Of a DNA stretch of 64,000 bases, positions 1 through 64,000 are shown in pieces. Origin of the DNA: Gammaproteobacteria bacterium (GTDB taxonomy: Bacteria; Pseudomonadota; Gammaproteobacteria; Steroidobacterales; Rariloculaceae); assembly GCA_022819855.1 (NCBI GenBank), contig JAJEGN010000008.1, forward strand, positions 124,001 to 188,000, given 5' to 3'. Position 1 is the stretch's first letter. The number at the start of each line of letters is the position of its first letter. The translations under genes were made by a program, and so were the position numbers. The notes under the pieces were generated by a model. That model had not been told where the DNA came from, did not search any database, and was given only the letters and a program-made list of their open reading frames with translations.

Positions 1-117
1 CGCGCGCTCAGGATCATGTTCAATCGCGCCGCCGGCGGCCTGCCGCTCGCGAACGCCCCGCTGACCGCCCGCGACGGAACGCCTCGCGGGGCGGAAACCG
101 GCGAGGCGCGCGCCTGA
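1..117 (+). CDS. C-terminal end of an unrecognised protein (5' truncated by window edge)
   Basis: An open frame enters at base 1 and ends at a TGA at 115-117, giving the last 38 residues of a protein whose body lies outside the window. The tail is rich in Ala, Arg and Gly and has no motif I can assign. It lies 25 bases upstream of hpnG on the same strand, so it is probably part of the same operon. In many hopanoid clusters squalene synthesis or cyclase genes precede hpnG, but nothing in these 38 residues confirms that. Confidence 0.5.
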   Translation, partial: RALRIMFNRAAGGLPLANAPLTARDGTPRGAETGEARA

Positions 118-142
118 CAATACACCGCGAGCCTGGCAGCCC

Positions 143-865
143 GTGACAGCCGATCCGCCGGCATCCGTGATCGCAATCATCGTCGCGCTCGCATCGGAAC
201 GCGTCTGCGTGGAAGCCGGGCTCGGCGACGACCGCATGGCCATGCTGGTGGTGAAGCAGAGCGGACCCGGTCCTGGCAACGCTGCCGCCGCGGCGCGCGC
301 CGCCGCGGAATCCGGCGCCGATGCGATGGTGTCGCTCGGCCTCGCCGGCGGACTCGCGCCTCGCCTGCAACCCGGAACGGCCGTCGTGCCGGACCGGATC
401 ATCCTGGCGAACGGTGAAACGCTGGCGACGGATTCCGACTGGAAAACCCGAATCGTCACGGCACTCCGGACGGAGCTTGCGATCGACGAAGGCGCGTTGC
501 TGATCGCCGACACGGTGCTCGACACGCCTGACCGCAAGGCCGAAGCCGCCTCGACCACCGGTGCGGTTGCCGTCGACATGGAGTCCGGCGCGATCGCCGC
601 CGTTGCTGCAAGTGCGGGACTGCCGACCGTGGCGGTACGCGTTGTCGCGGACTGCGCAACCGATACCCTGCCGGCCGGGATCGAGCGATGGATCGACTCC
701 AGGGGGCGCCGCCGGCTCCGACCGATCGCGGCCGCGATACTGAACCCCGTTCAATGGCCGGTACTCGCATTGCTTGCCCGGCGCCACCATGCGGCGCAGC
801 GTGCGCTGAAGAGCGCGGCCGGGCGGCTGGCCCGGACGGGTTTCGAATTCGCGCCGCGGCCGTGA
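143..865 (+). CDS. hpnG: HpnG-like phosphorylase (adenosylhopane to ribosylhopane)
   Basis: A 240-residue protein of the purine/uridine phosphorylase - MTA/SAH nucleosidase superfamily. A short hydrophobic strand is followed by a Gly/Ala-rich segment with SLGLAGGL near residue 65 and the diagnostic AVDMESGAIA near residue 145, where the Met-Glu pair contacts the ribose in this superfamily. In hopanoid clusters this family (HpnG) removes adenine from adenosylhopane. The function is assigned here because hpnA and hpnH lie in the same operon. The start is a GTG; no better in-frame start was seen. It is cytoplasmic and likely cotranscribed with everything to 7850. A free nucleosidase is the alternative, but the neighbours make that less likely. 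Confidence 0.85.
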   Translation: MTADPPASVIAIIVALASERVCVEAGLGDDRMAMLVVKQSGPGPGNAAAAARAAAESGADAMVSLGLAGGLAPRLQPGTAVVPDRIILANGETLATDSDWKTRIVTALRTELAIDEGALLIADTVLDTPDRKAEAASTTGAVAVDMESGAIAAVAASAGLPTVAVRVVADCATDTLPAGIERWIDSRGRRRLRPIAAAILNPVQWPVLALLARRHHAAQRALKSAAGRLARTGFEFAPRP

Positions 866-885
866 CCGACCCTGCAGCTCGGAAC

Positions 886-1881
886 ATGCCGATGAAGACC
901 CTCGTGACCGGTGCGAACGGCTTTGTCGGCGCGGCCGTCGTGCGCGCGCTGCTGGCAGACAAGCGGCCCGTGCGGGCGCTCGTACGTGCCTCGAGCGACT
1001 GCAGGAACCTCGAAGCCCTGCCCCTGGAGATGGTTCGCGGCGATCTCCACGATGCGCAATCGCTGCGCGCCGCGGTCGACGGATGCCGCTTCGTGATGCA
1101 CGTCGCGGCCGACTACAGGCTCTGGGCGCCCGACGCCGAACCGATGTACGAGACGAACGTGCGAGGTTCCGTCCGCGTGCTCGAAGCGGCTGCCGAAGCG
1201 CGCGTCGAGCGGATGGTCCATACGTCGAGCGTCGCCGTTCTCGGTGCACGCGCAGGTGCGGTTCCCGCGGACGAGACGACTCCGGTGACGCTTGCCGACA
1301 TGATCGGCCCGTACAAGCGCTCGAAGTACCTGGCCGAGCAGGCCGTTCGGGAACGCGCCCTGGAACTCGGATTCCCCCTGGTCATCGTGAACCCGTCAAC
1401 CCCGATCGGGCCGGGCGACGTCAAACCCACGCCGACAGGCCGTATCATTGTCGATGCGGCGAACGGCCGGATTCCGGCGTTCGTCGACACGGGTCTCAAC
1501 ATCGTGCACGTTGACGATGTCGCCCGCGGTCATCTGCTTGCGCTTGACCACGGCAGCGTCGGCGAACGCTACATCCTCGGCGGGACGGACATGAGCTTGC
1601 AGGAGATTCTCCAGACGATCGCCACACTGACCGGACGCAGGGCGCCCCGCATCCGTCTGCCGCGCCGTGCCGCCTATCCGCTTGCGGTCTGCGCCGAGGC
1701 GGTCGCGGCCGTCACGGGCGCCGAACCGCTCGTGAGCCGCGATGCCGTGCGCATGGCAGCGAAGCACATGTATTTCTCGAGCGCGAAAGCCGGGCGGGAG
1801 CTTGGTTACACGTGGCGCGAACCGGGCGCCGCGCTCGCCGACGCGCTCGAATGGTTCAGGCACAACGGCTACGTCGGCTGA
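886..1881 (+). CDS. hpnA: HpnA-like hopanoid-associated NAD-dependent sugar epimerase/reductase
   Basis: A 331-residue extended short-chain dehydrogenase. The Rossmann nucleotide loop TGANGFVG lies at residues 7-14, and the catalytic YxxxK appears as YKRSK near residue 143. The pattern IVNPSTPIGPGDVKPTPTG is typical of the hopanoid-associated (HpnA) branch that is also annotated as dihydroflavonol-4-reductase-like. The open frame extends 66 codons further upstream over hpnG, but homology begins at this ATG; a GTG at 862 overlapping the hpnG stop is the main alternative. Only one base separates its stop from the next gene, so translation is probably coupled. The exact reaction of HpnA is not established, although the family is strongly linked to hopanoid clusters. 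Confidence 0.85.
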   Translation: MPMKTLVTGANGFVGAAVVRALLADKRPVRALVRASSDCRNLEALPLEMVRGDLHDAQSLRAAVDGCRFVMHVAADYRLWAPDAEPMYETNVRGSVRVLEAAAEARVERMVHTSSVAVLGARAGAVPADETTPVTLADMIGPYKRSKYLAEQAVRERALELGFPLVIVNPSTPIGPGDVKPTPTGRIIVDAANGRIPAFVDTGLNIVHVDDVARGHLLALDHGSVGERYILGGTDMSLQEILQTIATLTGRRAPRIRLPRRAAYPLAVCAEAVAAVTGAEPLVSRDAVRMAAKHMYFSSAKAGRELGYTWREPGAALADALEWFRHNGYVG

Positions 1882-1882
1882 G

Positions 1883-2872
1883 ATGATCAAGGCTGCTGCT
1901 GCACGCGCCAGGTCGAACATTGCCCTGGTCAAGTACTGGGGCAAGGCCAACGGCACGCTGAACGTACCCGCCGTCGGCTCGATATCGATCACGCTCGACG
2001 CGCTCCGGTCGGATACGGAAGTCGTCTTCGACCCCGCCCTCGAAACGGACGAACTGGTGCTTGACGGCGAACCCCGTCCCGACGGGCTCGTCCGGGTCTC
2101 GGCCTGTCTCGACATCCTGCGGGAGCTTGCGGGCATCGGGACGCGCGCGGCAGTCGTGAGCCGCAACAACTTTCCGACCGGCGCCGGGCTCGCGTCTTCG
2201 GCGTCGGGTTTCGCGGCGCTCGTCGGCGCCGCGGCGCGGGCGCTCGGGCTTGAGCTGTCGCCCAGGGAACTCAGCATCATCGCACGGCGGGGCTCGGGCT
2301 CCGCGGCACGCTCGATATTCGGTGGATTCGTCGAGATGCACGCAGGAAATGCCCGTGACGGGCTCGACAGTTACGCCGAACCGCTCCTGCCCGGCAAGGA
2401 GTGGCCGCTTCATGTCGTCGTCGCAGTGACATCGACCGGCGAGAAGGCGGTCGCTTCGGGCAGCGGCATGCGGCATTCCGCTCGATCCTCGCCCTACTAC
2501 GCCGCATGGCTCCAGACGCATCCCGGCGACATGGCGCTCTGCCGTCAGGCCATCCGCACGCGCGACTTCGATGCGCTCGCCGAGATTGCCGAGGCAAGCT
2601 GCCTGAAGATGCACGCCGCCGCCATGGCCGCAGTCCCCGCGTTGATCTACTGGAACGGGACTACCGTCGAGTGCATCAACCGCATCCGGCAACTGCGAAT
2701 GTCCGGACTCCCGGTCCTGTTCACCGTCGACGCGGGCCCGCAGGTCAAGGCGGTCTGCACGCCGGATGCGCGCGCCGCGGTGCGGGACGCTCTGGCCGCC
2801 ATGCCCGGCGTCGTCGAGATCATCGAAACCGGGCTCGGACCCGGCCTGGAGACGCACGAGTGCGCTTCGTAG
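1883..2872 (+). CDS. mvaD: Diphosphomevalonate decarboxylase
   Basis: A 329-residue GHMP-fold enzyme that converts diphosphomevalonate to isopentenyl diphosphate with ATP, the last step of the classical mevalonate pathway. The N-terminus carries the family signature SNIALVKYWGK; the phosphate-binding loop is GAGLASSASGFAAL near residues 99-112; and the catalytic aspartate is in FTVDAGPQ near residue 284. Length matches the family (about 320-330). It starts one base after hpnA ends and overlaps the next gene by 13 bases, which places it firmly in the operon. Seeing the classical pathway in a hopanoid-producing proteobacterium is itself uncommon, because most use the MEP route. Confidence 0.93.
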   Translation: MIKAAAARARSNIALVKYWGKANGTLNVPAVGSISITLDALRSDTEVVFDPALETDELVLDGEPRPDGLVRVSACLDILRELAGIGTRAAVVSRNNFPTGAGLASSASGFAALVGAAARALGLELSPRELSIIARRGSGSAARSIFGGFVEMHAGNARDGLDSYAEPLLPGKEWPLHVVVAVTSTGEKAVASGSGMRHSARSSPYYAAWLQTHPGDMALCRQAIRTRDFDALAEIAEASCLKMHAAAMAAVPALIYWNGTTVECINRIRQLRMSGLPVLFTVDAGPQVKAVCTPDARAAVRDALAAMPGVVEIIETGLGPGLETHECAS

Positions 2873-3867
2873 CGCGTGCGCCCGGCAAGCTCGTCGTCCT
2901 CGGCGAATACGCGGTTCTCGACGGCGCGCCGGCACTCGTGATCGCCGTCGACCGCTACTGCCGCGCAAGCATCGGCCCGAGTGAAGACTCCGCCTGTCAT
3001 CTCGAAACCCGGGCGCCTCTGTCCCGGCGGGTCCGACGGACGCCCGGAGAGCCGAGCGGCGTTGCGCTCGTCGATCTCGTTTGCAGCGAGACGCACGGCC
3101 TGCAACGGCTCAAGCCATGGCGTGCCGTGCTCGACTCGACAGAACTCTTCGGTGCTCGCGGCAAGCTCGGGCTCGGCTCGAGTGCAGCGGCGCTCAGCGC
3201 CTGGGCCGGAGTCTGGGCGGCCTGGGCCGGCGCCGGCGGACTGCGGACGCCGAAGCCCGCCGTCGAGCGATTGATCCGGCTGCACCGGGCGTTGCAGGAT
3301 GGCGCCGGCAGCGGACTGGATGTCGCCGCGTCGCTGACGGGCGGCGCCATCGAATATCGCCTCGAAGACACCGCGGTTCCTCGTGTCGCTACAGTCCGAC
3401 TGCCGAAACGTGTACCATTGAAAGGGGTTTTTACTGGCAGCGCCGCGTCGACGCCCGGCCTCGTGGCCCATTACAGGCAGTGGGCCGCGGCTCGGCCGGA
3501 AGCCGCGCAACGGCAACGGCAGATCATGGCGTCCGTCGCCGAGGCCGGTTGCGCTGCTGCACGGAACGACGATGCAGACGCTTTTCTCGCGGCAGTCACC
3601 GACTATGGGAGGCATCTCGACAGTTTGGGCAAGGCCATGGGTGCGGATATCGTGACCGCGGAACACCGCGCGATCGGCGCCGCCGCCGACGATCACGGTA
3701 TCAGCTACAAGGTCAGCGGCGCCGGCGGCGGCGATCTCGGAGTCGCATTCGCGCGCGACCCCGACGCGCTCGAAACGTTCGCGTCAGCCGTCCGCACGAA
3801 GGGGTACCGGATCATCGATCTCGATCTCGACCGGCATGGCCTGACCGTCGAGGACACCACGGAATGA
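2860..3867 (+). CDS. mvaK2: Phosphomevalonate kinase (GHMP family)
   Basis: A 335-residue GHMP kinase predicted to phosphorylate mevalonate-5-phosphate. It opens with ARAPGKLVVLGEYAVLDG, the substrate-end motif of the Erg8/MvaK2 type, and has the phosphate loop GLGSSAAALSAW near residues 108-119 and a C-terminal GAGGGDLG glycine motif. A GTG at 2860, inside the end of mvaD, gives the family-length protein; the open frame upstream of this is a shadow of mvaD. Its TGA overlaps the ATG of the next gene (ATGA). The order decarboxylase, phosphomevalonate kinase, then reductase/kinase fusion makes a classical rather than archaeal-type pathway the simplest reading. Confidence 0.88.
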   Translation: MRFVARAPGKLVVLGEYAVLDGAPALVIAVDRYCRASIGPSEDSACHLETRAPLSRRVRRTPGEPSGVALVDLVCSETHGLQRLKPWRAVLDSTELFGARGKLGLGSSAAALSAWAGVWAAWAGAGGLRTPKPAVERLIRLHRALQDGAGSGLDVAASLTGGAIEYRLEDTAVPRVATVRLPKRVPLKGVFTGSAASTPGLVAHYRQWAAARPEAAQRQRQIMASVAEAGCAAARNDDADAFLAAVTDYGRHLDSLGKAMGADIVTAEHRAIGAAADDHGISYKVSGAGGGDLGVAFARDPDALETFASAVRTKGYRIIDLDLDRHGLTVEDTTE

Positions 3868-6137
3868 GTTCGCAAGGCCTGAGAATTCCGGAGTTCTACA
3901 AGCTCAGCGTCAGGGAGCGGGTCCGGGCCGTCCACGAACGCGGCATGCTCACGGCGGACGACTTTCGCTCGCTTTCGACGGGCCAGCACACCCTGGACCT
4001 GTCGTCTGCAGACAGGATGGTGGAGAACGTCGTCGGCATCATGGGATTGCCGCTCGCTCTCGGCATGAACCTGCTCGTCAATGACAGGCAGTACGTCGTA
4101 CCCATGGTTGTCGAGGAACCTTCGGTCGTGGCCGGACTCGGCTCCGCATGCAAGCTCATCAGGAACGCGGGCGGATTCACGGCCACGTCGAGCGATCCGA
4201 TCCTGATCGGCCAGATCCAGCTCATCGATCTGCCCGACGTCGATGCCGCGAGGCAGGCGCTCGACGACCGCAGGAGCGAAATCCTCAATCTCGCCAACAG
4301 CTTTCATCCCAACATGGTCGCGCGGGGCGGCGGCGCGCGCGACCTCGAACTCTTCGTGCATCGGCTGCCTTCCAGCGGCGAACCCATGCTCGTGATCCAC
4401 CTGCTCGTGGACACGCGCGATGCCATGGGCGCCAACCTCGTCAACGGCATGTGCGAGGGCGTCTCCCCGCTGATCGAATCGATCACCGGCGGACAGGCCT
4501 TTCTGCGGATCCTGTCCAACCTCACCGATCGCGCCCTCGTGCGCGCAAGCTGCACGATACCCGTGAGCGCACTCGCCGGCCGCGGTTACACGGGCAAGGA
4601 AGCGCGCGACGGCATCGTGGTCGCCGCCGACTTCGCGGCCGTCGATCCCTACCGGGCCGCGACTCACAACAAGGGCATCATGAACGGCATCGATCCGCTT
4701 GCGATCGCGACCGGCAACGACTGGCGCGCGATCGAGGCGGGTGCGCATGCCTATGCCTGCCGGGCCGGACAATACACGTCGCTCTCGGACTGGCGGACGG
4801 ATGCAGAAGGCAACCTGCACGGCCGCATCGAGATTCCCATCAAGGTCGGTATCGTCGGAGCGCCGCTCGAATCGAATCCCACTGTCGCGCTCAACCTCCG
4901 GCTGCTCGGGGTCGAATCGGCCACGGAACTCGCCGAGGTCATGGCGGCCGTGGGACTCGCCCAGAACTTCGCCGCGATCCGCGCGCTGGCGACCGAGGGC
5001 ATACAGAAGGGTCACATGACGCTGCATGCGCGCAGCGTCGTCACGGCAGCGGGTGCGGCCGTGAGGGAGTTCGACGAAGTACTCGACCGGCTCGTGCAAA
5101 GCGGTGTGATCAAGATCTGGAAGGCGCGCGAGATCATCGACAAACTGCGCGGCGAACGGAAGCGAACCAACGGTTCGCGCCGCAAGCGACGCGCGGACGC
5201 GAAACTCGGCACGGGATTCGGCAAGGTCGTGCTGCTCGGCGAACATGCGGTCGTTTACGGGCGCCACGCGATCGGCGCGCCCGTGCCCATGACGATCAAG
5301 GCCCTGATCGAGGATTGCGACGCGGGCATCCACCTCATGATTCCGCGTTGGGGCGTCGAATACGAACTCGCGGCGGACCCCAGGGAGCGGCGCTCGTTCG
5401 AACGGCCTGCCGGCGTCGTGCTCGACAAACTCGGTCTCGGCGGGCGCAGCATGCGTATCGAAGTCTTCCCCGACGTGCCGCGCGGCATGGGGCTCGGCGG
5501 ATCGGCGGCGATGGCCGTCGCCATCGTGCGCGCCCTCGACAGGCACTTCGAACTGGGCCTCTCCGATGCCGAGATCAATTCACTCGCATTCGAATCGGAG
5601 AAGATCGCCCACGGCAGCCCGAGCGGACTCGACAACACGATCGCGAGCTACGGCAAGCCGGTCGTTTACCGCCCCGGGGACCCGCCGCTCGTCGAACCGT
5701 TGAACGTCACCGAACCCATTGCGGCCGTCATCGGCATGAGCGGCGCCGAGGGACTGACCGCGACGACCGTGCGGCGCGTGCGCGAAGCCTGGCGCAAGAA
5801 CCCTAAACTCTACGAACGCATCTTCGACGAGATCGACGCGCTGACCTTGCGCGCCGTCCAGGCCATTCAGGACCGCGATCTCGAGTTGCTCGGGGAGCTG
5901 ATGAACATCAATCACGGCCTGCTCAACGCGCTGCAGGTGTCAACGCCCGAACTCGAGCAACTCGTCGAAACGGCGCGCAGGCACGGCGCGCTCGGCGCGA
6001 AGCTCACCGGCGGCGGCGGCGGCGGCTCGGTGATCGCGATCTGCGACGGCGATACCGAGCCGGTTGCGAAGGCGATCAGGGCGGCGGGATTTCAGGCGGT
6101 GGCGGTCAACCTGGGGGCGGATCTCGATGGCCCGTGA
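3864..6137 (+). CDS. Bifunctional class II HMG-CoA reductase - mevalonate kinase fusion
   Basis: A single 757-residue frame carries two consecutive mevalonate-pathway enzymes. Residues 1 to about 425 are a class II HMG-CoA reductase: catalytic Glu in VVEEP (84/85), nucleotide motif DAMGAN (186-191), Lys in THNKG (270), Asp in TGNDW (286) and His in LHARS (388). After a basic linker (about 430-447) residues 450-757 are a mevalonate kinase with LLGEHAVVYG (457-466), GMGLGGSAAMAVAI, SPSGLDNTIASYG and a C-terminal Gly-rich loop. There is no stop and no plausible internal start at the junction, so a covalent fusion is encoded. It would turn HMG-CoA into mevalonate-5-phosphate without releasing mevalonate. 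The ATG overlaps the upstream stop as ATGA; the end overlaps idi by 11 bases. Each domain is assigned with high confidence; activity of the fusion is inferred. Confidence 0.92.
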   Translation: MSSQGLRIPEFYKLSVRERVRAVHERGMLTADDFRSLSTGQHTLDLSSADRMVENVVGIMGLPLALGMNLLVNDRQYVVPMVVEEPSVVAGLGSACKLIRNAGGFTATSSDPILIGQIQLIDLPDVDAARQALDDRRSEILNLANSFHPNMVARGGGARDLELFVHRLPSSGEPMLVIHLLVDTRDAMGANLVNGMCEGVSPLIESITGGQAFLRILSNLTDRALVRASCTIPVSALAGRGYTGKEARDGIVVAADFAAVDPYRAATHNKGIMNGIDPLAIATGNDWRAIEAGAHAYACRAGQYTSLSDWRTDAEGNLHGRIEIPIKVGIVGAPLESNPTVALNLRLLGVESATELAEVMAAVGLAQNFAAIRALATEGIQKGHMTLHARSVVTAAGAAVREFDEVLDRLVQSGVIKIWKAREIIDKLRGERKRTNGSRRKRRADAKLGTGFGKVVLLGEHAVVYGRHAIGAPVPMTIKALIEDCDAGIHLMIPRWGVEYELAADPRERRSFERPAGVVLDKLGLGGRSMRIEVFPDVPRGMGLGGSAAMAVAIVRALDRHFELGLSDAEINSLAFESEKIAHGSPSGLDNTIASYGKPVVYRPGDPPLVEPLNVTEPIAAVIGMSGAEGLTATTVRRVREAWRKNPKLYERIFDEIDALTLRAVQAIQDRDLELLGELMNINHGLLNALQVSTPELEQLVETARRHGALGAKLTGGGGGGSVIAICDGDTEPVAKAIRAAGFQAVAVNLGADLDGP

Positions 6138-6699
6138 GCAAATCGTCTCGAGCGACAGCGAGGAGCTGATTCTCGTCGACGAACTCGACCGGGAGATCGG
6201 GGTCAAGGCCAAGAGCGAGTGTCACGCCGGCAACGGCATACTCCACCGGGCCTTCTCGATCTTCGTCTTCAACGGCGCCGACGAGCTGCTGCTGCAACAG
6301 CGCAGCGGTCAGAAACCATTGTGGCCGAACTACTGGTCGAACACCTGCTGCTCGCATCCGCGCAGCGGCGAATCCATGGACGAAGCCCTTACCCGGCGGC
6401 TTTCGGAGGAACTCGGGTTCGAGTGTCCGCTGCACTACCTCTACAAGTTCAAGTATCACGCCCAATACGGCGCGCTTGGTGCCGAGCACGAGTATTGCTG
6501 GGTATACTACGGGCGCCACGACGGCGGCATCGATGTCAACGTCAACGAGGTGGCCGACTGGCGGTTCGTGGACGTGGCGTCGCTGAACGCGGAACTCGAA
6601 CTGCACACGGACCGGTTCACACCCTGGTTCAGGATGGAATGGGCGCACATCAGCAACAATTTTCTGGACGATATCCTTGCGGGCATGGGCCCCAGGTAA
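6127..6699 (+). CDS. idi: Isopentenyl-diphosphate delta-isomerase, type I
   Basis: A 190-residue Nudix-fold isomerase interconverting IPP and DMAPP, required when IPP comes from mevalonate. Visible landmarks are the metal/catalytic cysteine in SNTCCSHP near residue 78, the Nudix-like helix around LSEELGFECPLHYLYKFKYHA, and the second catalytic glutamate in EYCWVYYG near residue 124. The ATG at 6127 lies within the end of the reductase/kinase fusion gene, giving an 11-base overlap; the open frame extends further upstream but without homology. Placement between the kinase fusion and hpnH ties isoprenoid supply directly to hopanoid side-chain assembly. Confidence 0.93.
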   Translation: MAREQIVSSDSEELILVDELDREIGVKAKSECHAGNGILHRAFSIFVFNGADELLLQQRSGQKPLWPNYWSNTCCSHPRSGESMDEALTRRLSEELGFECPLHYLYKFKYHAQYGALGAEHEYCWVYYGRHDGGIDVNVNEVADWRFVDVASLNAELELHTDRFTPWFRMEWAHISNNFLDDILAGMGPR

Positions 6700-6728
6700 C
6701 GAGCTAGACGCAGGACCAGGAACAGGAC

Positions 6729-7850
6729 ATGGGAATCCCCTTGGTACAAAAGTACCGGATCGGCCGCTACATCCTCGAGCAGAAGCTCAAGCGCAACACG
6801 CGCTATCCGCTCGTGCTCATGCTGGAGCCGCTGTTCCAGTGCAATCTGGCCTGTGCGGGCTGCGGCAAGATCGACTACCCCGACGACATCCTGCGCAAGC
6901 GCGTGAGCGTCGAGGACGCGCTCGCGGCGGTCGACGAGTGCGGCGCGCCGGTCGTCTCGATCCCCGGAGGCGAACCGCTGATCCACAAGGAGATGCCGCA
7001 GATCGTGAAGGGCATCATCGAGCGGAAGAAGTTTGTGTATCTGTGCACGAACGCGTTGCTGCTCGAACAGAAGATCGTTGACTACGAGCCCTCCCCCTAC
7101 CTGACGTTCTCGATCCACCTCGACGGCAACCGCGAGCGCCACGACGAATCGGTCTGCCGCGAGGGCGTGTTCGACAAGGCGATTGCCGCGATCAGGACGG
7201 CCCGCGAACGCGGCTTCCGGGTCACGGCCAACTGCACGCTCTACGCCGGCGAAGATCCCGACGACGTCGCCGACTTCTTCGACTATGCGATGACGCTCGG
7301 CATCGAGGGCATCATGGTCTCGCCGGGCTACAGCTACGAACACGCGCCTCGCCAGGACGTCTTCATGGGGCGGCGCAGGTCCAAGGAACTCTTCAGGTCG
7401 ATCTTCCGGCGCGGGCGCGCGCGCGGCAGCAGGTGGCGCTTCAACCAGTCGAGCCTGTTCATGGATTTCCTGGCCGGCAACCAGACCTTCCAGTGCACGC
7501 CCTGGTCGAATCCGACCTACAACGTCTTCGGCTGGCAGAAACCGTGCTACCTGCTCGTCGACGAAGGCTACGCCGACAGTTTCCAGGAACTCATGAGCAC
7601 GACCGACTGGGACCGCTACGGCACGGGCATCAACCCGAAGTGCGACAACTGCATGGCGCACTGCGGCTATGAAGGCACGGCGGTCGAACGCATGATCGCA
7701 AGACCGTTACAGGCACTCAGGGTGTTCCTGTTCGGACCCGAACTCGACGGTCAAATGGCGCCGGAACTGCCCGTCCTGCATGGCGGCCAGCCGGGCGGCG
7801 TAGCGATCCCCGTCGATCACGTCGGCAGGCTGGACCGCGACGGGCATTAG
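6729..7850 (+). CDS. hpnH: HpnH-like radical SAM adenosylhopene transferase
   Basis: A 373-residue radical SAM protein. The cluster-binding CxxxCxxC is Cys38, Cys42 and Cys45 (FQCNLACAGCGK), followed by the SAM-contact motif SIPGGEP near residue 78. A C-terminal set of cysteines (PKCDNCMAHCGYEG near residue 305) is characteristic of the HpnH group. HpnH joins a 5'-deoxyadenosyl radical to diploptene, giving adenosylhopane, the substrate of HpnG at the other end of this operon. The 29-base gap before it contains an AGGAACAGG ribosome-binding region. Family identity is strong; the reaction comes from studies of other bacteria. Confidence 0.9.
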   Translation: MGIPLVQKYRIGRYILEQKLKRNTRYPLVLMLEPLFQCNLACAGCGKIDYPDDILRKRVSVEDALAAVDECGAPVVSIPGGEPLIHKEMPQIVKGIIERKKFVYLCTNALLLEQKIVDYEPSPYLTFSIHLDGNRERHDESVCREGVFDKAIAAIRTARERGFRVTANCTLYAGEDPDDVADFFDYAMTLGIEGIMVSPGYSYEHAPRQDVFMGRRRSKELFRSIFRRGRARGSRWRFNQSSLFMDFLAGNQTFQCTPWSNPTYNVFGWQKPCYLLVDEGYADSFQELMSTTDWDRYGTGINPKCDNCMAHCGYEGTAVERMIARPLQALRVFLFGPELDGQMAPELPVLHGGQPGGVAIPVDHVGRLDRDGH

Positions 7851-7855
7851 CCAGC

Positions 7856-7873
7856 CGCGGGCCGTCTCCCGCG
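7856..7873. terminator. Possible bidirectional terminator hairpin
   Basis: A perfect 6-bp GC stem (CGCGGG / CCCGCG) with a 6-base loop lies in the 33-base gap between the convergent hpnH and HMG-CoA synthase genes. It has no T-run on either side, so it is only a weak candidate for an intrinsic terminator. Confidence 0.3.
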
Positions 7874-7883
7874 TACCGCCAGG

Positions 7884-9344
7884 CTACCGGACGAAGCGGT
7901 AGTACTCGATCCCTTCGTCGCTGAAATTCGGGTTCGCGTTGTTGCCGACGGAGTCGACGACAAAGCCGCTGGGCGGCGTGTCAAGGCCGTCGGCTTCGCC
8001 GGTATCGTGTAGCGACTCGTACTGCGCGCGGTTCAGATTCTGGTAGTCGCCAAGGGCAGCGCCGAAACGGATCCTCGCGGCCGCCTCGGCCCAGTCGTCG
8101 CAAACCGTCATGGGCAGGGCTTCGGCCGCGTCTCCGCTGCCGTAGCCCACCGCAAGCACGTTGCGTCCGGCGAGTTCCAGTTTGCGATCGCGGGCGTCTT
8201 CCATGCCGGCCGCAAGCCACGCCGGCAGAGCCGCACAGTAGATGTTGCCGACATCCATCATCGCCTCGGTGCCGAGCGACATTTTTGACCTGACGAGGCC
8301 GAAGTCCGGACTTGCGCGGAACTCGCGCAGCACGCGCATGCTGAGGGGATACGCATCCGCATCGATATTGTCGTCCTTGACGAGCTGCAGGACATCGGGC
8401 CTGGAATTCATCTCGGCGACGAGTTCATCGACGCCGAAATCCATGCCGCGGCAGAGCCGCTCGAGCGTCGCGCGACCCGCGTCGCCATCGCGGCCAAGCG
8501 CAAACAGCCAGCTCATCGCGAACGACGATTCGGGCATTCGGTGGTAGGGGCGGTGCATGAAAACGGCCGCAAGTTCCCGGTAGTACTTCGCCGGTTCCGA
8601 ACCCATGCGCTGCGTCATGTCGTCGAGCGCGTGCAGCGTTTCGTCGAGGTAGCACGTCGTGGAGTACTTGCCGTTGAAAACCGGCAGGTCCTGGAAATGG
8701 CAATTCAGCGTGCCGCGAATGATGTTGCGCAGCACCGGCTTTCGAAAGTCGATGGCGCGGTAGGACGATGCGCTGCCGATGTGGGCGAGATCGACGGACA
8801 GCAGTTTCGGGTCGCGCTCGACGAGCATCGCCACCGCGCCGGCACCCTGGGTCGGCTCGCCGGAGCTGCCCCGCGCATATTCGGCGATATCGGCGCTGAC
8901 GACGATCGCGCAACGGTCCAGCGGCTCGAGCGCAAGGTACCTCAGCGCATACTTGAGCGCGTAGACTCCGCCGAGGCAGGCATGCTTGACCTCCGGCACT
9001 TCGCAGTTGCGGTTGATCGTCGTGCTTCCCTGCCCCTTGAGCGCTTCGTCGACCATGCCCTTGACGATGACGGCGCCAGCGGAATTGTCGGTGCTCGATT
9101 CCGTGCCCAGGCCCAGAAAACCGACGCGGCCAGGATCGATATCGTAGCGCTCGATGAGCCGCATCACGGCGGTAGCTGCGATCGTGTAGACGCTTTGCGC
9201 CGGACCGCGCATGCGGAAGCTGCGGCCGATGACGGCCTGGGTCTTGTCCCAGGGGGAGCCCGTCCAGTCGCACCATGAACGCAGGTCGACCCGGTATGGC
9301 GGTACGTAGACTGCGAATCCACTGATACCGACGGGATGCCTCAT
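7884..9344 (-). CDS. mvaS: Hydroxymethylglutaryl-CoA synthase
   Basis: A 486-residue thiolase-fold enzyme that condenses acetoacetyl-CoA with acetyl-CoA. The catalytic Glu is in LGTESSTD (residue 82), the acyl-accepting Cys in KHACLGGVYAL (residue 123) and the catalytic His in FMHRPYHRMP near residue 275. At 486 residues it is longer than typical bacterial MvaS (about 390), with an extended C-terminal part resembling longer homologues. It is convergent with the mevalonate/hopanoid operon and has its own upstream region, so first and later steps may be regulated separately. The ATG start is followed at once by the conserved GISGFAVYVPPYRVD strand. No acetoacetyl-CoA thiolase is nearby. Confidence 0.92.
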   Translation of the reverse strand: MRHPVGISGFAVYVPPYRVDLRSWCDWTGSPWDKTQAVIGRSFRMRGPAQSVYTIAATAVMRLIERYDIDPGRVGFLGLGTESSTDNSAGAVIVKGMVDEALKGQGSTTINRNCEVPEVKHACLGGVYALKYALRYLALEPLDRCAIVVSADIAEYARGSSGEPTQGAGAVAMLVERDPKLLSVDLAHIGSASSYRAIDFRKPVLRNIIRGTLNCHFQDLPVFNGKYSTTCYLDETLHALDDMTQRMGSEPAKYYRELAAVFMHRPYHRMPESSFAMSWLFALGRDGDAGRATLERLCRGMDFGVDELVAEMNSRPDVLQLVKDDNIDADAYPLSMRVLREFRASPDFGLVRSKMSLGTEAMMDVGNIYCAALPAWLAAGMEDARDRKLELAGRNVLAVGYGSGDAAEALPMTVCDDWAEAAARIRFGAALGDYQNLNRAQYESLHDTGEADGLDTPPSGFVVDSVGNNANPNFSDEGIEYYRFVR

Positions 9345-9576
9345 GGCTGTAACTCCCTGCTTCGCGCGATGGCCGCACCCGAGCTTGTGCCGCCAAGTCT
9401 GTTGCCGTCGGGCGGCACGGTCTGCGATTATATGTCAAGACCCCAGGGGCTGCTTCGGGGGACTCGATGAGCTGCAATCTCGCTCGGGGCCGAATACGCA
9501 AGCGACCAGCGACACGCGACAGGGTTCAGGCCCCGTTCCAACAACGTCGCCAGGAAAGAAGACAGGTGGCGATCCA
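9345..9576. promoter_or_regulatory. Divergent intergenic region with a candidate promoter
   Basis: This 232-base gap separates the divergent HMG-CoA synthase and solute-binding protein genes and must hold both promoters. A perfect TATAAT reads on the minus strand at 9432-9427, about 83 bases before the mvaS start; a TTGACA sits directly before it rather than 17 bases away, so the -35 assignment is unclear. On the plus side AGGTGG at 9563-9568 is a good ribosome-binding site for the ATG at 9577. Confidence 0.3.
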
Positions 9577-10845
9577 ATGATGCATGACAGGCGTTCCGTG
9601 ATCCGTGCCGGCATCGCCGGCGGGCTGACCTGGCCCTGGCTGCGAACGCTGGCAGAGACCGCGGATGCAGGCATCACCGACACCGAAGTGATTCTCGGGA
9701 TGTCCGCAGCCTTCTCCGGCCCGTCCAGAGGCCTGGGAATAGAGCTGTATCGCGGCGCCTCGGCGTATTTCGACGACGTCAACTACAACGGCGGGATATC
9801 CGGACGCCGCGTCAGCCTCAAGATCTACGACGACGGTTACCAGCCTGACGCTTCCGTCAACAACACGATGCAGCTCATGCTCGAAGACCGCGTGTTCCTG
9901 CTCTTCGGCTACGTCGGCACACCGACGGTGACGCGCGTTCTGCCGCTGCTCAAGAAATTCCAGGATCAGAGCGTTTTCCTTTTTTTCCCGTTCACCGGAG
10001 CGCAGCCGCAGCGCGAACCTCCATACGGCGACTTCGCTTTCAACCTGCGTGCATCCTATATGCAGGAAACTGCCGGGCTCGTGGACAACCTGGTCCGGAT
10101 CGGACGCCGCCGCATCGCCGTTTTGTACCAGGCCGATGCCTACGGGCGCAGCGGCTGGGTCGGCGTCAGGGCGGCGCTCGCGAGGCATGGCGAAAGAATC
10201 GCCGCGGAAGCAACGTACACCCGCGGCACCCAGTTCACGGCGACGCTCCGCCCGCAGGTGGAGATTCTGCAGGCGGCGGAACCGGATGCGGTCATCTGTG
10301 TCGGCGCTTACGCGGCCTGCGCGGCGTTCGCGAGGGACGCCGTGGATCTCGGGCTTGAGGTACCGATCGCCAACGTGTCGTTCGTCGGCAGCGAAAACCT
10401 GCTCGCCTTGCTGACCGAAGGCCGCGAACGCGCCGATTCGGAGCGCTATACGCGACTGCTCGTCAACTCTCAGGTCGTCCCGAGTTACGAGGATACGTCG
10501 ATACCGGCGGTGCGCGAATACCGGGAACTCATGCAGCGCTACAATCCGGCCGTGCCGGCTGAACTCGTCACCGAATCGTATACGCCCTTCGATCACAGTT
10601 TCGTGAGCCTCGAAGGGTTTCTCGACGCGAAACTCATGGTGGAGATACTGCGCAGGCTCGGCGACGAGCCGGCGCGCGCGGACCTCGAGCGCGCCGTATT
10701 CAGCCTGGAGGACTTCGACCTGGGCTTGAGCGAACGTGTTTCGTTCGGGGAAGGCCGCCGCCAGGGGCTGCAGCAGGTCTTCTACACGGTGGTCGACGGC
10801 GATCGCTTCGTCACCCTGAACGACTGGGACGAGCGGTTCTCCTGA
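9577..10845 (+). CDS. ABC-type branched-chain amino acid/urea-family periplasmic binding protein
   Basis: A 422-residue type I periplasmic binding protein (Peripla_BP_6 type). The N-terminus MMHDRRSVIRAGIAGGL has a paired-arginine, Tat-like export signal. The mature part begins ITDTEVILGMSAAFSGPSRGLG and later contains VALLY-type strands and the DAVICVGAYAACAAF segment typical of the LivK/amide-binding family. The start is chosen at the ATG preceded by AGGTGG. No ABC permease or ATPase follows; instead the next gene is a membrane sensor overlapping the stop by one base. The pair probably senses a small-molecule ligand rather than transporting it. The ligand is unknown, though nearby formate/hydroxyacid genes suggest a small organic acid. 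Confidence 0.8.
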   Translation: MMHDRRSVIRAGIAGGLTWPWLRTLAETADAGITDTEVILGMSAAFSGPSRGLGIELYRGASAYFDDVNYNGGISGRRVSLKIYDDGYQPDASVNNTMQLMLEDRVFLLFGYVGTPTVTRVLPLLKKFQDQSVFLFFPFTGAQPQREPPYGDFAFNLRASYMQETAGLVDNLVRIGRRRIAVLYQADAYGRSGWVGVRAALARHGERIAAEATYTRGTQFTATLRPQVEILQAAEPDAVICVGAYAACAAFARDAVDLGLEVPIANVSFVGSENLLALLTEGRERADSERYTRLLVNSQVVPSYEDTSIPAVREYRELMQRYNPAVPAELVTESYTPFDHSFVSLEGFLDAKLMVEILRRLGDEPARADLERAVFSLEDFDLGLSERVSFGEGRRQGLQQVFYTVVDGDRFVTLNDWDERFS

Positions 10846-11588
10846 TGCGGGTCGTCAAGGTCCAGAAGCTCTTCCAGCGGACGCTGTTCGGCGTCTTCGC
10901 GCTATTCGGCTTCATCGGGGTCTCGACGTCGATATTGCTGATCTACACCGTCGATTCCTATCTTACCGAGGAATACGAAACCAACAGCGCGGGGATCGCC
11001 CAGAGCATTGCCGACGCGAGCGTCGACATCCTGCTCAATCGCGACCTCTCGGCGCTGCAGTCGCTGATCGACCAGTTCGTCGAGATTCAGGGCATCAGCT
11101 ACGTCTACATCACGGACGAAACCGGCGAGTTTCTGGCCCATACCTTCGTGCCGGGCGTGCCCGACCAGATTCGCAATTCCGAACCTGCCACCAACACCAC
11201 GGTTCAGCGCCAGTTGCCCGGAATGGGGGATTTCGTCGAGGTCAGCCGCCCGATCCTGGCCGGCGTCGCCGGCGCCGTTCACGTCGGCATGGACACCGGG
11301 ATCATCGCGCTGCAGGTTCAGCGCGCGATCGGCCGCCAGGTCTACCTGATCTCGATCGTATTCGTCGTCGGTGTCCTGGCCGCGGTCTGGCTGGTCAATC
11401 TCGCCGCCCGGCCGATCGGCGAAGCACTGACCTACGCGGTCGCCCTGGCGCGCGGCGAAGAGAACGAGGCCGAACCCGTCGAAGGGATACTCGCCCGTAA
11501 CGACGAAGCCGGTCAGCTCGCGCGGCTGTTCCTGCACTTTTACCGCCACCGGGCGCCTTCCACACCCTCCACGGACGGTTCGGCCTGA
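10845..11588 (+). CDS. Two-TM membrane sensor protein lacking an output domain
   Basis: A 247-residue inner-membrane protein. A membrane segment at about 10-32 is followed by a periplasmic helical/Cache-like sensory region (about 35-160), a second membrane segment at about 164-187, and then only some 60 residues that read like a HAMP-type linker (ARPIGEALTYAVALARGEE). No kinase, cyclase, GGDEF or methyl-accepting domain follows; the frame ends in a low-complexity tail. Its ATG overlaps the upstream stop, so it is translationally coupled to the binding protein. It may signal through a separate partner or be a truncated receptor. Family identity is not known to me. Confidence 0.7.
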   Translation: MRVVKVQKLFQRTLFGVFALFGFIGVSTSILLIYTVDSYLTEEYETNSAGIAQSIADASVDILLNRDLSALQSLIDQFVEIQGISYVYITDETGEFLAHTFVPGVPDQIRNSEPATNTTVQRQLPGMGDFVEVSRPILAGVAGAVHVGMDTGIIALQVQRAIGRQVYLISIVFVVGVLAAVWLVNLAARPIGEALTYAVALARGEENEAEPVEGILARNDEAGQLARLFLHFYRHRAPSTPSTDGSA

Positions 11589-11608
11589 CAAGCGCCGTCA
11601 CAAGTTCC

Positions 11609-12925
11609 ATGTCCGCCAGGCGCCACATGCCCCGAATGGTCATCCTGTTATCCTGCGTGATGCTGCAGGTCTGTCTCGGCACGGTCTACGCGTGGAGCTT
11701 CTTTCAGACCATGCTCGTCAGGCAACTGGGCTGGACGTTCGTTGAAACCGCCATACCCTTCAGTCTCGCGATCTTTTTCATCGGCGCCGCCGCGGCCTGG
11801 GCAGGCACCGCCCTGCCGCGGCTCGGACCGCGCAAGCTCGCCCTGACCGGAAGCATCCTGTTCTGTACCGGCTATTTCATTGCGAGCCTGGCGCTGGCGA
11901 CCGACCAGCTCCTGCTTTTCTACATCGGCTATGGCGTGATCGGCGGAGCCGGCATCGGACTCGGCTACGTCACTCCGGTCGCGACGGTCGCGAAGTGGTT
12001 TCCGGACCGCAAGGGACTGGCCACGGGAACGGTCGTCATGGGTTTCGGCATCGGCGCACTGTTGCTGAGCAAGCTGCTGGCGCCGGTCCTCGTCGTCTAC
12101 AGCGACGGCGACCTGCAGGCGGTCTTCCTCGGACTCGGCGTGATCTTCGCGGCCATCCTGCTGCCGGTCAGCCTGTTGTTGGACGACCCCCCCCGGGGAG
12201 CGATCGCTCCCGTGGCATCCGGACCCCGGACCCACGAGGCGGACAACGCCGACGTCACGGCGCGCGAGTGCCTCATGACGCCGCAGTTTTTCTGCATGTG
12301 GATCGTCTTCTTCTGCAACATCGCGGCGGGAATCTCGGTCATCAGCTTCCAGTCGCCGCTGCTGCAGGATGTCTGGGGGCTCGCCGACCCGCTGCTCGAG
12401 CCGGAGACGCTGGCGGCCTACGGCGCAACGCTGATCGCCGTGAGTTCCGTGTGCAACGGTGTCGGCCGACTGCTCTGGGGCCTGCTTTCGGACCGCCTCG
12501 GCCGCACGACCGTGTTTCGAATCCTGCTGGGCAGCCAGATGGTGGTATTCGGTGTGCTCATGACCGAACAGAACCCCTGGGTATTCTCGATCCTGGTCTG
12601 CTACGTGCTGCTGTGTTTCGGCGGCGGTTTCGCCACGATGCCCTCGTTCATCGTGGATGTCTTCGGCAACCGGCGCATGTCGACGCTCTACGGCGCGATT
12701 CTCACCGCCTGGGCCGCAGCCGGCATCATCGGGCCGCTCTATGTCGGCTATCTCAAGGACCAGTATCCCGACCGGGCCGTGACCTACTGCTTCCTGATCG
12801 GGATCTTCATGCTCGGTGCGGGCTATATCTTCACGTACCTGCTGAACGACGACCGTGTCGTCATCAGGCGGCCGACGGTAGAAGGTACACTTCGCTACTT
12901 CAACATTCCGGTACCAAGGACATGA
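11609..12925 (+). CDS. MFS transporter, oxalate/formate antiporter (OFA) type
   Basis: A 438-residue twelve-helix major facilitator. Early residues MLQVCLGTVYAWSFF are typical of the oxalate/formate (OxlT-like) branch, as are GYGVIGGAGIGLGYVTPVATVAKWFPDRKGLATG in helix 4 and its following loop, and RLLWGLLSDRLGR in the second half. Such carriers exchange small carboxylates. It sits between a binding protein/sensor pair and a porin, and upstream of formate dehydrogenase subunits, so import of formate, oxalate or a related acid is a reasonable inference. The specificity cannot be read from sequence. A second ATG six codons in (11627) is an alternative start. Confidence 0.85.
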   Translation: MSARRHMPRMVILLSCVMLQVCLGTVYAWSFFQTMLVRQLGWTFVETAIPFSLAIFFIGAAAAWAGTALPRLGPRKLALTGSILFCTGYFIASLALATDQLLLFYIGYGVIGGAGIGLGYVTPVATVAKWFPDRKGLATGTVVMGFGIGALLLSKLLAPVLVVYSDGDLQAVFLGLGVIFAAILLPVSLLLDDPPRGAIAPVASGPRTHEADNADVTARECLMTPQFFCMWIVFFCNIAAGISVISFQSPLLQDVWGLADPLLEPETLAAYGATLIAVSSVCNGVGRLLWGLLSDRLGRTTVFRILLGSQMVVFGVLMTEQNPWVFSILVCYVLLCFGGGFATMPSFIVDVFGNRRMSTLYGAILTAWAAAGIIGPLYVGYLKDQYPDRAVTYCFLIGIFMLGAGYIFTYLLNDDRVVIRRPTVEGTLRYFNIPVPRT

Positions 12926-12976
12926 GCGATGCGCCTCGCAGACCGTAAACCGGAACCAACGGCGGGAGCGGCACGG

Positions 12977-14218
12977 ATGACGACGACGAGTACCTGCCGG
13001 CTTGCGCTTGCCGCCCTGTACCTGGGCGCGACAAGCGCCTGGGCACAGGCCGACGGCGATCCCGGGCCTTCCGGTCAATCCGACGGCGCGGGCATCGGCG
13101 ATGTCTCGTTCGATTTCAGGTTGCGATCGGAGTTCGTCGACCTCGACGGCGTCGCCGAGGATGCCTCCGCGTTGACGCTGCGCTCCAGGGTCACCTTCGA
13201 ATCAGCGACCTTCAACCGTTTCCAGGTGCTCCTTGAGGCCGACAACATCAGTGCATTGGGGTCGGAAGAATTCAATTCGACAACCAACGGCGTGACGGAC
13301 TATCCGGTCGTGGCGGATCCCGAGGGGACGGATCTCAACCAGGCCTGGCTGAGCTTCACGGGCGACTCGATTACCCTGCGTGCGGGCCGTCAGACGATTC
13401 GCCACGGGACCGAACGCTTCGTCGGCGGCGTGGCCTGGCGCCAGAACGAACAGTCCTACGACGGTATCCGCCTGCTGTGGGATCCGAACGGCGCCTTCGA
13501 TCTCGACCTCAGTTACGTCAACAGGGTCAACCGCATCTTCGGGCCCGACGACGGCCTCAACCCGGGCGCCTGGAAGGGCGACAATCTGTTCGTCCGGGCC
13601 AACTGGGCGCTGGCGGGCAACCATCGGCTCAGCGCGATCGGCTATCTGCTGGATTTCGATCCGCAGGCAGGCTATGCGCCCGGCCGGACGGTCAACAATT
13701 CCGTCGACATTTTCGGCGCAGAATACATCGGCGCGTTCGACGCGTTCACGGTCAACCTGACCTGGGCGACCCAGCAGGACGCCGGAGCAAGCCAGCTCGA
13801 CTACCGCGCGCAACTGTACATTGCCGAAGTCATAGTGCCCGTCGGCGCAACGACGCTGACCGCCGGTTATGAGGTCGTCGGCGCCGACAATGGCGCCGGG
13901 TTCCGCACACCGGTCGCGACGCTGCACAAGTTTCACGGCTGGACCGACAAGTTTCTCGCCCCGCCCGGCGACGGCTTCAGGGACACCTATCTGATCGCCG
14001 CAAGCCGGCTCGGGCCGGTGAACCTCGTCGTGCACTGGCACGATTTTCGCGCCGATGCTTCTTCGGCCGACTTCGGCTCCGAACTCGGCGCCAGCGTGAC
14101 CTGGCCGGTCAACGATCAGCTCACGCTGCTTGCCAAGTACGCGACGTTTTCCACCGACGACAGCTCGCGCTTCGCCGATGCAGACAAGGCCTGGATCTCG
14201 CTGCAGATGGCCTTCTGA
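12977..14218 (+). CDS. Outer-membrane porin-like beta barrel (alginate-export-type fold)
   Basis: A 413-residue exported protein. A signal peptide ends near ATSAWAQA (about residue 23). The mature sequence alternates polar and hydrophobic residues in strands, contains RAGRQTIRHGTERFVGGVAWRQ typical of alginate-export/OprD-like barrels, and ends in an aromatic residue (ISLQMAF), the usual assembly signal for outer-membrane barrels. I chose the ATG at 12977 because it is preceded by GGGAGCGG and starts a normal signal peptide; an ATG at 12929 is possible. It immediately follows the OFA carrier and likely admits the same substrate class through the outer membrane. Confidence 0.75.
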   Translation: MTTTSTCRLALAALYLGATSAWAQADGDPGPSGQSDGAGIGDVSFDFRLRSEFVDLDGVAEDASALTLRSRVTFESATFNRFQVLLEADNISALGSEEFNSTTNGVTDYPVVADPEGTDLNQAWLSFTGDSITLRAGRQTIRHGTERFVGGVAWRQNEQSYDGIRLLWDPNGAFDLDLSYVNRVNRIFGPDDGLNPGAWKGDNLFVRANWALAGNHRLSAIGYLLDFDPQAGYAPGRTVNNSVDIFGAEYIGAFDAFTVNLTWATQQDAGASQLDYRAQLYIAEVIVPVGATTLTAGYEVVGADNGAGFRTPVATLHKFHGWTDKFLAPPGDGFRDTYLIAASRLGPVNLVVHWHDFRADASSADFGSELGASVTWPVNDQLTLLAKYATFSTDDSSRFADADKAWISLQMAF

Positions 14219-14364
14219 ACCCGACGCGCGGGCGATGGCCGCGGTTGCGCGTTCGTTGCTCGGTGACTTGCGGGCTGGCCGTGCGGCTCCGCGACGCGAC
14301 TGCCTCGGCCGTCAGTTATACTTCCGCGCTGGCCGAATCTCGCCCGAACCGCCGCAACGGACAC

Positions 14365-14847
14365 ATGACCGCAAATCACGGAGCCATGACCGAACCCGAT
14401 CGACAGACGCGGCAAACGATCCGCCGGCTCGCCGAAGCCGGCGCTGCGCAAGCGGGCGCATTGTTGCCGATATTGCACGCCATACAGGACGAACTCGGTT
14501 ACGTGCCTGACGCCGCCGTACCGATCGTTGCCGAAGTCCTGAACCTGTCGAGAGCCGAGGTTCACGGCGTGGTGTCGTTCTATCACCTGTTCCGCACGGA
14601 CCCGCCTGGCAAGCAGACGCTCTACGTCTGCCGGGCCGAAGCGTGTCAGTCGATGGGCTCACGGGAACTCGAGCGTCACGCGCGCGACAAGCTCGGGATC
14701 GGATACCACGAAACGACCGCCGACGGCCGCTTCAGCCTCGAGCCGATCTATTGTCTGGGCAACTGCGCCTGCTCGCCGGCAGTCATGATCGACGAGGACG
14801 TCTACGGCCGGGTCACGCCGGAACGCCTCGACGAATTGCTGGATTAG
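14365..14847 (+). CDS. fdsG: NAD-linked formate dehydrogenase gamma subunit (NuoE-like, FdsG)
   Basis: A 160-residue thioredoxin-like [2Fe-2S] protein. The four cluster cysteines are visible as CRAEACQ (near residues 91-96) and CLGNCACSP (near 131-135). Upstream is the helical region ALLPILHAIQDELGYVP and the conserved EVHGVVSFYHLFR. In Fds-type formate dehydrogenases this subunit passes electrons between FdsA and the flavin subunit. The start is uncertain between ATG 14365 and ATG 14386. It ends two bases before fdsB. A NuoE subunit of complex I is less likely because the next gene is FdsB-like and fdhD lies nearby. Confidence 0.85.
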   Translation: MTANHGAMTEPDRQTRQTIRRLAEAGAAQAGALLPILHAIQDELGYVPDAAVPIVAEVLNLSRAEVHGVVSFYHLFRTDPPGKQTLYVCRAEACQSMGSRELERHARDKLGIGYHETTADGRFSLEPIYCLGNCACSPAVMIDEDVYGRVTPERLDELLD

Positions 14848-14849
14848 CC

Positions 14850-16394
14850 ATGGAGAACCGCACCAGGGTTTTCGTCCCGATGGACACGACGGCGCGCTCG
14901 CTCGGCGCCGACGGCGTCGCCGAGGCGCTGCGCCGCGAAGCCGAATCACGCGGCACAGCGATCGAAATCGTGCGCAACGGCTCGCGCGGGCTTTATTGGC
15001 TCGAGCCGCTCGTCGAGGTCGAGGTCGGCGCAGAGCGGCTCGCCTATGGCCCGGTTGCCGAGAGCGATGTCGGCAGCCTGCTCGATGCGGACCTGCCCGG
15101 CGGCGGCGACCATCCGCTCGCGCTCGGGCCGACTGAATCGCTGCCCTGGCTGGCCGGGCAATCCCGGCTGACCTTCGCGCGCGTCGGCGTCACCGATCCG
15201 CTCTCGATCGACGATTACCGGGCGCACGACGGCTTCCGCGGCCTCGAAAAAGCGGCGTCGATGACGCCCGAAGAGATCGTTGCCGAAGTTACCGAGTCCG
15301 GCCTCCGGGGCCGGGGCGGGGCGGCATTTCCGACCGGGATCAAGTGGAACACGGTGCTCAAGACCGATGCCGCGCAGAAATACATCGCCTGCAACGCCGA
15401 CGAGGGCGACTCCGGGACCTTCGCCGACCGGATGATCATGGAGAGCGACCCTTACGTGCTGCTCGAAGGCATGACGATCGCCGGTTTCGCCACGGGCGCA
15501 ACGATGGGTTACGTCTATATCCGCGCCGAGTATCCGCTTGCGATCCGCATCATGCGCGAGGCGATCGAGCGGGCCGAGGCCGCGGGGCTGCTCGGCGGGA
15601 ATTTGCTCGACAGCGGCCGGGACTTCAATGTAGAGGTACGCGAGGCGGCCGGCGCATACATCTGCGGCGAGGAAACGTCCATGCTCGAGAGCCTTGAAGG
15701 CAAGCGCGGCATGATACGGTTCCGGCCGCCGCTGCCGGCCGTCAAGGGCCTTTTCGGCGCGCCGACGGTCGTCAACAACGTGATCTCGCTCGCAACGGTG
15801 CCGATCATCCTCGACAAGGGTGCGGAGTACTACCGCGACTACGGCAGCGGGCGCTCGCGCGGCACGCTGACCGTGCAGCTCGCCGGCAACATCAGGCAGG
15901 GCGGGCTCGTCGAAATCGGCTTCGGCCGCCCGCTCAGCGAACTCCTGTACGACTTCGGCGGCGGCAGCGCGACCGGCCGGCCGATCCGTGCCGTTCAGGC
16001 CGGTGGGCCCCTCGCCGCCTATGTCCACCCCTCGCAATTCGATACGCCGCTCGATTACGAGGAATTCGCCGCGATCGGCGCCATGATCGGCCATGGCGGC
16101 CTCGTCGTCTTCGACGACACCGTCGACATGGGCGAGCAGGCACGCTTCGCGATGGAGTTCTGCGCCATCGAATCGTGCGGCAAATGCACGCCGTGCCGGG
16201 TCGGGGCCGTGCGCGGCGTCGAAGTCATAGAGAAGATCCTGAACGGCGAAAACGAGGCCGCGAACCTCGAATTGTTGCGTGACTTGTGCGACACCATGGT
16301 CAGCGGATCCCTGTGCGCCCTCGGCGGCATGGCGCCCTTCCCGGTGATCAGCGTGCTCGACCATTTCCCCGAGGACCTCAGGGCACGGGCCTGA
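14850..16394 (+). CDS. fdsB: NAD-linked formate dehydrogenase beta subunit (NuoF-like, FdsB)
   Basis: A 514-residue flavoprotein subunit. An N-terminal thioredoxin-like extension (about 1-110, NRTRVFVPMDTTARSLG) precedes the NuoF core: GLRGRGGAAFPTG (FMN/NAD site) near 152-164, ICGEETSMLESLEG near 271-284, and the [4Fe-4S] cysteines in ESCGKCTPCR near 442-451. It would reduce NAD+ with electrons from formate. Length and ending (DHFPEDL) are normal for the family. Directly after its stop, in another frame, lies a fragment of the catalytic subunit, so in this genome the beta subunit may have lost its usual partner. Confidence 0.88.
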   Translation: MENRTRVFVPMDTTARSLGADGVAEALRREAESRGTAIEIVRNGSRGLYWLEPLVEVEVGAERLAYGPVAESDVGSLLDADLPGGGDHPLALGPTESLPWLAGQSRLTFARVGVTDPLSIDDYRAHDGFRGLEKAASMTPEEIVAEVTESGLRGRGGAAFPTGIKWNTVLKTDAAQKYIACNADEGDSGTFADRMIMESDPYVLLEGMTIAGFATGATMGYVYIRAEYPLAIRIMREAIERAEAAGLLGGNLLDSGRDFNVEVREAAGAYICGEETSMLESLEGKRGMIRFRPPLPAVKGLFGAPTVVNNVISLATVPIILDKGAEYYRDYGSGRSRGTLTVQLAGNIRQGGLVEIGFGRPLSELLYDFGGGSATGRPIRAVQAGGPLAAYVHPSQFDTPLDYEEFAAIGAMIGHGGLVVFDDTVDMGEQARFAMEFCAIESCGKCTPCRVGAVRGVEVIEKILNGENEAANLELLRDLCDTMVSGSLCALGGMAPFPVISVLDHFPEDLRARA

Positions 16395-16440
16395 GCGGCG
16401 CGTGCGTGCAGGCATGCCCGACGGCTACGCTGACCGAGAA
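16386..16440 (+). pseudogene. fdsA: Remnant of formate dehydrogenase alpha subunit (fdsA fragment)
   Basis: Reading the frame two bases ahead of the fdsB frame gives SGACVQACPTATLTE, which matches the ferredoxin-like [4Fe-4S] segment found about 200 residues into FdsA/FdhA catalytic subunits (normally CGACVQACPTATL). No other part of the roughly 950-residue protein is present: upstream is fdsB, and downstream the frame leaves the family and has no start or cofactor domain. Gene order in complete operons is fdsG-fdsB-fdsA-fdhD, exactly where this fragment lies. The remaining 75 bases to the next gene show nothing recognisable. A deletion in the genome or an assembly collapse are both possible. 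Confidence 0.65.
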
Positions 16441-16515
16441 TCCGCTGAAGGGTATCCGGGCTTGGTCAATCCTTGAGTTCATTGCAGACGGTAAACGCGC
16501 CAAGGCGGTCAGACA

Positions 16516-17679
16516 GTGTTCGGAAAACGGGTCGAGCGCTGCTATAACATCGCGGAACTGCGCAAGCTCGCCGCGCGCCGCCTGCCTGCGCCGATGTACC
16601 ACTACATCGACGGCGGCGCCGACGACGAGTGGACGCTGAACCGCAATACGGAAGCCTTCGGCAACTACGAGTTCCGGCCGCGTTGCCTCGTCGACGTCAG
16701 CAAACTCGAAACGGCGACGACCGTGTTCGGCGAGCCTGTCGAGTGGCCCTTCTTCTGCTCGCCGACCGCACTTTCGAGGCTCTTCAATTACCAGGGCGAA
16801 CGCGCCGTGGCCCGGGCGGCGCACGCCGCCGGCACGATCTACTCCCTGTCGAGCATCTCCTCGTCGAGCATCGAGGAGACGGCCGGTTTCACGGACGGCC
16901 CGAAGGTGTTCCAGGTCTACGTCTTCAAGGACCGGGGGCTCAGCCGCGAGTTCGTCCATCGGGCGAAGGACTCAGGCTACAAGGCGCTGCAGCTCACGGT
17001 CGACGTTCCAGGGGTCTCCGGCAACCGCGAACGCGACATCGTGACGGGCATGACCGTGCCGCCGAAGCTCTCGCTCATGAGCCTCATCGACATCGCGATG
17101 CATCCGCGCTGGGTCTACCGTCACCTGACCACGCCGAAGATCGACGTGGCCAACGTCGCGCACCGGCCGCCGCCGGGCAGCGGCAATCTCGGCGGTATCA
17201 TCGAGTATCTGAACAGGCAACTGGATACGGGCGTGACCTGGGACGATGCCGAGTGGATGATCCGGGAGTGGAACGGGCCGTTCGCGCTTAAGGGCGTCAT
17301 GCGGGCCGAGGACGCCAGGCGCGCCGCCGACATCGGCGCGACCGCGCTGATGGTGTCCAATCACGGCGGCCGCCAGCTCGACTACTCGCCGGCGCCGTTC
17401 GACCTCATCAAGGAGATCGTCGACGCCGTCGGAGACCGCCTCGAGGTCATCTGCGACGGCGGTGTGCGGCGCGGCGTTCACATTCTCAAGGCGCTTGCAC
17501 TCGGCGCACGGGCCTGCTCCGCCGGCCGGCCGTATCTCTACGGACTCGCCGCGGGCGGCGAAGCCGGCGCAAATCAGGCACTGACGATCCTCAGAACGGA
17601 GCTCCTGCGCGACATGGCACTCGTCGGCTGCAACAATATCCACGACCTCGACGAGAGCTGGGTACGAAAGGTGGATTGA
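16516..17679 (+). CDS. FMN-dependent alpha-hydroxyacid dehydrogenase (lactate/glycolate type)
   Basis: A 387-residue TIM-barrel flavoenzyme. The N-terminal helix region leads into YHYIDGGADDEWTLNRN, and the active-site signature SNHGGRQLD, with the base histidine, is near residue 278. Other landmarks are LQLTVDVPG (near 158), ALKGVMRAEDA and the phosphate-binding CDGGVRRG/SAGRPYLYGLAAGG at the C-terminus. It oxidises an L-2-hydroxyacid (lactate, glycolate or mandelate) to the 2-oxoacid and may pass electrons to quinone or cytochrome. GTG start. It occupies the site where fdsA would be expected, just after the fdsA fragment, and its stop lies next to fdhD. Substrate cannot be read from sequence. 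Confidence 0.88.
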   Translation: MFGKRVERCYNIAELRKLAARRLPAPMYHYIDGGADDEWTLNRNTEAFGNYEFRPRCLVDVSKLETATTVFGEPVEWPFFCSPTALSRLFNYQGERAVARAAHAAGTIYSLSSISSSSIEETAGFTDGPKVFQVYVFKDRGLSREFVHRAKDSGYKALQLTVDVPGVSGNRERDIVTGMTVPPKLSLMSLIDIAMHPRWVYRHLTTPKIDVANVAHRPPPGSGNLGGIIEYLNRQLDTGVTWDDAEWMIREWNGPFALKGVMRAEDARRAADIGATALMVSNHGGRQLDYSPAPFDLIKEIVDAVGDRLEVICDGGVRRGVHILKALALGARACSAGRPYLYGLAAGGEAGANQALTILRTELLRDMALVGCNNIHDLDESWVRKVD

Positions 17680-17681
17680 AA

Positions 17682-18560
17682 GTGGCAAGCCTGGGGGACA
17701 TCGTGCGCCGCCAGAGCGTACGGCAGTTCGAGATTCAACGCGTCGTCGTCGGCGCGGGCGCCGCCGCATCGGCCGACACCGACATCGTGGCGACGGAGGA
17801 ACCGCTGGAGATTCGCCTCGCGTATTCGCGGCCCGACGGCGCCGGACGCGCCGAACAAAGCATCTCGATCACGATGCGTACGCCCGGCAACGACGAGGAG
17901 TTGGCGGTCGGCTTCCTGTTCACTGAAGGAATCATCGCCACGCAGAACGACGTCGCGTCCGTCGGTCCGTGCGGCCCGCCGGCCGAGAACGGCCTGGTCA
18001 ACGTGGTGCGCGTCGAACTCGCCGACAGCGTCGCGGTCGACCTCGACCGCCTCGAGCGGCACTTCTATACGTCGTCGAGCTGCGGCGTATGCGGCAAGGC
18101 GTCGATCGAGGCCGTTGCCGTGCAAGGGCGGTTCGACCTGCACGCAGATGCCACACAAGTCTCGCGCGCGGTGCTTGCCGCGTTGCCCGGAAAGCTCATG
18201 GCCGCGCAGTCGGTGTTCGCCGAGACCGGAGGGCTGCACGCTTCGGGCCTGTTCGATACGCGCGGCGAATTCCTTGCCGTACGCGAGGACGTCGGCCGCC
18301 ACAACGCCCTCGACAAGCTCGTCGGCAGTCGCCTGAAGTCCAACGCCCTGCCCTTGACGGGCCTCGGCATAGTCCTGAGCGGCCGCGCCAGCTTCGAACT
18401 CCTGCAGAAGGCGATGGTCGCGGGCTGTCCGCTCATCGCGGCGGTCGGCGCACCGTCTTCGCTGGCCGTCGAACTCGCTGCGGAATTCGGCATGACGCTG
18501 GTCGGCTTTCTGAAGTCGGACCGGTTCAATGCCTACGCCCGAGCCGACCGGATCATCTAA
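17682..18560 (+). CDS. fdhD: FdhD sulfurtransferase for formate dehydrogenase maturation
   Basis: A 292-residue FdhD protein, which carries sulfur from a desulfurase to the molybdenum cofactor of formate dehydrogenase. Seen here: EEPLEIRL near the start, RTPGNDEELAVGFLFTEGII near 70-90, the sulfur-carrying SSSCGVCGK (CxxC near 131-134), REDVGRHNALDKLVG and SGRASFELLQKAM. I chose GTG 17682 because AAGGTGG at 17668-17674 is well spaced; a TTG at 17676 overlapping the previous stop is possible. FdhD without an intact alpha subunit in the locus implies that another formate dehydrogenase exists elsewhere or that this gene is a relic. Confidence 0.93.
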   Translation: MASLGDIVRRQSVRQFEIQRVVVGAGAAASADTDIVATEEPLEIRLAYSRPDGAGRAEQSISITMRTPGNDEELAVGFLFTEGIIATQNDVASVGPCGPPAENGLVNVVRVELADSVAVDLDRLERHFYTSSSCGVCGKASIEAVAVQGRFDLHADATQVSRAVLAALPGKLMAAQSVFAETGGLHASGLFDTRGEFLAVREDVGRHNALDKLVGSRLKSNALPLTGLGIVLSGRASFELLQKAMVAGCPLIAAVGAPSSLAVELAAEFGMTLVGFLKSDRFNAYARADRII

Positions 18561-18638
18561 CCCTGGTTCCATGTTTCAACGACGAGTGAAACACTCTCGC
18601 CAAGGTTGCGGGGAGGCGCACTGCCGGTAACACGCGCC

Positions 18639-19910
18639 ATGCCGTTCCGGTATTCCACATTCGGTGAGCGGTTCACGCGCCCGTCCGGCGCGTTCGAACT
18701 CATGGACGATCTCGCCCGGGCGATGAGCGGTCAGAGTTCGGTGTTCATGCTCGGCGGGGGCAATCCGGGCAGGATCCCGGCGATGCAGCGGGTTTTCCGT
18801 GAACGTCTGCAGGAGGTCGCCGCCGACCGGGCGCTGTTCGACCGGATGCTCGCGAACTACGCTCACCCGGCGGGCGAGCACAGGTTCCGGTCGTCGCTCG
18901 CGTCGCTCCTGCGTCGGGAATACGGCTGGCCGCTGACGGCGGAGAACATCGCTCTGACGGCCGGCAGCCAGTCAGCTTTCTTCATGCTTTTCAATCTGTT
19001 TGCCGGCGAGAGCCCTGAGGGCGGCAAGAAGCGCATCCTGCTGCCGTTGACGCCCGAATACGTCGGCTACTCGAACGTCACGCTCGGCGAGGACCTATTG
19101 ACGGCGCGACGCTCGACGATCACGCATCTTGACGATGACCTGTTCAAGTACGGCCTCGACTTCGGGAATCTCGCGATCGACGAACACGTCTCGGCAGTCT
19201 GCGTGTCGCGGCCGACGAACCCGACCGGCAACGTGCTGACCGACGCCGAAATGCTCAGGCTCGAGGAGGCTTGCCGGGACGCGAGCATCCCGCTGATCGT
19301 CGACAACGCCTACGGGGCGCCGTTCCCGAATATCGTGTTCACCGAGGCCACTCCGCGTTGGAACGCCGGCACGATTTTCTGCCTGAGCCTCTCGAAACTC
19401 GGCCTGCCGGGCGTGCGCACGGGCATCGTCGTTGCCGACGAGCCGATCATACAGGCGCTTGCGAACATGATCGCCGTACTCAATCTCGCCGTCGGCAGCG
19501 TCGGACCCGTGCTCGTGCAGCCGCTCATCGACAGCGGTGAGATCCTCGAACTCAGCCGGAAAACCATCCGGCCCTTCTACCAGGACAAGGCGACGCGCGC
19601 CGTGGCGCTCCTCAGGCGCGAACTCAAGGGCCTGCCGTTTCGGATCCACAAGCCGGAAGGCGCATTCTTCCTGTGGCTCTGGCTCGAGGGACTGCCGAAC
19701 GGCAGCGCGGCGCTGTACCGGCGGCTCAAGCGCGCCGGCGTCGCCGTGCTGCCGGGCGATCATTTCTTTGCCGGGCTCCACGAACCCTGGGCCCACAGCG
19801 AGGAATGTCTGCGCCTGTCCGTCGCGCAGGACGACGAGACCGTCGAGCGGGGCATCCGGCTGCTGGCCCGGGAAGTCAGGGCCTTGTATTCAGACCGATG
19901 CCCAGGATAG
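18639..19910 (+). CDS. avtA: Valine-pyruvate aminotransferase
   Basis: A 423-residue fold-type I PLP enzyme closely following E. coli AvtA along its whole length: FGERFTRPSGAFELMDDL at the start, MLGGGNPGRIP, ALTAGSQSAFFMLFNLFAG, CVSRPTNPTGNVLTD, DNAYGAPFPNI, the PLP lysine in SLSKLGLPG and the C-terminal GVAVLPGDHFFAGL. It makes valine or alanine by transamination. The ATG at 18639 starts where the family begins; an in-frame TTG at 18606 is the alternative. It overlaps pabB by 13 bases, suggesting coupled expression of two otherwise unrelated biosynthetic genes. Confidence 0.92.
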   Translation: MPFRYSTFGERFTRPSGAFELMDDLARAMSGQSSVFMLGGGNPGRIPAMQRVFRERLQEVAADRALFDRMLANYAHPAGEHRFRSSLASLLRREYGWPLTAENIALTAGSQSAFFMLFNLFAGESPEGGKKRILLPLTPEYVGYSNVTLGEDLLTARRSTITHLDDDLFKYGLDFGNLAIDEHVSAVCVSRPTNPTGNVLTDAEMLRLEEACRDASIPLIVDNAYGAPFPNIVFTEATPRWNAGTIFCLSLSKLGLPGVRTGIVVADEPIIQALANMIAVLNLAVGSVGPVLVQPLIDSGEILELSRKTIRPFYQDKATRAVALLRRELKGLPFRIHKPEGAFFLWLWLEGLPNGSAALYRRLKRAGVAVLPGDHFFAGLHEPWAHSEECLRLSVAQDDETVERGIRLLAREVRALYSDRCPG

Positions 19911-21388
19911 CGGAACTGAGCTACCACGCCGATTCCGCAACGCTTTGCGAAGCGCTGCTGGATCGGCCATGGTGCGCGTTCCTCGACAGCGGCAGCCCGC
20001 ACGACGGCAGGCCGTTGCGCGACAACCGAGTCCCGATGGAAAACCAGCTCCCGTTCGCCGGCGCAAGCGGAAGCGACGGAACGCTCGCACCCGAACACCG
20101 TGGAATCGCGCGCTACGACATCCTTACGGCCGATCCCTACCTGACGCTGACGACGCGCGGCGAGATCACGACGATCCGTTCGGGCGATCGCGAACGCCCG
20201 TCGGGCGAGGATCCCCTGACACTCATCCGCGAACATCTCGGCGACCGCTGCAGGCCACGACCGGACCTGCCGTTCTGCGGTGGGGCGCTCGGCTATTTCG
20301 GCTATGATCTCGGCCGCCGCTTCGAGACCGTGCCGAGCGTCGCCGAAGCCGATCTCGACCTGCCGGAACTCGCCGTCGGGTTTTACGATTGGGCCGTCGT
20401 CGTGGATCACCTTGAACAGCGCACATGGCTCGTCGGCCAAGGCCGCGACCGCCGCACCTTCCTGCAGTGGGACGAGTTGATCGACGCACTGGAGCGACCC
20501 AGGCGCAGCCCCCCGCCGCCATTCGAAGTCCTGTCGTCCATCGCGTCGAACTTCGACAGACCGTCCTACCAGCATGCTTTCGATCGGGTCAAGGCGCACA
20601 TTCGTCACGGGGACTGCTACCAGGTCAACCTGACGCAACGGTTCGAAGCCCGGACGCGCGGCAGCGTCTGGCATGCCTATCGGCAACTGCGACGAATCAA
20701 TCCCGCGCCGTTTTCGGCCTGGCTCGACCATCCCGACGGCCGAATCCTGTGCTCATCGCCGGAACGCTTCCTCGAACTTCGCGGGGACCGTGTCGAGACG
20801 AAACCGATCAAGGGCACGCGGCCCCGATCCCTCGACCGCGCCCGCGACCGCGCGTTCGCCGAGGAACTGCGCTCGAGCAGCAAGGACCGTGCGGAAAACG
20901 TCATGATTGTCGACCTGCTGCGCAATGACCTCGGCCGAAGCTGCGTACCGGGCTCGATTCGCGCAACGCGCCTGTTCGACATCGAACGTTTCGCGAGCGT
21001 CCATCATCTGGTGAGCACGGTCACCGGCCGCCTGACGCCGGATCTCCACGCCGTCGACCTGCTGCGCGGCTGCTTCCCGGGAGGCTCGATCACGGGCGCG
21101 CCGAAGGTGCGTGCAATGCAGATCATCGATTCGGTCGAACCCAACCGGCGCAGCGTCTATTGCGGCGCGATCGGCTACATCGGCTTCGACGGCAACATGG
21201 ACACGAACATCGCGATTCGTACGCTCGTCCAGCACGGGGACAGGATCTACGCATGGGCCGGCGGCGGCATCGTCGCCGACTCCGACCCCGAGGCTGAATT
21301 CCAGGAAAGTCTCGACAAGGCTGCCGCACTGCTCGCGGTACTCGACCCCGCGGGCTCACGCCGCGCCGGACAGATCGCCCAGGCGTAA
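19898..21388 (+). CDS. pabB: Aminodeoxychorismate synthase component I
   Basis: A 496-residue chorismate-utilising enzyme for folate precursor synthesis (chorismate plus ammonia to aminodeoxychorismate). The C-terminal catalytic domain begins near ASNFDRPSYQHAFDRVK and contains SSPERFLEL, PIKGTRPR (Lys in this motif separates PabB from TrpE, which has PIAGT), DLLRNDLGR and GGSITGAPKVRAM. The N-terminal half (GGALGYFGYDLGRRFE) is also normal. ATG 19898 lies inside the end of avtA. No pabA or pabC is nearby, but a FolK-FolP fusion lies 1.7 kb downstream on the other strand. Confidence 0.93.
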   Translation: MPRIAELSYHADSATLCEALLDRPWCAFLDSGSPHDGRPLRDNRVPMENQLPFAGASGSDGTLAPEHRGIARYDILTADPYLTLTTRGEITTIRSGDRERPSGEDPLTLIREHLGDRCRPRPDLPFCGGALGYFGYDLGRRFETVPSVAEADLDLPELAVGFYDWAVVVDHLEQRTWLVGQGRDRRTFLQWDELIDALERPRRSPPPPFEVLSSIASNFDRPSYQHAFDRVKAHIRHGDCYQVNLTQRFEARTRGSVWHAYRQLRRINPAPFSAWLDHPDGRILCSSPERFLELRGDRVETKPIKGTRPRSLDRARDRAFAEELRSSSKDRAENVMIVDLLRNDLGRSCVPGSIRATRLFDIERFASVHHLVSTVTGRLTPDLHAVDLLRGCFPGGSITGAPKVRAMQIIDSVEPNRRSVYCGAIGYIGFDGNMDTNIAIRTLVQHGDRIYAWAGGGIVADSDPEAEFQESLDKAAALLAVLDPAGSRRAGQIAQA

Positions 21389-21438
21389 CCCGCCCCGGAT
21401 CCGCATCGGTCCTCGACGCGAGTTGTACCGAAACCGGC

Positions 21439-22917
21439 CTAGGCTTCCAGCAACTCCCGCGCGCCCCGCATCGTGGAATTCTCCCCATTCCACGGGCCGT
21501 TGAAGTAGGCAAACCCTGCGGCCAGATAGCGATCCCGCCACGGCGAGCGGGGCGACAGCGCGTGGTTCTCGACAGCCGCTTCGGCGAACTTGTAGTGGTG
21601 CGAATTGCTGCCGTTGGCGACCAGGTAGTGCCTGATCCGGTCGACGAGCGCTTGTACCGCGCCGCCGGCTTCGAGATAGCCGAGAGTCTTGCCCATCGCC
21701 TGCGATCGCGCGTCGCCGCCGGTGGAAAAGACTTCGTCGAGCGCCTCCGTGCCCGTGGCCACCGGCGCCTCGACCGGAATCGGCTCAAGCTCATCTAGCC
21801 GCGCCACGCCCCGCCGCGCGCGCGACGACATGGCCCGGTACCTGGGGATGAAGGCCGCCCCCTGCAGCAGCATGAGCTGCCGGGTCGCCGCATCGGCGGA
21901 CTCGCGGAACGCGTATTGAAGGGCATTCGAAACGGTCTGAGCGTGCAGCGGCACCACGCCGGGATCGGTCATCAGGAGTTCCGCCCCGGCCGCATGCAGC
22001 GCGTGCCAGATGGAAACTGGCGAGATCCCGTCCCTGAGAAAGCCGACGGTCGCCCGGCCCGTTTCGAGCGTATCGCCTTCCCTGAGCGCGGCCAGCACTT
22101 CGGCGCTCGCTCCGGCGTCCAGCCGTCCCTGGAGCCAGTTCCCGGGAATTTCCCGTCGCAGCGCCGTGTTCTGCCGCCACGCCGCCTCTTCCTCAAGTTC
22201 GGTCGTTGCAGGATTGGGATCGTCATAGAAATTCACGAGGGCCGCCACGGTCGAGCGGAGCACCGGCTCGCGATGTTCCCAGCCCAGCAGCGCGAGCATC
22301 CGGTGCGCGTTCTGCACGGTGATGGCCTTGTGGCCGATGCCGCGGAAGTCCCGGGCGCCGTACTGCCAGAGCAGTTCGAACACCTCCCGCGGCCCGCCGA
22401 CACCGGCGAAGTTCACCACGGCGGCGTCCGCGGCCTCCAGATCCCAGTGATCCAGCGCATCCGCCAGGGCACTGCGGGCCTGGCCCGGAGACGGCATCGG
22501 CGTCGGAGCGGGCGGTGGCGCGGCCATGGTCCAGCCGCTGGAGTGGAGTTCCTCGGCCTGCTCCTCCTTGAAGTTGTCCACGGCCCACATCAGCGGCAGC
22601 CAGCGCTCCGCCGGCGGCATACCCTGCGTGGTGTGATGGATCGCATGCATCACCATCACGGCGTGGTACTTGAAACCGACATCCGGATACGGCTGCACGT
22701 TGCGTACCGTCGCCAGAGTGAGTGCGGCGAGCAGGTCCTCGTAGCTCGTTCCCGAACGGATTCGTGCCACCACGCGCTCGATGATCTGCGAGCGGGGCGT
22801 CTCTTCAAGAAGGTCCAACAGGTCGTGGATGTCGGCCGGCTGGGCTCGGCCCGAGCGGCCGGCGATCGTCAGCGTTGCGGCACTGCCGACGGCTCCAAGA
22901 AAATCTCGGCGGTCCAT
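21439..22917 (-). CDS. Tat-exported protein of unknown function
   Basis: A 492-residue protein with a clear twin-arginine signal, MDRRDFLGAVGSAATLTIAG, cleaved near GRAQP. The mature part is alpha-helical in character with many conserved-looking His/Trp residues (FKYHAVMVMHAIHH, YQYGARDFRGIGHKA, HHYKFAEAAVENH), which could bind a metal or cofactor, but I recognise no family. The GGAGG upstream (complement of 22922-22926) favours ATG 22917 over the GTG two codons earlier. It is convergent with pabB and followed on the same strand by nothing close. Tat export implies folding in the cytoplasm before transport, often because a cofactor is inserted there. Confidence 0.8.
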   Translation of the reverse strand: MDRRDFLGAVGSAATLTIAGRSGRAQPADIHDLLDLLEETPRSQIIERVVARIRSGTSYEDLLAALTLATVRNVQPYPDVGFKYHAVMVMHAIHHTTQGMPPAERWLPLMWAVDNFKEEQAEELHSSGWTMAAPPPAPTPMPSPGQARSALADALDHWDLEAADAAVVNFAGVGGPREVFELLWQYGARDFRGIGHKAITVQNAHRMLALLGWEHREPVLRSTVAALVNFYDDPNPATTELEEEAAWRQNTALRREIPGNWLQGRLDAGASAEVLAALREGDTLETGRATVGFLRDGISPVSIWHALHAAGAELLMTDPGVVPLHAQTVSNALQYAFRESADAATRQLMLLQGAAFIPRYRAMSSRARRGVARLDELEPIPVEAPVATGTEALDEVFSTGGDARSQAMGKTLGYLEAGGAVQALVDRIRHYLVANGSNSHHYKFAEAAVENHALSPRSPWRDRYLAAGFAYFNGPWNGENSTMRGARELLEA

Positions 22918-23062
22918 GAGCACCTCCGGTTTCCCCGATGTGTTTTCGATCCACCATAGGCCGTTCGGGGCAACAGGTCCAGTAAAGGGCAGTGTCTCAT
23001 GTGACGGCGGCTTCGGCTGCCGTACGAACAGTTTCGAACAGTGTCCTGTCTGCTCGCTCCGC

Positions 23063-24337
23063 TCAGTTCAGGTGGGCCCAGGCCAGCCAGGCGGAGGCGT
23101 TCAAGGGCACGTTGTGGACGCGAAGGATATCGACCCCCTGGGCGATCAGTTTCAGCGATGCGCCCGCGGTTGCGAGATCGCGCGCCTCGTTGTCGACGGG
23201 CGCGAAGCTCTTCATGAATGATTTTCGCGAGTGGCCAACGAGGCAGCGCAGGCCCGAGCGTCGGAAACCGGCCGCACCGCGCAGGAGCCTGAGCGACTGC
23301 AGCGGATCCTTGCCGAAACCGATCCCCGGGTCGAAGATGATACGGTCGAGGTCCACGCCGGCCCGAGTCCAGACTGCCATTCGTTCGTCGAGCCAGCGTT
23401 CGAGGGTCTCGCAGGGGTCGCAGTCGGTCGGCAGCGTCCGCGCCGGATCCGCCGGCAGCGTGACGCTGTGCATCGCGACGAAGTCCGCGCCGTTCGCCGA
23501 AGCCAGTTCGATCATTTCCGGAGAGGTCAGCCCGCTCACGTCATTGATCATGTCGGCGCCGCTCTCCAGCGCGCGCCGCGCGATGTCGACGTGGTAGGTG
23601 TCGACGCTGATCGACGGCCGCAGCCGCTGACCCGCGTACTTGTCGACCAGCCGTTCAAGAACCGGCGCGAGCCGCGACCACTCCTGCTCCGCACTGAGCA
23701 ATCGGGCACCCGGGCGCGTCGATTCGGCGCCAAGATCCAGAAACTGGGCACCTGCGGCAACCGCTCGCTCGGCGCGCGATTCGATGGCCGCCCAATCGAC
23801 AAGCTCGCCGCCGTCCGAAAACGAGTCCGGCGTGATGTTGAATATGCCCATCCACAGCGGGATGTGATCGTCGAGTTCGGACGACCAGTCGAGCACGGTC
23901 TTCGCGCCGAGACCCGGAATCGTCAGCGAAGGCTCAAGCGCGATCAAGGGCGTCAGGACGAAGTTGCGTCGCTCCAGTTCCGGATGCGGGATCCTGAGCC
24001 GGTCGGTCACGATCCGCTCGCGGCCCCAGAGCAGGATGTCGATGTCGGCCGGCCGCGGCGCCCACTTGTCGGCGTCGCCGCGGCCGAGTTCTGCTTCGAT
24101 CCGCTTCGCAAGGCTCAACACGGTTTCGGGATCGAGATCCGTGGCGCATTTCGCGACAAGATTCAGAAACGGGCGGTTCCATTCCGCCAGTGCGCCTTCC
24201 GGCAGAAGCGCCGGCGACTCGATCACCGGCGACAGGCGCACGACCCGCACACCGCCTCGCTCGAGCGCCTCGATGGCGCTCTCCAGGTTGGCGCGTCGGT
24301 CGCCGACGTTGGAGCCGAGTCCGAGAAAAATGTCCAT
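23063..24337 (-). CDS. folK-folP: Bifunctional HPPK-dihydropteroate synthase (FolK-FolP fusion)
   Basis: A 424-residue fusion of two successive folate enzymes. Residues 1 to about 155 are 6-hydroxymethyl-dihydropterin pyrophosphokinase: LGLGSNVGDRRANL at the start, the PALLPEG/NRPFLN region and APRPADIDILLWG near 92-104. Residues about 160-424 are dihydropteroate synthase: GIFNITPDSFSDGG, LDLGAESTRPGA, SVDTYH, INDVSG, DPGIGFGK and the C-terminal HSRKSFM and RVHN. It converts hydroxymethyldihydropterin and pABA to dihydropteroate. The order FolK then FolP matches fusions in eukaryotes; in proteobacteria the genes are usually separate. PabB nearby supplies the pABA branch. Confidence 0.93.
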   Translation of the reverse strand: MDIFLGLGSNVGDRRANLESAIEALERGGVRVVRLSPVIESPALLPEGALAEWNRPFLNLVAKCATDLDPETVLSLAKRIEAELGRGDADKWAPRPADIDILLWGRERIVTDRLRIPHPELERRNFVLTPLIALEPSLTIPGLGAKTVLDWSSELDDHIPLWMGIFNITPDSFSDGGELVDWAAIESRAERAVAAGAQFLDLGAESTRPGARLLSAEQEWSRLAPVLERLVDKYAGQRLRPSISVDTYHVDIARRALESGADMINDVSGLTSPEMIELASANGADFVAMHSVTLPADPARTLPTDCDPCETLERWLDERMAVWTRAGVDLDRIIFDPGIGFGKDPLQSLRLLRGAAGFRRSGLRCLVGHSRKSFMKSFAPVDNEARDLATAGASLKLIAQGVDILRVHNVPLNASAWLAWAHLN

Positions 24338-24368
24338 CGCAAACGCAGTAGCCTGTCCGGTGCGCTAG

Positions 24369-25607
<1,239 letters not shown>

Positions 25608-25635
25608 ACCAACGCATAGCGACTGATCGCATCCG

Positions 25636-25678
25636 TTCCCCCCGAATACCTTCGAGCCTGCTCGGGTTGAGGGGGGAA
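25636..25678 (+). terminator. Possible terminator hairpin after frmA
   Basis: TTCCCCCC at 25636-25643 pairs perfectly with GGGGGGAA at 25671-25678, enclosing smaller complementary elements (CGAA/TTCG). It lies between the convergent frmA and cytochrome genes. No T-run follows, so a terminator is only likely, not certain. Confidence 0.4.
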
Positions 25679-25701
25679 TGATGTGAGCGGGCGCGGAGCC
25701 C

Positions 25702-28089
25702 CTACTCGCGTGCGAGGCTCTGCAGTTCTGCGAGCAGCGCGCGGGCTTCCGCGTCGGCTGCGGAGAGTTCGAGCATGCGCCGCGTGTAGTCGAGAGCCTC
25801 GTCGACCCCGCCGGCGTCGCGGTGCATCGTCGCGAGCGCGAACAGGATGTCACGATAGCCCGGGAACCGCTCGTGCGCCTCACCGAGCAGTGTGAGCGCG
25901 CGTTCCTGCTCCCCGGCGGAGTACAAGCCAACTCCGAGCGCATACGCGTAATACGGCTCCCGAGGCGCAAGTTCGGCCGCGCGTTCGATGAGTTCGAGCG
26001 CCTCGGCCTCCCGCTCCGCCCTGACGAGCGAGAGCCCGAGCGCGAACGGCAGGCCGGCGTTCTCGGGAATGGCCTCCATTGCCTCGGCGAGCAGTTCCTG
26101 CGCCTCGTTCTCGCGGCCTGTGCGGCGGTAAAGATCGGCGAGGTTGACGTAACTCGCAGCAAACGCAGGTTCGCGGGCAATAGCCGCGAGATAGCTCTGC
26201 TCGGCATCGCCGGGCCGACCGAGTTCGTCGTACAGACTGCCGAGGTTGTAGTGCCCTTCCGCCCGGTCGGCATTGAATAGCTGCACGGCAACGTACTCAT
26301 CGAGCGCCGCGTCGAGATCCTGCTGGCGCCGCGCGCCGAGTCGCGGACGCAGCGCCGCGAGACTGCGCGCGGCGCTGGTCCGGAGCGCCATGAGCGGCGC
26401 GTCGAGCAGGCGCTGCGCGTAGTCGATCCGCAGGTTCTCGGGCAAGCGGGCAACGATGTCGAGCGCCACAAACTGAATCAGCGGAACTTCGTCGAGCAGC
26501 GCAAGGCCGACGAGGTCGATGACCGTATCGTCGATCTGGGCGCCGAGCAGCGAGACGGCTGTCGCCCTGACGATCGCCGGCGTCGCGGCATCGCGCACGA
26601 CGCGTTCGAGCAGCGCGACGCGATCGGTATCCCAGGTCCGCCCGGCCTGGATCGCTTCGCCGTAGTGAAACTCCGTGTGTCTGCCGTCCGGGAACCATTC
26701 CGCGACCCGCTCGGCCGCCCAGGCTGCGGACTGGTCCGTATGGCAGTCGTTGCAGGCGTTCGGCGCGCCGAGGCGTTGCGACAGGTCCGGCCGCGGCACG
26801 CGGAAACTGTGGTCGCGGCGCGGGTCGACGACCATGTAGGTCTCCGCACGCATGTGACAGTCGATGCACCCGGGCGCTGGATCCTCGGGATGATTGTGGT
26901 GCTCCGCGACCGCGAACGTGCCCGGCAGATGGCAGGTACCGCAAACCGCGTCGGCCTCCGCGCGCAGGTCGGTGCTGTGCGGGTCGTGGCAGTCGCTGCA
27001 GCTCACGCCCGCGGCGTGCATCGCGCTCTGCAGGAACGATCCATAGACATAGACCTCGTCGAGAATCTGCCCGTCGGCGTGGTAGAGGCCCTCATCGAGC
27101 AGCGACGGACGAAAGCCGTCGAAAAAGGCGTCGCCTGGCGCGAAATCGTCGGTCAGTTGCGCGCGGCGCGAGTGGCACTGGGCGCAGACTTCGATCTCGG
27201 CCGAGGACTCGAGCGCCGGCGAGCGTGCGGCGATGCCGGTCGCTTCATTCATGACCCAGGCACGGGCCATGGCGGGCAGCGCAAGCGATACCTCGTTCGG
27301 CGCCGCGACGTGCGCCGAGCCCGGCCCATGACAGGCTTCGCAGTCGACGTCGATACTCGACCACGTCGTGTCGAAAGCTTGCGTTTCGACGCTGAAGTTC
27401 TTCTCGAGGTTGGTCGAATGGCACTCAGCGCACATCGTGTTCCAGTTCTGAAAGGTGCCGGTCCAGTGCAGGGGATCTTCGTGATCGATGGCCTCGTCGG
27501 GATACAGGTGGAACCAGCGTTGCCCGCCCTGCTCGAGCGGCCGGGAGTCCCAGGCGATGCTCGAGGCCTGGCGGCGCCCGTCCGGAAACTCGAGCAGATA
27601 CTGCTGGAGCGGTTCGACGCCAAAGGTATGCGTAACGCGGAACTCCTCGAGCGTGCCGTCCGGTCCGTCCGTCCTGATCCAGTACCCGCGGTCGCGTTCG
27701 TACAGCAAGCTGCTTACGCCGTTATAGCTCAGTTCCGCATTGGCGAAGTCGCCGAGTACGGTGTCGGGGAGAGCCGGCTGCATCGCTTCGTCGTGGTGCG
27801 AGCCGACCCAGCTTGCGGCCTCTGCAGCGTGACAGCCGGCGCAGGCCTGCCCTCCGACGAACGTCGCCGACGCCGCCTGTGGCGGATCCTCCGGCAGCGG
27901 CGCATCGGCGCCGCGCTCGCATGCCGCCACGAGCGACAGCGATACAGCCGGGACGACCCGCGCCAGGCATCTCAAGCGCCGGCGCAACGCGGCGGCAATT
28001 CGGAAGCCTGCGCCACAGGAAGTCACGGCTGCAAGTCCACTCTCATCCGACTCTTCGGTTGAGCGATTTCGTTGCACAAGGCTCGACAT
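25702..28089 (-). CDS. Octaheme c-type cytochrome lipoprotein with C-terminal HEAT/TPR repeats
   Basis: A large periplasmic electron carrier or oxidoreductase. Eight CxxCH heme sites are visible (CAGCH, CAECH, CEACH, CAQCH, CSDCH, CGTCH, CIDCH, CNDCH) within the first two thirds. They are followed by a helical repeat region resembling HEAT repeats and then by at least four tetratricopeptide units (for example AEGHYNLGSLYDELGRPGDAEQSY). A hydrophobic stretch ending SLVAAC near residue 56 looks like a lipoprotein signal, so export and lipid anchoring are likely. The N-terminal start is uncertain: ATG 28089 has GAGG upstream, while a GTG at 28026 would give a more normal signal length. It lies just downstream of a TonB receptor gene on the same strand (72-base gap). 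Confidence 0.85.
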   Translation of the reverse strand: MSSLVQRNRSTEESDESGLAAVTSCGAGFRIAAALRRRLRCLARVVPAVSLSLVAACERGADAPLPEDPPQAASATFVGGQACAGCHAAEAASWVGSHHDEAMQPALPDTVLGDFANAELSYNGVSSLLYERDRGYWIRTDGPDGTLEEFRVTHTFGVEPLQQYLLEFPDGRRQASSIAWDSRPLEQGGQRWFHLYPDEAIDHEDPLHWTGTFQNWNTMCAECHSTNLEKNFSVETQAFDTTWSSIDVDCEACHGPGSAHVAAPNEVSLALPAMARAWVMNEATGIAARSPALESSAEIEVCAQCHSRRAQLTDDFAPGDAFFDGFRPSLLDEGLYHADGQILDEVYVYGSFLQSAMHAAGVSCSDCHDPHSTDLRAEADAVCGTCHLPGTFAVAEHHNHPEDPAPGCIDCHMRAETYMVVDPRRDHSFRVPRPDLSQRLGAPNACNDCHTDQSAAWAAERVAEWFPDGRHTEFHYGEAIQAGRTWDTDRVALLERVVRDAATPAIVRATAVSLLGAQIDDTVIDLVGLALLDEVPLIQFVALDIVARLPENLRIDYAQRLLDAPLMALRTSAARSLAALRPRLGARRQQDLDAALDEYVAVQLFNADRAEGHYNLGSLYDELGRPGDAEQSYLAAIAREPAFAASYVNLADLYRRTGRENEAQELLAEAMEAIPENAGLPFALGLSLVRAEREAEALELIERAAELAPREPYYAYALGVGLYSAGEQERALTLLGEAHERFPGYRDILFALATMHRDAGGVDEALDYTRRMLELSAADAEARALLAELQSLARE

Positions 28090-28161
28090 TTGCCTCGATC
28101 GATCAACCGAATAGTCGGTAAATCGGGTTTTCGCCTCGGCCGATTCCTGCGGCACAGGCCC

Positions 28162-30219
28162 CTAGCGAAGGAAGCTGAACGTCACGCCGGCGTAGAGGTG
28201 CCGGTCAGGTCCGGGCTCGTAGAAACGGCCGCCAAACGCGTTGATCCGGAGGTTCGCGGTGTACGTTTCGTCGAGCAGGTTGTTGACGCCGGCGAAGGGC
28301 GCAATGACGAGCGAATCGGTTTCGCGCTCGTAGCCGAACCTCAGATTCGTGAGCGTGTAGGCATCGGTGCCCGCGGAGTTTGCGTTGTTGGCGTACTGAT
28401 CCCCGATGCGGATCGCCTCCAGCGCGCCGTACCAGCCGTTGGGATTCCGGTATTCGAGTTCGCCGAAGATGACATCCTCGGCCGTACCGGGGATCGTGTT
28501 ACCGGCGTAGTCCCGACCGCTTTCGGTAGTGAACTCCTTGAAGGTGAAGTCGGAGTACGTGTAGCTGAACGTCGCGCGCAAGCGGTCGGTCGGCTGCGCG
28601 GTCAACGAGAACTCGACCCCGTCGCGCGTGGACTTGCCGGCGTTCGCGAAGTAGTCGCGGCCCGGGCTGCCCGGCACCTCGAACGGAATCAGCTCGTCAT
28701 CGACTTCGATGTTGAACACGGCAACTTCGTAGCGGTGCCGGTCGGCGATCGAACCGCGCAGACCGACTTCGAGGTTTCTCGCGGTCTGCGGTTCGAGCGT
28801 GGGATTGAAGCCGCCACCACCGCTCGGGTTGTTGTACTCGGTCGTCGTCGGCGTCTCGAAGGCGCTCGAATACGTTGCGTAGAGGCTCACGCTGTCGCTG
28901 AGTTGCGCCGAAAAGCCGAGCATCGGGCTTACGTCGTCGAGCTTGCGCTTGCCGGAGTCGTCGCCGTTGCCGAGGAAACGGTCCGTGACGTCGAATTCGA
29001 CTTCGTCGTAGCGCAGCCCAAAGCGCAGATCGACGGCATCGCTGACGTTGAGTTCGTCCTGAATGTATACGCCGCGGCTGCCGACGGACTCGTTCTGGTC
29101 AAGCGTCAGCCCACCGCGGACTCCGAAGTTGTTCATGTAGCGTCGGCGATCGTCGTCCTGCTCGTCGAAATCGAATCCGACGATCAGGCGGTTGCGGCGT
29201 CCGCCCCAGCTTCCTTCGTTGCTGTATGTGAACCCGCCGCCCATGAAGAAGCGATCGAACTCGACCTGGCCGCCAAAACGGAATGGCAGACGATTGTTGA
29301 AGTCGCGCCACGCGTAATAGTTGCGGGCCGTGATCTCGTGCCCTTCGCCGAGCGGCATGCTGTAGACGAAACCGATGCGTGTCTGCTCCAGCGCTTCGCC
29401 GCCGGCGTAGTTCAGATTCTGGTCGCGAGCGGTCCGGGGCGCATTCGCCGCCTGTGCCGCGTTGATGCCGCCCGGGTCGTCGGACACGGGCTGATCGGTG
29501 TAGTTGAAGACGGTCAGGAACTGGCGGTCCTGGCCAAGATCGAAGTCGAGCCGCGCGGTAAGTTGCGTGTTTTCGGCCCTGCTCTGCTCCCGGTAGCCGT
29601 CAAACACGGAATCGGAGAGGCTCACGAGATAGCCGAGACGATCGGACCGGCCGCCGGCCTTGAACTGCACCTTGCGGAAGCCATATTCGCCGGCCGACAG
29701 GCGAAGGTCGGTGAACGGCCGTTCCGGAGCGAGTTCGGAGGTCACGGCGATGACTCCACCCGCCGCGTTGCCATAGAGCGTCGAACTCGGCCCTCTGAGG
29801 ATTTCGATCTGGCTCGCGGCGCCCAGGTCGATGCTGTCGACCGAGCCCTGCCCGTCAGGCAGCGTCTCGGGAATGCCGTCGACGAGGATCTTGATGCCGC
29901 GGATGCCGAAATTGGCGCGGGCGCCGAAGCCGCGCACGGCGATCCTCAGGTCCTGGGCGAAGTTATAGCGGTTTTGCAGAAACAGCCCCGGCACTCGGTT
30001 CAGCGCCTCATCGAGCGCGAGCTGCTGCCGGCCGAGCTGTATGACGTCCTGCCCGACGACACTGACCGCCGCCGGCACGCGCGCGAGCGTCGTCTCGATG
30101 CGCGTCGCCGTCACGATGATCTCCTCGAGTGGCTGGAGACCCGCCGATTGCGTCTGCGCCACGGCCGGAATCGCAAGAGCCGCCAGCGACATCACGGTAC
30201 GGCACGACTTGACTTGCAT
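28162..30219 (-). CDS. TonB-dependent outer-membrane receptor
   Basis: A 685-residue receptor. A signal peptide (AALAIPAVAQTQ) leads to the TonB-box-like EEIIVTATRIE, then the plug domain with VRGFGARANFGIRGIKILVDGIPETLPDGQG and EILRGPSSTLYGNAAGGVI. The remaining residues form a 22-strand-like barrel with repeated aromatic strand ends and a terminal FSFLR. The ATG at 30219 begins the signal peptide and is preceded by GAGAGAG; the open frame further upstream is not coding. The multiheme cytochrome gene follows directly, so a metal or heme-related substrate is possible. The barrel most resembles siderophore/metal receptors, but the ligand is not readable. Confidence 0.92.
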   Translation of the reverse strand: MQVKSCRTVMSLAALAIPAVAQTQSAGLQPLEEIIVTATRIETTLARVPAAVSVVGQDVIQLGRQQLALDEALNRVPGLFLQNRYNFAQDLRIAVRGFGARANFGIRGIKILVDGIPETLPDGQGSVDSIDLGAASQIEILRGPSSTLYGNAAGGVIAVTSELAPERPFTDLRLSAGEYGFRKVQFKAGGRSDRLGYLVSLSDSVFDGYREQSRAENTQLTARLDFDLGQDRQFLTVFNYTDQPVSDDPGGINAAQAANAPRTARDQNLNYAGGEALEQTRIGFVYSMPLGEGHEITARNYYAWRDFNNRLPFRFGGQVEFDRFFMGGGFTYSNEGSWGGRRNRLIVGFDFDEQDDDRRRYMNNFGVRGGLTLDQNESVGSRGVYIQDELNVSDAVDLRFGLRYDEVEFDVTDRFLGNGDDSGKRKLDDVSPMLGFSAQLSDSVSLYATYSSAFETPTTTEYNNPSGGGGFNPTLEPQTARNLEVGLRGSIADRHRYEVAVFNIEVDDELIPFEVPGSPGRDYFANAGKSTRDGVEFSLTAQPTDRLRATFSYTYSDFTFKEFTTESGRDYAGNTIPGTAEDVIFGELEYRNPNGWYGALEAIRIGDQYANNANSAGTDAYTLTNLRFGYERETDSLVIAPFAGVNNLLDETYTANLRINAFGGRFYEPGPDRHLYAGVTFSFLR

Positions 30220-30337
30220 GGTTTGGCTCTCTCTCGTCGCCCGAACAGGCGGCCATGATACCGTGCGCGTGCGCTGCACACGCAACGATTTCAAACGCCT
30301 TGCCTGAGCTGACGGGAACCGTGGCCGCGCCGCCGCG

Positions 30338-30769
30338 TCAGGCCGGCGCGGCATCGCGAAAATGGGGCCGGGCGAGAAAACAGCCGATGAGCGCCGGGAT
30401 GGCCATCATGAGGTGATTGATTTCCGCCGACATGCTCGGCGCCGCGTAGGCCGGGTCGAACGGAATGCCGATCCAGAACGGCGCATAGAAACCGATCATC
30501 AGGATCAGCATGACCCACCATGTCGCGCGTGTTCTGGACCCGGGCGCCGCGAAGATCAGGACGAGTATCGCGATCATCGCGCCGAAGTCCCCGCCGAGCT
30601 CGCGCAGGAAGTGCTGCCAACTGTGGTCCTGACCCACCGGCGTGCCTTCGACCAACAGGAAAAGATCGTTGCTCAAGTGCCCGACGGTCGCGCTCAGGCT
30701 GTTCCAGCCGAGGAGAAACCCGGCGATGATCAGTACCCGCGCCGTCCAGAAATTCTTCAATACACCCAC
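30338..30769 (-). CDS. Small four-helix membrane protein of unknown function
   Basis: A 143-residue protein with about four membrane segments (ARVLIIAGFLLGW, AMIAILVLIFAAPG, WWVMLILMIGFYAPFWIGI, LMMAIPALIGCFLA). Start is a GTG with AGAGAGG upstream on the minus strand. I do not recognise the family. It is followed by the TonB receptor gene on the same strand 118 bases away. A conserved acidic pair in HFLRELGGDFG is the only polar feature inside the loops. Confidence 0.65.
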   Translation of the reverse strand: MGVLKNFWTARVLIIAGFLLGWNSLSATVGHLSNDLFLLVEGTPVGQDHSWQHFLRELGGDFGAMIAILVLIFAAPGSRTRATWWVMLILMIGFYAPFWIGIPFDPAYAAPSMSAEINHLMMAIPALIGCFLARPHFRDAAPA

Positions 30770-30885
30770 AGCGTTTACCTCTCTTCCGATTCGACCTCAT
30801 TCGGCGCCATCGCTGCCGGGCCCCGGGAGCCGCGCGTCCCGGCTCTGCGCTCGATAGCGCTCACATCCACGATTCTCGTTTCAGT

Positions 30886-31332
30886 TTAACGCTTCCGGAT
30901 CGCGTAAAGCCCCTCGAACCGGACTGCCGGCCCGCCCCCGGCGTCGATCTCGCAGTGCAGGCGCAGCGTTGTCCGCGAAGATCGTGCGAGTGCGGCCAGC
31001 TTCGGACCGTGGAGTTCCGGATCGAAGCGGCAGCGGCAAACGACGTCTTCGGCAACGGCTGTCAGGTACTGGATATGCCCTTCGGCGAGCACGATCCGGC
31101 CGTCGAAACCGGCATCGCGCAGTTTGAGCCACGCCAGCCCCCAGCCCGCAAGCGCGGCAATCGAGTAGAGACTTCCGGCGAACGCCGTGCCGTGCACGTT
31201 GATGTTGGGATCGAGCCCGGCGCGAACCACGAGTTCGTCATCGGCAAAGCCTGCGACTTCAACCCCCATCGCCGCCGCAACCGGGATCCCGGCATGCCAG
31301 GTCGATTGAAGCTTTACGCAGTTCGCGTCCAT
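30886..31332 (-). CDS. Hotdog-fold thioesterase (YiiD C-terminal type)
   Basis: A 148-residue protein with the YiiD_C putative thioesterase pattern: LQSTWHAGIPVAAAMGVEV at the start, then NINVHGTAFAGSLYSIAALAGWGL, where the central helix of the hotdog fold follows the His-Gly motif. It would hydrolyse an acyl-CoA or acyl-ACP thioester in the cytoplasm; the substrate is unknown. ATG 31332 has AAGGG seven bases upstream, preferred over a GTG at 31350. Confidence 0.8.
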   Translation of the reverse strand: MDANCVKLQSTWHAGIPVAAAMGVEVAGFADDELVVRAGLDPNINVHGTAFAGSLYSIAALAGWGLAWLKLRDAGFDGRIVLAEGHIQYLTAVAEDVVCRCRFDPELHGPKLAALARSSRTTLRLHCEIDAGGGPAVRFEGLYAIRKR

Positions 31333-31464
31333 GTCATGGCCCTTGAACACCGGTTCCCTCCCCCGGCTGATTCCCGCGCTGCCGATGGTATTATGGCGCC
31401 GTGCATCCGTCGCGTGCAGTGCATCCGGCGAGGCGTGGCGCTGAAGTCCAAAGAGGTGAACAGG

Positions 31465-32334
31465 ATGAAACCAGGCAGTTCGATACTGACGTTGTTACCG
31501 GTCCTCGCCGTGCTCGCGCCGGGCGCCGCACCGGCCCAGAACGACGATTTCGCATCCGTGGAGATCGTTCCCCACCACGTTCGCGGCAGCGTCTACTATC
31601 TCGAGGGCCGCGGCGGCAATATCGGAGTCTCGCTCGGCGACAGCGGAGTGGTGCTCGTCGACTCCCAGTTCGCGCCGCTGACCGACAGGATTGCCGCCGC
31701 CGTCGCATCGCTCAGCGATGCCGACATCCGCTTCGTCATCAACACCCACGTGCACGGGGACCACGTCGGCGGCAACGCGAACCTGGCCGCGCTCGGCGTT
31801 TCCGTGGTCGCGCACGACAACGTCAGGCTCAGACTCACGCAGGGAGGGTCGGACGCCGCGGCGAGGCCCATATTGACCTTCCCCGATACCGCGACGATTC
31901 AGCTCGACGACGAAGTCATCGACATCGTCAAGGCGCCGCCGGCGCACACCGACGGGGACAGTTACATCTACTTCCGTAACTCCGACGTGCTGCACCTCGG
32001 CGACGTGTTCCGCACGACCGGGTACGGCTTCATCGACACCAACAACGGCGGGACGGCCGCCGGAACGATAGCGGCCCTGCAGATGGCGATCGACATGGCC
32101 GGTCCCGACACGATCATCGTGCCGGGCCACGGCGTGCTGTCCGACGCCGGCGACGTTCAGGAATTCGTGGACGTGATCATCGAAGTCGAGGGGCGCGTGT
32201 CGGACCTCATCGAGCAGGGCATGACGCTGGAACAGGTGCTCGCGGCCGCGCCGACCGCAGATCTGGACGAACGTTGGGGAGACCCGGAACGGTTCCTCAC
32301 GGGCCTGTACAACTCGATCGCCGGCGGGATGTAA
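31465..32334 (+). CDS. Exported MBL-fold metallo-hydrolase
   Basis: A 289-residue metallo-beta-lactamase superfamily protein with a signal peptide (SSILTLLPVLAVLAPGAAPAQ). The zinc site is THVHGDHVGG near residue 97, with further ligands in HLGDVF and VPGHG. The pattern GGNIGVSLGDSGVVLVDSQFAPLTD and the C-terminal MTLEQVLAAAPTADLDERWG occur in periplasmic MBL proteins of unknown substrate, some linked to quinoprotein systems. The ATG has AGAGGTG upstream. Activity on beta-lactams cannot be excluded but is not specifically indicated. Confidence 0.87.
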   Translation: MKPGSSILTLLPVLAVLAPGAAPAQNDDFASVEIVPHHVRGSVYYLEGRGGNIGVSLGDSGVVLVDSQFAPLTDRIAAAVASLSDADIRFVINTHVHGDHVGGNANLAALGVSVVAHDNVRLRLTQGGSDAAARPILTFPDTATIQLDDEVIDIVKAPPAHTDGDSYIYFRNSDVLHLGDVFRTTGYGFIDTNNGGTAAGTIAALQMAIDMAGPDTIIVPGHGVLSDAGDVQEFVDVIIEVEGRVSDLIEQGMTLEQVLAAAPTADLDERWGDPERFLTGLYNSIAGGM

Positions 32335-32347
32335 CGACTCCGCAGCC

Positions 32348-33391
32348 TTGCGCCGGCCGAGCGTCTTCGTTTACCGGGCCGTAGACGGATCGGGCGACTC
32401 GCACCGGCGCATGATCGCGACCGGCTGCGGGGTTGACGTTTCGGACGGCGGGCTGAACCGCGGCGAGATCATCGAGCGTGCCGGTGACGCCGACGCCCTG
32501 CTCGGTTCGACCTTCCTTGCCGGCCGAATGGACCGGGAGTTTCTGGAGTCCTTTCCCACACTCAGGATCGTGGCGAAGTACACGATCGGCGTCGAGGACA
32601 TCGACCTCGAAACCGCGACGAACCTCGGCATTCTCGTGACCCACTGTCCCGTGGAGGCCAACTGGGGAGGAGTCGCGGAAGGCACGCTCGCCTTCATGCT
32701 CGCGTTCCGGAAAAAGCTGCGTGAGCGGGATCGCCATGTGAAGGCGGGCGGCTGGCGGTCCCCGAGTCTTCAGGGCCTTTATTTCGGCGCACGTGATGAC
32801 GGCTATGCGGGGCTGACCATCGGCATTGTCGGCATGGGGAGGATCGGCGGCCGCGTCGCCGACCTGCTTGCGCCGTGGCGCATGCGCGTGCTCGCCTGCG
32901 ATCCCTACATCGACGATCGCAGCTTCGCCGAACATGGCGCCATCAAGGTGGATCTCGATACCTTGCTCGGCGAAGCCGACATCGTGACGCTGCACTGCAA
33001 TCTCACGGCCGAAACCAGGGGCCTCATGGACGCCGGGACGCTCGCGCGCATGAAGCCGACGGCGCTGCTCATCAACACCTCACGCGGCGCGGTCGTCGAC
33101 CTGGACGCGCTCTGCGACGCGATCGATGCGGGCACGATCGCAGGCGCGGCACTCGACGTGCTGCCCGAGGAGCCTCCACCGGCCCGGGCGCGTCTGCTCG
33201 GTCTCGGCGACAGGGTCATCCTGAGCCCGCACATGGTCGCCGCAAACCTCGGCGGCGGGCTTACGGCGGCGATCGCGCCGGCGACAGACGCGGTGCTCTC
33301 GGCGCTGCGGGGCGAGGTTCCGGAAGACGTCTACAACCGCGAGGCGATTCCAGCCTGGCGGGCACGTTTCGGCAACAACCCTCTACTGTAG
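32348..33391 (+). CDS. D-2-hydroxyacid dehydrogenase (NAD-dependent)
   Basis: A 347-residue member of the D-isomer-specific 2-hydroxyacid dehydrogenases. The NAD loop is GIVGMGRIGGRVA near residues 158-170; catalytic residues appear as Arg in INTSRGAVVD, Glu in PEEPPPAR and His in LSPHMVAAN. The start is a TTG directly after the MBL gene; the next ATG would remove a conserved strand, so TTG is preferred, though no strong ribosome site is seen. It reduces a 2-oxoacid or oxidises the D-hydroxyacid; phosphoglycerate, glyoxylate and others are possible. Confidence 0.85.
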   Translation: MRRPSVFVYRAVDGSGDSHRRMIATGCGVDVSDGGLNRGEIIERAGDADALLGSTFLAGRMDREFLESFPTLRIVAKYTIGVEDIDLETATNLGILVTHCPVEANWGGVAEGTLAFMLAFRKKLRERDRHVKAGGWRSPSLQGLYFGARDDGYAGLTIGIVGMGRIGGRVADLLAPWRMRVLACDPYIDDRSFAEHGAIKVDLDTLLGEADIVTLHCNLTAETRGLMDAGTLARMKPTALLINTSRGAVVDLDALCDAIDAGTIAGAALDVLPEEPPPARARLLGLGDRVILSPHMVAANLGGGLTAAIAPATDAVLSALRGEVPEDVYNREAIPAWRARFGNNPLL

Positions 33392-33581
33392 TGTCCGGTT
33401 TCGCAACTCGATTCGGCTCCCCGGCAGTGGTTTGCGCGCTGCTCGCCGGAATGGACGGCCGGACCGTTCCCCGGGTACGCGCCTCGAGTCGGCAGAGCGC
33501 GTACGCGACCCGCGAAGCGAGTCCCCGATCCCGCCCTGATCTTCCGATTGCACACCAACGAAGCGCTCCGGCGGACTCATC

Positions 33582-34889
33582 GTGACGGGCACGAACCGGA
33601 AGGACAACACAACGCAACGCACGATCTGGTCGTGGGCGCTCTACGATTTCGCCAACTCGCCGTTCACGACGCTGATTGTCACCTTCGTCTACGCGACCTA
33701 TTTCACCGAAGCGATCGCCCGCGACAACGTCAGCGGCACGGCGTTATGGTCGCGCGGAATCACGATCACGGCGCTGATCGTCGCTGTGGTTTCACCGGCG
33801 CTCGGTGCGCTCGCGGATCGCGGCGGCTACCGGAAGCTGTTCGTGCTCATCGCGACCGTCGTCTGTGCCGGCGCCACGGCCGCGCTGTACGGCGTGCTGC
33901 CCGGACAGGTCGTCGCCGCGCTCGTGCTCGTCATCGTCGCAAACGTGGCGTTCGAACTCGGCACCGTGTTCTACAACGCTTTCCTGCCCGACATCGCGCC
34001 CCCTCAACGGATCGGAACGGTATCGGGCTGGGCGTGGGGGCTCGGCTACATCGGCGGGCTCACCGCGCTCGCGGTTGCGCTCGTGACGCTCGTACAGCCG
34101 GAAACGCCCTGGTTCGGGTTCTCGACCGAAGCCGGCGAGAACATCCGCGCAACGAACCTGCTCGTCGCCGCCTGGTTCTTGCTCTTCAGCCTGCCGTTGT
34201 TCGTCTGGGTCAGGGAGGATCGCTCCCGGAAATCCGCGGCCGGCCGCGTTGTCAGGGACGCCTACGTTCAACTCCGGCAAACGTTTACCGAGATTCGACG
34301 TTACTCGCAGATCGTGCGTTTCCTGATCGCGCGGCTGGTCTACAACGACGGGCTGGTCACGATTTTCGCGTTCGGCGGCATCTACGCGGCCGGCGCGTTC
34401 GGGTTCAGCCTCGAGCAGGTCCTCATCTTCGGCATCGTGGTCAACGTGTTTGCAGGCGCCGGCGCGATCGCCTTCGGTTATCTCGACGACCGCGTCGGCG
34501 CAAAGCGCACGCTCGTCGTGTCATTGCTCGGGCTCATCGCCGCGACGGCGCTCGCGATCGTCACGACGAGCGAAGCCTTGTTCTGGGTCTCGGGAGTGCT
34601 GATCGGCATCTTTGCCGGACCCAATCAGGCGGCCAGCCGCTCCCTGCTCGGCAGGTTCGTACCGCACGAGAAGGAGAACGAGTTCTTCGGCTTCTTCGCC
34701 TTCTCGGGGAAGCTCACGGCATTCATCGGACCGCTGCTGCTCGGAATCCTGACGGAGCTGTCGGGCTCGCAGCGCGTCGGCGTGAGCGTCGTGCTCATGC
34801 TGCTGGTGGTCGGGCTCGTGTTGCTGCTCGGTGTCGACGAACGGGCCGGCAGCGCTGCGCGAGAGCCAAATCCAGCCCGCCGCGACTGA
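33582..34889 (+). CDS. MFS transporter, UMF1 family
   Basis: A 435-residue twelve-helix carrier with the UMF1 (Atg22-like) hallmarks: WALYDFANSPFTTLIVTFVYATYF at the start, FYNAFLPDIA, and GPNQAASRSLLGRFVPHEKENEFFGFFAFSGKLTAFIGPLLLG in the second half. Start is a GTG after a 190-base gap in which nothing was recognised. The transported compound is unknown. It is the last high-GC gene before the low-GC island. Confidence 0.9.
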   Translation: MTGTNRKDNTTQRTIWSWALYDFANSPFTTLIVTFVYATYFTEAIARDNVSGTALWSRGITITALIVAVVSPALGALADRGGYRKLFVLIATVVCAGATAALYGVLPGQVVAALVLVIVANVAFELGTVFYNAFLPDIAPPQRIGTVSGWAWGLGYIGGLTALAVALVTLVQPETPWFGFSTEAGENIRATNLLVAAWFLLFSLPLFVWVREDRSRKSAAGRVVRDAYVQLRQTFTEIRRYSQIVRFLIARLVYNDGLVTIFAFGGIYAAGAFGFSLEQVLIFGIVVNVFAGAGAIAFGYLDDRVGAKRTLVVSLLGLIAATALAIVTTSEALFWVSGVLIGIFAGPNQAASRSLLGRFVPHEKENEFFGFFAFSGKLTAFIGPLLLGILTELSGSQRVGVSVVLMLLVVGLVLLLGVDERAGSAAREPNPARRD

Positions 34890-35014
34890 GCGGCAGGAAT
34901 GCTCACGGTCAGGTCGAAGACATGAGCATCGTCGATCTCCGTGGCGCAAACTTCGCGGTGCAATGCGACGAACAGGTGCGATACGCACGCCCGCGAAATA
35001 CAGGAATACCGCGA

Positions 35015-38000
35015 TCACTCGCCAAAGTAACGCTTGCAGAAATGGTAAGCCAATCTGTCACGATAGTTCAGGATGTTGTCTTCCACGGTGACGATTTCGC
35101 AGCGCCGTGTGCCTCCGTTTGCCGGCCCCCTCAAACCCCGCCCGACCATCTGCATATACCGCACAGGGCTGAACACCGGCCGCGAGACAACGATCATGTC
35201 GCATTTCGGCGCATCGAAACCCGTGCTCAGGACACTATGGTTGCAAATGACGCGCAGCGAACCGGATCGGAAGTTCCGGGTGAAATGCTGGCGAGCGAGC
35301 CGATCCGTACCACCGCTCACGGCGGCTGCCGGGCACCCCGCTAGATGCAGTTGGGCCGCCAAATACTGCGCGTGCGCAACGGAGTTCGCAAATAGCAGGA
35401 TGGATTCAGCGGAACTATCCAACACAGCTTGTACGACCAGCTCGTTACGGTTCTCATCCTTCCCCAACCTCTCTATCACGCTTTCCGGCAACTCACCGAA
35501 AACCTCCACGTGCTGCCGCTCACGCGAGGTCAACCTTATGCGCCGGTCATAGCGTAGAGGGCGGTAACTTCGCTCTGAAATCACGCCCATCGCAGATAGT
35601 CTGTCGTGCAGACCCGCCTGGTCGGCTGGAAACCATCGTCGGTCGAACCGGGCGGCCAGACGCTCCGATTCTTCCTCATCGTAGCCGCGCCACGGCGTGG
35701 CCGACAGGCCCAGCAGGGGCGGTTCGAGATCGCGGGATCGCTCCGTGCCAACCTGTAGGTCGAGCCATCGCAGAAGGTCCGAGTAGCTCGAAGCGATCGC
35801 ATGATGACATTCGTCGATGATTATGATTCCCGCTTTACCGACCCATTCGAGTTCCGCCCGCTCGCGTCGGCTGGTTAACGTTTGAATACTCGCGACGACG
35901 ACAACCGCCTCGTCGTTCTCGGACGGTGGTGGATTCCGCTGTCCGCCCCAGAGACGGACGATGCGAAGATCTTCGCCAATTGCCCCTACGTTGACCCATA
36001 GCTGTCGAAAACACTGCACTGCCTGCTCGCACAATTCGTCCGTTTGCGCGATCCAGAGAACAGAACGTCGCCGGTCCGCGCGCAGAACGAATCTCACCAC
36101 CGCTTCCGCGGCGACTCTCGTTTTGCCGCCGCCTGTCGGCAAGCTGACGACGGCGCGCCGTCGAGCGATGCCCGATGCCAGTAACCGCTCGATGTCCCGA
36201 AGGATTTCCTGCTGATAGTCGTGGAGGCGAGGCAGTTTGATGGGACCGCTCACCGCCAATTCCGCGTCCCGGCGGCCAGACGCCGTAGACGCGAACTCGA
36301 GCGGAAACCCCACGTCCACCACGAATGTGCGAGCCTTCTCACCGCCCCATCGCTTTGGTGGATCGAGTCCTTGTGCAGCCAACGTCTCTCGCAGTCGGCT
36401 GAGAATGGCCGGACCATGGACCGCAAGCGACAACTCGGCTATGCGTTGCGCTGAAGCATCGTCACCGAGTGCTTGAAGCGTCGGTGGTTCCAGTAAGGCC
36501 CGCAACGCTTCGGTGTCGTATCCGACGGACCGCAAGAGCCGACTCGGCAGATCCGGCTGTTCGCGCACATCCTTTCGGGCTTCCTCCGACCGTCGGTCGA
36601 GAATCCTTTCGATGAGATTCTCGACATCGTCGTCACCCTGAAGAATACGGTGACGAGCCAGGCACTCGAGCAACAGTTTCACTCCAGACGACCAGTCATG
36701 CTCCGAAAACCGCTGGCGATCAAGAAAAATCGTACCTTCGGAGTCCACCTGCACAGTTTTCTCCCGTCGGTAGGGACCGACGACCTGTTCCAATCCATCC
36801 ACCTCCACTGCCGAATATTCCTGCAATAGCCGCGTGAGATTTGCGGAAATCGCGAGTTCAGGGAACATCTCCAATAGTCGCGCCGGCTCCGCAACACGAC
36901 TTCTGAACGATAGCGTTTTTTCGGTAAGCGGTTGACCGCCCGAGTCGATCCAGCCGCGGGCGCATCGCTTGGACAGAATTACAACGCGCCCGTCGTCGAT
37001 GTCGTCCGCGAGTGAAAAATCAGTCGATACGAAGATTTCGCGCAAAGGTAACTTGCCATCTGCGGTCGGTACATGTGCGGGGATGGCGCCCTCAGAAAAC
37101 GCTACCTCCCAGACCCCTCGCAATCCGGCAAAACCGTGCGTTTTTTCCCCGATGTTCTCGAACATCAATTGCCAAAATCTCTCACGCACGGAGCGCTGGA
37201 GTTTTGTGGAAGGCCATATGAGCAGATGATCCAACTCGGTCTCCCGATCTCGCATCTCGAAAAACGCCGAGATATCACCGAACCCTGGAACTTCAGCTTC
37301 AGCAAGTACTTTGGCGACTCTCGGCTCGATATGCTTGATCGGCAAACACCAACAGCCATGTTCCGTCAGCCAATACCAGAGCGGATGGGGAGCTGTGGGT
37401 TCGGGATAGGTATCCGAGCGGGTCGGATGAACCAGCTTTACGGGCCGATATGTCAAATCATGGCAATCTGATCGGTTCCGAACTCTCTTTATAATGTTTA
37501 GTGTAAGTAAAGCTCTAAACTTTCGGGGTAAATGCGGCAGAAGCCACCATCCGGCAGGCAACTCCAAGTCGAAATACGGAGAAATTCTAGGTTGGGAGCG
37601 TGGCTTTTTACGTACGCTAAGTTGACAATAGCGCTGAAATGGCGCAAATACCCAACGGCGATAGGACGACAACCCTACCGGTAACTCTCGATGCATATCG
37701 GTTCCCGACGGAAACATGGATCGCCAACCCTTCGGAAGTTCGAGCCCAAGATCGGCGAGGTAGTTTGTATCGAGAACGTACTTGTCATCGACACCAACAT
37801 CTTCGTCTACAACCACGAGCGTGCCGCGCTTGGCCCACGAACCTGACCGTGCGCGAAACTTCAGCCTCTGATTGTTCTTGACCAGTGACTCATCGATAAA
37901 TGATCTGACAACATCCTTGGGGGCTGCCCCGAGACTACGCCAGAAATCATCCCAATTCTGCCCGTCGCTTGAGTTCTCCGCAGTTTCAAGTGCTTCCTCC

Positions 38001-39727
38001 AAGAGACTCAACCACGACTCTGGAGAGAATTCGCGCACTTCCAGATGGTCCACAAGAATTTTCTTGCATTTCGAATCGCAAACTATTTCGTCAGCGACCG
38101 CTACGAAACCGGGAGGAGCCTTCATTCCTGTCGCAATTATCGCCCTGGAAGGCGGCACTAATGCGCCATTCGCGGACGGGATCAATGGAACCTGTGGAAG
38201 ACTCCAAATATTGTGGTCGCGCGCATTGGTCAGCAAATCGCCAACAAACCGCAACACTTGTTTCGCACGTTCCGTATGCAGGCTGCCGAGTGGCTCAAGC
38301 CATTCCTCGACCGATACCTTGAGCGGCACCGTCATATTTCGTCGTTCCGCCTCGTCGTACAGTGCATTGATACGTGAGAGGCGATTCTGGTATCGGTAAC
38401 AATCCGGATGCAAATACTTTGCGCGAGTCGCCGACTCTGCCAACTTGCTCCAACGCGAGCATAGTTTCCTGTCTTCGATGAAGTGACGTTTTACGTCGAC
38501 TGGCTTGCGCATCCTGCAATCGGCAACTGAAACAGATCTCGACTTCAGTATCCTGTCCCACAAAGCCCTGGCGAACGGGACTGCTATCTCATCCTGAGAA
38601 TCGGGCTGGCGCGGAAAGGCACTCAATGGCGCCCCGTAGTCCTCGGCGGTAACTATGGCAGGCAATGACTCAGCGACAAGTTCCGCTGCCGACACCATGA
38701 GCGCGTTGTTCCAAGCGCCGCGAATGAGGTGAGTACGGTCGCTATTCAGTTTCCACGGCGCGTTCAGAATCCCGGTCGTAAGGTTGCGGGTTTCCGTCGG
38801 AAAGAACGCCCAGAACCTTCCAGCTTGTTCGCGCCCTCCCAGCGGTACTGCCCATGTCAGTGGAACCTCATCCCGCCTGTGGACGTGCGTGGCTTCCGAG
38901 AGCGCTTCGGCATCATTCACAGTTGCCCGTTTCGCAAAGACCTTCCATCTTGTCTCGGTGTTTCCGTCGTAAACAACAGACACGCCATCCTCGACTCGCT
39001 TGGCAACACGGCGAATGTCCTTGCCTTCAATCACGAATTCGATCTCGATATCCGCTGGAAGAAACAGGAGGAACGCGCCGGGAAACTCTTGGATCTCGTT
39101 TTCGACTCGCCGCGATACCGCAGGGTCGGGAATGGTTGCGGAAACTACCGTTTGCGCCCACTCGTATTGCCCGGCCGGTGATAGAGGGCTCGACGACGCA
39201 TCGGGATCAAGCACTTCGGCAAGCCGCATCCCTGGCGCGCGTGCGTCATCGGGCAAGTCGAGGTGACGCCGGATACGAGCTCTACATGCATCTGGCTCGA
39301 AGCGAAGGCCAATGGAACGCGATACAATGTCGATGCAGCCGCCAAATTTGAGCAAGGATTTGAACCCGATCCCGAATCGGCCGATCTGATCGCCGCGCTT
39401 CGGCGAACTGCGCGCATTCAATAGGGCGTCAACCCCATCCTCATCGAGAGGCGCTCCAGTATTGGCTACCTCGAGCGATTCGTCGAATAGCGTGACCTGG
39501 ATTCTTCCTGCGGCATGTCCAGCCTCGATAACCGCATCCGCCGCGTTCTGAATGAGCTCGTAAAGCTGTCGATAGGCGTATCCGCCTGACAGAACCTCGT
39601 TCTCGGTTTCAAAGTGCTCGCGAGCATCCCGCGGATGTGCTTCGTACGCACGAAGGCGACGATTGCACTGCTCCTCGACAAACTTCGTCAGCGCTAGATA
39701 ACGTGTAGCTGCTGCACCCCCGTCCAT
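35015..39727 (-). CDS. Giant HSP90/sacsin-like ATPase - SF2 helicase fusion (candidate defence protein)
   Basis: A 1570-residue protein. The N-terminus is a GHKL (Bergerat-fold) ATPase of the sacsin/HSP90 type: ELIQNAADA (57-65, metal/ATP Asn), LEVANTGAPL (about 85-94) and IGRFGIGFKSLLKF (115-128). Residues about 130-1170 match nothing I know. The C-terminus is a DEAD/DEAH-type SF2 helicase: LHDYQQEI (Q-like motif), Walker A SLPTGGGKT near 1195, IIIDECHHAIA near 1300, LSATPWRG near 1342, and motif VI QMVGRGLRGP near 1527. GAGGTG precedes the chosen ATG; a TTG at 39799 would overlap the upstream gene. Codon use and GC are visibly lower than the flanks (60 bases at 37441 hold 25 G/C). Nucleic-acid-stimulated anti-phage activity is inferred from domains and context, not shown. 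Confidence 0.85.
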   Translation of the reverse strand: MDGGAAATRYLALTKFVEEQCNRRLRAYEAHPRDAREHFETENEVLSGGYAYRQLYELIQNAADAVIEAGHAAGRIQVTLFDESLEVANTGAPLDEDGVDALLNARSSPKRGDQIGRFGIGFKSLLKFGGCIDIVSRSIGLRFEPDACRARIRRHLDLPDDARAPGMRLAEVLDPDASSSPLSPAGQYEWAQTVVSATIPDPAVSRRVENEIQEFPGAFLLFLPADIEIEFVIEGKDIRRVAKRVEDGVSVVYDGNTETRWKVFAKRATVNDAEALSEATHVHRRDEVPLTWAVPLGGREQAGRFWAFFPTETRNLTTGILNAPWKLNSDRTHLIRGAWNNALMVSAAELVAESLPAIVTAEDYGAPLSAFPRQPDSQDEIAVPFARALWDRILKSRSVSVADCRMRKPVDVKRHFIEDRKLCSRWSKLAESATRAKYLHPDCYRYQNRLSRINALYDEAERRNMTVPLKVSVEEWLEPLGSLHTERAKQVLRFVGDLLTNARDHNIWSLPQVPLIPSANGALVPPSRAIIATGMKAPPGFVAVADEIVCDSKCKKILVDHLEVREFSPESWLSLLEEALETAENSSDGQNWDDFWRSLGAAPKDVVRSFIDESLVKNNQRLKFRARSGSWAKRGTLVVVDEDVGVDDKYVLDTNYLADLGLELPKGWRSMFPSGTDMHRELPVGLSSYRRWVFAPFQRYCQLSVRKKPRSQPRISPYFDLELPAGWWLLPHLPRKFRALLTLNIIKRVRNRSDCHDLTYRPVKLVHPTRSDTYPEPTAPHPLWYWLTEHGCWCLPIKHIEPRVAKVLAEAEVPGFGDISAFFEMRDRETELDHLLIWPSTKLQRSVRERFWQLMFENIGEKTHGFAGLRGVWEVAFSEGAIPAHVPTADGKLPLREIFVSTDFSLADDIDDGRVVILSKRCARGWIDSGGQPLTEKTLSFRSRVAEPARLLEMFPELAISANLTRLLQEYSAVEVDGLEQVVGPYRREKTVQVDSEGTIFLDRQRFSEHDWSSGVKLLLECLARHRILQGDDDVENLIERILDRRSEEARKDVREQPDLPSRLLRSVGYDTEALRALLEPPTLQALGDDASAQRIAELSLAVHGPAILSRLRETLAAQGLDPPKRWGGEKARTFVVDVGFPLEFASTASGRRDAELAVSGPIKLPRLHDYQQEILRDIERLLASGIARRRAVVSLPTGGGKTRVAAEAVVRFVLRADRRRSVLWIAQTDELCEQAVQCFRQLWVNVGAIGEDLRIVRLWGGQRNPPPSENDEAVVVVASIQTLTSRRERAELEWVGKAGIIIIDECHHAIASSYSDLLRWLDLQVGTERSRDLEPPLLGLSATPWRGYDEEESERLAARFDRRWFPADQAGLHDRLSAMGVISERSYRPLRYDRRIRLTSRERQHVEVFGELPESVIERLGKDENRNELVVQAVLDSSAESILLFANSVAHAQYLAAQLHLAGCPAAAVSGGTDRLARQHFTRNFRSGSLRVICNHSVLSTGFDAPKCDMIVVSRPVFSPVRYMQMVGRGLRGPANGGTRRCEIVTVEDNILNYRDRLAYHFCKRYFGE

Positions 39728-39785
39728 GGTCACCTCAGCGGTATCGTGCAACAGCCGTATCGCCTCGCAATTCCGTCTGCAGGCA

Positions 39786-40505
39786 CTATAGCCCTTCAAA
39801 CGCGCTCTTGATGAGATCTCGTGCCAGCAGACGCTTTAGTTCCTGATCTTGAAAGGTTTGGATCCCGGCCTTCTGGTTATTCCAGAAGTACTCGTCGTTC
39901 TCCTTGCCATGCGGAGTCATCCAGGCGCCAGCAATATCATCCGCATCTACGTAGTCACCTTTCACGATTGTCGGGTTGGTTGCCGTTGCGAGAAGCACAT
40001 TCACGGCCAACTCCGAACCGTCGAGGGTATCAGGCCATTGGATTCTCAGAAATCCAGTGCTGTCAACTGCAACACTTTCACCTATAGCAGAGTTCTGCTT
40101 CCCATAACAGGGCTCACGCGCGACTCGCTCAATCCAGTCGTTTCTTTTGCCTTCGGGCATCGGATGCTGGGGGCTTTCCAATGCTGCGACACATCCCCAA
40201 CTTTTCGAAATTCGCTCGGAATTTTCTCCGCTTGCAGTTTCCGCCGTCCACAAAAACTCGGCTTCCGCGATCAGGTCTTGGGATTTACAAGGAACGACGA
40301 TTCCGTGACCGTACTTCGCTTCGGTTAGTCCAGTGGAAAAAACCATCGTATAGGTGCACCCGCGCGATGCTGATAGCCGTCCGTAGCGAATCGGTACACG
40401 CACAGGTTGCGAGCAACTCATGTCCAAGCGTGTGTCGCGCCATGTACGCCTATGGCTACGACAATCCCAGTAAAGCGAGCCAATCAACAGCACGCCGATT
40501 CGCAT
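39786..40505 (-). CDS. Small partner protein upstream of the ATPase-helicase, possibly gamma-glutamylcyclotransferase-like
   Basis: A 239-residue protein starting MRIGVLLIGSLYWD. The opening beta strand plus GSLyW, followed by VPIRYGRLSASRG and TYTMVFS, resembles the N-terminal part of gamma-glutamylcyclotransferase-fold proteins (YGSL motif), but the match is weak and no catalytic Glu can be placed with certainty. It is 58 bases upstream of the ATPase-helicase gene on the same strand and shares its low GC, so the two probably form an operon. The frame continues 32 codons upstream of the chosen ATG. A gene of its own family, rather than a cyclotransferase, remains possible. Confidence 0.7.
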   Translation of the reverse strand: MRIGVLLIGSLYWDCRSHRRTWRDTRLDMSCSQPVRVPIRYGRLSASRGCTYTMVFSTGLTEAKYGHGIVVPCKSQDLIAEAEFLWTAETASGENSERISKSWGCVAALESPQHPMPEGKRNDWIERVAREPCYGKQNSAIGESVAVDSTGFLRIQWPDTLDGSELAVNVLLATATNPTIVKGDYVDADDIAGAWMTPHGKENDEYFWNNQKAGIQTFQDQELKRLLARDLIKSAFEGL

Positions 40506-40696
40506 TGCAGATGCCTCGTCCGTCGGATTTGTCGTCCTGTTCGGTCCTTGACGTTCGCTCGTGCAGATCGACGTTTCCGAGTATGCGTAGCGCCAGTCCA
40601 CATAGACCGTCGGACCAAGCGTTTCCGTTCCGAGCCGCCTGAGCGACTTCTATTATTTCCTTGCGGTTATGTCTGATGCGCGCCGGGTCGCGACGA

Positions 40697-40912
40697 CTAC
40701 TCGTCCGCGATGCTCGCCGCGTGGGCGCGTGCCACCTGCGCAATCGCGCGTAACGCCTTGTTCACGGAGACGGGATCCTTGAACACTTCGGCTACATCCG
40801 GCTCCAGCAGCACGACATTCGTGCCGCGGCGATACGCCTGGTGGTGCTTGCCCCTGACACCGCCCGAGAAATCGTACTCCTCCCGCAAGGTGTCCGCGTC
40901 ATCCTGTTTCAT
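40697..40912 (-). CDS. Antitoxin partner of BrnT-like toxin
   Basis: A 71-residue protein, MKQDDADTLREEYDFSGG at the start and VVLLEPDVAEVFKDPVSVN in the middle, which is a common short partner encoded next to DUF497/BrnT toxins. It begins inside the last 14 bases of the toxin gene, the usual toxin-first order of brnTA loci. Weak GGGAC precedes the chosen ATG; an ATG at 40930 is an alternative. The DNA- or toxin-binding parts cannot be separated by eye. Confidence 0.8.
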   Translation of the reverse strand: MKQDDADTLREEYDFSGGVRGKHHQAYRRGTNVVLLEPDVAEVFKDPVSVNKALRAIAQVARAHAASIADE

Positions 40913-41174
40913 AGTCCCTGCGCTCTCCATGCGAAGCTGTCCTCGCACTTATGATCCGAATTCTGTCCTTGGCGCGTTCGACGTATGACACGACCAATAT
41001 GCGCCCGCTCGCCGACAGCCCCATGCTCAGAAACCGATGTTCCGCGAGCGAATGATCCGGGTCCGACACGGTGATTTCCAGCGGATCGCCAAACACGGTG
41101 GAAGCTTCGGCAAAGCCCACTCCGTGCTTCCTCATGTTCTGCGCCTGCTTTTTCTCGTCCCATTCAAACTCCAT
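40899..41174 (-). CDS. brnT: BrnT family (DUF497) toxin
   Basis: A 91-residue RelE-like ribonuclease fold: MEFEWDEKKQAQNMRKHGVGFAEAS, FGDPLEITVSD, EHRFLSMGLS and RIRIISARTAS are the standard BrnT blocks, including the basic residues used for RNA cleavage in studied members. Overlaps its antitoxin. AGGGA lies upstream of the ATG. It is the first gene of the minus-strand island that also contains the ATPase-helicase, supporting a mobile or defence character for the region. Confidence 0.9.
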   Translation of the reverse strand: MEFEWDEKKQAQNMRKHGVGFAEASTVFGDPLEITVSDPDHSLAEHRFLSMGLSASGRILVVSYVERAKDRIRIISARTASHGERRDYETG

Positions 41175-41556
41175 ACGGTCGTCCCTGTCCGGTGTTTTCC
41201 AGGAGATTCGGCCCTTTATGTCTTCCTGTCACCCCCGGGAGCCTGTAGTTGCGCCCGAACTGAACTCGACGGTTACGCCGCCATGACTTGCGGGCACGCA
41301 TCCGGCTTGCCGTTCCGATCCCGATTACCGTATACGGCTTGAATCGGCGCACACTGAATCACGCCTGTGCACTGCATTATGCCACGGCATCAGGGCATTA
41401 GACGCGACCGCGGGAGGCACTGCAACGACACGCGTCGACGAACACGCATCGGCGATCCGCACCGGCAGTGTCCGGAACTGGCCACCCACAGGCCGCCGCA
41501 GTGCAGCGCTTGAGCACATCGTTCGCGCGGCTTATCCTGCCGCGTCCGTCCAGCCG
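41175..41556. other. 382-base intergenic region between the island and fabD-like gene
   Basis: Contains the promoter side of the brnT operon and of the next plus-strand gene. I found no gene, tRNA, integrase end, direct repeat or clear hairpin that would mark an island boundary. Composition rises back toward the chromosomal GC over this stretch. Confidence 0.4.
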
Positions 41557-42558
41557 GTGATTCGATCAGTGTCCAGCAGCAGCATCGCCTTTATCTTCCC
41601 GGGCCAGGGCTCGCAGTACCGGGGCATGGGCTCGGATCTCGTGGCCGAATTCCCGGACACGCGCGAGATCTTCGAGCGGGCCAGCGATGTCGTCGGCTAC
41701 GACATGGTCGAGCTTTGTCTCGAGGATCCGCGCGACGAGCTCGACAGGACGCGGTTCACGCAGCCGGCACTGCTGACGCACGAAGTCGCATGCAGCGAAG
41801 CGCTCAGGAGCCTGATCGGCTCCGCGGCGAGCCCCGCGGTAGCGGCCGGGCACAGTCTCGGCGAGTACACGGCGCTCGTCTGCGCCGGGGCGCTGACGTT
41901 CGAGGATGCACTGCGGCTCGTCAGCGAACGCGGCCGCCTCATGGGCGAACTCGGTACGGGATCGATGCTCGCGACGACGCTCGATCGCGAAACGGCGACG
42001 GCGCTGGCCGACAGGCACTTCTGTGAAATCGCAGGCTGCAATCTGCCCGACCAGACGGTAATCGCCGGCCGCGGCCAGGATCTCGCCGCGCTGACCGAAG
42101 ACATGGCGGGGGCGCACCCGCGCAAGCGCGCCATCCCGCTCAACACCGAAGGCGCTTTCCATACCTACTTCATGGTGCCGGCGGCGCAAGAGTTTCGCGG
42201 CGTACTCGAGGCGACCGATTTCGCCGGACTTGAGCTCGACGTGCCCTCGAACTACACGGGCACGCTGCACGTCGACGCGCCTGAAGCCATCCGCTCACGC
42301 CTGTTCTTTCAACTTTTCAACCCGGTGCTCTGGGTCGACTGCATGCGGGTGACCATCGAGTCCGGCGTCGACACCATCATCGAACTCGGCGGCGGCATCG
42401 GCAAGGGCGACGAGCCCGCGAGCAAGCGCCCGAACCTCGGCAGCATTGTCCTCAAATCATTGAAATCGGCTGGCGCTCAGGCAAAATACCTGCCCGCCAT
42501 CAACGCGGCCGGTATCCACGCGGCGGCAAAATACATCGAGCAACGGCACACGGCTTAG
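41557..42558 (+). CDS. Malonyl-CoA:ACP transacylase-like acyltransferase (FabD type)
   Basis: A 333-residue acyltransferase. FIFPGQGSQYRGMG opens the fold, the nucleophile is Ser in GHSLGEYTALV near residue 95, the carboxylate-binding Arg follows in SERGRLM and the catalytic His is in GAFHTYFM near residue 207. It is not in a fatty-acid gene cluster, so it could serve fatty-acid, polyketide or another acyl carrier pathway. GTG 41557 is used; a GTG at 41569 is equally possible. The C-terminal 50 residues (KRPNLGSIVLKSLKSAGAQ) are an extension compared with minimal FabD. Confidence 0.82.
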   Translation: MIRSVSSSSIAFIFPGQGSQYRGMGSDLVAEFPDTREIFERASDVVGYDMVELCLEDPRDELDRTRFTQPALLTHEVACSEALRSLIGSAASPAVAAGHSLGEYTALVCAGALTFEDALRLVSERGRLMGELGTGSMLATTLDRETATALADRHFCEIAGCNLPDQTVIAGRGQDLAALTEDMAGAHPRKRAIPLNTEGAFHTYFMVPAAQEFRGVLEATDFAGLELDVPSNYTGTLHVDAPEAIRSRLFFQLFNPVLWVDCMRVTIESGVDTIIELGGGIGKGDEPASKRPNLGSIVLKSLKSAGAQAKYLPAINAAGIHAAAKYIEQRHTA

Positions 42559-42641
42559 CAAGGTAGCGCCGAGGTCGCGGCCCGCACGCCGCACCGCGCC
42601 GGTTCGGTCGGTCCAGCTTATCCGGAGAAGCGAGAACGAAT

Positions 42642-44354
42642 ATGGGAGCGTTCAAGGAACCCCACGGAGGGGAATTGAAGAACTGCTACTTGTCGGCGAA
42701 CGCCGTCGCCGACGAGAGAGCGCACTCGCGCGAGCTGCCGTCCTGGGATCTCACGATGCGGCAGCTCTGTGATCTGGAACTCCTGCTCAACGGCGCCTTC
42801 TCGCCGCTCGACGGGTTTCTCGGCGAAGCCGACTACGACCGCGTCCTGGCCGAAATGCGGCTATCGAGCGGCGTGTTCTGGCCGATTCCGATCACGCTCG
42901 ACGTGGACGAGCGCTTCGCCGAACCGCTCAGGGAAGGCGACACGATCGCGCTCCGGGACGCCGAGGGCGTTCTGATCGCCACGATGGAGCTATCGAGCAT
43001 CTTCCGTCCGGACTTCGAACACGAAGCACGGTCGGTGTTCGGCACGGTCGACGACACGCATCCCGGCGTCAATCACCTGCTCAAGCGCACGCACGGCGTC
43101 TATCTGGGCGGACGCCTCAAGGGTGTCGAAGCGCCGACGCATTATGACTTCAAGCACCTGCGCGACGATCCGCAGGAGCTGCGCGATCGGTTCAGAAAGC
43201 TCGGCTGGCGGCGCGTGGTTGCGTTCCAGACCCGCAATCCCATGCACCGCGCGCACCAGGAACTCACGTTCCGCGCGGCGAAGGAAGCCGAGGCCAACCT
43301 GCTGATCCACCCGGTCGTCGGCATGACGCAGCCGGGGGATGTGGATCACTTCACGCGCGTGCGCTGCTACGAGCACCTGCTGCCGCATTATCCCGAGCAG
43401 ACGACCATGCTGAGCCTGCTGCCGCTCGCCATGCGCATGGCGGGTCCGCGAGAGGCGGCCTGGCATGCCCTGATTCGCAAGAACTTCGGCTGCACGCATT
43501 TCATCGTCGGCCGTGACCACGCCGGACCCGGAGCAGGACGCGACGGCAAGCCGTTCTACGGTCCCTACGATGCCCAGCGCCTCATGACCGACTTCGAGAA
43601 GGAGCTCGACATCACGATGGTGCCGTTCAGAAACGTGGTCTACGTCGAGGATCGGGCGCGCTACCTGCCGCAGGACGAGATCCCCGAAGGCACACGCACG
43701 CTCGGCATCTCCGGTACCGAGCTCCGGCGGCGGCTGCGCGACGGTCTGGAAATCCCGGAGTGGTTTTCCTTCCCCGAGGTCGTTGCCGAACTCAGGCGGA
43801 CGCATCCCCCGCGGCACCGGCAGGGGTTCACGGTGTTCTTTACGGGGCTTTCCGGCGCCGGGAAATCGACGGTAGCCAATGCTCTCATGGTCAAGCTCAT
43901 GGAAATGGGAGGACGGCCAGTGTCCCTTCTCGACGGCGACATCGTGCGCAAGCATCTGTCGAGCGAACTCGGGTTCTCCAAGGAGCACCGCGACCTCAAC
44001 ATCCTCAGGATCGGCTACGTCGCGAGCGAGATTACGAAGAACCGCGGCATCGCGATCTGCGCGCCGATCGCGCCTTACGCCGAGACCCGCCGGCGCGTGC
44101 GTGAAATGATTGAGCCGCACGGCGGTTTCATCGAGATTCACGTCGCAACGCCGCTCGAGGTCTGCGAGCAGCGCGACCGCAAGGGCCTCTACGCGAAGGC
44201 GCGCGCCGGCCTGATCAAGGGATTCACCGGCATCAGCGACCCGTACGAGGTTCCCGAGAACGCCGAGATGTCGGTCGACACTTCCAACCTGACGCCCGAT
44301 CTCGTCGCCCACCGCATCGTCATCAAACTCGAGAGCGCCGGCTTCATTCGCTGA
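42642..44354 (+). CDS. sat-cysC: Bifunctional sulfate adenylyltransferase / APS kinase
   Basis: A 570-residue fusion. Residues 1 to about 390 are ATP sulfurylase, with QTRNPMHRAH near residue 197 and GRDHAGPGAG near 291 forming the nucleotide site. Residues about 395-570 are APS kinase with Walker A GLSGAGKST near 404, DGDIVRKHLSSELGFSKEHRDLNI and the KGLYAKARAG substrate loop. It makes PAPS from sulfate and two ATP. The ATG follows GGAGAAGCGAGAACGAAT. It pairs functionally with the sulfite reductase genes at 47-49 kb, but the PAPS reductase linking them is absent from the window. Confidence 0.94.
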   Translation: MGAFKEPHGGELKNCYLSANAVADERAHSRELPSWDLTMRQLCDLELLLNGAFSPLDGFLGEADYDRVLAEMRLSSGVFWPIPITLDVDERFAEPLREGDTIALRDAEGVLIATMELSSIFRPDFEHEARSVFGTVDDTHPGVNHLLKRTHGVYLGGRLKGVEAPTHYDFKHLRDDPQELRDRFRKLGWRRVVAFQTRNPMHRAHQELTFRAAKEAEANLLIHPVVGMTQPGDVDHFTRVRCYEHLLPHYPEQTTMLSLLPLAMRMAGPREAAWHALIRKNFGCTHFIVGRDHAGPGAGRDGKPFYGPYDAQRLMTDFEKELDITMVPFRNVVYVEDRARYLPQDEIPEGTRTLGISGTELRRRLRDGLEIPEWFSFPEVVAELRRTHPPRHRQGFTVFFTGLSGAGKSTVANALMVKLMEMGGRPVSLLDGDIVRKHLSSELGFSKEHRDLNILRIGYVASEITKNRGIAICAPIAPYAETRRRVREMIEPHGGFIEIHVATPLEVCEQRDRKGLYAKARAGLIKGFTGISDPYEVPENAEMSVDTSNLTPDLVAHRIVIKLESAGFIR

Positions 44355-44360
44355 CGTCGC

Positions 44361-45434
44361 CTACAGCAAACTGCGCTGTTCGAACGGACGGCGGAACAGA
44401 TCGGTCCTGAGCGCGGGCAGGCGCGAACCTTCCAGGCCGTGTCTGCGGCGGGCCAGCCTGAAGCGTTCGGCGACCAACTTCGCGTAGGGTCCCCGGCCCC
44501 GCATCCGGGTTCCCCATTCGGCCCGGTAGGCCTTGCCGCCATGCATGTCCCGAATCCGGTTCATCACGTGCCCGGCCTTGAGCGGGTAGTGTTCGGCGAG
44601 CCATTCGGCGAACAGATCCTTCACCTCGAACGGCAGCCGCAGCATGATGTAGTTCACCGACGCGGCGCCGGCGTCCGCCGCGCGGGCCACGACATCTTCA
44701 ATCTCGTTGTCGTTGATGAAGGGAATCACCGGCGCGATCATCACGCCCACCGGTACGCCGGCGCCGGCCAGTTCGCGCACCATCCGCAGCCGCGCCCGCG
44801 GCGACGCGGTGCGCGGTTCGAGCCTGGCCTTGAGGCCGTCGTCCAGGGTAGTGACGCTGACGGCGACGCTCGCCAGTCCCATGGCGGCCAACTCGCCGAG
44901 CACGTCAAGGTCGCGCAGGATCAGCTTTCCCTTGGTGGTGATGCTCACCGGGTGACGGTATTCCAGCAGCGTTTCGAGAATCCGGCGTGTCACCCGGTGG
45001 CGCTTCTCCCCGGGCTGATACGGATCGGTGTTGGTGCCCATGGCGATCGTCCCGCAGCGGTAGCCGGGCGCCTCAAGCGCTTCCCTAAGCCTTGCCACCG
45101 GCTTGGTCTTGACGAATATCCTGGTTTCGAAGTCGAGTCCGGGCGACAGGTCCAGGTATGCGTGGGTGGGGCGGGCATAGCAGTAGATGCAGCCATGCTC
45201 GCAGCCCTTGTAGGGGTTGATCGACCGATCGAAGGGGATGTCGGGAGACCGGTTGGTGGCGATGATGTTCCTGGTGAGGTCCCGAAAGAACTCCGTGCGG
45301 GGATCGGGCGACGGGAATGCCTCGTCCGCCGGTTGTTCCCAGCCGTCGTCAAGGGCGACAGGGGTGGTCCTGTCGAACCTGCCCGCCGGATTCGAGACCG
45401 AGCCGCGTCCCTTGATGAAGCGTTTTTCGGTCAG
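44361..45434 (-). CDS. Radical SAM protein of the PA0069 / SPL-like family, with a non-standard start
   Basis: A 357-codon frame. Reading from a CTG at 45434 gives LTEKRFIKGRGSVSNPAGRF, the normal beginning of this family, then the cluster motif C78-C82-C85 in GCEHGCIYCYARP, LGANTDPYQP-type residues and PVIPFINDNE. From the preceding permease stop (TAA 45443-45441) down to codon Val-Ala at 45098 there is no ATG, GTG or TTG, so annotation tools will truncate it by 112 residues and lose the iron-sulfur cysteines. CTG initiation or an undetected frameshift/sequence error are the options. The role of this family is not established, though it resembles spore photoproduct lyase-like enzymes. Confidence 0.8.
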   Translation of the reverse strand: MTEKRFIKGRGSVSNPAGRFDRTTPVALDDGWEQPADEAFPSPDPRTEFFRDLTRNIIATNRSPDIPFDRSINPYKGCEHGCIYCYARPTHAYLDLSPGLDFETRIFVKTKPVARLREALEAPGYRCGTIAMGTNTDPYQPGEKRHRVTRRILETLLEYRHPVSITTKGKLILRDLDVLGELAAMGLASVAVSVTTLDDGLKARLEPRTASPRARLRMVRELAGAGVPVGVMIAPVIPFINDNEIEDVVARAADAGAASVNYIMLRLPFEVKDLFAEWLAEHYPLKAGHVMNRIRDMHGGKAYRAEWGTRMRGRGPYAKLVAERFRLARRRHGLEGSRLPALRTDLFRRPFEQRSLL

Positions 45435-45440
45435 TGGGGA

Positions 45441-46652
45441 TTACTCGTAGCGCAGCGCCTCGATCGGGTCGAGCCGGGCCGCGCGGCGCGCCGGCCAGAT
45501 GCCGAAGAAGAGGCCCACCCCGACACTGAAAACCGACGCCAGCACGATCGACTCGGGAGAGACGAAGGTCTCCCAGCCCGCGAACCTCGACAGCAGCGAC
45601 GCCGCGCCGGCTCCGAGACCGACGCCGAGCAGCCCGCCGAAAACGCACAGCGTGACCGATTCGACGAGGAACTGAAGCAGGATCGTGCCTCGCGTCGCCC
45701 CGAGCGCCATGCGGATGCCGATCTCGCGTGTTCTTTCAGTCACGCTGACGAGCATGATGTTCATGATCCCGATGCCGCCGACGAGCAGACTCACGCCGGC
45801 GATGCTTGCGAGGAGCGCCGTGAACGTCTGCTGGGCTTCCTGCTGCGTGTCGAGGAATTCGCGCCGGTCGATGATCGCAAAATCGTTTGGCTGGCCCGGC
45901 AGGATCTTGTGTTCGCGCCTGAGCACACGCTCGATATCGACCATGGCGCGCTCGAGCTCGACGCCGTCGCGGACCCGCGCGCTGATGTTCTCGAGCTCCT
46001 CGCGGCCGAACAGCCGCTGTTCGGCCGTGCGCAGCGGCACGAATGCCATGTCGTCGGGGCTGCGGCTGCCGAAACCGCCGCCGATGCTCTCGAGGACGCC
46101 GACGACCTCGAACGGCTGACTGTTGATCGTGAGGCTCGCGCCGACCAGCGAATCCAGCTCGGCTTCGAGATCGGCCGGCACGTCGGAGCCGAGCACGACC
46201 ACGCGGCGCCTCGCCTCGTCCTCCCCTTCCGAGAAGAAGCGCCCGGCCGCGAGCCCGTAGTTGAATACCTCGCCGTAGTTGGCCGTCGTGCCGGTCACCC
46301 TGACGTTGGTGTTGTTGTTGCCGAACTTGAGCTGGCCGCGGCTCTGAATCTCGGGCACGACCGCGTCGATGTACGTCGCGTCGGCCGCGAGCGCGAGCGC
46401 ATCGTCGACCTCGAGCGTTGCCTGATCCCGGGATATGCCGCGCGTCAGGAACCGGGACGCGTTGACCGACAGGATGTTCGATCCCAACGCGGCGATCTGC
46501 TCGTCGATGCGCTGCTGGGCGCCGGCGCCCGCGGCCAGCATCGTGATCACGGCGCCGACGCCGATGATGATGCCGAGCATCGTGAGAATCGCCCGGAACA
46601 GGTTCGCATGGATCGACTGCAAGGCCACCCGCATGATCTCGCCGAACAGCAT
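45441..46652 (-). CDS. MacB-like ABC transporter permease
   Basis: A 403-residue permease with a first membrane helix in FRAILTMLGIIIGVGAVITMLA, a large periplasmic MacB-PCD domain (about 45-270) and the C-terminal FtsX domain with three helices beginning LLVGGIGIMNIMLVSVTERTREIGIRMALGAT. The end is the conserved DPIEALRYE. AGGAGGG lies just before the ATG. Neither an ATPase nor a membrane-fusion partner is adjacent; the ATP-binding subunit must be encoded elsewhere. The stop is seven bases before the radical SAM start region, so the two are probably cotranscribed. Confidence 0.88.
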   Translation of the reverse strand: MLFGEIMRVALQSIHANLFRAILTMLGIIIGVGAVITMLAAGAGAQQRIDEQIAALGSNILSVNASRFLTRGISRDQATLEVDDALALAADATYIDAVVPEIQSRGQLKFGNNNTNVRVTGTTANYGEVFNYGLAAGRFFSEGEDEARRRVVVLGSDVPADLEAELDSLVGASLTINSQPFEVVGVLESIGGGFGSRSPDDMAFVPLRTAEQRLFGREELENISARVRDGVELERAMVDIERVLRREHKILPGQPNDFAIIDRREFLDTQQEAQQTFTALLASIAGVSLLVGGIGIMNIMLVSVTERTREIGIRMALGATRGTILLQFLVESVTLCVFGGLLGVGLGAGAASLLSRFAGWETFVSPESIVLASVFSVGVGLFFGIWPARRAARLDPIEALRYE

Positions 46653-46853
46653 CTGCGCTCACCCTCCTGACCGGACCGGCCATGGACAATCAGTCAATAC
46701 TCGATGTGAACGCGTTGCGCGTCAAGCGTTCGATACTGAAGTTTCCTGTAGCCGATCTGCCGACCCGTTCGATGCCGTTGCCCCCGCCCCCGGGCTCGTA
46801 TAGATTTGCTTCGATCGAGCAAGCGCTCCAAGCACGAGTCCGGCAGCGATTCG

Positions 46854-47057
46854 ATGACTCTTCGCGAACAGGTCGAGCAACTCCTGCCCGGATGGAAGCG
46901 CTGGTACCCGAGCCTGTTCGACGCGGCCACCGACCTTGGGCTGCTCAGGGCCCGGATCTGTCCGCCCGACTCCCTGCTGCTGAGCAAGCGGCATGCAAGC
47001 GTTCAAAACGCCGCGCGCGCGGCGCACCGCAAGCAATGGGGCGCTGCCGACGGATGA
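46854..47057 (+). CDS. Small hypothetical protein
   Basis: A 67-residue frame, MTLREQVEQLLPGWKRW at the start, with a hydrophobic first half and a basic Ala-rich tail. I see no family and no strong ribosome-binding site. It lies in an otherwise empty 618-base stretch (46653-47270) between a minus-strand permease and the sulfite reductase cluster; the rest of the stretch, including an AT-rich segment near 47150-47175, holds no recognised gene. Coding status is uncertain. Confidence 0.3.
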   Translation: MTLREQVEQLLPGWKRWYPSLFDAATDLGLLRARICPPDSLLLSKRHASVQNAARAAHRKQWGAADG

Positions 47058-47270
47058 GGCCAGGTTGTAGAACCGCGCATCATCGCTAAAGCGCAGCGGG
47101 GTCTGGTGCAGGGTCAGGTGCATGCGGCCTGTGCATGCTGCGTCTTAAGTTTTTCTCATATCCTATTGTGAAATCGTTCTGAGCCACGCCTCCGGCGCAC
47201 GCTGGCGCGGGTATAGAATTGGCGGTCCGGTGCATGTTGCGCGCGTGTCGCCACACGCAGAGTGTCGCCA

Positions 47271-47567
47271 ATGCCACAGATGATCATCGCCAACCGGCTC
47301 GAAGACGGTCTTACGGTCTTTCTCGCCGACGGTCGACGCTGGGTCGAACGCATCGACGACGGCGTCCTCATCGAGGCGGATGCCGAAGGGGATCGACTCC
47401 TGGCGCTGGCGAAGACCGACGAGGACAACTGCATCGTCATCGATCCGTACCTGATCGAGGTGACGAGCGACTGCGGCCGGCTGCGGCCGGCGGTATACCG
47501 GGAAGAGATCCGCGCCTTCGGCCCGTCCGTACGAACCGACCTCCTCGCGGCAGCGCCCGGCGAGTAA
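47271..47567 (+). CDS. DUF2849 protein, sulfite reductase cluster
   Basis: A 98-residue protein of the DUF2849 family, which is found next to cysI in many proteobacteria and is thought to assist sulfite reduction; its biochemical role is unknown. Start: two ATGs (47271 and 47280) are close together, and a GTG lies at 47262. Five bases separate it from cysI, so the two are coupled. A TATAGA at 47212-47217 may be a -10 element for this operon but no convincing -35 was seen. Confidence 0.8.
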   Translation: MPQMIIANRLEDGLTVFLADGRRWVERIDDGVLIEADAEGDRLLALAKTDEDNCIVIDPYLIEVTSDCGRLRPAVYREEIRAFGPSVRTDLLAAAPGE

Positions 47568-47572
47568 GACCA

Positions 47573-49237
47573 ATGTATCGATACGACGAATTCGACCACA
47601 AGCTGGTCGCCGAGCGAATCGCGCAGTTCCGCCGCCAGGTGGCGCGGCGCCTGTCCGGCGAACTCAACGAAGACCAGTTCAAGCCGCTGCGCCTCATGAA
47701 CGGGCTGTATCTGCAGCTTCACGCCTACATGCTGCGCGTCAATGTCCCCTACGGCACGCTGTCGTCCCGGCAGATGCGCACGTTTGCGCACATCGCACGG
47801 ACCTACGACCGCGACTTCGGTCATTTCACGACCCGGCAGAACATCCAGTACAACTGGGTCAAGCTCGAGGACACGCCGGATATCCTGGCCGACCTCGCCG
47901 AGGTCGAAGTGACCGCGATCCAGTCGTCGGGCAACTGCGTGCGCAACATCACTTCGGATCAGTACGCGGGCCGCGCGAAGGACGAGCTCGCCGATCCGCG
48001 CCTGTATTGCGAACTCCTGCGCCAGTACTCCGTGCTTCACCCGGAGTTCTCGTATCTGCCGAGGAAGTTCAAGATCGCGGTCACGGGTTCGCCGAACGAC
48101 CGCGCCGCCGTCGCCGTCCACGATATCGGCCTCAGGATGCACGCCAACGACGCCGGTCAGATGGGCTTCGAGGTGCTCGTCGGCGGCGGTCTCGGCCGGA
48201 CTCCCTGGATCGCCCACACGATTCGCGACTGGGTGGCGCCCGAACACATCCTGTCGTACGTCGAGGCGATCCTGCGGGTCTACAACATGCACGGGCGCCG
48301 CGACAACATTCACAAGGCGCGGATCAAGATCATCGTCAACCAGATGGGCATCGACCGCTATCGCGAACTCGTCGACGCCGAGTGGGAACGTATCCGGGAT
48401 GGCGCGCTCAAGGTCCCGAGCGAGGAAATCGAGCGTATCGAAGCCTACTTCGCGCCGCCCGAATACGAGACTCTCGAGGATTTCACGGCCGAACTCGACG
48501 CGCTGAGAGGCGCCGATGCGGATTTCGATCGCTGGCTGAGCGGCAATGTCGACGAGCACAAAGTGCCGGGCTATGCCATCGTCAACATTTCGCTCAAGCC
48601 GCCCGGCAAGGCGCCCGGTGACATCACCGCCGACCAGATGGACGCTGTCGCGGATCTCGCCGACCGCTACAGCCTCGGCGAGATCAGGGTCAACCATCGC
48701 CAGAACCTCGTGTTCGTCGACGTCAAGCAGAACGAGCTTTACGAACTCTGGCATGCGCTTGCAGCGCTCGAACTCGCCACGCCCAACATCGGCGCGCTGA
48801 CCGACATGATCTGCTGCCCGGGGCTCGACTTCTGCGCGCTCGCCAACGCACGCTCGATTCCGATCGCTCAGGACATCAGCAATCACTTCGTCGACGTCGA
48901 CCGGCTCGCGGCGATCGGCAACTTCACGATCAATATTTCAGGCTGCATGAACGCCTGCGGCCACCACCACGTTGGGCACGTCGGGATTCTCGGCGTCGAC
49001 AAGCGCGGCAAGGAGTTCTTCCAGCTCACGCTCGGCGGCTCGTCGGACCAGAACGCGTCGCTCGGCGACCGCCTCGGGCCGGCCCTGCCGCAGGCTGACG
49101 TGCCGATCGCGATCGAGAGCATCGTCGAGGTGTACATGGACCTGCGCGAAGAAGGCGAACGCTTCCTCGACACCTACCGGCGAGTCGGCATCGCGCCGTT
49201 CAAGGAAGCCGTGTACGCAGTCAAAAAGGCCGCATGA
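47573..49237 (+). CDS. cysI: Siroheme sulfite (or nitrite) reductase hemoprotein
   Basis: A 554-residue protein with two repeats of the sulfite/nitrite reductase ferredoxin-like and siroheme domains. The siroheme-[4Fe-4S] ligands are CCPGLDFC and SGCMNACGHHH near residues 405-465. It reduces sulfite to sulfide in assimilation. GHFTTRQNIQYNWVKLEDTPDIL near residue 80 is typical of the CysI group whose partners are DUF2849 and DUF934 proteins, both present here. A nitrite reductase function is possible but less likely given the neighbours and the Sat-CysC fusion nearby. Confidence 0.92.
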   Translation: MYRYDEFDHKLVAERIAQFRRQVARRLSGELNEDQFKPLRLMNGLYLQLHAYMLRVNVPYGTLSSRQMRTFAHIARTYDRDFGHFTTRQNIQYNWVKLEDTPDILADLAEVEVTAIQSSGNCVRNITSDQYAGRAKDELADPRLYCELLRQYSVLHPEFSYLPRKFKIAVTGSPNDRAAVAVHDIGLRMHANDAGQMGFEVLVGGGLGRTPWIAHTIRDWVAPEHILSYVEAILRVYNMHGRRDNIHKARIKIIVNQMGIDRYRELVDAEWERIRDGALKVPSEEIERIEAYFAPPEYETLEDFTAELDALRGADADFDRWLSGNVDEHKVPGYAIVNISLKPPGKAPGDITADQMDAVADLADRYSLGEIRVNHRQNLVFVDVKQNELYELWHALAALELATPNIGALTDMICCPGLDFCALANARSIPIAQDISNHFVDVDRLAAIGNFTINISGCMNACGHHHVGHVGILGVDKRGKEFFQLTLGGSSDQNASLGDRLGPALPQADVPIAIESIVEVYMDLREEGERFLDTYRRVGIAPFKEAVYAVKKAA

Positions 49238-49731
49238 CGAGCCTCGTCAAGAACAACGCGCTCATCGAGGATCCATTCACGTACGTGCCCGAAGGCGGCG
49301 AGATTCCCGCCGAAGGCCCGGTCATCGTGCATCTCGATCAATGGCGAACCCACGGCGAGGAGCTCTCGCGGCGCGGGACAGCGCTCGGCGTGCGCCTCAG
49401 GAGCGACGAATCGCCGGAACTGATCGCGGACGATCTCGACCGGCTCGCCGTCGTCGCGCTCGAATTCCCGGCTTTCCGGGACGGCCGCGCGTACTCATAC
49501 GCGCGCATGCTGCGCGAGCGCTTCGGATTCGAGGGCGAGCTGCGCGCCGTCGGCGACGTCCTGCGCGAACAGTTGCACTTCATGCTGCGCACGGGATTCA
49601 ACGCCTTCGAACTCGACGGCGACGACCCGCTCGGCCAGATCCGCGCGGCAATCGACGACTTCACGGTCTGGTACCAACCGACCGGCGACGGCCGCGAGAC
49701 GGCCCTGCAACGCCGCCACGGCAGCAACTGA
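49234..49731 (+). CDS. DUF934 protein, sulfite reductase accessory
   Basis: A 165-residue DUF934 protein, annotated in many genomes as an oxidoreductase probably involved in sulfite reduction. It overlaps the cysI stop as ATGA, showing tight coupling. HFMLRTGFNAFELDGDDPL near residue 110-128 is the family core. In most clusters a cysH (PAPS reductase) lies between cysI and this gene; here it is missing. Confidence 0.87.
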   Translation: MTSLVKNNALIEDPFTYVPEGGEIPAEGPVIVHLDQWRTHGEELSRRGTALGVRLRSDESPELIADDLDRLAVVALEFPAFRDGRAYSYARMLRERFGFEGELRAVGDVLREQLHFMLRTGFNAFELDGDDPLGQIRAAIDDFTVWYQPTGDGRETALQRRHGSN

Positions 49732-49792
49732 CGGCCCGGCAGCCCACTCGCTGCCCTACTTCAACCGCCCCCACAACCCCACCGCGGACCAA

Positions 49793-49902
49793 GGGAAGGC
49801 GTATGACCCGGCGCTTGAGACCCTCGCGCGCAGGGATGCGCGCGCGGAGCGTACAGGGATGTATTCACCGCGTGTCTCAAGCGCCGGGTCATACGCCTTC
49901 CC
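49793..49902. repeat. Large perfect inverted repeat (28-bp arms, 54-base spacer)
   Basis: Bases 49793-49820 and 49875-49902 are perfect reverse complements over 28 bases. The 54-base spacer contains further short alternating CG-rich repeats. The element sits in the convergent gap between the DUF934 gene and the TAXI protein gene and would fold into a long hairpin in RNA. No second copy was seen in the window. It looks like a palindromic repetitive element or bidirectional terminator. Confidence 0.8.
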
Positions 49903-49910
49903 GCACCCCG

Positions 49911-50957
49911 CTACTCCCCCAGAACGCGCGCCTGATTAGCTTCGTGCGCTTCGGTCCAGAGCCCCGCTTCGCGGAAATAGCGCACGGCGCCCGGATGGTA
50001 GGGGTGCAGATTGTCCGCCGGCGCCACGGCCTCGGCCGTGGTCGTGCTCATCTGCACATAGGTGCTGCGCAGCTCTTCCCAGCTCTCGTGAATCGTCCTG
50101 ATGATCCGATAGGCCTCGTCGTCGGACATGTGGATGCCGGTGTTCAGATAATCCGGGACCCAGGAGACCCGCGTCGGACCTTCCACACCTGGAGTCGTCT
50201 CGTCGGGCAGCACGGTGACGATGCGCACGCCCGGCATCGTCTCCGAAAGCCGCGCTTCGTCCTGCCCCATCGTCAGGTAACGTATTCCGCCGGGCAGCGT
50301 GGAATCGACCTGCAGGCTCAGGGCGGTATTCATCCCCGTAGGCACCGCATCGGCGCGACCCTCCGTGAGCATGCGCATGGCTTCGGGCAGACCCGCGACG
50401 GTCATTGACTCGACATCGTCAACGGTCAATCCGCCCGTCGCCAGGATGCCGCGATGCAGTTGCTCGAGCGCCGCATTCGCGCGAAATGTCACCGCGACGC
50501 GCTGGCCGCGCAGATCCTCGATGGAGCGCAAGCCGGAATCCGCACGCACCATGTACATGATCCTGAGCGGAAACATCATCCCGAGCAGCCGCAGGTTCGG
50601 CATGGCGTTCTCGTAGGGCGGCAGACCGCGATAGGCGACGTACGAATCGATACCGGTGTTGAGCCCCAGCGCGATCTCGCCGCGGTGCAGCATCGGCAGA
50701 TACACGGAGGAGCCGGAAAACGGCCGAATCGTCGCGCGAACACCCAGATCTTCCTGCAGCACTCGGGCGAGGCCGCCTGCGACCGTAAAAACGTGAGTTC
50801 CGGCCGGATTCGATGCGATCGTGAGTTCGCGGAAACCGCCTGCGGCGGAGGTATCCGTACCCGGACCCGGCGCCTGCCCACAGGCGCAGAGAACGGCAAA
50901 CGCGGCCCAGACGGCCGCTCTGGCGAGCATCGGCGGGAATTTCCCGGGCGCGTTCAT
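49911..50957 (-). CDS. TAXI-family TRAP transporter solute-binding lipoprotein
   Basis: A 348-residue exported protein with lipobox LCAC (Cys26), then the TAXI signature TIASNPAGTHVFTVAGGLA and RATIRPFSGSSVYLPMLHRGEIALGL. It would bind a small organic anion in the periplasm. No TRAP permease is adjacent; the TRAP genes at the right end of the window have their own DctP-type binding protein of a different family. The ATG at 50957 starts a normal signal peptide. Confidence 0.87.
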   Translation of the reverse strand: MNAPGKFPPMLARAAVWAAFAVLCACGQAPGPGTDTSAAGGFRELTIASNPAGTHVFTVAGGLARVLQEDLGVRATIRPFSGSSVYLPMLHRGEIALGLNTGIDSYVAYRGLPPYENAMPNLRLLGMMFPLRIMYMVRADSGLRSIEDLRGQRVAVTFRANAALEQLHRGILATGGLTVDDVESMTVAGLPEAMRMLTEGRADAVPTGMNTALSLQVDSTLPGGIRYLTMGQDEARLSETMPGVRIVTVLPDETTPGVEGPTRVSWVPDYLNTGIHMSDDEAYRIIRTIHESWEELRSTYVQMSTTTAEAVAPADNLHPYHPGAVRYFREAGLWTEAHEANQARVLGE

Positions 50958-51015
50958 CCGCGCAGACTATCCCGTTTCGGGCCGACTTGAAACCGCGGCC
51001 GGGGCTCCCGAGCGA

Positions 51016-53250
51016 TCAGCCCGCGATCGGCTCGAGCCTCGGGAACTTGACGACCGTGCCCGGCACGACGAGATCGAGATCGAGATCCGGGTTGTACTGG
51101 CGCAGCAGCCACACGGGCACCCGATACCGGTTCTGGGCCAGCAGCCACAACGACTCTCCGGACCGGATGACGTGATCCTCGACGTTGGCGATGCGCCAGG
51201 CGGCGAAGAACGACTCCTGCAGCGCCTGCTGCCAGGCGACCCTGCGTTGCTCGAAGACATCCGGATCGACGGTGGAAAAGTCGAGCCTGATGCGATTGCC
51301 GAGCATCACGGCCTGCCCGAACCTCAACCCGTTGATGTCGCGCAGACGCTGGGTGCGGATTTCGAGCCAGTCGGCATAGTGACCGAGCGTCTCGCGCGCC
51401 TGCACTTCGATCGTGCCGTCGGCGGCGACGGCGTAGTCGCTCGGGTCCGCCGCGAGCGTGGCCTGCAGGCTGTCGAGCGCATTGCTCGCGGCCTCTTCGT
51501 CCGCATCCGAGTCAAGCGCGGCGAGGATCGGCGGACCGACGAACTCCGGCGACTCCAAATCGGCAGGCGCGGCGGCCGCCGCGACCTCGATTTCGGCCGC
51601 TGCGACAATCGCCACGGGATCGGACTGCGCTGCCGCGTCGGCCGGCGCCGGTCCGCCCTCCTCCTCCGCCGCCGCGACGACAGCGAGCGCCGGCGGCTCG
51701 GCCGCCGAATCGGCAGTCGGAATCCTGAGCGCCTGCCCGGGAAAGATCAGATTGCTGTTGCTGACGCCGTTGAGCCGCGACAGCGCCGTTGCGTCGACGC
51801 CGAACGTTCTCGCGATACGATCGATGCTGTCCCCGCGGCGCACGATGTACTCGCCGCCGGCCGCTTGCGGCGCGCTCGCCGCAGCCGCCCCGGACGGCGG
51901 TGAACTTGCCGCCAGCACGGGCGCCTGCGACGCCGTGGCGTCGGTCGGCAGCGTGAGGAGTTGCCCGGCGCGGATGAAATTGCGGTTGTTCAGGCCGTTC
52001 ATCCTGACGAGCGCGGCGAGACTCACGCGGTACTGTGCGGCGATGCCCGACAGCGTCTCGCCCCTTGACACCCGGTGATACTCGTCGGGCCGCTGGGCCG
52101 CATAGCGCGCTTCGGGCGGCAGGCTCGCGAGCAGCGTGCGCGGGTCCGCGTCCGGCGTTCTCGGCAGGCGCAGTTCGAAACCGCGCGGAACGTACTTGTC
52201 GCCCTCCCATACGGTGTCCGCAAGCGCCGGATTCAAGCGCCTGAGATCGGCGAGGCCCATGTTCAGCGCCCGGCTCAGGTCGCGCGCTTGCACATAGTCG
52301 GGCAGGCTCGCGAGCACGAGGTCGGCCGGGGGATCGAATTCGATCGGCCCGAAGTAGCGCTCGGCATTGGTGTCGACCTCGAGCGCCGCGAGAAAGGCGG
52401 TATAGAAGTTCCGTGAAGCGAAGCCGAAGCTGCGGCCGTTGTATTCGCGCACGATCGCGTCGATATCGCGCGTGCCTACCTGTCTGACGGCGCGCCGCAT
52501 CCCGCCGAGCCCGTGGTTGTACGCGGTCAGCGCGAGCGGCCAGGTCTGAATGACGGCGTAATTGTCCTCGAGCAGCCGTGCGGCGGCATGGGTCGACAGG
52601 AACGGATCCCGGCGCTCGTCGACGATGTGATCGATGCGCATGTAGCGGCGTCCGGTGGAGCGCGTGAACTGCCACATGCCGGCGGCGCCCGCGTGCGAAT
52701 AGGCGGTCGGATCGAACGACGACTCGACGTGTGGCAGCACGGCCAGCTCACGCGGCAGCCCCCGGTCGTCGAGGACCGCTTCGATGTAAGACCGCCATCG
52801 GCCGGAGCGGACGAGGCCGGCGCGGAAGCGGTTCGCCTGGCCGAGCTGGAAGCGCAGCCGCCCGGCCGCCGCCCGGAGTTCGGCGTCGCTCACGTCGGCA
52901 GGCCACAGCGCCAGCACGCGGGCTTCTTCCGTACTCAGGCCCGTGCGCTTGCCGCGCCCGAGCGCGGTCAGGATCTCGCGATAATGTTCCGTCCGGTTGC
53001 GGACGATCCTGCGCCGTTGCGCGGAACTCGAGGAGACATCGACGGATTCGTAGACGACGGCCAGATTTTCGGTGTCGTGAATGAAGCCTTCGTCGGTTCT
53101 GATCTCGGTGTAGACGCGGGTCCAGAACTCGACGGCGGGAACGAGTTCGGCGGGCTTCGGGAAATCTGCGCCTGCGTCCTGTGCCGATGCGACGCCAATG
53201 GAAACCGACCCCGCCAACAGCGCCATCGCGACGATGGCCACTCTCGTCAT
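51016..53250 (-). CDS. mltD: LysM lytic transglycosylase, MltD type
   Basis: A 744-residue murein hydrolase. A signal peptide (AIVAMALLAGSVSIGVASA) is followed by a 150-residue helical region, then the GH23 transglycosylase domain with catalytic Glu in LPHVESSFDP and SHAGAAGMWQF, and later ALTAYNHG. The C-terminal part has two clear LysM modules (YHRVSRGETLSG..., YIVRRGDSIDRIA...) and two LysM-like modules near the end (ARETLGHYADWLE, IRSGESLWLLAQ), separated by Ala/Pro/Glu-rich linkers. GGAGGAGG precedes the chosen ATG. It cleaves peptidoglycan in the periplasm during wall remodelling. Confidence 0.92.
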   Translation of the reverse strand: MTRVAIVAMALLAGSVSIGVASAQDAGADFPKPAELVPAVEFWTRVYTEIRTDEGFIHDTENLAVVYESVDVSSSSAQRRRIVRNRTEHYREILTALGRGKRTGLSTEEARVLALWPADVSDAELRAAAGRLRFQLGQANRFRAGLVRSGRWRSYIEAVLDDRGLPRELAVLPHVESSFDPTAYSHAGAAGMWQFTRSTGRRYMRIDHIVDERRDPFLSTHAAARLLEDNYAVIQTWPLALTAYNHGLGGMRRAVRQVGTRDIDAIVREYNGRSFGFASRNFYTAFLAALEVDTNAERYFGPIEFDPPADLVLASLPDYVQARDLSRALNMGLADLRRLNPALADTVWEGDKYVPRGFELRLPRTPDADPRTLLASLPPEARYAAQRPDEYHRVSRGETLSGIAAQYRVSLAALVRMNGLNNRNFIRAGQLLTLPTDATASQAPVLAASSPPSGAAAASAPQAAGGEYIVRRGDSIDRIARTFGVDATALSRLNGVSNSNLIFPGQALRIPTADSAAEPPALAVVAAAEEEGGPAPADAAAQSDPVAIVAAAEIEVAAAAAPADLESPEFVGPPILAALDSDADEEAASNALDSLQATLAADPSDYAVAADGTIEVQARETLGHYADWLEIRTQRLRDINGLRFGQAVMLGNRIRLDFSTVDPDVFEQRRVAWQQALQESFFAAWRIANVEDHVIRSGESLWLLAQNRYRVPVWLLRQYNPDLDLDLVVPGTVVKFPRLEPIAG

Positions 53251-53503
53251 CTGAACCTCCTCCCCCGCCGAACTGCGCCGCCCGGCGTCCGCCTGCAACA
53301 GCCCCCATGCATCGAACCGGTGGCACGGTATGCTCTCGCGCAATGTCGGACACATGAACGCTTCCGGGAGACTATAACGTTTCCACGGGCTTGGCCACTG
53401 GTTTTCGGGCGCGACCTGAAGATGCGCATGCCCGTGGCAGCTCGTGCGCCGCCGCAGCCGGAATGTTGGGCACGCTGGCGCAAACCCGGACCGCAATACC
53501 GGC

Positions 53504-54529
53504 TCACTCGGGCTTTCGGGCCAGAAAACAGTAAAGCGGGGTGAATATTCCCGACTTGCCGCCCGCGACATAGGCGTCGGCCGTTCGATCCATCAGGCGG
53601 ACAACGTTGACCGAGCCTCTCGGAAAATACCTGAACGCCTCCGCGAGCCTGAGCGCGCCGATCATCGCCTTCCGGCCCAGCGGCGTCCTGCGAAACGCGC
53701 TGCGCAAGGTACCGCGCTGCCCCTCCATGGGCTGGTACCACGGCGTGCTCGGGCCGTCCTGGAGGTCCATGTCCGCCGCTTCGACGATCCGGAAGCCGAC
53801 GGCTTCGAGAGCGCGGTTCACCTCCGTGAACGTCGCGATGTCGCGTAGCGCGATTCCATGCATGAGGTCTTTCTTCAGGGCCCGGTGATGACCGTTGTCG
53901 GGATCGAACTTCCCGGTCATGCACATCTCCTGGCCCCAGAACAGCGCGCCCGGTTTAAGTACGCGCCAGATTTCCGCGAACGCCCCCTGTTTGTCGGGAG
54001 CGTGGCAGGTCGACTCGATCGCATACCCCGCATCGAAGCTGTCGGAGTCAATGGCGCTCATGTCCATGAAGCTGCACTTCATGTACTCGGCCATTCGGTC
54101 GAGGCCCGCCTCGACGTTCAGTCGCTTCGCCTTTTCCAGTTGCCCCGCGTTGTTGTTGATGCAGAACACCCTGGCGCCGGATTCGCGGGCGACCCGGCGC
54201 ATCGGACCGCCCACTCCACACCCGACATCGACGACGGTCATTCCCTCTCGCAGTTGCAGACGTTCGATCATCACGCGCTGATGACGGACGATCGAGTCCT
54301 CCAGCGTCTCTCCGGGTCGCAACGGCGCGAAGTGCAGCGACTCGTTCCAGCCGAACTGCATGAATTCGCCGCACAGGTCGTAGTAGTCGTTGACCGTCTC
54401 GGTATGGTCGTAGTCAACATGCGCGTCACGCCGTTGACTGGTGTCGAGCCAGCGGGCGTAGCGCGCCAGGCGGCCTTCGACGTTCGAACCGCGGTAGGCG
54501 TTCCAAACGTTTCTGGAGAGGCGGATCAA
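53504..54529 (-). CDS. Sterol C-24 methyltransferase homologue (Erg6/SMT family)
   Basis: A 341-residue SAM methyltransferase that aligns by eye with eukaryotic sterol methyltransferases over its whole length. Region I is YYDLCGEFMQFGWNESLHF (residues 49-67), the SAM motif DVGCGVGGP (101-109), region III YAIESTCHAP (169-178), then WRVLKPGALF, and the ending VAGGKSGIFTPLYCFLARKPE-like tail matches the yeast Erg6 ending. Such enzymes alkylate C-24 of the sterol side chain using SAM. It is 19 bases downstream of an RND permease gene on the same strand, so the two are likely cotranscribed. A tocopherol-type or other small-molecule methyltransferase is the alternative but lacks these three regions together. 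The substrate is inferred. Confidence 0.82.
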   Translation of the reverse strand: MIRLSRNVWNAYRGSNVEGRLARYARWLDTSQRRDAHVDYDHTETVNDYYDLCGEFMQFGWNESLHFAPLRPGETLEDSIVRHQRVMIERLQLREGMTVVDVGCGVGGPMRRVARESGARVFCINNNAGQLEKAKRLNVEAGLDRMAEYMKCSFMDMSAIDSDSFDAGYAIESTCHAPDKQGAFAEIWRVLKPGALFWGQEMCMTGKFDPDNGHHRALKKDLMHGIALRDIATFTEVNRALEAVGFRIVEAADMDLQDGPSTPWYQPMEGQRGTLRSAFRRTPLGRKAMIGALRLAEAFRYFPRGSVNVVRLMDRTADAYVAGGKSGIFTPLYCFLARKPE

Positions 54530-54548
54530 CGTCGCGGGTTCCCTGGAG

Positions 54549-57500
54549 TTACGCGGCGGCGCCGTCGGGAGCGCGCCGACCGATCAGGCCCAGGCGTATC
54601 GAATACAGGGCGGGCACGAGCAACATCAGGATGGCCGTGGTGATCGCGATACCGAAACCGAGCGACGCGGCAAAGGGACGCAGGTACTGCGCCTGGATGG
54701 CTTGTTCCAGAATGAGGGGCGTGAACCCGAGGAAGGTGGTCACCGACGTCAGCATGATCGGCCTGAAGCGCCCCTTGGCGCCCTCGATGATCGCGGTCCG
54801 CGCGGGCGCGCCCTCGTGCAGTCGCTGATCGATGAAGTCGATCATGACGAGCGAATCGTTCACGACGACTCCGCTGAGCCCGAGGATGCCGAGGATGGCC
54901 GTGGTCGTGAAGTCGATTCCCAGTACCAGGTGACCCAGGATCACGCCGACGATTCCGAACGGAACGACGGCCATGATGATGAACGGCTTGGTGTAGGAAC
55001 GAAGGGGAATCGCCAGCAGGGCGTACATGATGAGCAGGGCGATTGCGAAACCGCGATAGAGCGAGTCCAGGGAATCGAGCTGCTGTTGCTGTTCGCCTCC
55101 CATGGTGTACGTCAGGTCGGGGTTCGCGGCGACGAGTTCCGGCAGTATCGCGCTGGTCAACAGGCCGTTGGCCTCGCTGCCGGTGATGACGGACAGGTCC
55201 ACATCGGCGGTAACCGTGACGACTCGCTGACCGTCCCTGCGACTGATGACCGGAGCGGCAACGCCCGTGTTCAGCGCGGCGACCTGGCCAAGCGGGACTT
55301 CTCCTCCCCCGGGCGCGCGAATCCGGTATCCCTCGACATCCGTGATCGAGCCGCGCTCATCGGCGGGCAGGCGCGCGAACACCCGCACCTCGTCCCGGCC
55401 TCTCTGCACGCGATCGGCCTCGGCGCCAAAGAACGCGGCGCGCGCCTGCAGCGCCACCGTTTCCTGAGTCAGCCCGAGCGTCCGCGCCTCGGGCCGCAGG
55501 GCGAGTTGGATCTCCTTGACTCCCGGCGTGTGATCGGAGCGCACGTCGAACACCCCCTCGATGCCCCGGAGGCTGTCCACCAGCGCGCTTGCGATCCCGG
55601 GCAGGCGTTCCGAATCGGGGTTCGAGAGAACGACTTCGACGGGGTTACCCAGATCGACGACCTCGCCGCTGAAGGTAATGCCGCGCACATGCGGCAGGAT
55701 GCCGACCTCTTCGCGCCATGCCTGCACGACTTCGCCGGTTGAGAGCTCCCGCTGCTGCGCGTCCAGCAGCTTGAATTCGATGGCGGCGATGTTGGCCTGA
55801 GCATTCTGCGTGGGCTCCGGGGTGAGTCCCCCGCCCTCGCGGCGCGGTCCCTCGCCAACCGTCACCGTGACTCCTGACAGCAAGGGCGGCGCGTCGTCGG
55901 GCCGGCCGCTCGACAGCCGCTCGATGACCCGGTGACCGGCGGCCTCCAGTTCCCGCGCAACCTCCAAAGTCCTTGGCGCGGACGTGCCTGCCGGCATTTC
56001 GAGACGGGCCGTCACGAAGTCGCCCTCCACGGCGTCGGCGAAGGTCGACGTGACGATACCGGCCGGCAACAGGGAGACGCTGACGATCAGAAGTGCGACG
56101 CAGCCCGCGATCGTGATCGCGGGTTGAGCGGTCGCGAACCTGAGCGCCCTATCCAGGGGACCGTTCACGAAGCGGCCTAGTTGGCGGTCGACCTGGCCCT
56201 TGATCCGCGCAAGCGCCCTGTCCAGGCTGTTGGACGGCGCCCATTCGGGACCATGCATGTGGGACAGGTGATTTGGCAGGATCAGCAGCGATTCGAACAG
56301 GGAGATCAGCAGCATGGCGATGACCATGATCGGCAGGGCCCGCCAGATCTCGCCGATGCCCCCGGGCACGAAGAACACGGGGGTGAACGCCACGATCGAG
56401 GTCAGGACGGCGAAGGTCAACGGAATCTTGATGCGTCGAGCGCCGCGAATCGCGGCGAGCACCCCCGGAGTGCCCCGCATGCGCTCGAGATGGATCTGTT
56501 CCGCCACGACGATGGCGTCGTCGACGATGATGCCGATGGCGAGCACGAACACGAACAGGGACACCGTGTGGAGCGCGACGTCGAGCGCCAGCATCACCGC
56601 CAGAACGCCCACGAACGCCGTGGTCAGGCCGACGACGACCCACAGCGCGAGCCGGATGTCCAGAAACAGGGCCAGCGAGACGAAAACGAGCAGCAGGCCC
56701 ATGCCGCCGTTCTTCAGCAGCAGTTGAACGCGCTCGGCGTACGTCTGCGATTCGTCGTTCAGGATGTCCAGTTGCACGCCTTCGGGGAGCGACGGGACGA
56801 TGACATTGGCGACATGTTCGTGGACGGCCGTCGCGACCTCCATCACATGCTCGCCCTCGACGCGGGAAACTTCCACGAATGCAGCCGGCCGGTCCTGGTG
56901 GCGGACGATCAGGTCCGCATCCTCGAAACCGTCTCGAACCTCGGCGATGTCGCCCAGGCGCACGATCGTGCCGTCGCCGCGGCTGAGCACGATGATGTCC
57001 TCGAAATCCCGTTGAACGTAACGCTGACTGAGGGAGCGAATGCGCACCTGCTCCTGCGCCGTGCTTATGCGGCCGGCGGGAAGGTCGCTGGAGCTGCGGC
57101 GCACCGCGGCGGCGATGTCGTCGAGCGTAAGGCCCAGCGCCTGCAGCCGGTTCATCGGGACTTCAATGGAGATCTCGTAATCCCGCACACCGCTGGTCTC
57201 GACCAGCGATACGGTTGGCAGGGACGCGAGCTCATCCTCGATCTGGTAGGCGAGTTCCTTCAGCGAACGTTCCGGAATGTCGCCGTAAACCACCAGTCGG
57301 ATGATGCTTTGCCGACTGGTCATTTCCGTGATTTCGGGGCGCTGTGCGCCGGCCGGAAACGACTGGATGCGGGAGACCGCCGATTCGATCTCGTCCAGCG
57401 CCTGGGGAATGTCGGTACCCGACTGCACTTCGATCCTGACCGAGGCGATCCCCGGCGCGGCCAGGGATTTGACCGCAATGACATCGTCAAGGGAACTGAC

Positions 57501-57743
57501 CTGCTCCTCGACCTTGACGACGATCGACTCCTCAACTTCCTCGGGCGTGGCGCCGGGATAGGCGATCAAGACTTCGATGTGGTTGAAGCGGAGCGTTGGC
57601 CAGGATTCGCGCTCCAGCCCAGACAGCGACACGAGACCAGCCGCCAGGATCGCGAACATTGCCAGGTTGGCGGCGACGCCGTTGCTCGCCATGTAGGCAA
57701 TGGGTCCGCGGGGCTCCCCGGAATAGTCGTCGTTGCGACTCAT
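54549..57743 (-). CDS. RND efflux transporter permease (AcrB/HAE1-like)
   Basis: A 1064-residue inner-membrane pump with twelve membrane helices and two large periplasmic loops. The helix 4 proton-relay motif is IGIIVDDAIVVAEQIHL and the second half mirrors it with LSGVVVNDSLVMIDFIDQRL. TSIVAFTPVFFVPG marks helix 6. ATG 57743 is preceded by AGGGACC and starts just before the conserved N-terminal helix. There is no membrane-fusion partner or outer-membrane channel gene nearby. Coupling to the methyltransferase makes a lipid or sterol substrate conceivable, but the family also pumps drugs and detergents. Confidence 0.9.
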   Translation of the reverse strand: MSRNDDYSGEPRGPIAYMASNGVAANLAMFAILAAGLVSLSGLERESWPTLRFNHIEVLIAYPGATPEEVEESIVVKVEEQVSSLDDVIAVKSLAAPGIASVRIEVQSGTDIPQALDEIESAVSRIQSFPAGAQRPEITEMTSRQSIIRLVVYGDIPERSLKELAYQIEDELASLPTVSLVETSGVRDYEISIEVPMNRLQALGLTLDDIAAAVRRSSSDLPAGRISTAQEQVRIRSLSQRYVQRDFEDIIVLSRGDGTIVRLGDIAEVRDGFEDADLIVRHQDRPAAFVEVSRVEGEHVMEVATAVHEHVANVIVPSLPEGVQLDILNDESQTYAERVQLLLKNGGMGLLLVFVSLALFLDIRLALWVVVGLTTAFVGVLAVMLALDVALHTVSLFVFVLAIGIIVDDAIVVAEQIHLERMRGTPGVLAAIRGARRIKIPLTFAVLTSIVAFTPVFFVPGGIGEIWRALPIMVIAMLLISLFESLLILPNHLSHMHGPEWAPSNSLDRALARIKGQVDRQLGRFVNGPLDRALRFATAQPAITIAGCVALLIVSVSLLPAGIVTSTFADAVEGDFVTARLEMPAGTSAPRTLEVARELEAAGHRVIERLSSGRPDDAPPLLSGVTVTVGEGPRREGGGLTPEPTQNAQANIAAIEFKLLDAQQRELSTGEVVQAWREEVGILPHVRGITFSGEVVDLGNPVEVVLSNPDSERLPGIASALVDSLRGIEGVFDVRSDHTPGVKEIQLALRPEARTLGLTQETVALQARAAFFGAEADRVQRGRDEVRVFARLPADERGSITDVEGYRIRAPGGGEVPLGQVAALNTGVAAPVISRRDGQRVVTVTADVDLSVITGSEANGLLTSAILPELVAANPDLTYTMGGEQQQQLDSLDSLYRGFAIALLIMYALLAIPLRSYTKPFIIMAVVPFGIVGVILGHLVLGIDFTTTAILGILGLSGVVVNDSLVMIDFIDQRLHEGAPARTAIIEGAKGRFRPIMLTSVTTFLGFTPLILEQAIQAQYLRPFAASLGFGIAITTAILMLLVPALYSIRLGLIGRRAPDGAAA

Positions 57744-57861
57744 GGTCCCTCGGCAGTCTCCACGGGCGGGCATTCTAGCACCCGGTACGGCGGCCCGCCG
57801 GACACCGGAATCCGATCCCCGGCGCGGCCTGGAACGCCTGTTGCGTCAAGAAGCCGCGGGT

Positions 57862-58377
57862 TCATGACTTCCCGCCCCGCGTGAGTTCGCGGACGATCGC
57901 GGCGTGCTCCGGATACTCGGCCAGCAGGATCTCCGCCGGCGGCATCTCGAAGTCGTCGAACTCGAAGCCCGGGGCCACAGTGCAGCCGCCGAACGCCCAG
58001 CGCGCGTTCGCCGCGAGGCGCGCGGCCTGCCAATGTCCGGCCGGAACGAGCGCCGTCGGCTCGCCGCGGTCGAGATCCGTCGTGAGCAGCCGACTGCCAT
58101 GGCTGCGCCCGGCATCAATGGTGTGCAGCTCGAGCGGGCCGCCCGCGTACAGGTGCCAGAGTTCGTCCGTCCAGCGGACCCGGTGAAAAGCGGAGAAATC
58201 GTTTCCGCTCAGCAGGAAGTAGATCAGCGTGCCGCCGCAGCGGCGGTTCGCCTGCCCGGCGGGTACGGCGGAGTGCTCGACCGCAAGCGGCGATCGCCAG
58301 ACTTCGCGAAACCAGCCTCCCTCCGGATGCGGCGTCATGCCGAATCGTTCGACGATGCGCCTTACGTCCTCATCCAT
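57862..58377 (-). CDS. DUF985 cupin protein
   Basis: A 171-residue cupin of the DUF985 family, with HPEGGWFREVWRS near the start, TLIYFLLSGNDFSAFHRV, ELWHLYAGGPLELH and VPAGHWQAA as the two cupin motifs. Histidines and Glu could bind a metal. Its function is unknown in general. It is divergent from the exported aldolase gene and precedes the RND gene on the same strand by 118 bases. Confidence 0.85.
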   Translation of the reverse strand: MDEDVRRIVERFGMTPHPEGGWFREVWRSPLAVEHSAVPAGQANRRCGGTLIYFLLSGNDFSAFHRVRWTDELWHLYAGGPLELHTIDAGRSHGSRLLTTDLDRGEPTALVPAGHWQAARLAANARWAFGGCTVAPGFEFDDFEMPPAEILLAEYPEHAAIVRELTRGGKS

Positions 58378-58431
58378 AAGGCGCCTACACTATCATGAGA
58401 GTGAGAGCGGCCAACAAGGGTGGGAGGAGCC

Positions 58432-59253
58432 ATGTCCATGAGTACACGGTCGACGCGGCGCCGGATGCTGAAGGCGGCGCTGGCCGCCGGGATCGTCACT
58501 GCCGTGCCGTTCGGCCGCCTTGCTGCGCAGTCCGGCGCGCTCGACGACCGGGTCGAGTTCCGGCGGCTCGTCGCCGCGAACCGGATCCTCGCGAACGAGG
58601 GTGTCGTCGATGCCTTCGGACATGCGAGCGTCCGCGACCCGCGCGATCCGGCGCGCTACGTCATGTCGCGCTCGCGCAGCCCGGAACTTGTCGAATCCGG
58701 GGACCTGATGCTGTTCGAATACGACGGCACGCCCGTGGGGGGCGACTCCCGGCGGCCGTACGGCGAACGAATGATTCATGGAGCCATCTACGAGGCGCGC
58801 GATGACGTCAACGCCGTCGTCCACAACCACGCCTACGGACTCCTGCCGTTTGCGATCACCGGCGTGCCGCTCGTGCCCGTCGTGCACACGGCATCGGTGA
58901 TCGGTCCGGAGATTCCGGTCTGGGATATCGGCGAGCGATTCGGCGCCACCGACATGCTCGTACGCAACATGGAACAGGGCCGCGACCTGGCCGCGACGCT
59001 CGGCGACAACACCTGCCTGCTCATGCGCGGCCACGGCGCCGTCGTCACGGGCGCCACGATCCAGGAAGCCGTCGTTGCGAGCGTCTACCTGCAGGTCAAC
59101 GCCGACGTGCAGCTCAGGGCTCTGTCGATCGGCGAGCCGAAGGCGCTCGGCGCGGAGGAGATCGAGCTGTCGCGCGCGACGCAGTTCTCGCCGCTCGGCC
59201 TCGATCGCGCCTGGGAGTACTTCTGCGCCCGCGCCGGCGTCGAGCCGGAGTAA
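58432..59253 (+). CDS. Exported class II aldolase/adducin-family protein
   Basis: A 273-residue protein with the class II aldolase core: ANEGVVDAFGHASVRDP, the zinc ligands in VVHNHAYGLLPF and MRGHGAVV, and SVYLQVNADVQ. The N-terminus STRSTRRRMLKAALAAGIVTAVPFGRLAAQ is a Tat-like export signal, which is unusual because most class II aldolases are cytoplasmic. GGAGG at 58423-58427 supports ATG 58432. The reaction cannot be deduced from sequence. Confidence 0.87.
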   Translation: MSMSTRSTRRRMLKAALAAGIVTAVPFGRLAAQSGALDDRVEFRRLVAANRILANEGVVDAFGHASVRDPRDPARYVMSRSRSPELVESGDLMLFEYDGTPVGGDSRRPYGERMIHGAIYEARDDVNAVVHNHAYGLLPFAITGVPLVPVVHTASVIGPEIPVWDIGERFGATDMLVRNMEQGRDLAATLGDNTCLLMRGHGAVVTGATIQEAVVASVYLQVNADVQLRALSIGEPKALGAEEIELSRATQFSPLGLDRAWEYFCARAGVEPE

Positions 59254-59392
59254 ACGCCCCAGCCGCCAGCCCCCGCCGCGCGCACCGGGAGGACTTCGGA
59301 GGCGGTCGCCCTGGCCGCATCGCCCGCGTCGAATCAAGGCCGGGATCGGTTACACTACATCGCTGCAATTTCAACAACTCGGGGGAATACAG

Positions 59393-60034
59393 ATGAGACT
59401 TTTCAAGTCAATCGTGTGCTCGCTTGCGGTGGCCTTGCTCGGCCTCGGCACGGCCGCCGCGCAGGACTCGACCATGAGCTTCTTCATCACGAGCGAAGGC
59501 CCCGGTGACGGCGCAAATCTCGGCGGACTCGAAGGCGCCGATGCGCACTGCACGAGCCTCGCCGAAGCCGCCGGGGTCGCCGGCAAGACATGGCGCGCGT
59601 ATCTGAGCACCAACGCCGCCGACGGCGGGACCGCCGTCAACGCCCGCGACCGCATCGGCGCGGGACCCTGGTACAACGCCAACGGCGTCATGGTCGCCGA
59701 AAGCGTCGACGACCTGCACAGCGACAACAACCAGCTCAGCAAGGAAAACTCGATCAGCGAATCGGGCGGCGTCATCAACGGGCGCGGCGACTCGCCGAAC
59801 ATGCACGACATCATCACCGGTACGAACAGCGACGGAACCGCAGCCGACGCGACCTGCGGCAACTGGATGAGCAGCGCCGGCGACGGCAGCGCGATGGTCG
59901 GTCACCACGATCGGGAAGGCGGCGGGCCGGATCCGACCTCGTGGAACGCTTCGCACCCGTCGCGCGGCTGCGGTCAGGCGGACCTGCAGGGCACCGGCGG
60001 CAACGGTCTGTTCTATTGCTTCGCGACCGATTGA
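59393..60034 (+). CDS. Secreted lectin/endostatin-like protein
   Basis: A 213-residue protein with signal peptide (SIVCSLAVALLGLGTAAAQ) and a mature part of the fold seen in DUF1554 and collagen XVIII endostatin-type domains: GGLEGADAHCTSLAEAAGVAGKTWRAYLS, ARDRIGAGPWYNANG and four cysteines that can pair (AHC, ATC, GCGQ, FYC). These domains occur in bacterial surface or secreted proteins that may bind carbohydrate or host matrix. GGGGGAATAC precedes the ATG. The function is inferred from fold resemblance only. Confidence 0.7.
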   Translation: MRLFKSIVCSLAVALLGLGTAAAQDSTMSFFITSEGPGDGANLGGLEGADAHCTSLAEAAGVAGKTWRAYLSTNAADGGTAVNARDRIGAGPWYNANGVMVAESVDDLHSDNNQLSKENSISESGGVINGRGDSPNMHDIITGTNSDGTAADATCGNWMSSAGDGSAMVGHHDREGGGPDPTSWNASHPSRGCGQADLQGTGGNGLFYCFATD

Positions 60035-60135
60035 ACGCATCGCCGTCGGCGCGCAACGCGGAGGCGAATCGCTAGCCAGACGCGGTGTTGCGCGCCGTCG
60101 GGCACGGTAGCGCCTAAGAAAACGGCACAAGGCCC

Positions 60136-61491
60136 ATGGCGTCCATCAGCCCAGACAGCCCGGATCGACTTCCGGAGTTCGCGGACGAGTTCGAGTACCA
60201 GCACGGCTTCGGCAACGAGTGCGAGAGCGAGGCGTTGCCCGGAGCCTTGCCGGTCGGACGAAGGTCGCCGCAGCGGCCGGCCTACGGGCTCTATGCCGAG
60301 CAACTCAGCGGTGCGGCGTTCACGGCTCCGCGCGCAAACAACCGGCGCAACTGGTTCTATCGCATCCGGCCTTCCGTCAGGCACGGCAGCTTCGAAGCGC
60401 TGCCGGACGGCCTGCTGCTGACGAGCCCGATTCAGGACGCCCGGCCACCCGCGGCGCAGCTTCGCTGGAACCCGTTCCCGATTCCTGTGGCGCCGACGGA
60501 CTGGGTCGACGGGCTCGTGACGCTCGGCGCCAACGGCGACGCGCGGCTGCAGATGGGGATCGGCATTCACCTGTACCTCGCGAACGAGTCGATGACCGAC
60601 CGCTTCTTTTTCAATGCCGACGGCGAACTGCTCATCGTGCCCCAACAGGGCCGGCTGAGGCTGCACACCGAGTGCGGCGTGCTGCAGGCCGCGCCGGGCG
60701 AGATCGCCGTCGTGCCGCGCGGCATGGTGTTCCGCGTCGTGCTGCTCGACGGGCCGTCGCGCGGCTACGTCTGCGAGAACTACGGCCAGCCGTACACGCT
60801 GCCGGAGCGCGGGCTCGTGGGCTCCGACGGCTTCGCGAACGAGCGCGACTTCATGGCTCCGGTCGCCGCCTTCGAGGATCGCGAGGGCGATTTCGAACTC
60901 GCCGCGAAGTATTCCGGCCGGCTCCACGCCTGTCGAATCGATCACTCGCCGCTCGACGTCGTCGCATGGTGGGGCAACAACGCCCCCTACAAGTACGATC
61001 TCGCACGCTTCGCGGTCGTCAACACGGTCAGTATCGACCATCCGGACCCTTCGATCTTCACCGTGCTGAACTCGGAGTCGCACACGCAGGGCGTCGCCAA
61101 TGCGGATTTCGTGATCTTTCCGCCGCGCTGGCAGGTCGCGACCGACACGTTCAGGCCGCCGCCCTATCATCGCAACGTCATGAGCGAGTTCATGGGGCTG
61201 ATCCACGGGCAATACGAATCGCGGCCGGAAGGCTTCCTGCCGGGCGGCGCGACCCTGCACAACTGCATGTTGCCGCACGGGCCGGCAGCCGACGTTCACG
61301 CGAAGGCTTCGCGAGCAAAGCTCGCGCCGACGTATCTCGACGACACGCTCGCGTTCATGTTCGAGTCGCGCTACCTCATTCAGCCGAGCCGGCACGCGCT
61401 CGAGGCGCCGGAACTGCAGGCGGACTATGCGGACTGCTGGGCGGGCCTGCCGAAGCATTTCACGGGCAGTCCCGGGAGCGGCCCCCGATGA
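60136..61491 (+). CDS. hmgA: Homogentisate 1,2-dioxygenase
   Basis: A 451-residue Fe(II) dioxygenase that opens the ring of homogentisate in tyrosine and phenylalanine catabolism. The iron ligands are His and Glu in [13 protein letters not shown] near residues 340-346 and His in [10 protein letters not shown] near 375-379. The N-terminus [22 protein letters not shown] is characteristic. Its stop overlaps the start of the TRAP binding protein (ATGA), a strong hint that the transporter imports a compound entering this pathway. Fumarylacetoacetase and maleylacetoacetate isomerase are not in the window. Confidence 0.95.
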
Positions 61492-62582
61492 CGCCCGGCA
61501 GCTTGTCGCAGCAGCTTCGCGCCGGGCCGAAACCCGCAGCGCGGCTCTCGCGGCGCGTTTCCCGACTGCAGGGCGCGACGCGCGCGGCGTTCGTCCTGCT
61601 CGGACTGGTCTGGACCGCACAGCCGGCGGCGGCCCAGGACGACACGCAGTACCGGCTCAAGCTCAGCGACTACAGCCCCCCGGTACACCACCAACACGGC
61701 GTCATCTTCACCAACTGGGCCAATGAACTTGCAGAACGCTCCAACGGCCGCCTCGTGGTCGACCTGTACCCGTCCCAGCAGCTCGGCAAGCTCAGCCAGC
61801 AGTACAACCTAGCGCGCCGCGGCGATGTCGATATCGCCTTCGTGCTGCACGGCATACCGGCCGGACGCTTTCCGCTCACCGAACTTGCCCACCTGCCGAT
61901 GCTGTTCGAAAGCTCCGAGCAATCGGCGCAAGTGCTCATGGATCTCGTGCCGGACTACCTCGCGGCCGAACATCGCGGCGTCAGGATCCTCTACATGTTC
62001 GGTCACGCGCCAGGTTCGATCTACACGGTGACGCGGCCCGTGCGCCGCCCGGAGGACCTGCGCGGACTGCGCATCCGGCACCCGTCGTCGGTCGTCGGCG
62101 AGACCCTTCGCATCTGGGGCGCTTCGCCCGCGGGAATGCCGGTCGGCGAGATCGCGAGCAATCTCGACAAGGGCGTCATCGACGGGCTCGTGATGCCCTA
62201 CGACGGCATCTTCGGATTCAGGCTCGCGCCCTTCGTCAGTTACGCGACCGAGATCTTCAGCTACGTCGCGACGTTCGCCGTCGTCATGAACGAGCAAAGC
62301 TACGCGAACCTGCCGCCCGACCTGCAAGGCCTCATCGACGACACGACCGGGAAACGCGCGGCGCGCGAGGTCGGGGCAGCCTGGGATGCGGTCGAGGTGC
62401 CGGGCCGCGAATTCACCCTCGCGAGCGGCGTCGAGATCATTTCGCTCAGCGAAGCCGAACGGGCCGTCTTTGCCGAGGCTGCCGCGCCGCTCGTCGAGCG
62501 CCGCATCGCGGCCGCCGAAGCCATGGGCCTGCCGGCGCGCGAGTACATCGCCCGGCTGCGCGAACTCGCCGAGCAGTACTGA
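61488..62582 (+). CDS. dctP: TRAP transporter substrate-binding protein, DctP family
   Basis: A 364-residue periplasmic protein. An Arg-rich n-region and hydrophobic segment ([18 protein letters not shown]) form the signal peptide. The mature DctP core has [44 protein letters not shown] and the ligand Arg in [17 protein letters not shown] 61488 overlaps hmgA by four bases. Ligand is unknown; an aromatic or keto acid is plausible from the operon. Confidence 0.92.
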
Positions 62583-62593
62583 TCGTTGCGCGG

Positions 62594-63121
62594 ATGAATG
62601 TGCTGACCCGGTTCCTTGCGGCGCTGCGCGCCCTCGCCGCAGTTGCGCTGCTCGCCATGATGCTCGTGACAATCGTCGACGTCACCATGCGCATCGTCCT
62701 CAACGAACTCGTTCTCGGGGCCGTCGAGCTCGTGCAGCTCGCGCTCGTCGCCACGGTCTTCCTCGCGCTCCCCGATACGCTGCTGCGCGGCGAACACATC
62801 ACGGTCGACGTCGTCGACCAGTCGCTGTCGCCAAAGGCACTGGGCCGCCTGCGGCGGATCGCGGCAATCGCGACGGCGCTGCTCGTGGTCGTTCTGGCCT
62901 GGCGGACGATCCCGCCGGCGCTCGACACGATCGAGATCGGGGACCTGACGACGGACCTGCAGATCTCTCTCGTGTGGTATTGGCTGCCCCTGGTCATCGG
63001 AGCCGTCGCGGGCGCAGTGGCCGCCACCGTGTATGCCGTGCGCGAGTTTGCAGGCCGGTCGGCCGATGGAGCGACGCCGGAATCCACCGCCAGGCACGCC
63101 TCGGACGCAGGGGACGATTGA
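62594..63121 (+). CDS. dctQ: TRAP transporter small permease, DctQ
   Basis: A 175-residue protein with four membrane helices (LAAVALLAMMLVTIVDVTMRI, ELVQLALVATVFLALP, IAAIATALLVVVLAWR, LPLVIGAVAGAVAATVYAV) in the DctQ arrangement, placed between dctP and dctM. The ATG is 11 bases after dctP ends. Confidence 0.9.
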   Translation: MNVLTRFLAALRALAAVALLAMMLVTIVDVTMRIVLNELVLGAVELVQLALVATVFLALPDTLLRGEHITVDVVDQSLSPKALGRLRRIAAIATALLVVVLAWRTIPPALDTIEIGDLTTDLQISLVWYWLPLVIGAVAGAVAATVYAVREFAGRSADGATPESTARHASDAGDD

Positions 63122-63122
63122 C

Positions 63123-64000
63123 GTGGCCACCGAGTGGATCGGTGCACTGAGCATTGTCGCGATCGTCGCGCTCGTGCTCTTCAGGATCCCCGTTGCGATC
63201 GCGATGGGGCTTGTCGGCACGATCGGCCACGCGATCGTCGACGACTGGTCGGCAGCGCTCAACAGGCTCGGCAATACGCCGTTCGAACTCGCCGAGGGCT
63301 ACTCGTTCTCGGTCGTGCCGCTGTTCCTGCTCATGGGCGCCGTGGCGGCCCGCTCCGGCATGAGCGGCGACCTGTTCCGTTCGGCCAACGCCATGTTCGC
63401 CGGCCGGCGCGGCACGGTCGCCATGGCGGCCGTCGGCGCATGTGCCGGTTTCGGCGCGATCTGCGGCTCGAGCCTCGCGACGGCCGCGACGATGTCGCGC
63501 ATCGCCATTCCGGAAATGCGCAGGCTCGGCTACGACGAGCGTCTCGCGGCGGGCGCCGTCGCTTCGGGCGGCACGCTCGGCATACTCATACCGCCCTCGG
63601 TCATCCTCATCGTCTATGCGGTGATCGCCCAGGAATCCGTCGCGCTGCTTTTCGCAGCGGGCCTGATCCCCGGAATCGTCCTGACGGCGCTGCACGTCGT
63701 CGTGATCTGGGCGCTCGTCACGCGCCGCCCCGAGCTTGCCCCGGCCGCGGATCGCCAACCGGGCTGGCGCGAGCGGCTCAGCGACGTCGCGGCGATGTGG
63801 CAGATGCTCGTGCTGTTCGTGATCTCGGTCGGCGGCATCTACGCGGGCTTCTTCAGCCCCACCGAAGCCGCCGCCGTCGGCTGCCTCGGCGCCATCGCGC
63901 TCGGCTTCGCGACGCGCCGCATCGGGATCCGGGCGGTCGTGGAATCGCTCGGCGAGACCGTACGCACGACCGCGGTGCTCTTCTTCATTGTCATCATGGC
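63123..64000 (+). CDS. dctM: TRAP transporter large permease, DctM (3' truncated by window edge)
   Basis: The first 292 residues of a DctM-type secondary transporter. Visible are RIPVAIAMGLVGTIGH, GAVAARSGMSGDLFR, ICGSSLATAATMSRIAIPEM and GGTLGILIPPSVILIVYA. GTG start one base after the dctQ stop. The remaining C-terminal half lies beyond the window. It would use the sodium gradient to import the ligand delivered by dctP. Confidence 0.92.
   Translation, partial: MATEWIGALSIVAIVALVLFRIPVAIAMGLVGTIGHAIVDDWSAALNRLGNTPFELAEGYSFSVVPLFLLMGAVAARSGMSGDLFRSANAMFAGRRGTVAMAAVGACAGFGAICGSSLATAATMSRIAIPEMRRLGYDERLAAGAVASGGTLGILIPPSVILIVYAVIAQESVALLFAAGLIPGIVLTALHVVVIWALVTRRPELAPAADRQPGWRERLSDVAAMWQMLVLFVISVGGIYAGFFSPTEAAAVGCLGAIALGFATRRIGIRAVVESLGETVRTTAVLFFIVIM

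Follow-up and report, generated by a model that had tools for sequence, protein, structure and literature searches.

We identified a gene in which a class II HMG-CoA reductase and a mevalonate kinase, two consecutive enzymes of the mevalonate pathway, are joined in one polypeptide. It lies in a gammaproteobacterial genome of the order Steroidobacterales, within the 64,000 nucleotides analysed here (hereafter the window; GenBank assembly GCA_022819855.1, contig JAJEGN010000008.1, positions 124,001 to 188,000). HMG-CoA reductase is among the most studied metabolic enzymes and is the target of statins. Its fusion to the next enzyme of the pathway is present in at least five bacterial phyla, yet absent from curated protein families and from the literature searched. 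The best reading of this protein is a new architecture of known enzymes, and it is very likely a genuine bifunctional enzyme that would convert HMG-CoA into mevalonate-5-phosphate. The fused gene stands in for the usual bacterial isoprenoid route in a large, mostly uncultured bacterial group.

Frame and domains of the fused gene

The gene occupies positions 3864-6137 of the forward strand as a single ATG-started frame of 757 codons plus stop, without internal stop; the chance of such a long frame is about 6e-9 at this base composition. In the NCBIfam scan, the HMG-CoA reductase model TIGR00532 matches residues 7-389 with 388 bits (cut-off 259.95) and the mevalonate kinase model TIGR00549 matches residues 453-725 with 238 bits (cut-off 163), and the Pfam scan concurs on both domains. 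The two NCBIfam models matched separately, no combined reductase-kinase model was returned, and neither scan found an acetoacetyl-CoA thiolase domain, as at the N-terminus of MvaE, in the protein. The original prediction of one uninterrupted frame is borne out, and both halves score well above the curated cut-offs.

The reductase core comprises residues 1-383 (positions 3864-5012). Alignment to the Pseudomonas mevalonii enzyme (PDB 1qax) equates the catalytic residues E85, K270, D286 and H384 with E83, K267, D283 and H381. The prediction was therefore right in calling the class II reductase complete and in naming E85, K270 and D286, and wrong in naming His388, which is the second histidine of GHMTLH; the first, H384, is the catalytic one. 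E54, E85, K270, D286 and H384 are invariant among 70 fused proteins. The C-terminal flap domain (residues 384-430, positions 5013-5153) starts at H384; the 1qax alignment reaches residue 430 and covers the P. mevalonii flap domain, consistent with a three-helix flap. In class II enzymes this flap shuts over the active site, supplies the catalytic histidine and opens for mevalonate release (PMC10070635).

Published class II reductases of the NADPH type carry the motif (H/Y)xSxxxR, and those of the NADH type Dx(V/L)xxxL (PMC13370337). The corresponding helix of the fusion, HPNMVAR (residues 148-154), agrees with the former in its histidine and arginine and has asparagine where serine stands; the H and R of HxNxxxR are kept in 69 of the 70 fused proteins. 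Because HxNxxxR is near (H/Y)xSxxxR and unlike Dx(V/L)xxxL, NADPH is probably the likelier cofactor. Since the third motif position is N, R or K in fused proteins, and not S, NADPH use stays a prediction.

The kinase domain (residues 450-757, positions 5211-6134) belongs to the GHMP family. It contains K454, GEHAVVYG at 459-466, S547, E579, D590 and the glycine loop TGGGGGG at 715-721, so that the GEHAVVxG motif, the catalytic Lys, Glu and Asp and the glycine loop are all present. K454, E460, H461, S547 and D590 are invariant over the 70 fused proteins; E579, G716 and G718-G721 are likewise invariant in fused proteins. Together with the TIGR00549 match, these columns confirm the predicted complete mevalonate kinase.

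Operon and genome setting

The fused gene is part of a tight, overlapping set of forward-strand genes reaching from mvaD to idi. The diphosphomevalonate decarboxylase gene mvaD (1883-2872; TIGR01240, 280 bits, cut-off 171) is followed by a probable phosphomevalonate kinase gene with a GTG start (2860-3867; TIGR01220, 4e-25, below cut-off, and a conserved neighbour), which overlaps the fused gene by ATGA. The 3' end of the fused gene is in turn overlapped by idi, encoding a type 1 isopentenyl-diphosphate isomerase (6127-6699; TIGR02150 and NF002995 over cut-off). Most loci, in different phyla, show the same gene order, mvaD-pmk-fusion-idi.

Upstream of mvaD lies hpnA, a hopanoid-associated epimerase gene (892-1881, forward strand; TIGR03466, 482 bits, cut-off 368), and hpnH, encoding an adenosyl-hopene transferase (6729-7850, forward strand; TIGR03470, 540 bits, cut-off 225), adjoins the operon on the other side. 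With an hpnG-like frame, these hopanoid genes (window 143-1881 and 6729-7850) surround the mevalonate operon; some recur near it in four relatives (L002, L007, L010 and L017), and the genome carries two squalene-hopene-cyclase family genes. A divergent HMG-CoA synthase is encoded on the reverse strand (7884-9344; TIGR01835, 8e-48, below all NCBIfam cut-offs). Of 40 fused loci, 14 have a relative of this synthase close by; such relatives show 50-70% identity and come from Gammaproteobacteria and Actinomycetota.

The draft genome consists of 22 contigs and is 97.7% complete. Across it, the fusion protein has a single match and just one mevalonate kinase exceeds the cut-off; we found no second copy of either enzyme. 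The MEP enzymes Dxr and IspH were not found in the whole genome, and the MEP route was rejected as a backup on this ground. Since the fusion comprises the sole reductase and the sole kinase and Dxr and IspH are missing, IPP appears to be reached, and all isoprenoid precursor flux of this genome carried, through the fusion alone.

Two further fusions were noted in the window. On the reverse strand, a single frame of 424 residues at positions 23063-24337 carries an HPPK domain together with a dihydropteroate synthase (Pterin_bind) domain, a second case in which consecutive biosynthetic enzymes are joined. Positions 42642-44354 (forward strand) combine PUA_2, ATP-sulfurylase and APS kinase domains in one frame, a known type of bifunctional sulfate-activation enzyme.

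Distribution and origin of the fusion

A database search for proteins covering both domains, which the original prediction had proposed, showed the fusion to be present in many genomes of several phyla and not unique to the window. Among 196 genomes of the same order, strong matches were obtained in 131, and in 121 of these the match spans the full length within a single open frame. The remaining ten comprise two (G101 and G147) in which the flap is shortened and both domains share a frame, seven partial matches and one broken case, the congener G034: a 23-base deletion at the fusion junction (L128, contig C50, at about locus position 4510) disrupts the frame and takes away the first kinase strand with the start of the kinase motif, which may be an error of the draft assembly. 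Dxr was detected in 60 of the 196 genomes and never together with the fusion (0/196). Neither was found in five, three of which have clustered mvaD/pmk-like matches; in these three the missing fusion is probably due to contig breaks. In this large gammaproteobacterial order, the MEP and mevalonate routes are clean alternatives, with the fusion as the mark of the latter.

In a whole-phylum sample of 398 genomes, a full-length match was found in one genome besides the window's own, and 14 other matches cover the reductase part only. Outside this phylum, we found the fusion in Calditrichota, Acidobacteriota, Planctomycetota and Actinomycetota, which brings the total to at least five phyla. Named carriers are Dyella monticola, Cryobacterium species, Nakamurella, Calditrichaceae, Acidobacteriota, a planctomycete, Salinisphaera and Woeseiaceae, the Dyella monticola and Cryobacterium carriers being cultured strains. 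Of the 16 named fusion genomes checked, 12 lack Dxr, Dyella monticola among them; the other four, from the three Cryobacterium carriers and an acidobacterium, have both routes.

One branch parts fused from unfused proteins in a carefully built tree of 55 reductases, with a support of 100/100, and a single change between the two states suffices in all 200 bootstrap trees; the sample was collected with the fused protein as query, and separate fusions elsewhere could escape it. A larger, quick reductase tree agrees. The kinase tree gives two changes, with one also allowed, and is too dominated by long unfused branches to discriminate between them. Multiple independent fusions were rejected, as the reductase tree requires only one change. 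Because the fused reductases form one clade and the operon is conserved, the data fit a single fusion event, after which the gene would have been inherited vertically and passed between phyla.

Proposed function and comparison with known systems

From domain content and conservation, we infer the conversion of HMG-CoA into mevalonate-5-phosphate by one polypeptide; the two activities, the cofactor, the benefit of the fusion and its oligomeric form are likewise inferences. The N-terminal class II reductase would reduce HMG-CoA to mevalonate with two NAD(P)H, probably NADPH, and the C-terminal GHMP kinase, presumably hanging by a flexible linker from the far end of the mobile reductase flap, would phosphorylate mevalonate with ATP to mevalonate-5-phosphate. 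The phosphomevalonate kinase, MvaD and Idi of the operon would then yield IPP and DMAPP. Most likely, the fusion provides a 1:1 output of both activities and pulls the reductase product locally into the ATP-driven step, and any real channelling would be partial.

The junction between the two domains is informative in this respect. The linker proper (residues 431-449, positions 5154-5210) is basic, as had been predicted, which holds for the window's genus and not for the fusion family as a whole. Outside the nearest relative, its amino-acid identity is 11-42%, whereas the domains keep 73-82%. Comparison of the window's gene with other family members gave dN/dS ratios of 0.08-0.24 for the reductase core and the kinase and 0.14-0.39 for the flap; linker values, where computable, were 0.3-1.5 and noisy due to its short length. 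All gaps in this comparison are whole codons. Reductase and kinase are thus both under purifying selection, and the linker is weakly constrained. The junction (residues 425-453) is 28 residues long in the window and ranges from 9 to 84 residues across relatives, the longest, in a Cryobacterium sp. fusion (L044), containing tandem GRESL repeats. Weak constraint and very variable length suggest that the linker acts as a flexible tether and not as a fixed tunnel.

Substrate channelling, in which the kinase would receive mevalonate from the reductase before it enters the bulk pool, is attractive in that consecutive pathway steps are joined in one chain and the kinase sits on the very flap that must open for mevalonate release (PMC10070635). 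The variable length and poorly conserved sequence of the junction, however, speak against a fixed docked channel and make a conserved docked interface unlikely. Tethering alone would generally channel small, fast-diffusing products only a little. We therefore consider channelling improbable, while a loose tether that acts through local concentration is possible. Equally doubtful is the idea that the kinase takes part mechanically in the reductase cycle: attached to the end of the flap, it would move with the flap and receive mevalonate as the flap releases it. Three Woeseiaceae-like relatives (L132, L037 and L133, the last on the contig of L032) have lost the later flap portion, and their kinase Lys follows 27-31 residues past the catalytic His, compared with about 70 in usual members. 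Because the kinase comes almost immediately after the catalytic-His helix in these short-flap relatives, it may have taken over the role of the flap there.

It is very unlikely that the cell contains two proteins, generated by cleavage of the linker or by additional translation of the kinase from an internal start. Several members of the same family do carry an ATG immediately ahead of the kinase (MGVGYGK), which may be left over from a free kinase gene, but the window's genus and many others lack it, and of 16 such ATGs 13 have no Shine-Dalgarno-like sequence. The linker in the window contains no ATG, GTG, TTG or CTG codon. From codon 416 up to the kinase motif, possible starts are limited to CTG 428, which sits in the last flap helix, and GTG 456 and CTG 457, which lie within the first kinase strand. 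An internal kinase start was thus rejected, in line with the original prediction that no plausible one exists, whereas proteolytic cleavage would be compatible with the sequence.

The chance that assembly or annotation artificially joined two neighbouring genes is negligible: the draft state of the genome and the adjacent but separate reductase and kinase genes of Virgibacillus, Oceanobacillus and Myxococcaceae would permit it, but the same single frame in 121 of the 196 genomes and in the cultured Dyella monticola and Cryobacterium strains refutes a lost stop or frameshift, and a sequencing artefact is ruled out by relatives with an intact frame in five phyla, by purifying selection on both halves and by linker indels of whole codons. 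The same evidence supports well the prediction of one reductase-kinase polypeptide distinct from the thiolase-reductase MvaE.

MvaE and IspDF appear as fusions in a 2026 review of bacterial isoprenoid pathways, in which a word search gave no reductase-kinase fusion (PMC13001223). In a 2026 preprint, which includes a network of 6,924 bacterial reductases, 'fusion' refers to maltose-binding-protein constructs only (PMC13370337). The original statement that no such fusion is well described agrees with our search, in which neither the literature nor curated families held an account of it; subscription papers were outside our reach, and an earlier mention is possible. With junctions of 9-84 residues and some shortened flaps, the fusion family offers a natural test of whether joining consecutive enzymes leads to channelling, and the fusion would be a ready single-gene part for isoprenoid production.

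Among known systems, the P. mevalonii reductase (1qax) resembles the fusion over its full length, including the flap and the four catalytic residues, but is free-standing and has the NADH motif Asp146/Leu148/Leu152, where the fusion has H148/N150/R154 and, past the flap, an added kinase. Enterococcus faecalis MvaE likewise joins a class II reductase to a neighbouring mevalonate-pathway enzyme (PMC10070635); there, the upstream thiolase is attached at the N-terminus and the flap is free, whereas the fusion carries the downstream kinase at its C-terminus, on the flap. The solved TIGR00549 kinases 2hfs, 6mde and 2x7i share membership of the GHMP family, the GEHAVVYG motif and the conserved Lys, Glu and Asp with the fusion, but known kinases of this family are separate proteins, while the fused kinase has no start codon of its own. 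In the Bacillaceae Virgibacillus, Oceanobacillus and Ornithinibacillus, finally, the kinase gene directly follows the reductase gene on the same strand, yet in two frames, with the order HMGR-MK-mvaD-pmk and a kinase that is about 32% identical.

Follow-up and report, generated by a model that had tools for sequence, protein, structure and literature searches.

Sterol methyltransferases (SMTs) have been known in bacteria since 2023 (Brown et al. 2023, PMC10070321), and the view that C-24 alkylation of sterols is normally eukaryotic, held in an earlier note on the DNA described here, is thus out of date. The enzymes of that study belong to sponge symbionts and environmental MAGs, and the genomes considered there, sponge symbionts among them as, very probably, the present one is, contain OSC, CYP51, ERG24 and sdmA/sdmB. 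Symbionts of Ircinia carry steroid gene clusters (CSGs) with an ERG24-CYP51-cyclase core and an SMT, and such clusters, subject to transfer, are distributed over many phyla of sponge-associated taxa (Kelly et al. 2022, PMC9531527). An RND-superfamily transporter is linked to sterol genes in the BstABC system of Methylococcus capsulatus (PMC10942540), and the nematode 4-SMT is an SMT-like protein, Region I of which lacks the aromatic signature of 24-SMTs (PMC6997595). Aromatic residues of this region are described as cation-stabilising in C-24 methylation (PMC5711494, PMC6997595).

The gene studied here, designated SMT-B, lies in a window of 64,000 nucleotides, i.e. the whole stretch of DNA analysed (C10:124001-188000), belonging to a genome of 3.73 Mb that is 97.7% complete. 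Superfamily and domains are common to SMT-B and the SMTs of Brown et al. (PMC10070321), but regions I and IV and the gene neighbourhood differ, although the 24 metagenomic SMTs assayed there, four of which were inactive, may include members of the SMT-B clade. The Ircinia CSGs find their counterpart in a cluster on contig C5 of the same genome, whereas SMT-B is on a separate contig and has other partners: a fusion of GPP34 and P450 domains, a KshA-type Rieske oxygenase and an RND transporter. The latter recalls the Methylococcus system, but BstA is MMPL-type, while the transporter in the window is AcrB-type (its match is to ACR_tran, PF00873, only), and neither BstB nor BstC was seen with it. 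No description of the altered sterol site of the SMT-B clade or of its module was found in the open-access literature searched. The clade and the module appear to be the novelty; bacterial SMTs, sterol clusters of sponge symbionts and fused SQE-OSC are already published (PMC10070321, PMC9531527). Our main reading, to which we give a probability of roughly 0.55, takes SMT-B for a C-methyltransferase of the SMT superfamily and for the hallmark of a module for tailoring and exporting sterols that has spread across many phyla of sponge-symbiont bacteria. The components of this module in the present genome include:

53504-54529, minus strand: SMT-B, a 341-aa SAM-dependent enzyme of the sterol methyltransferase superfamily, starting with TTG (PF08241 and PF08498)
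54549-57773, minus strand: AcrB-type RND transporter of 1074 aa (PF00873, 503 bits)
C10:188634-189710: KshA-type Rieske oxygenase, a module partner (matches L049 over 341 residues, E 3e-129)

The gene at 53504-54529 is real. Its product has a SAM-binding methyltransferase domain (Methyltransf_11, 3.1e-17, 63.4 bits, above the Pfam cut-off) followed by Sterol_MT_C (8.4e-17, 61.5 bits at a cut-off of 21.7), the order found in the superfamily. Since PF08498 was registered in none of 14 control genomes and in only one of 398 genomes in a sample of the phylum, this one being the present genome, its match in SMT-B is not due to chance. The motif YAIESTCHAP and the C-terminal pattern reported in the earlier note were located at residues 169-178 and 323-341 (GGKSGIFTPLYCFLARKPE), respectively. 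Purifying selection is indicated by a dN/dS of about 0.16 for comparison with L035, and the values were 0.08-0.16 in seven of eight pairs and 0.40 in one very close pair. The AlphaFold2 model (pLDDT 86.7, pTM 0.88) has a class I methyltransferase fold. MitM, AtmM, TleD and GPP/FPP C-methyltransferases are the nearest solved structures both in sequence and in fold, but all PDB matches are non-SMT methyltransferases and no true SMT structure was among them, so this comparison is non-discriminating. Neither SMT-B nor the second SMT of the genome (SMT-A) reaches the cut-off of any NCBIfam model, and Rfam gave no match within the 64-kb window. Eukaryotic contamination as a source of the gene is unsupported: the contig is 248 kb long, the neighbours are bacterial and bacterial orthologues reach 82% identity.

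In the tree all SMTs, i.e. SMT-B, SMT-A types and eukaryotic enzymes, were split from 12 other methyltransferases with 99/95. This supports the proposed SMT homology and, together with PF08498, rules out a tocopherol or small-molecule methyltransferase, the identity against which a tree had been suggested as a check. SMT-B forms one clade (99/99), whose sister consists of SMT-A types, that is cluster-type bacterial enzymes, and eukaryotic SMTs (96/93); the reference rows of this tree (three eukaryotic sequences, yeast and Arabidopsis among them, and sll0418) were entered by hand rather than retrieved from a database, and branching near the root rests on long outgroup branches. Identity between SMT-B and SMT-A is about 40%. 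On a larger SMT tree phylum labels switch 16 times with a minimum possible number of 7, several switches being forced by starred branches. Transfer between phyla is likely judging by this pattern, which misbinned contigs and paralogues can mimic.

At least 547 relatives of SMT-B were found among named GTDB genomes, and the best 80 of them (61-83% identity) are labelled Gammaproteobacteria, Alphaproteobacteria, Chloroflexota, Nitrospirota, Nitrospinota, Gemmatimonadota, Acidobacteriota, Actinomycetota and Dadabacteria. For residue analysis 82 SMT-B sequences were used; they represent at least 8 phyla, and all of them seem to derive from sponge MAGs. This origin was read from MAG names, which point to metagenomes of Rhopaloeides, Coscinoderma, Ircinia, Aplysina and other sponges, the mapping being deduced via PMC8163846, PMC9531527 and general knowledge. 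The source is a marine bacterium and very probably a sponge symbiont. Among its nearest kin SMTs are patchy (8 of 58 genomes). Close relatives also contain further divergent SMT types (L025, L028, L032), with three SMTs in G398, three matches in G416 and two in G417.

A gap of 19 bp separates the end of the RND gene from SMT-B, which lies downstream of it in the same orientation, and the two are probably co-transcribed. A gene of the same family adjoins SMT-B in Gammaproteobacteria, Gemmatimonadota and Acidobacteriota. Recurrent neighbours were collected by clustering of ORFs across the 80 loci, and the most frequent was a protein some 675 aa long that joins a GPP34 domain at its N-terminus to a P450 domain at its C-terminus (60 genes, median distance 185 bp), followed by a KshA_C Rieske oxygenase (47 genes), AcrB-type RND transporters accompanied by membrane-fusion and outer-membrane partners (23 genes, median 20 bp), an FAD protein of the family that stands beside SMT-A in the present genome (22 genes) and MMPL transporters (20 genes, of which 13 are in Chloroflexota, where they replace the AcrB-type, and 7 in others). 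Where SMT-B was flanked by no less than 8 kb on each side (44 loci), the P450 was present in 37, the Rieske gene in 29 and an RND or MMPL transporter in 31. Since gene order and orientation vary, this linkage is not merely an inherited chromosome region. In the present genome the Rieske gene, an outer-membrane protein, a fusion protein and GPP34-P450 occupy C10:188634-194842, just beyond the window end, and the full module with the outer-membrane and fusion partners is contained within about 20 kb. L049, a member of the Rieske family, combines a Rieske domain with KshA_C (PF19298, 87 bits); the cluster and iron ligands characteristic of the KshA type are conserved (C68, H70, C90, H93, H180, H185 and D312), as are the heme ligands of the P450 protein. 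The fusion of a GPP34 (Golgi phosphoprotein 3) domain to cytochrome P450 is exemplified by L115:8710-10842 (minus strand) and its relatives, and direct search of the open-access literature gave nothing relevant on GPP34 with P450. Stand-alone GPP34-like genes of about 220-250 aa occur in many of the genomes with SMT-B and GPP34-P450.

The same partnership is seen at the level of whole genomes. Among 58 relatives, SMT and GPP34-P450 were found together in 8, the P450 only in 1, the SMT only in 0 and neither in 49 (raw counts with kinship ignored), so the fused P450 occurs in 1 of 50 SMT-free relatives. In one of the eight, G399, only SMT-A was detected and the P450 frame holds stops. In-frame stops in the GPP34-P450 copies of L119 (G399) and L126 (G416) may mean that the module is decaying in some of the relatives. 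Across many phyla 44 of 45 SMT-B genomes have GPP34-P450, kinship again being ignored, and it was missing only from a 1.3-Mb Dadabacteria bin. An OSC-type cyclase (PF13243, 178-196 bits, like the present genome's own) was registered in 15 of these 45 genomes. No oxidosqualene cyclase was found in the other 30, several of which are incomplete bins, but three are single-chromosome assemblies: G456 (4.3 Mb) has no cyclase of any kind, G492 (Dadabacteria) no cyclase, and G482 (Nitrospirales) no oxidosqualene cyclase, with one hopene-type match only. In Dadabacteria (L094 and L102) a sterol reductase, the Rieske gene and SMT-B are packed within about 6.5 kb in a genome without cyclase. Because 30 of 45 carriers, including the three single-chromosome assemblies, are cyclase-free, the module probably acts on sterols made by others, and the sponge host or co-symbionts are the probable source for such carriers.

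We infer a sterol as the substrate and the following order of steps. SMT-B would methylate the sterol with SAM, most likely on a side-chain carbon, C-24 or one beyond it, in a remodelled site; GPP34-P450 and the KshA/DAF-36-type Rieske oxygenase would then oxidise or desaturate it, and the product would leave the inner membrane through a tripartite RND pump or, in other phyla, an MMPL-type transporter. A point against this is that drug export is a common task of AcrB-type RND pumps. KshA and DAF-36/Neverland are the Rieske oxygenases with which the module's Rieske protein is compared. Taken together, the module would probably serve to methylate and oxidise sterols and to export them, and bacteria unable to make sterols would use it on those of the host. 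In cyclase-free carriers the substrate would have to come from the host or neighbours, but in the present genome it may also be supplied by a sterol cluster of its own, both sources being possible there. The genes of this cluster, found on contig C5 (locus L012, seven genes), are:

L012 cluster: SMT-A, FAD/amine-oxidase-like protein, squalene epoxidase-oxidosqualene cyclase, P450, ERG24/ERG4-type reductase, SdmA-like and SdmB-like proteins of C-4 demethylation
L012:4916-8311, minus strand: squalene epoxidase-oxidosqualene cyclase in one 1131-aa frame

The search for squalene epoxidase and oxidosqualene cyclase suggested in the earlier note thus found both. The catalytic site of the cyclase is VSDCTAE, unlike that of a separate 676-aa squalene-hopene cyclase, and CYP51 entries are the best solved relatives of the P450 (3e-108); NCBIfam scores of the cyclase, SdmA and SdmB are high but under the curated cut-offs. 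With squalene epoxidase, oxidosqualene cyclase and demethylation genes present, the genome is, judged by its genes alone, that of a de novo producer, predicted to perform both synthesis and alkylation, and SMT-A, a conventional SMT inside the cluster, is its candidate for C-24. Long cyclase frames (1138-1413 aa) like the 1131-aa fusion recur in other sponge-symbiont genomes. A direct search of the open-access literature gave nothing on the SQE-OSC fusion, but PMC10070321 already mentions fused SMO/OSC homologues, and we dropped it as a novelty. Because the present genome has sterol-making genes and many other SMT-B carriers show no cyclase, the question raised earlier, whether the bacterium makes 24-alkyl sterols or modifies those of a host, is probably to be answered by both.

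Coexistence of SMT-A, SMT-B and the de novo cluster in one genome may point to another function, namely that SMT-B performs a second (SMT2-like) or third step of C-24/C-28 alkylation in the own pathway, after the first methyl introduced by SMT-A. Bacterial SMTs have been shown to alkylate sequentially (PMC10070321), and at four Nitrospirota loci (L072, L085, L086 and L100) SMT-A and SMT-B are adjacent near sterol genes. However, SMT-B is outside the sterol cluster in the present genome, travels with other oxygenases and pumps and is found in many bacteria where cyclase is missing, which makes this function unlikely, though it deserves to be kept in mind.

The earlier note listed all three conserved regions as present; Region III (YAIESTCHAP versus YAIEATCHAP of 24-SMTs) and the SAM motif are indeed intact, but Region I and region IV are altered. 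Region I of SMT-B reads FMQFGWNESLHF in place of FYEYGWGxSFHF, so that the aromatic signature YEYGWG is absent and MQFGWN stands there, and region IV is WGQEMCMT in place of AxYEWxMT (YEW changed to QEM). In yeast numbering Y81 is M in 82 of 82 SMT-B sequences, and Y223 to Q and W225 to M are replaced in 100% of them. Columns fixed in SMT-B against the rest include (yeast residue, SMT-B residue in brackets) Y81 (M57), F89 (L65), A221 (W198), Y223 (Q200), W225 (M202), L290 (M268) and M360 (L332), several of which fall within sterol-binding regions I and IV. Since the aromatic residues of 24-SMTs are partly replaced, the substrate or the methylated carbon may differ. With Tyr81 and the region IV Tyr/Trp missing and the position in a sister clade, the proposed C-24 specificity is not supported as stated: SMT-B belongs to the superfamily, but cannot be classed as a 24-SMT by its sequence, and C-24 is not assured.

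These replacements, and the lack of the same Region I signature in the nematode 4-SMT (PMC6997595), could be read as methylation of the sterol nucleus, for instance at C-4 of a 3-keto sterol, with the Rieske protein and P450 acting on ring-modified steroids. The Rieske partner does match KshA_C, a family active on steroid nuclei, but it scores only 80-83 bits against solved KshA, over the N-terminal half, and it may be a 9-hydroxylase or a 7-desaturase. We know of no C-4 activity for SMT-B. Its retention of W61, F59, H66 and region III of 24-SMTs, together with a far closer relation to these enzymes (about 40% to SMT-A) than that of 4-SMT (21% to Erg6p; PMC6997595), makes nuclear methylation rather improbable. 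A non-sterol lipid or natural product as the substrate, with the module being a secondary-metabolite biosynthesis-and-export cluster, would agree with the natural-product and prenyl-diphosphate methyltransferases among the nearest structures, with the P450, Rieske and RND combination and with cyclase-free carriers, but has little likelihood given that the PDB matches do not discriminate, that PF08498 and the tree group SMT-B with SMTs and that none of the recurrent neighbours at the 80 loci was seen to encode a scaffold-making enzyme.

A bolder version of the sterol-tailoring module can be offered only tentatively: SMT-B might represent a new SMT subfamily with altered regiochemistry (beyond C-24, at C-26 or in the nucleus), forming the core of a horizontally shared module with which symbionts of many phyla would methylate, oxidise and export host sterols, in which case bacteria rather than the sponge would make some of the unusual fossil-biomarker sterols. 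24-Alkyl steranes are read as early animal or algal markers, and bacterial SMTs already complicate such reading. The module offers a possible route to unusual sponge sterols, and the clade, a deep sister of known SMTs that is widespread in apparent sponge symbionts, accompanied by a pump and a pair of oxygenases and found also in cyclase-free cells, provides concrete genes for testing symbiont remodelling of host sterols.

Mevalonate genes were also reported in the window, and they are there:

1742-2872, plus strand: mevalonate diphosphate decarboxylase-like protein (MVD), precursor supply (PF22700, PF18376)
3081-6137, plus strand: HMG-CoA reductase and GHMP (mevalonate-type) kinase in one frame (PF00368, 352 bits; PF00288, PF08544)
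6064-6699, plus strand: NUDIX protein, possibly isopentenyl diphosphate isomerase, a role suggested by its neighbours (PF00293)
7884-9344, minus strand: HMG-CoA synthase-like protein (PF01154; TIGR01835 below cut-off)

The reductase/kinase frame is an apparent fusion, whose start is probably internal, near MSSQGLRIPEF. Among these genes, at 6729-7850 of the window (plus strand), stands HpnH, an adenosyl-hopene transferase scoring over the NCBIfam cut-off, and with the squalene-hopene cyclase on another contig (L015:7067-9097) the genome combines hopanoid and sterol genes. A second ERG4/ERG24-type reductase (L014:4948-7756, minus strand) adjoins a gene of the sulfotransferase family, a possible hint of sulphated sterols.
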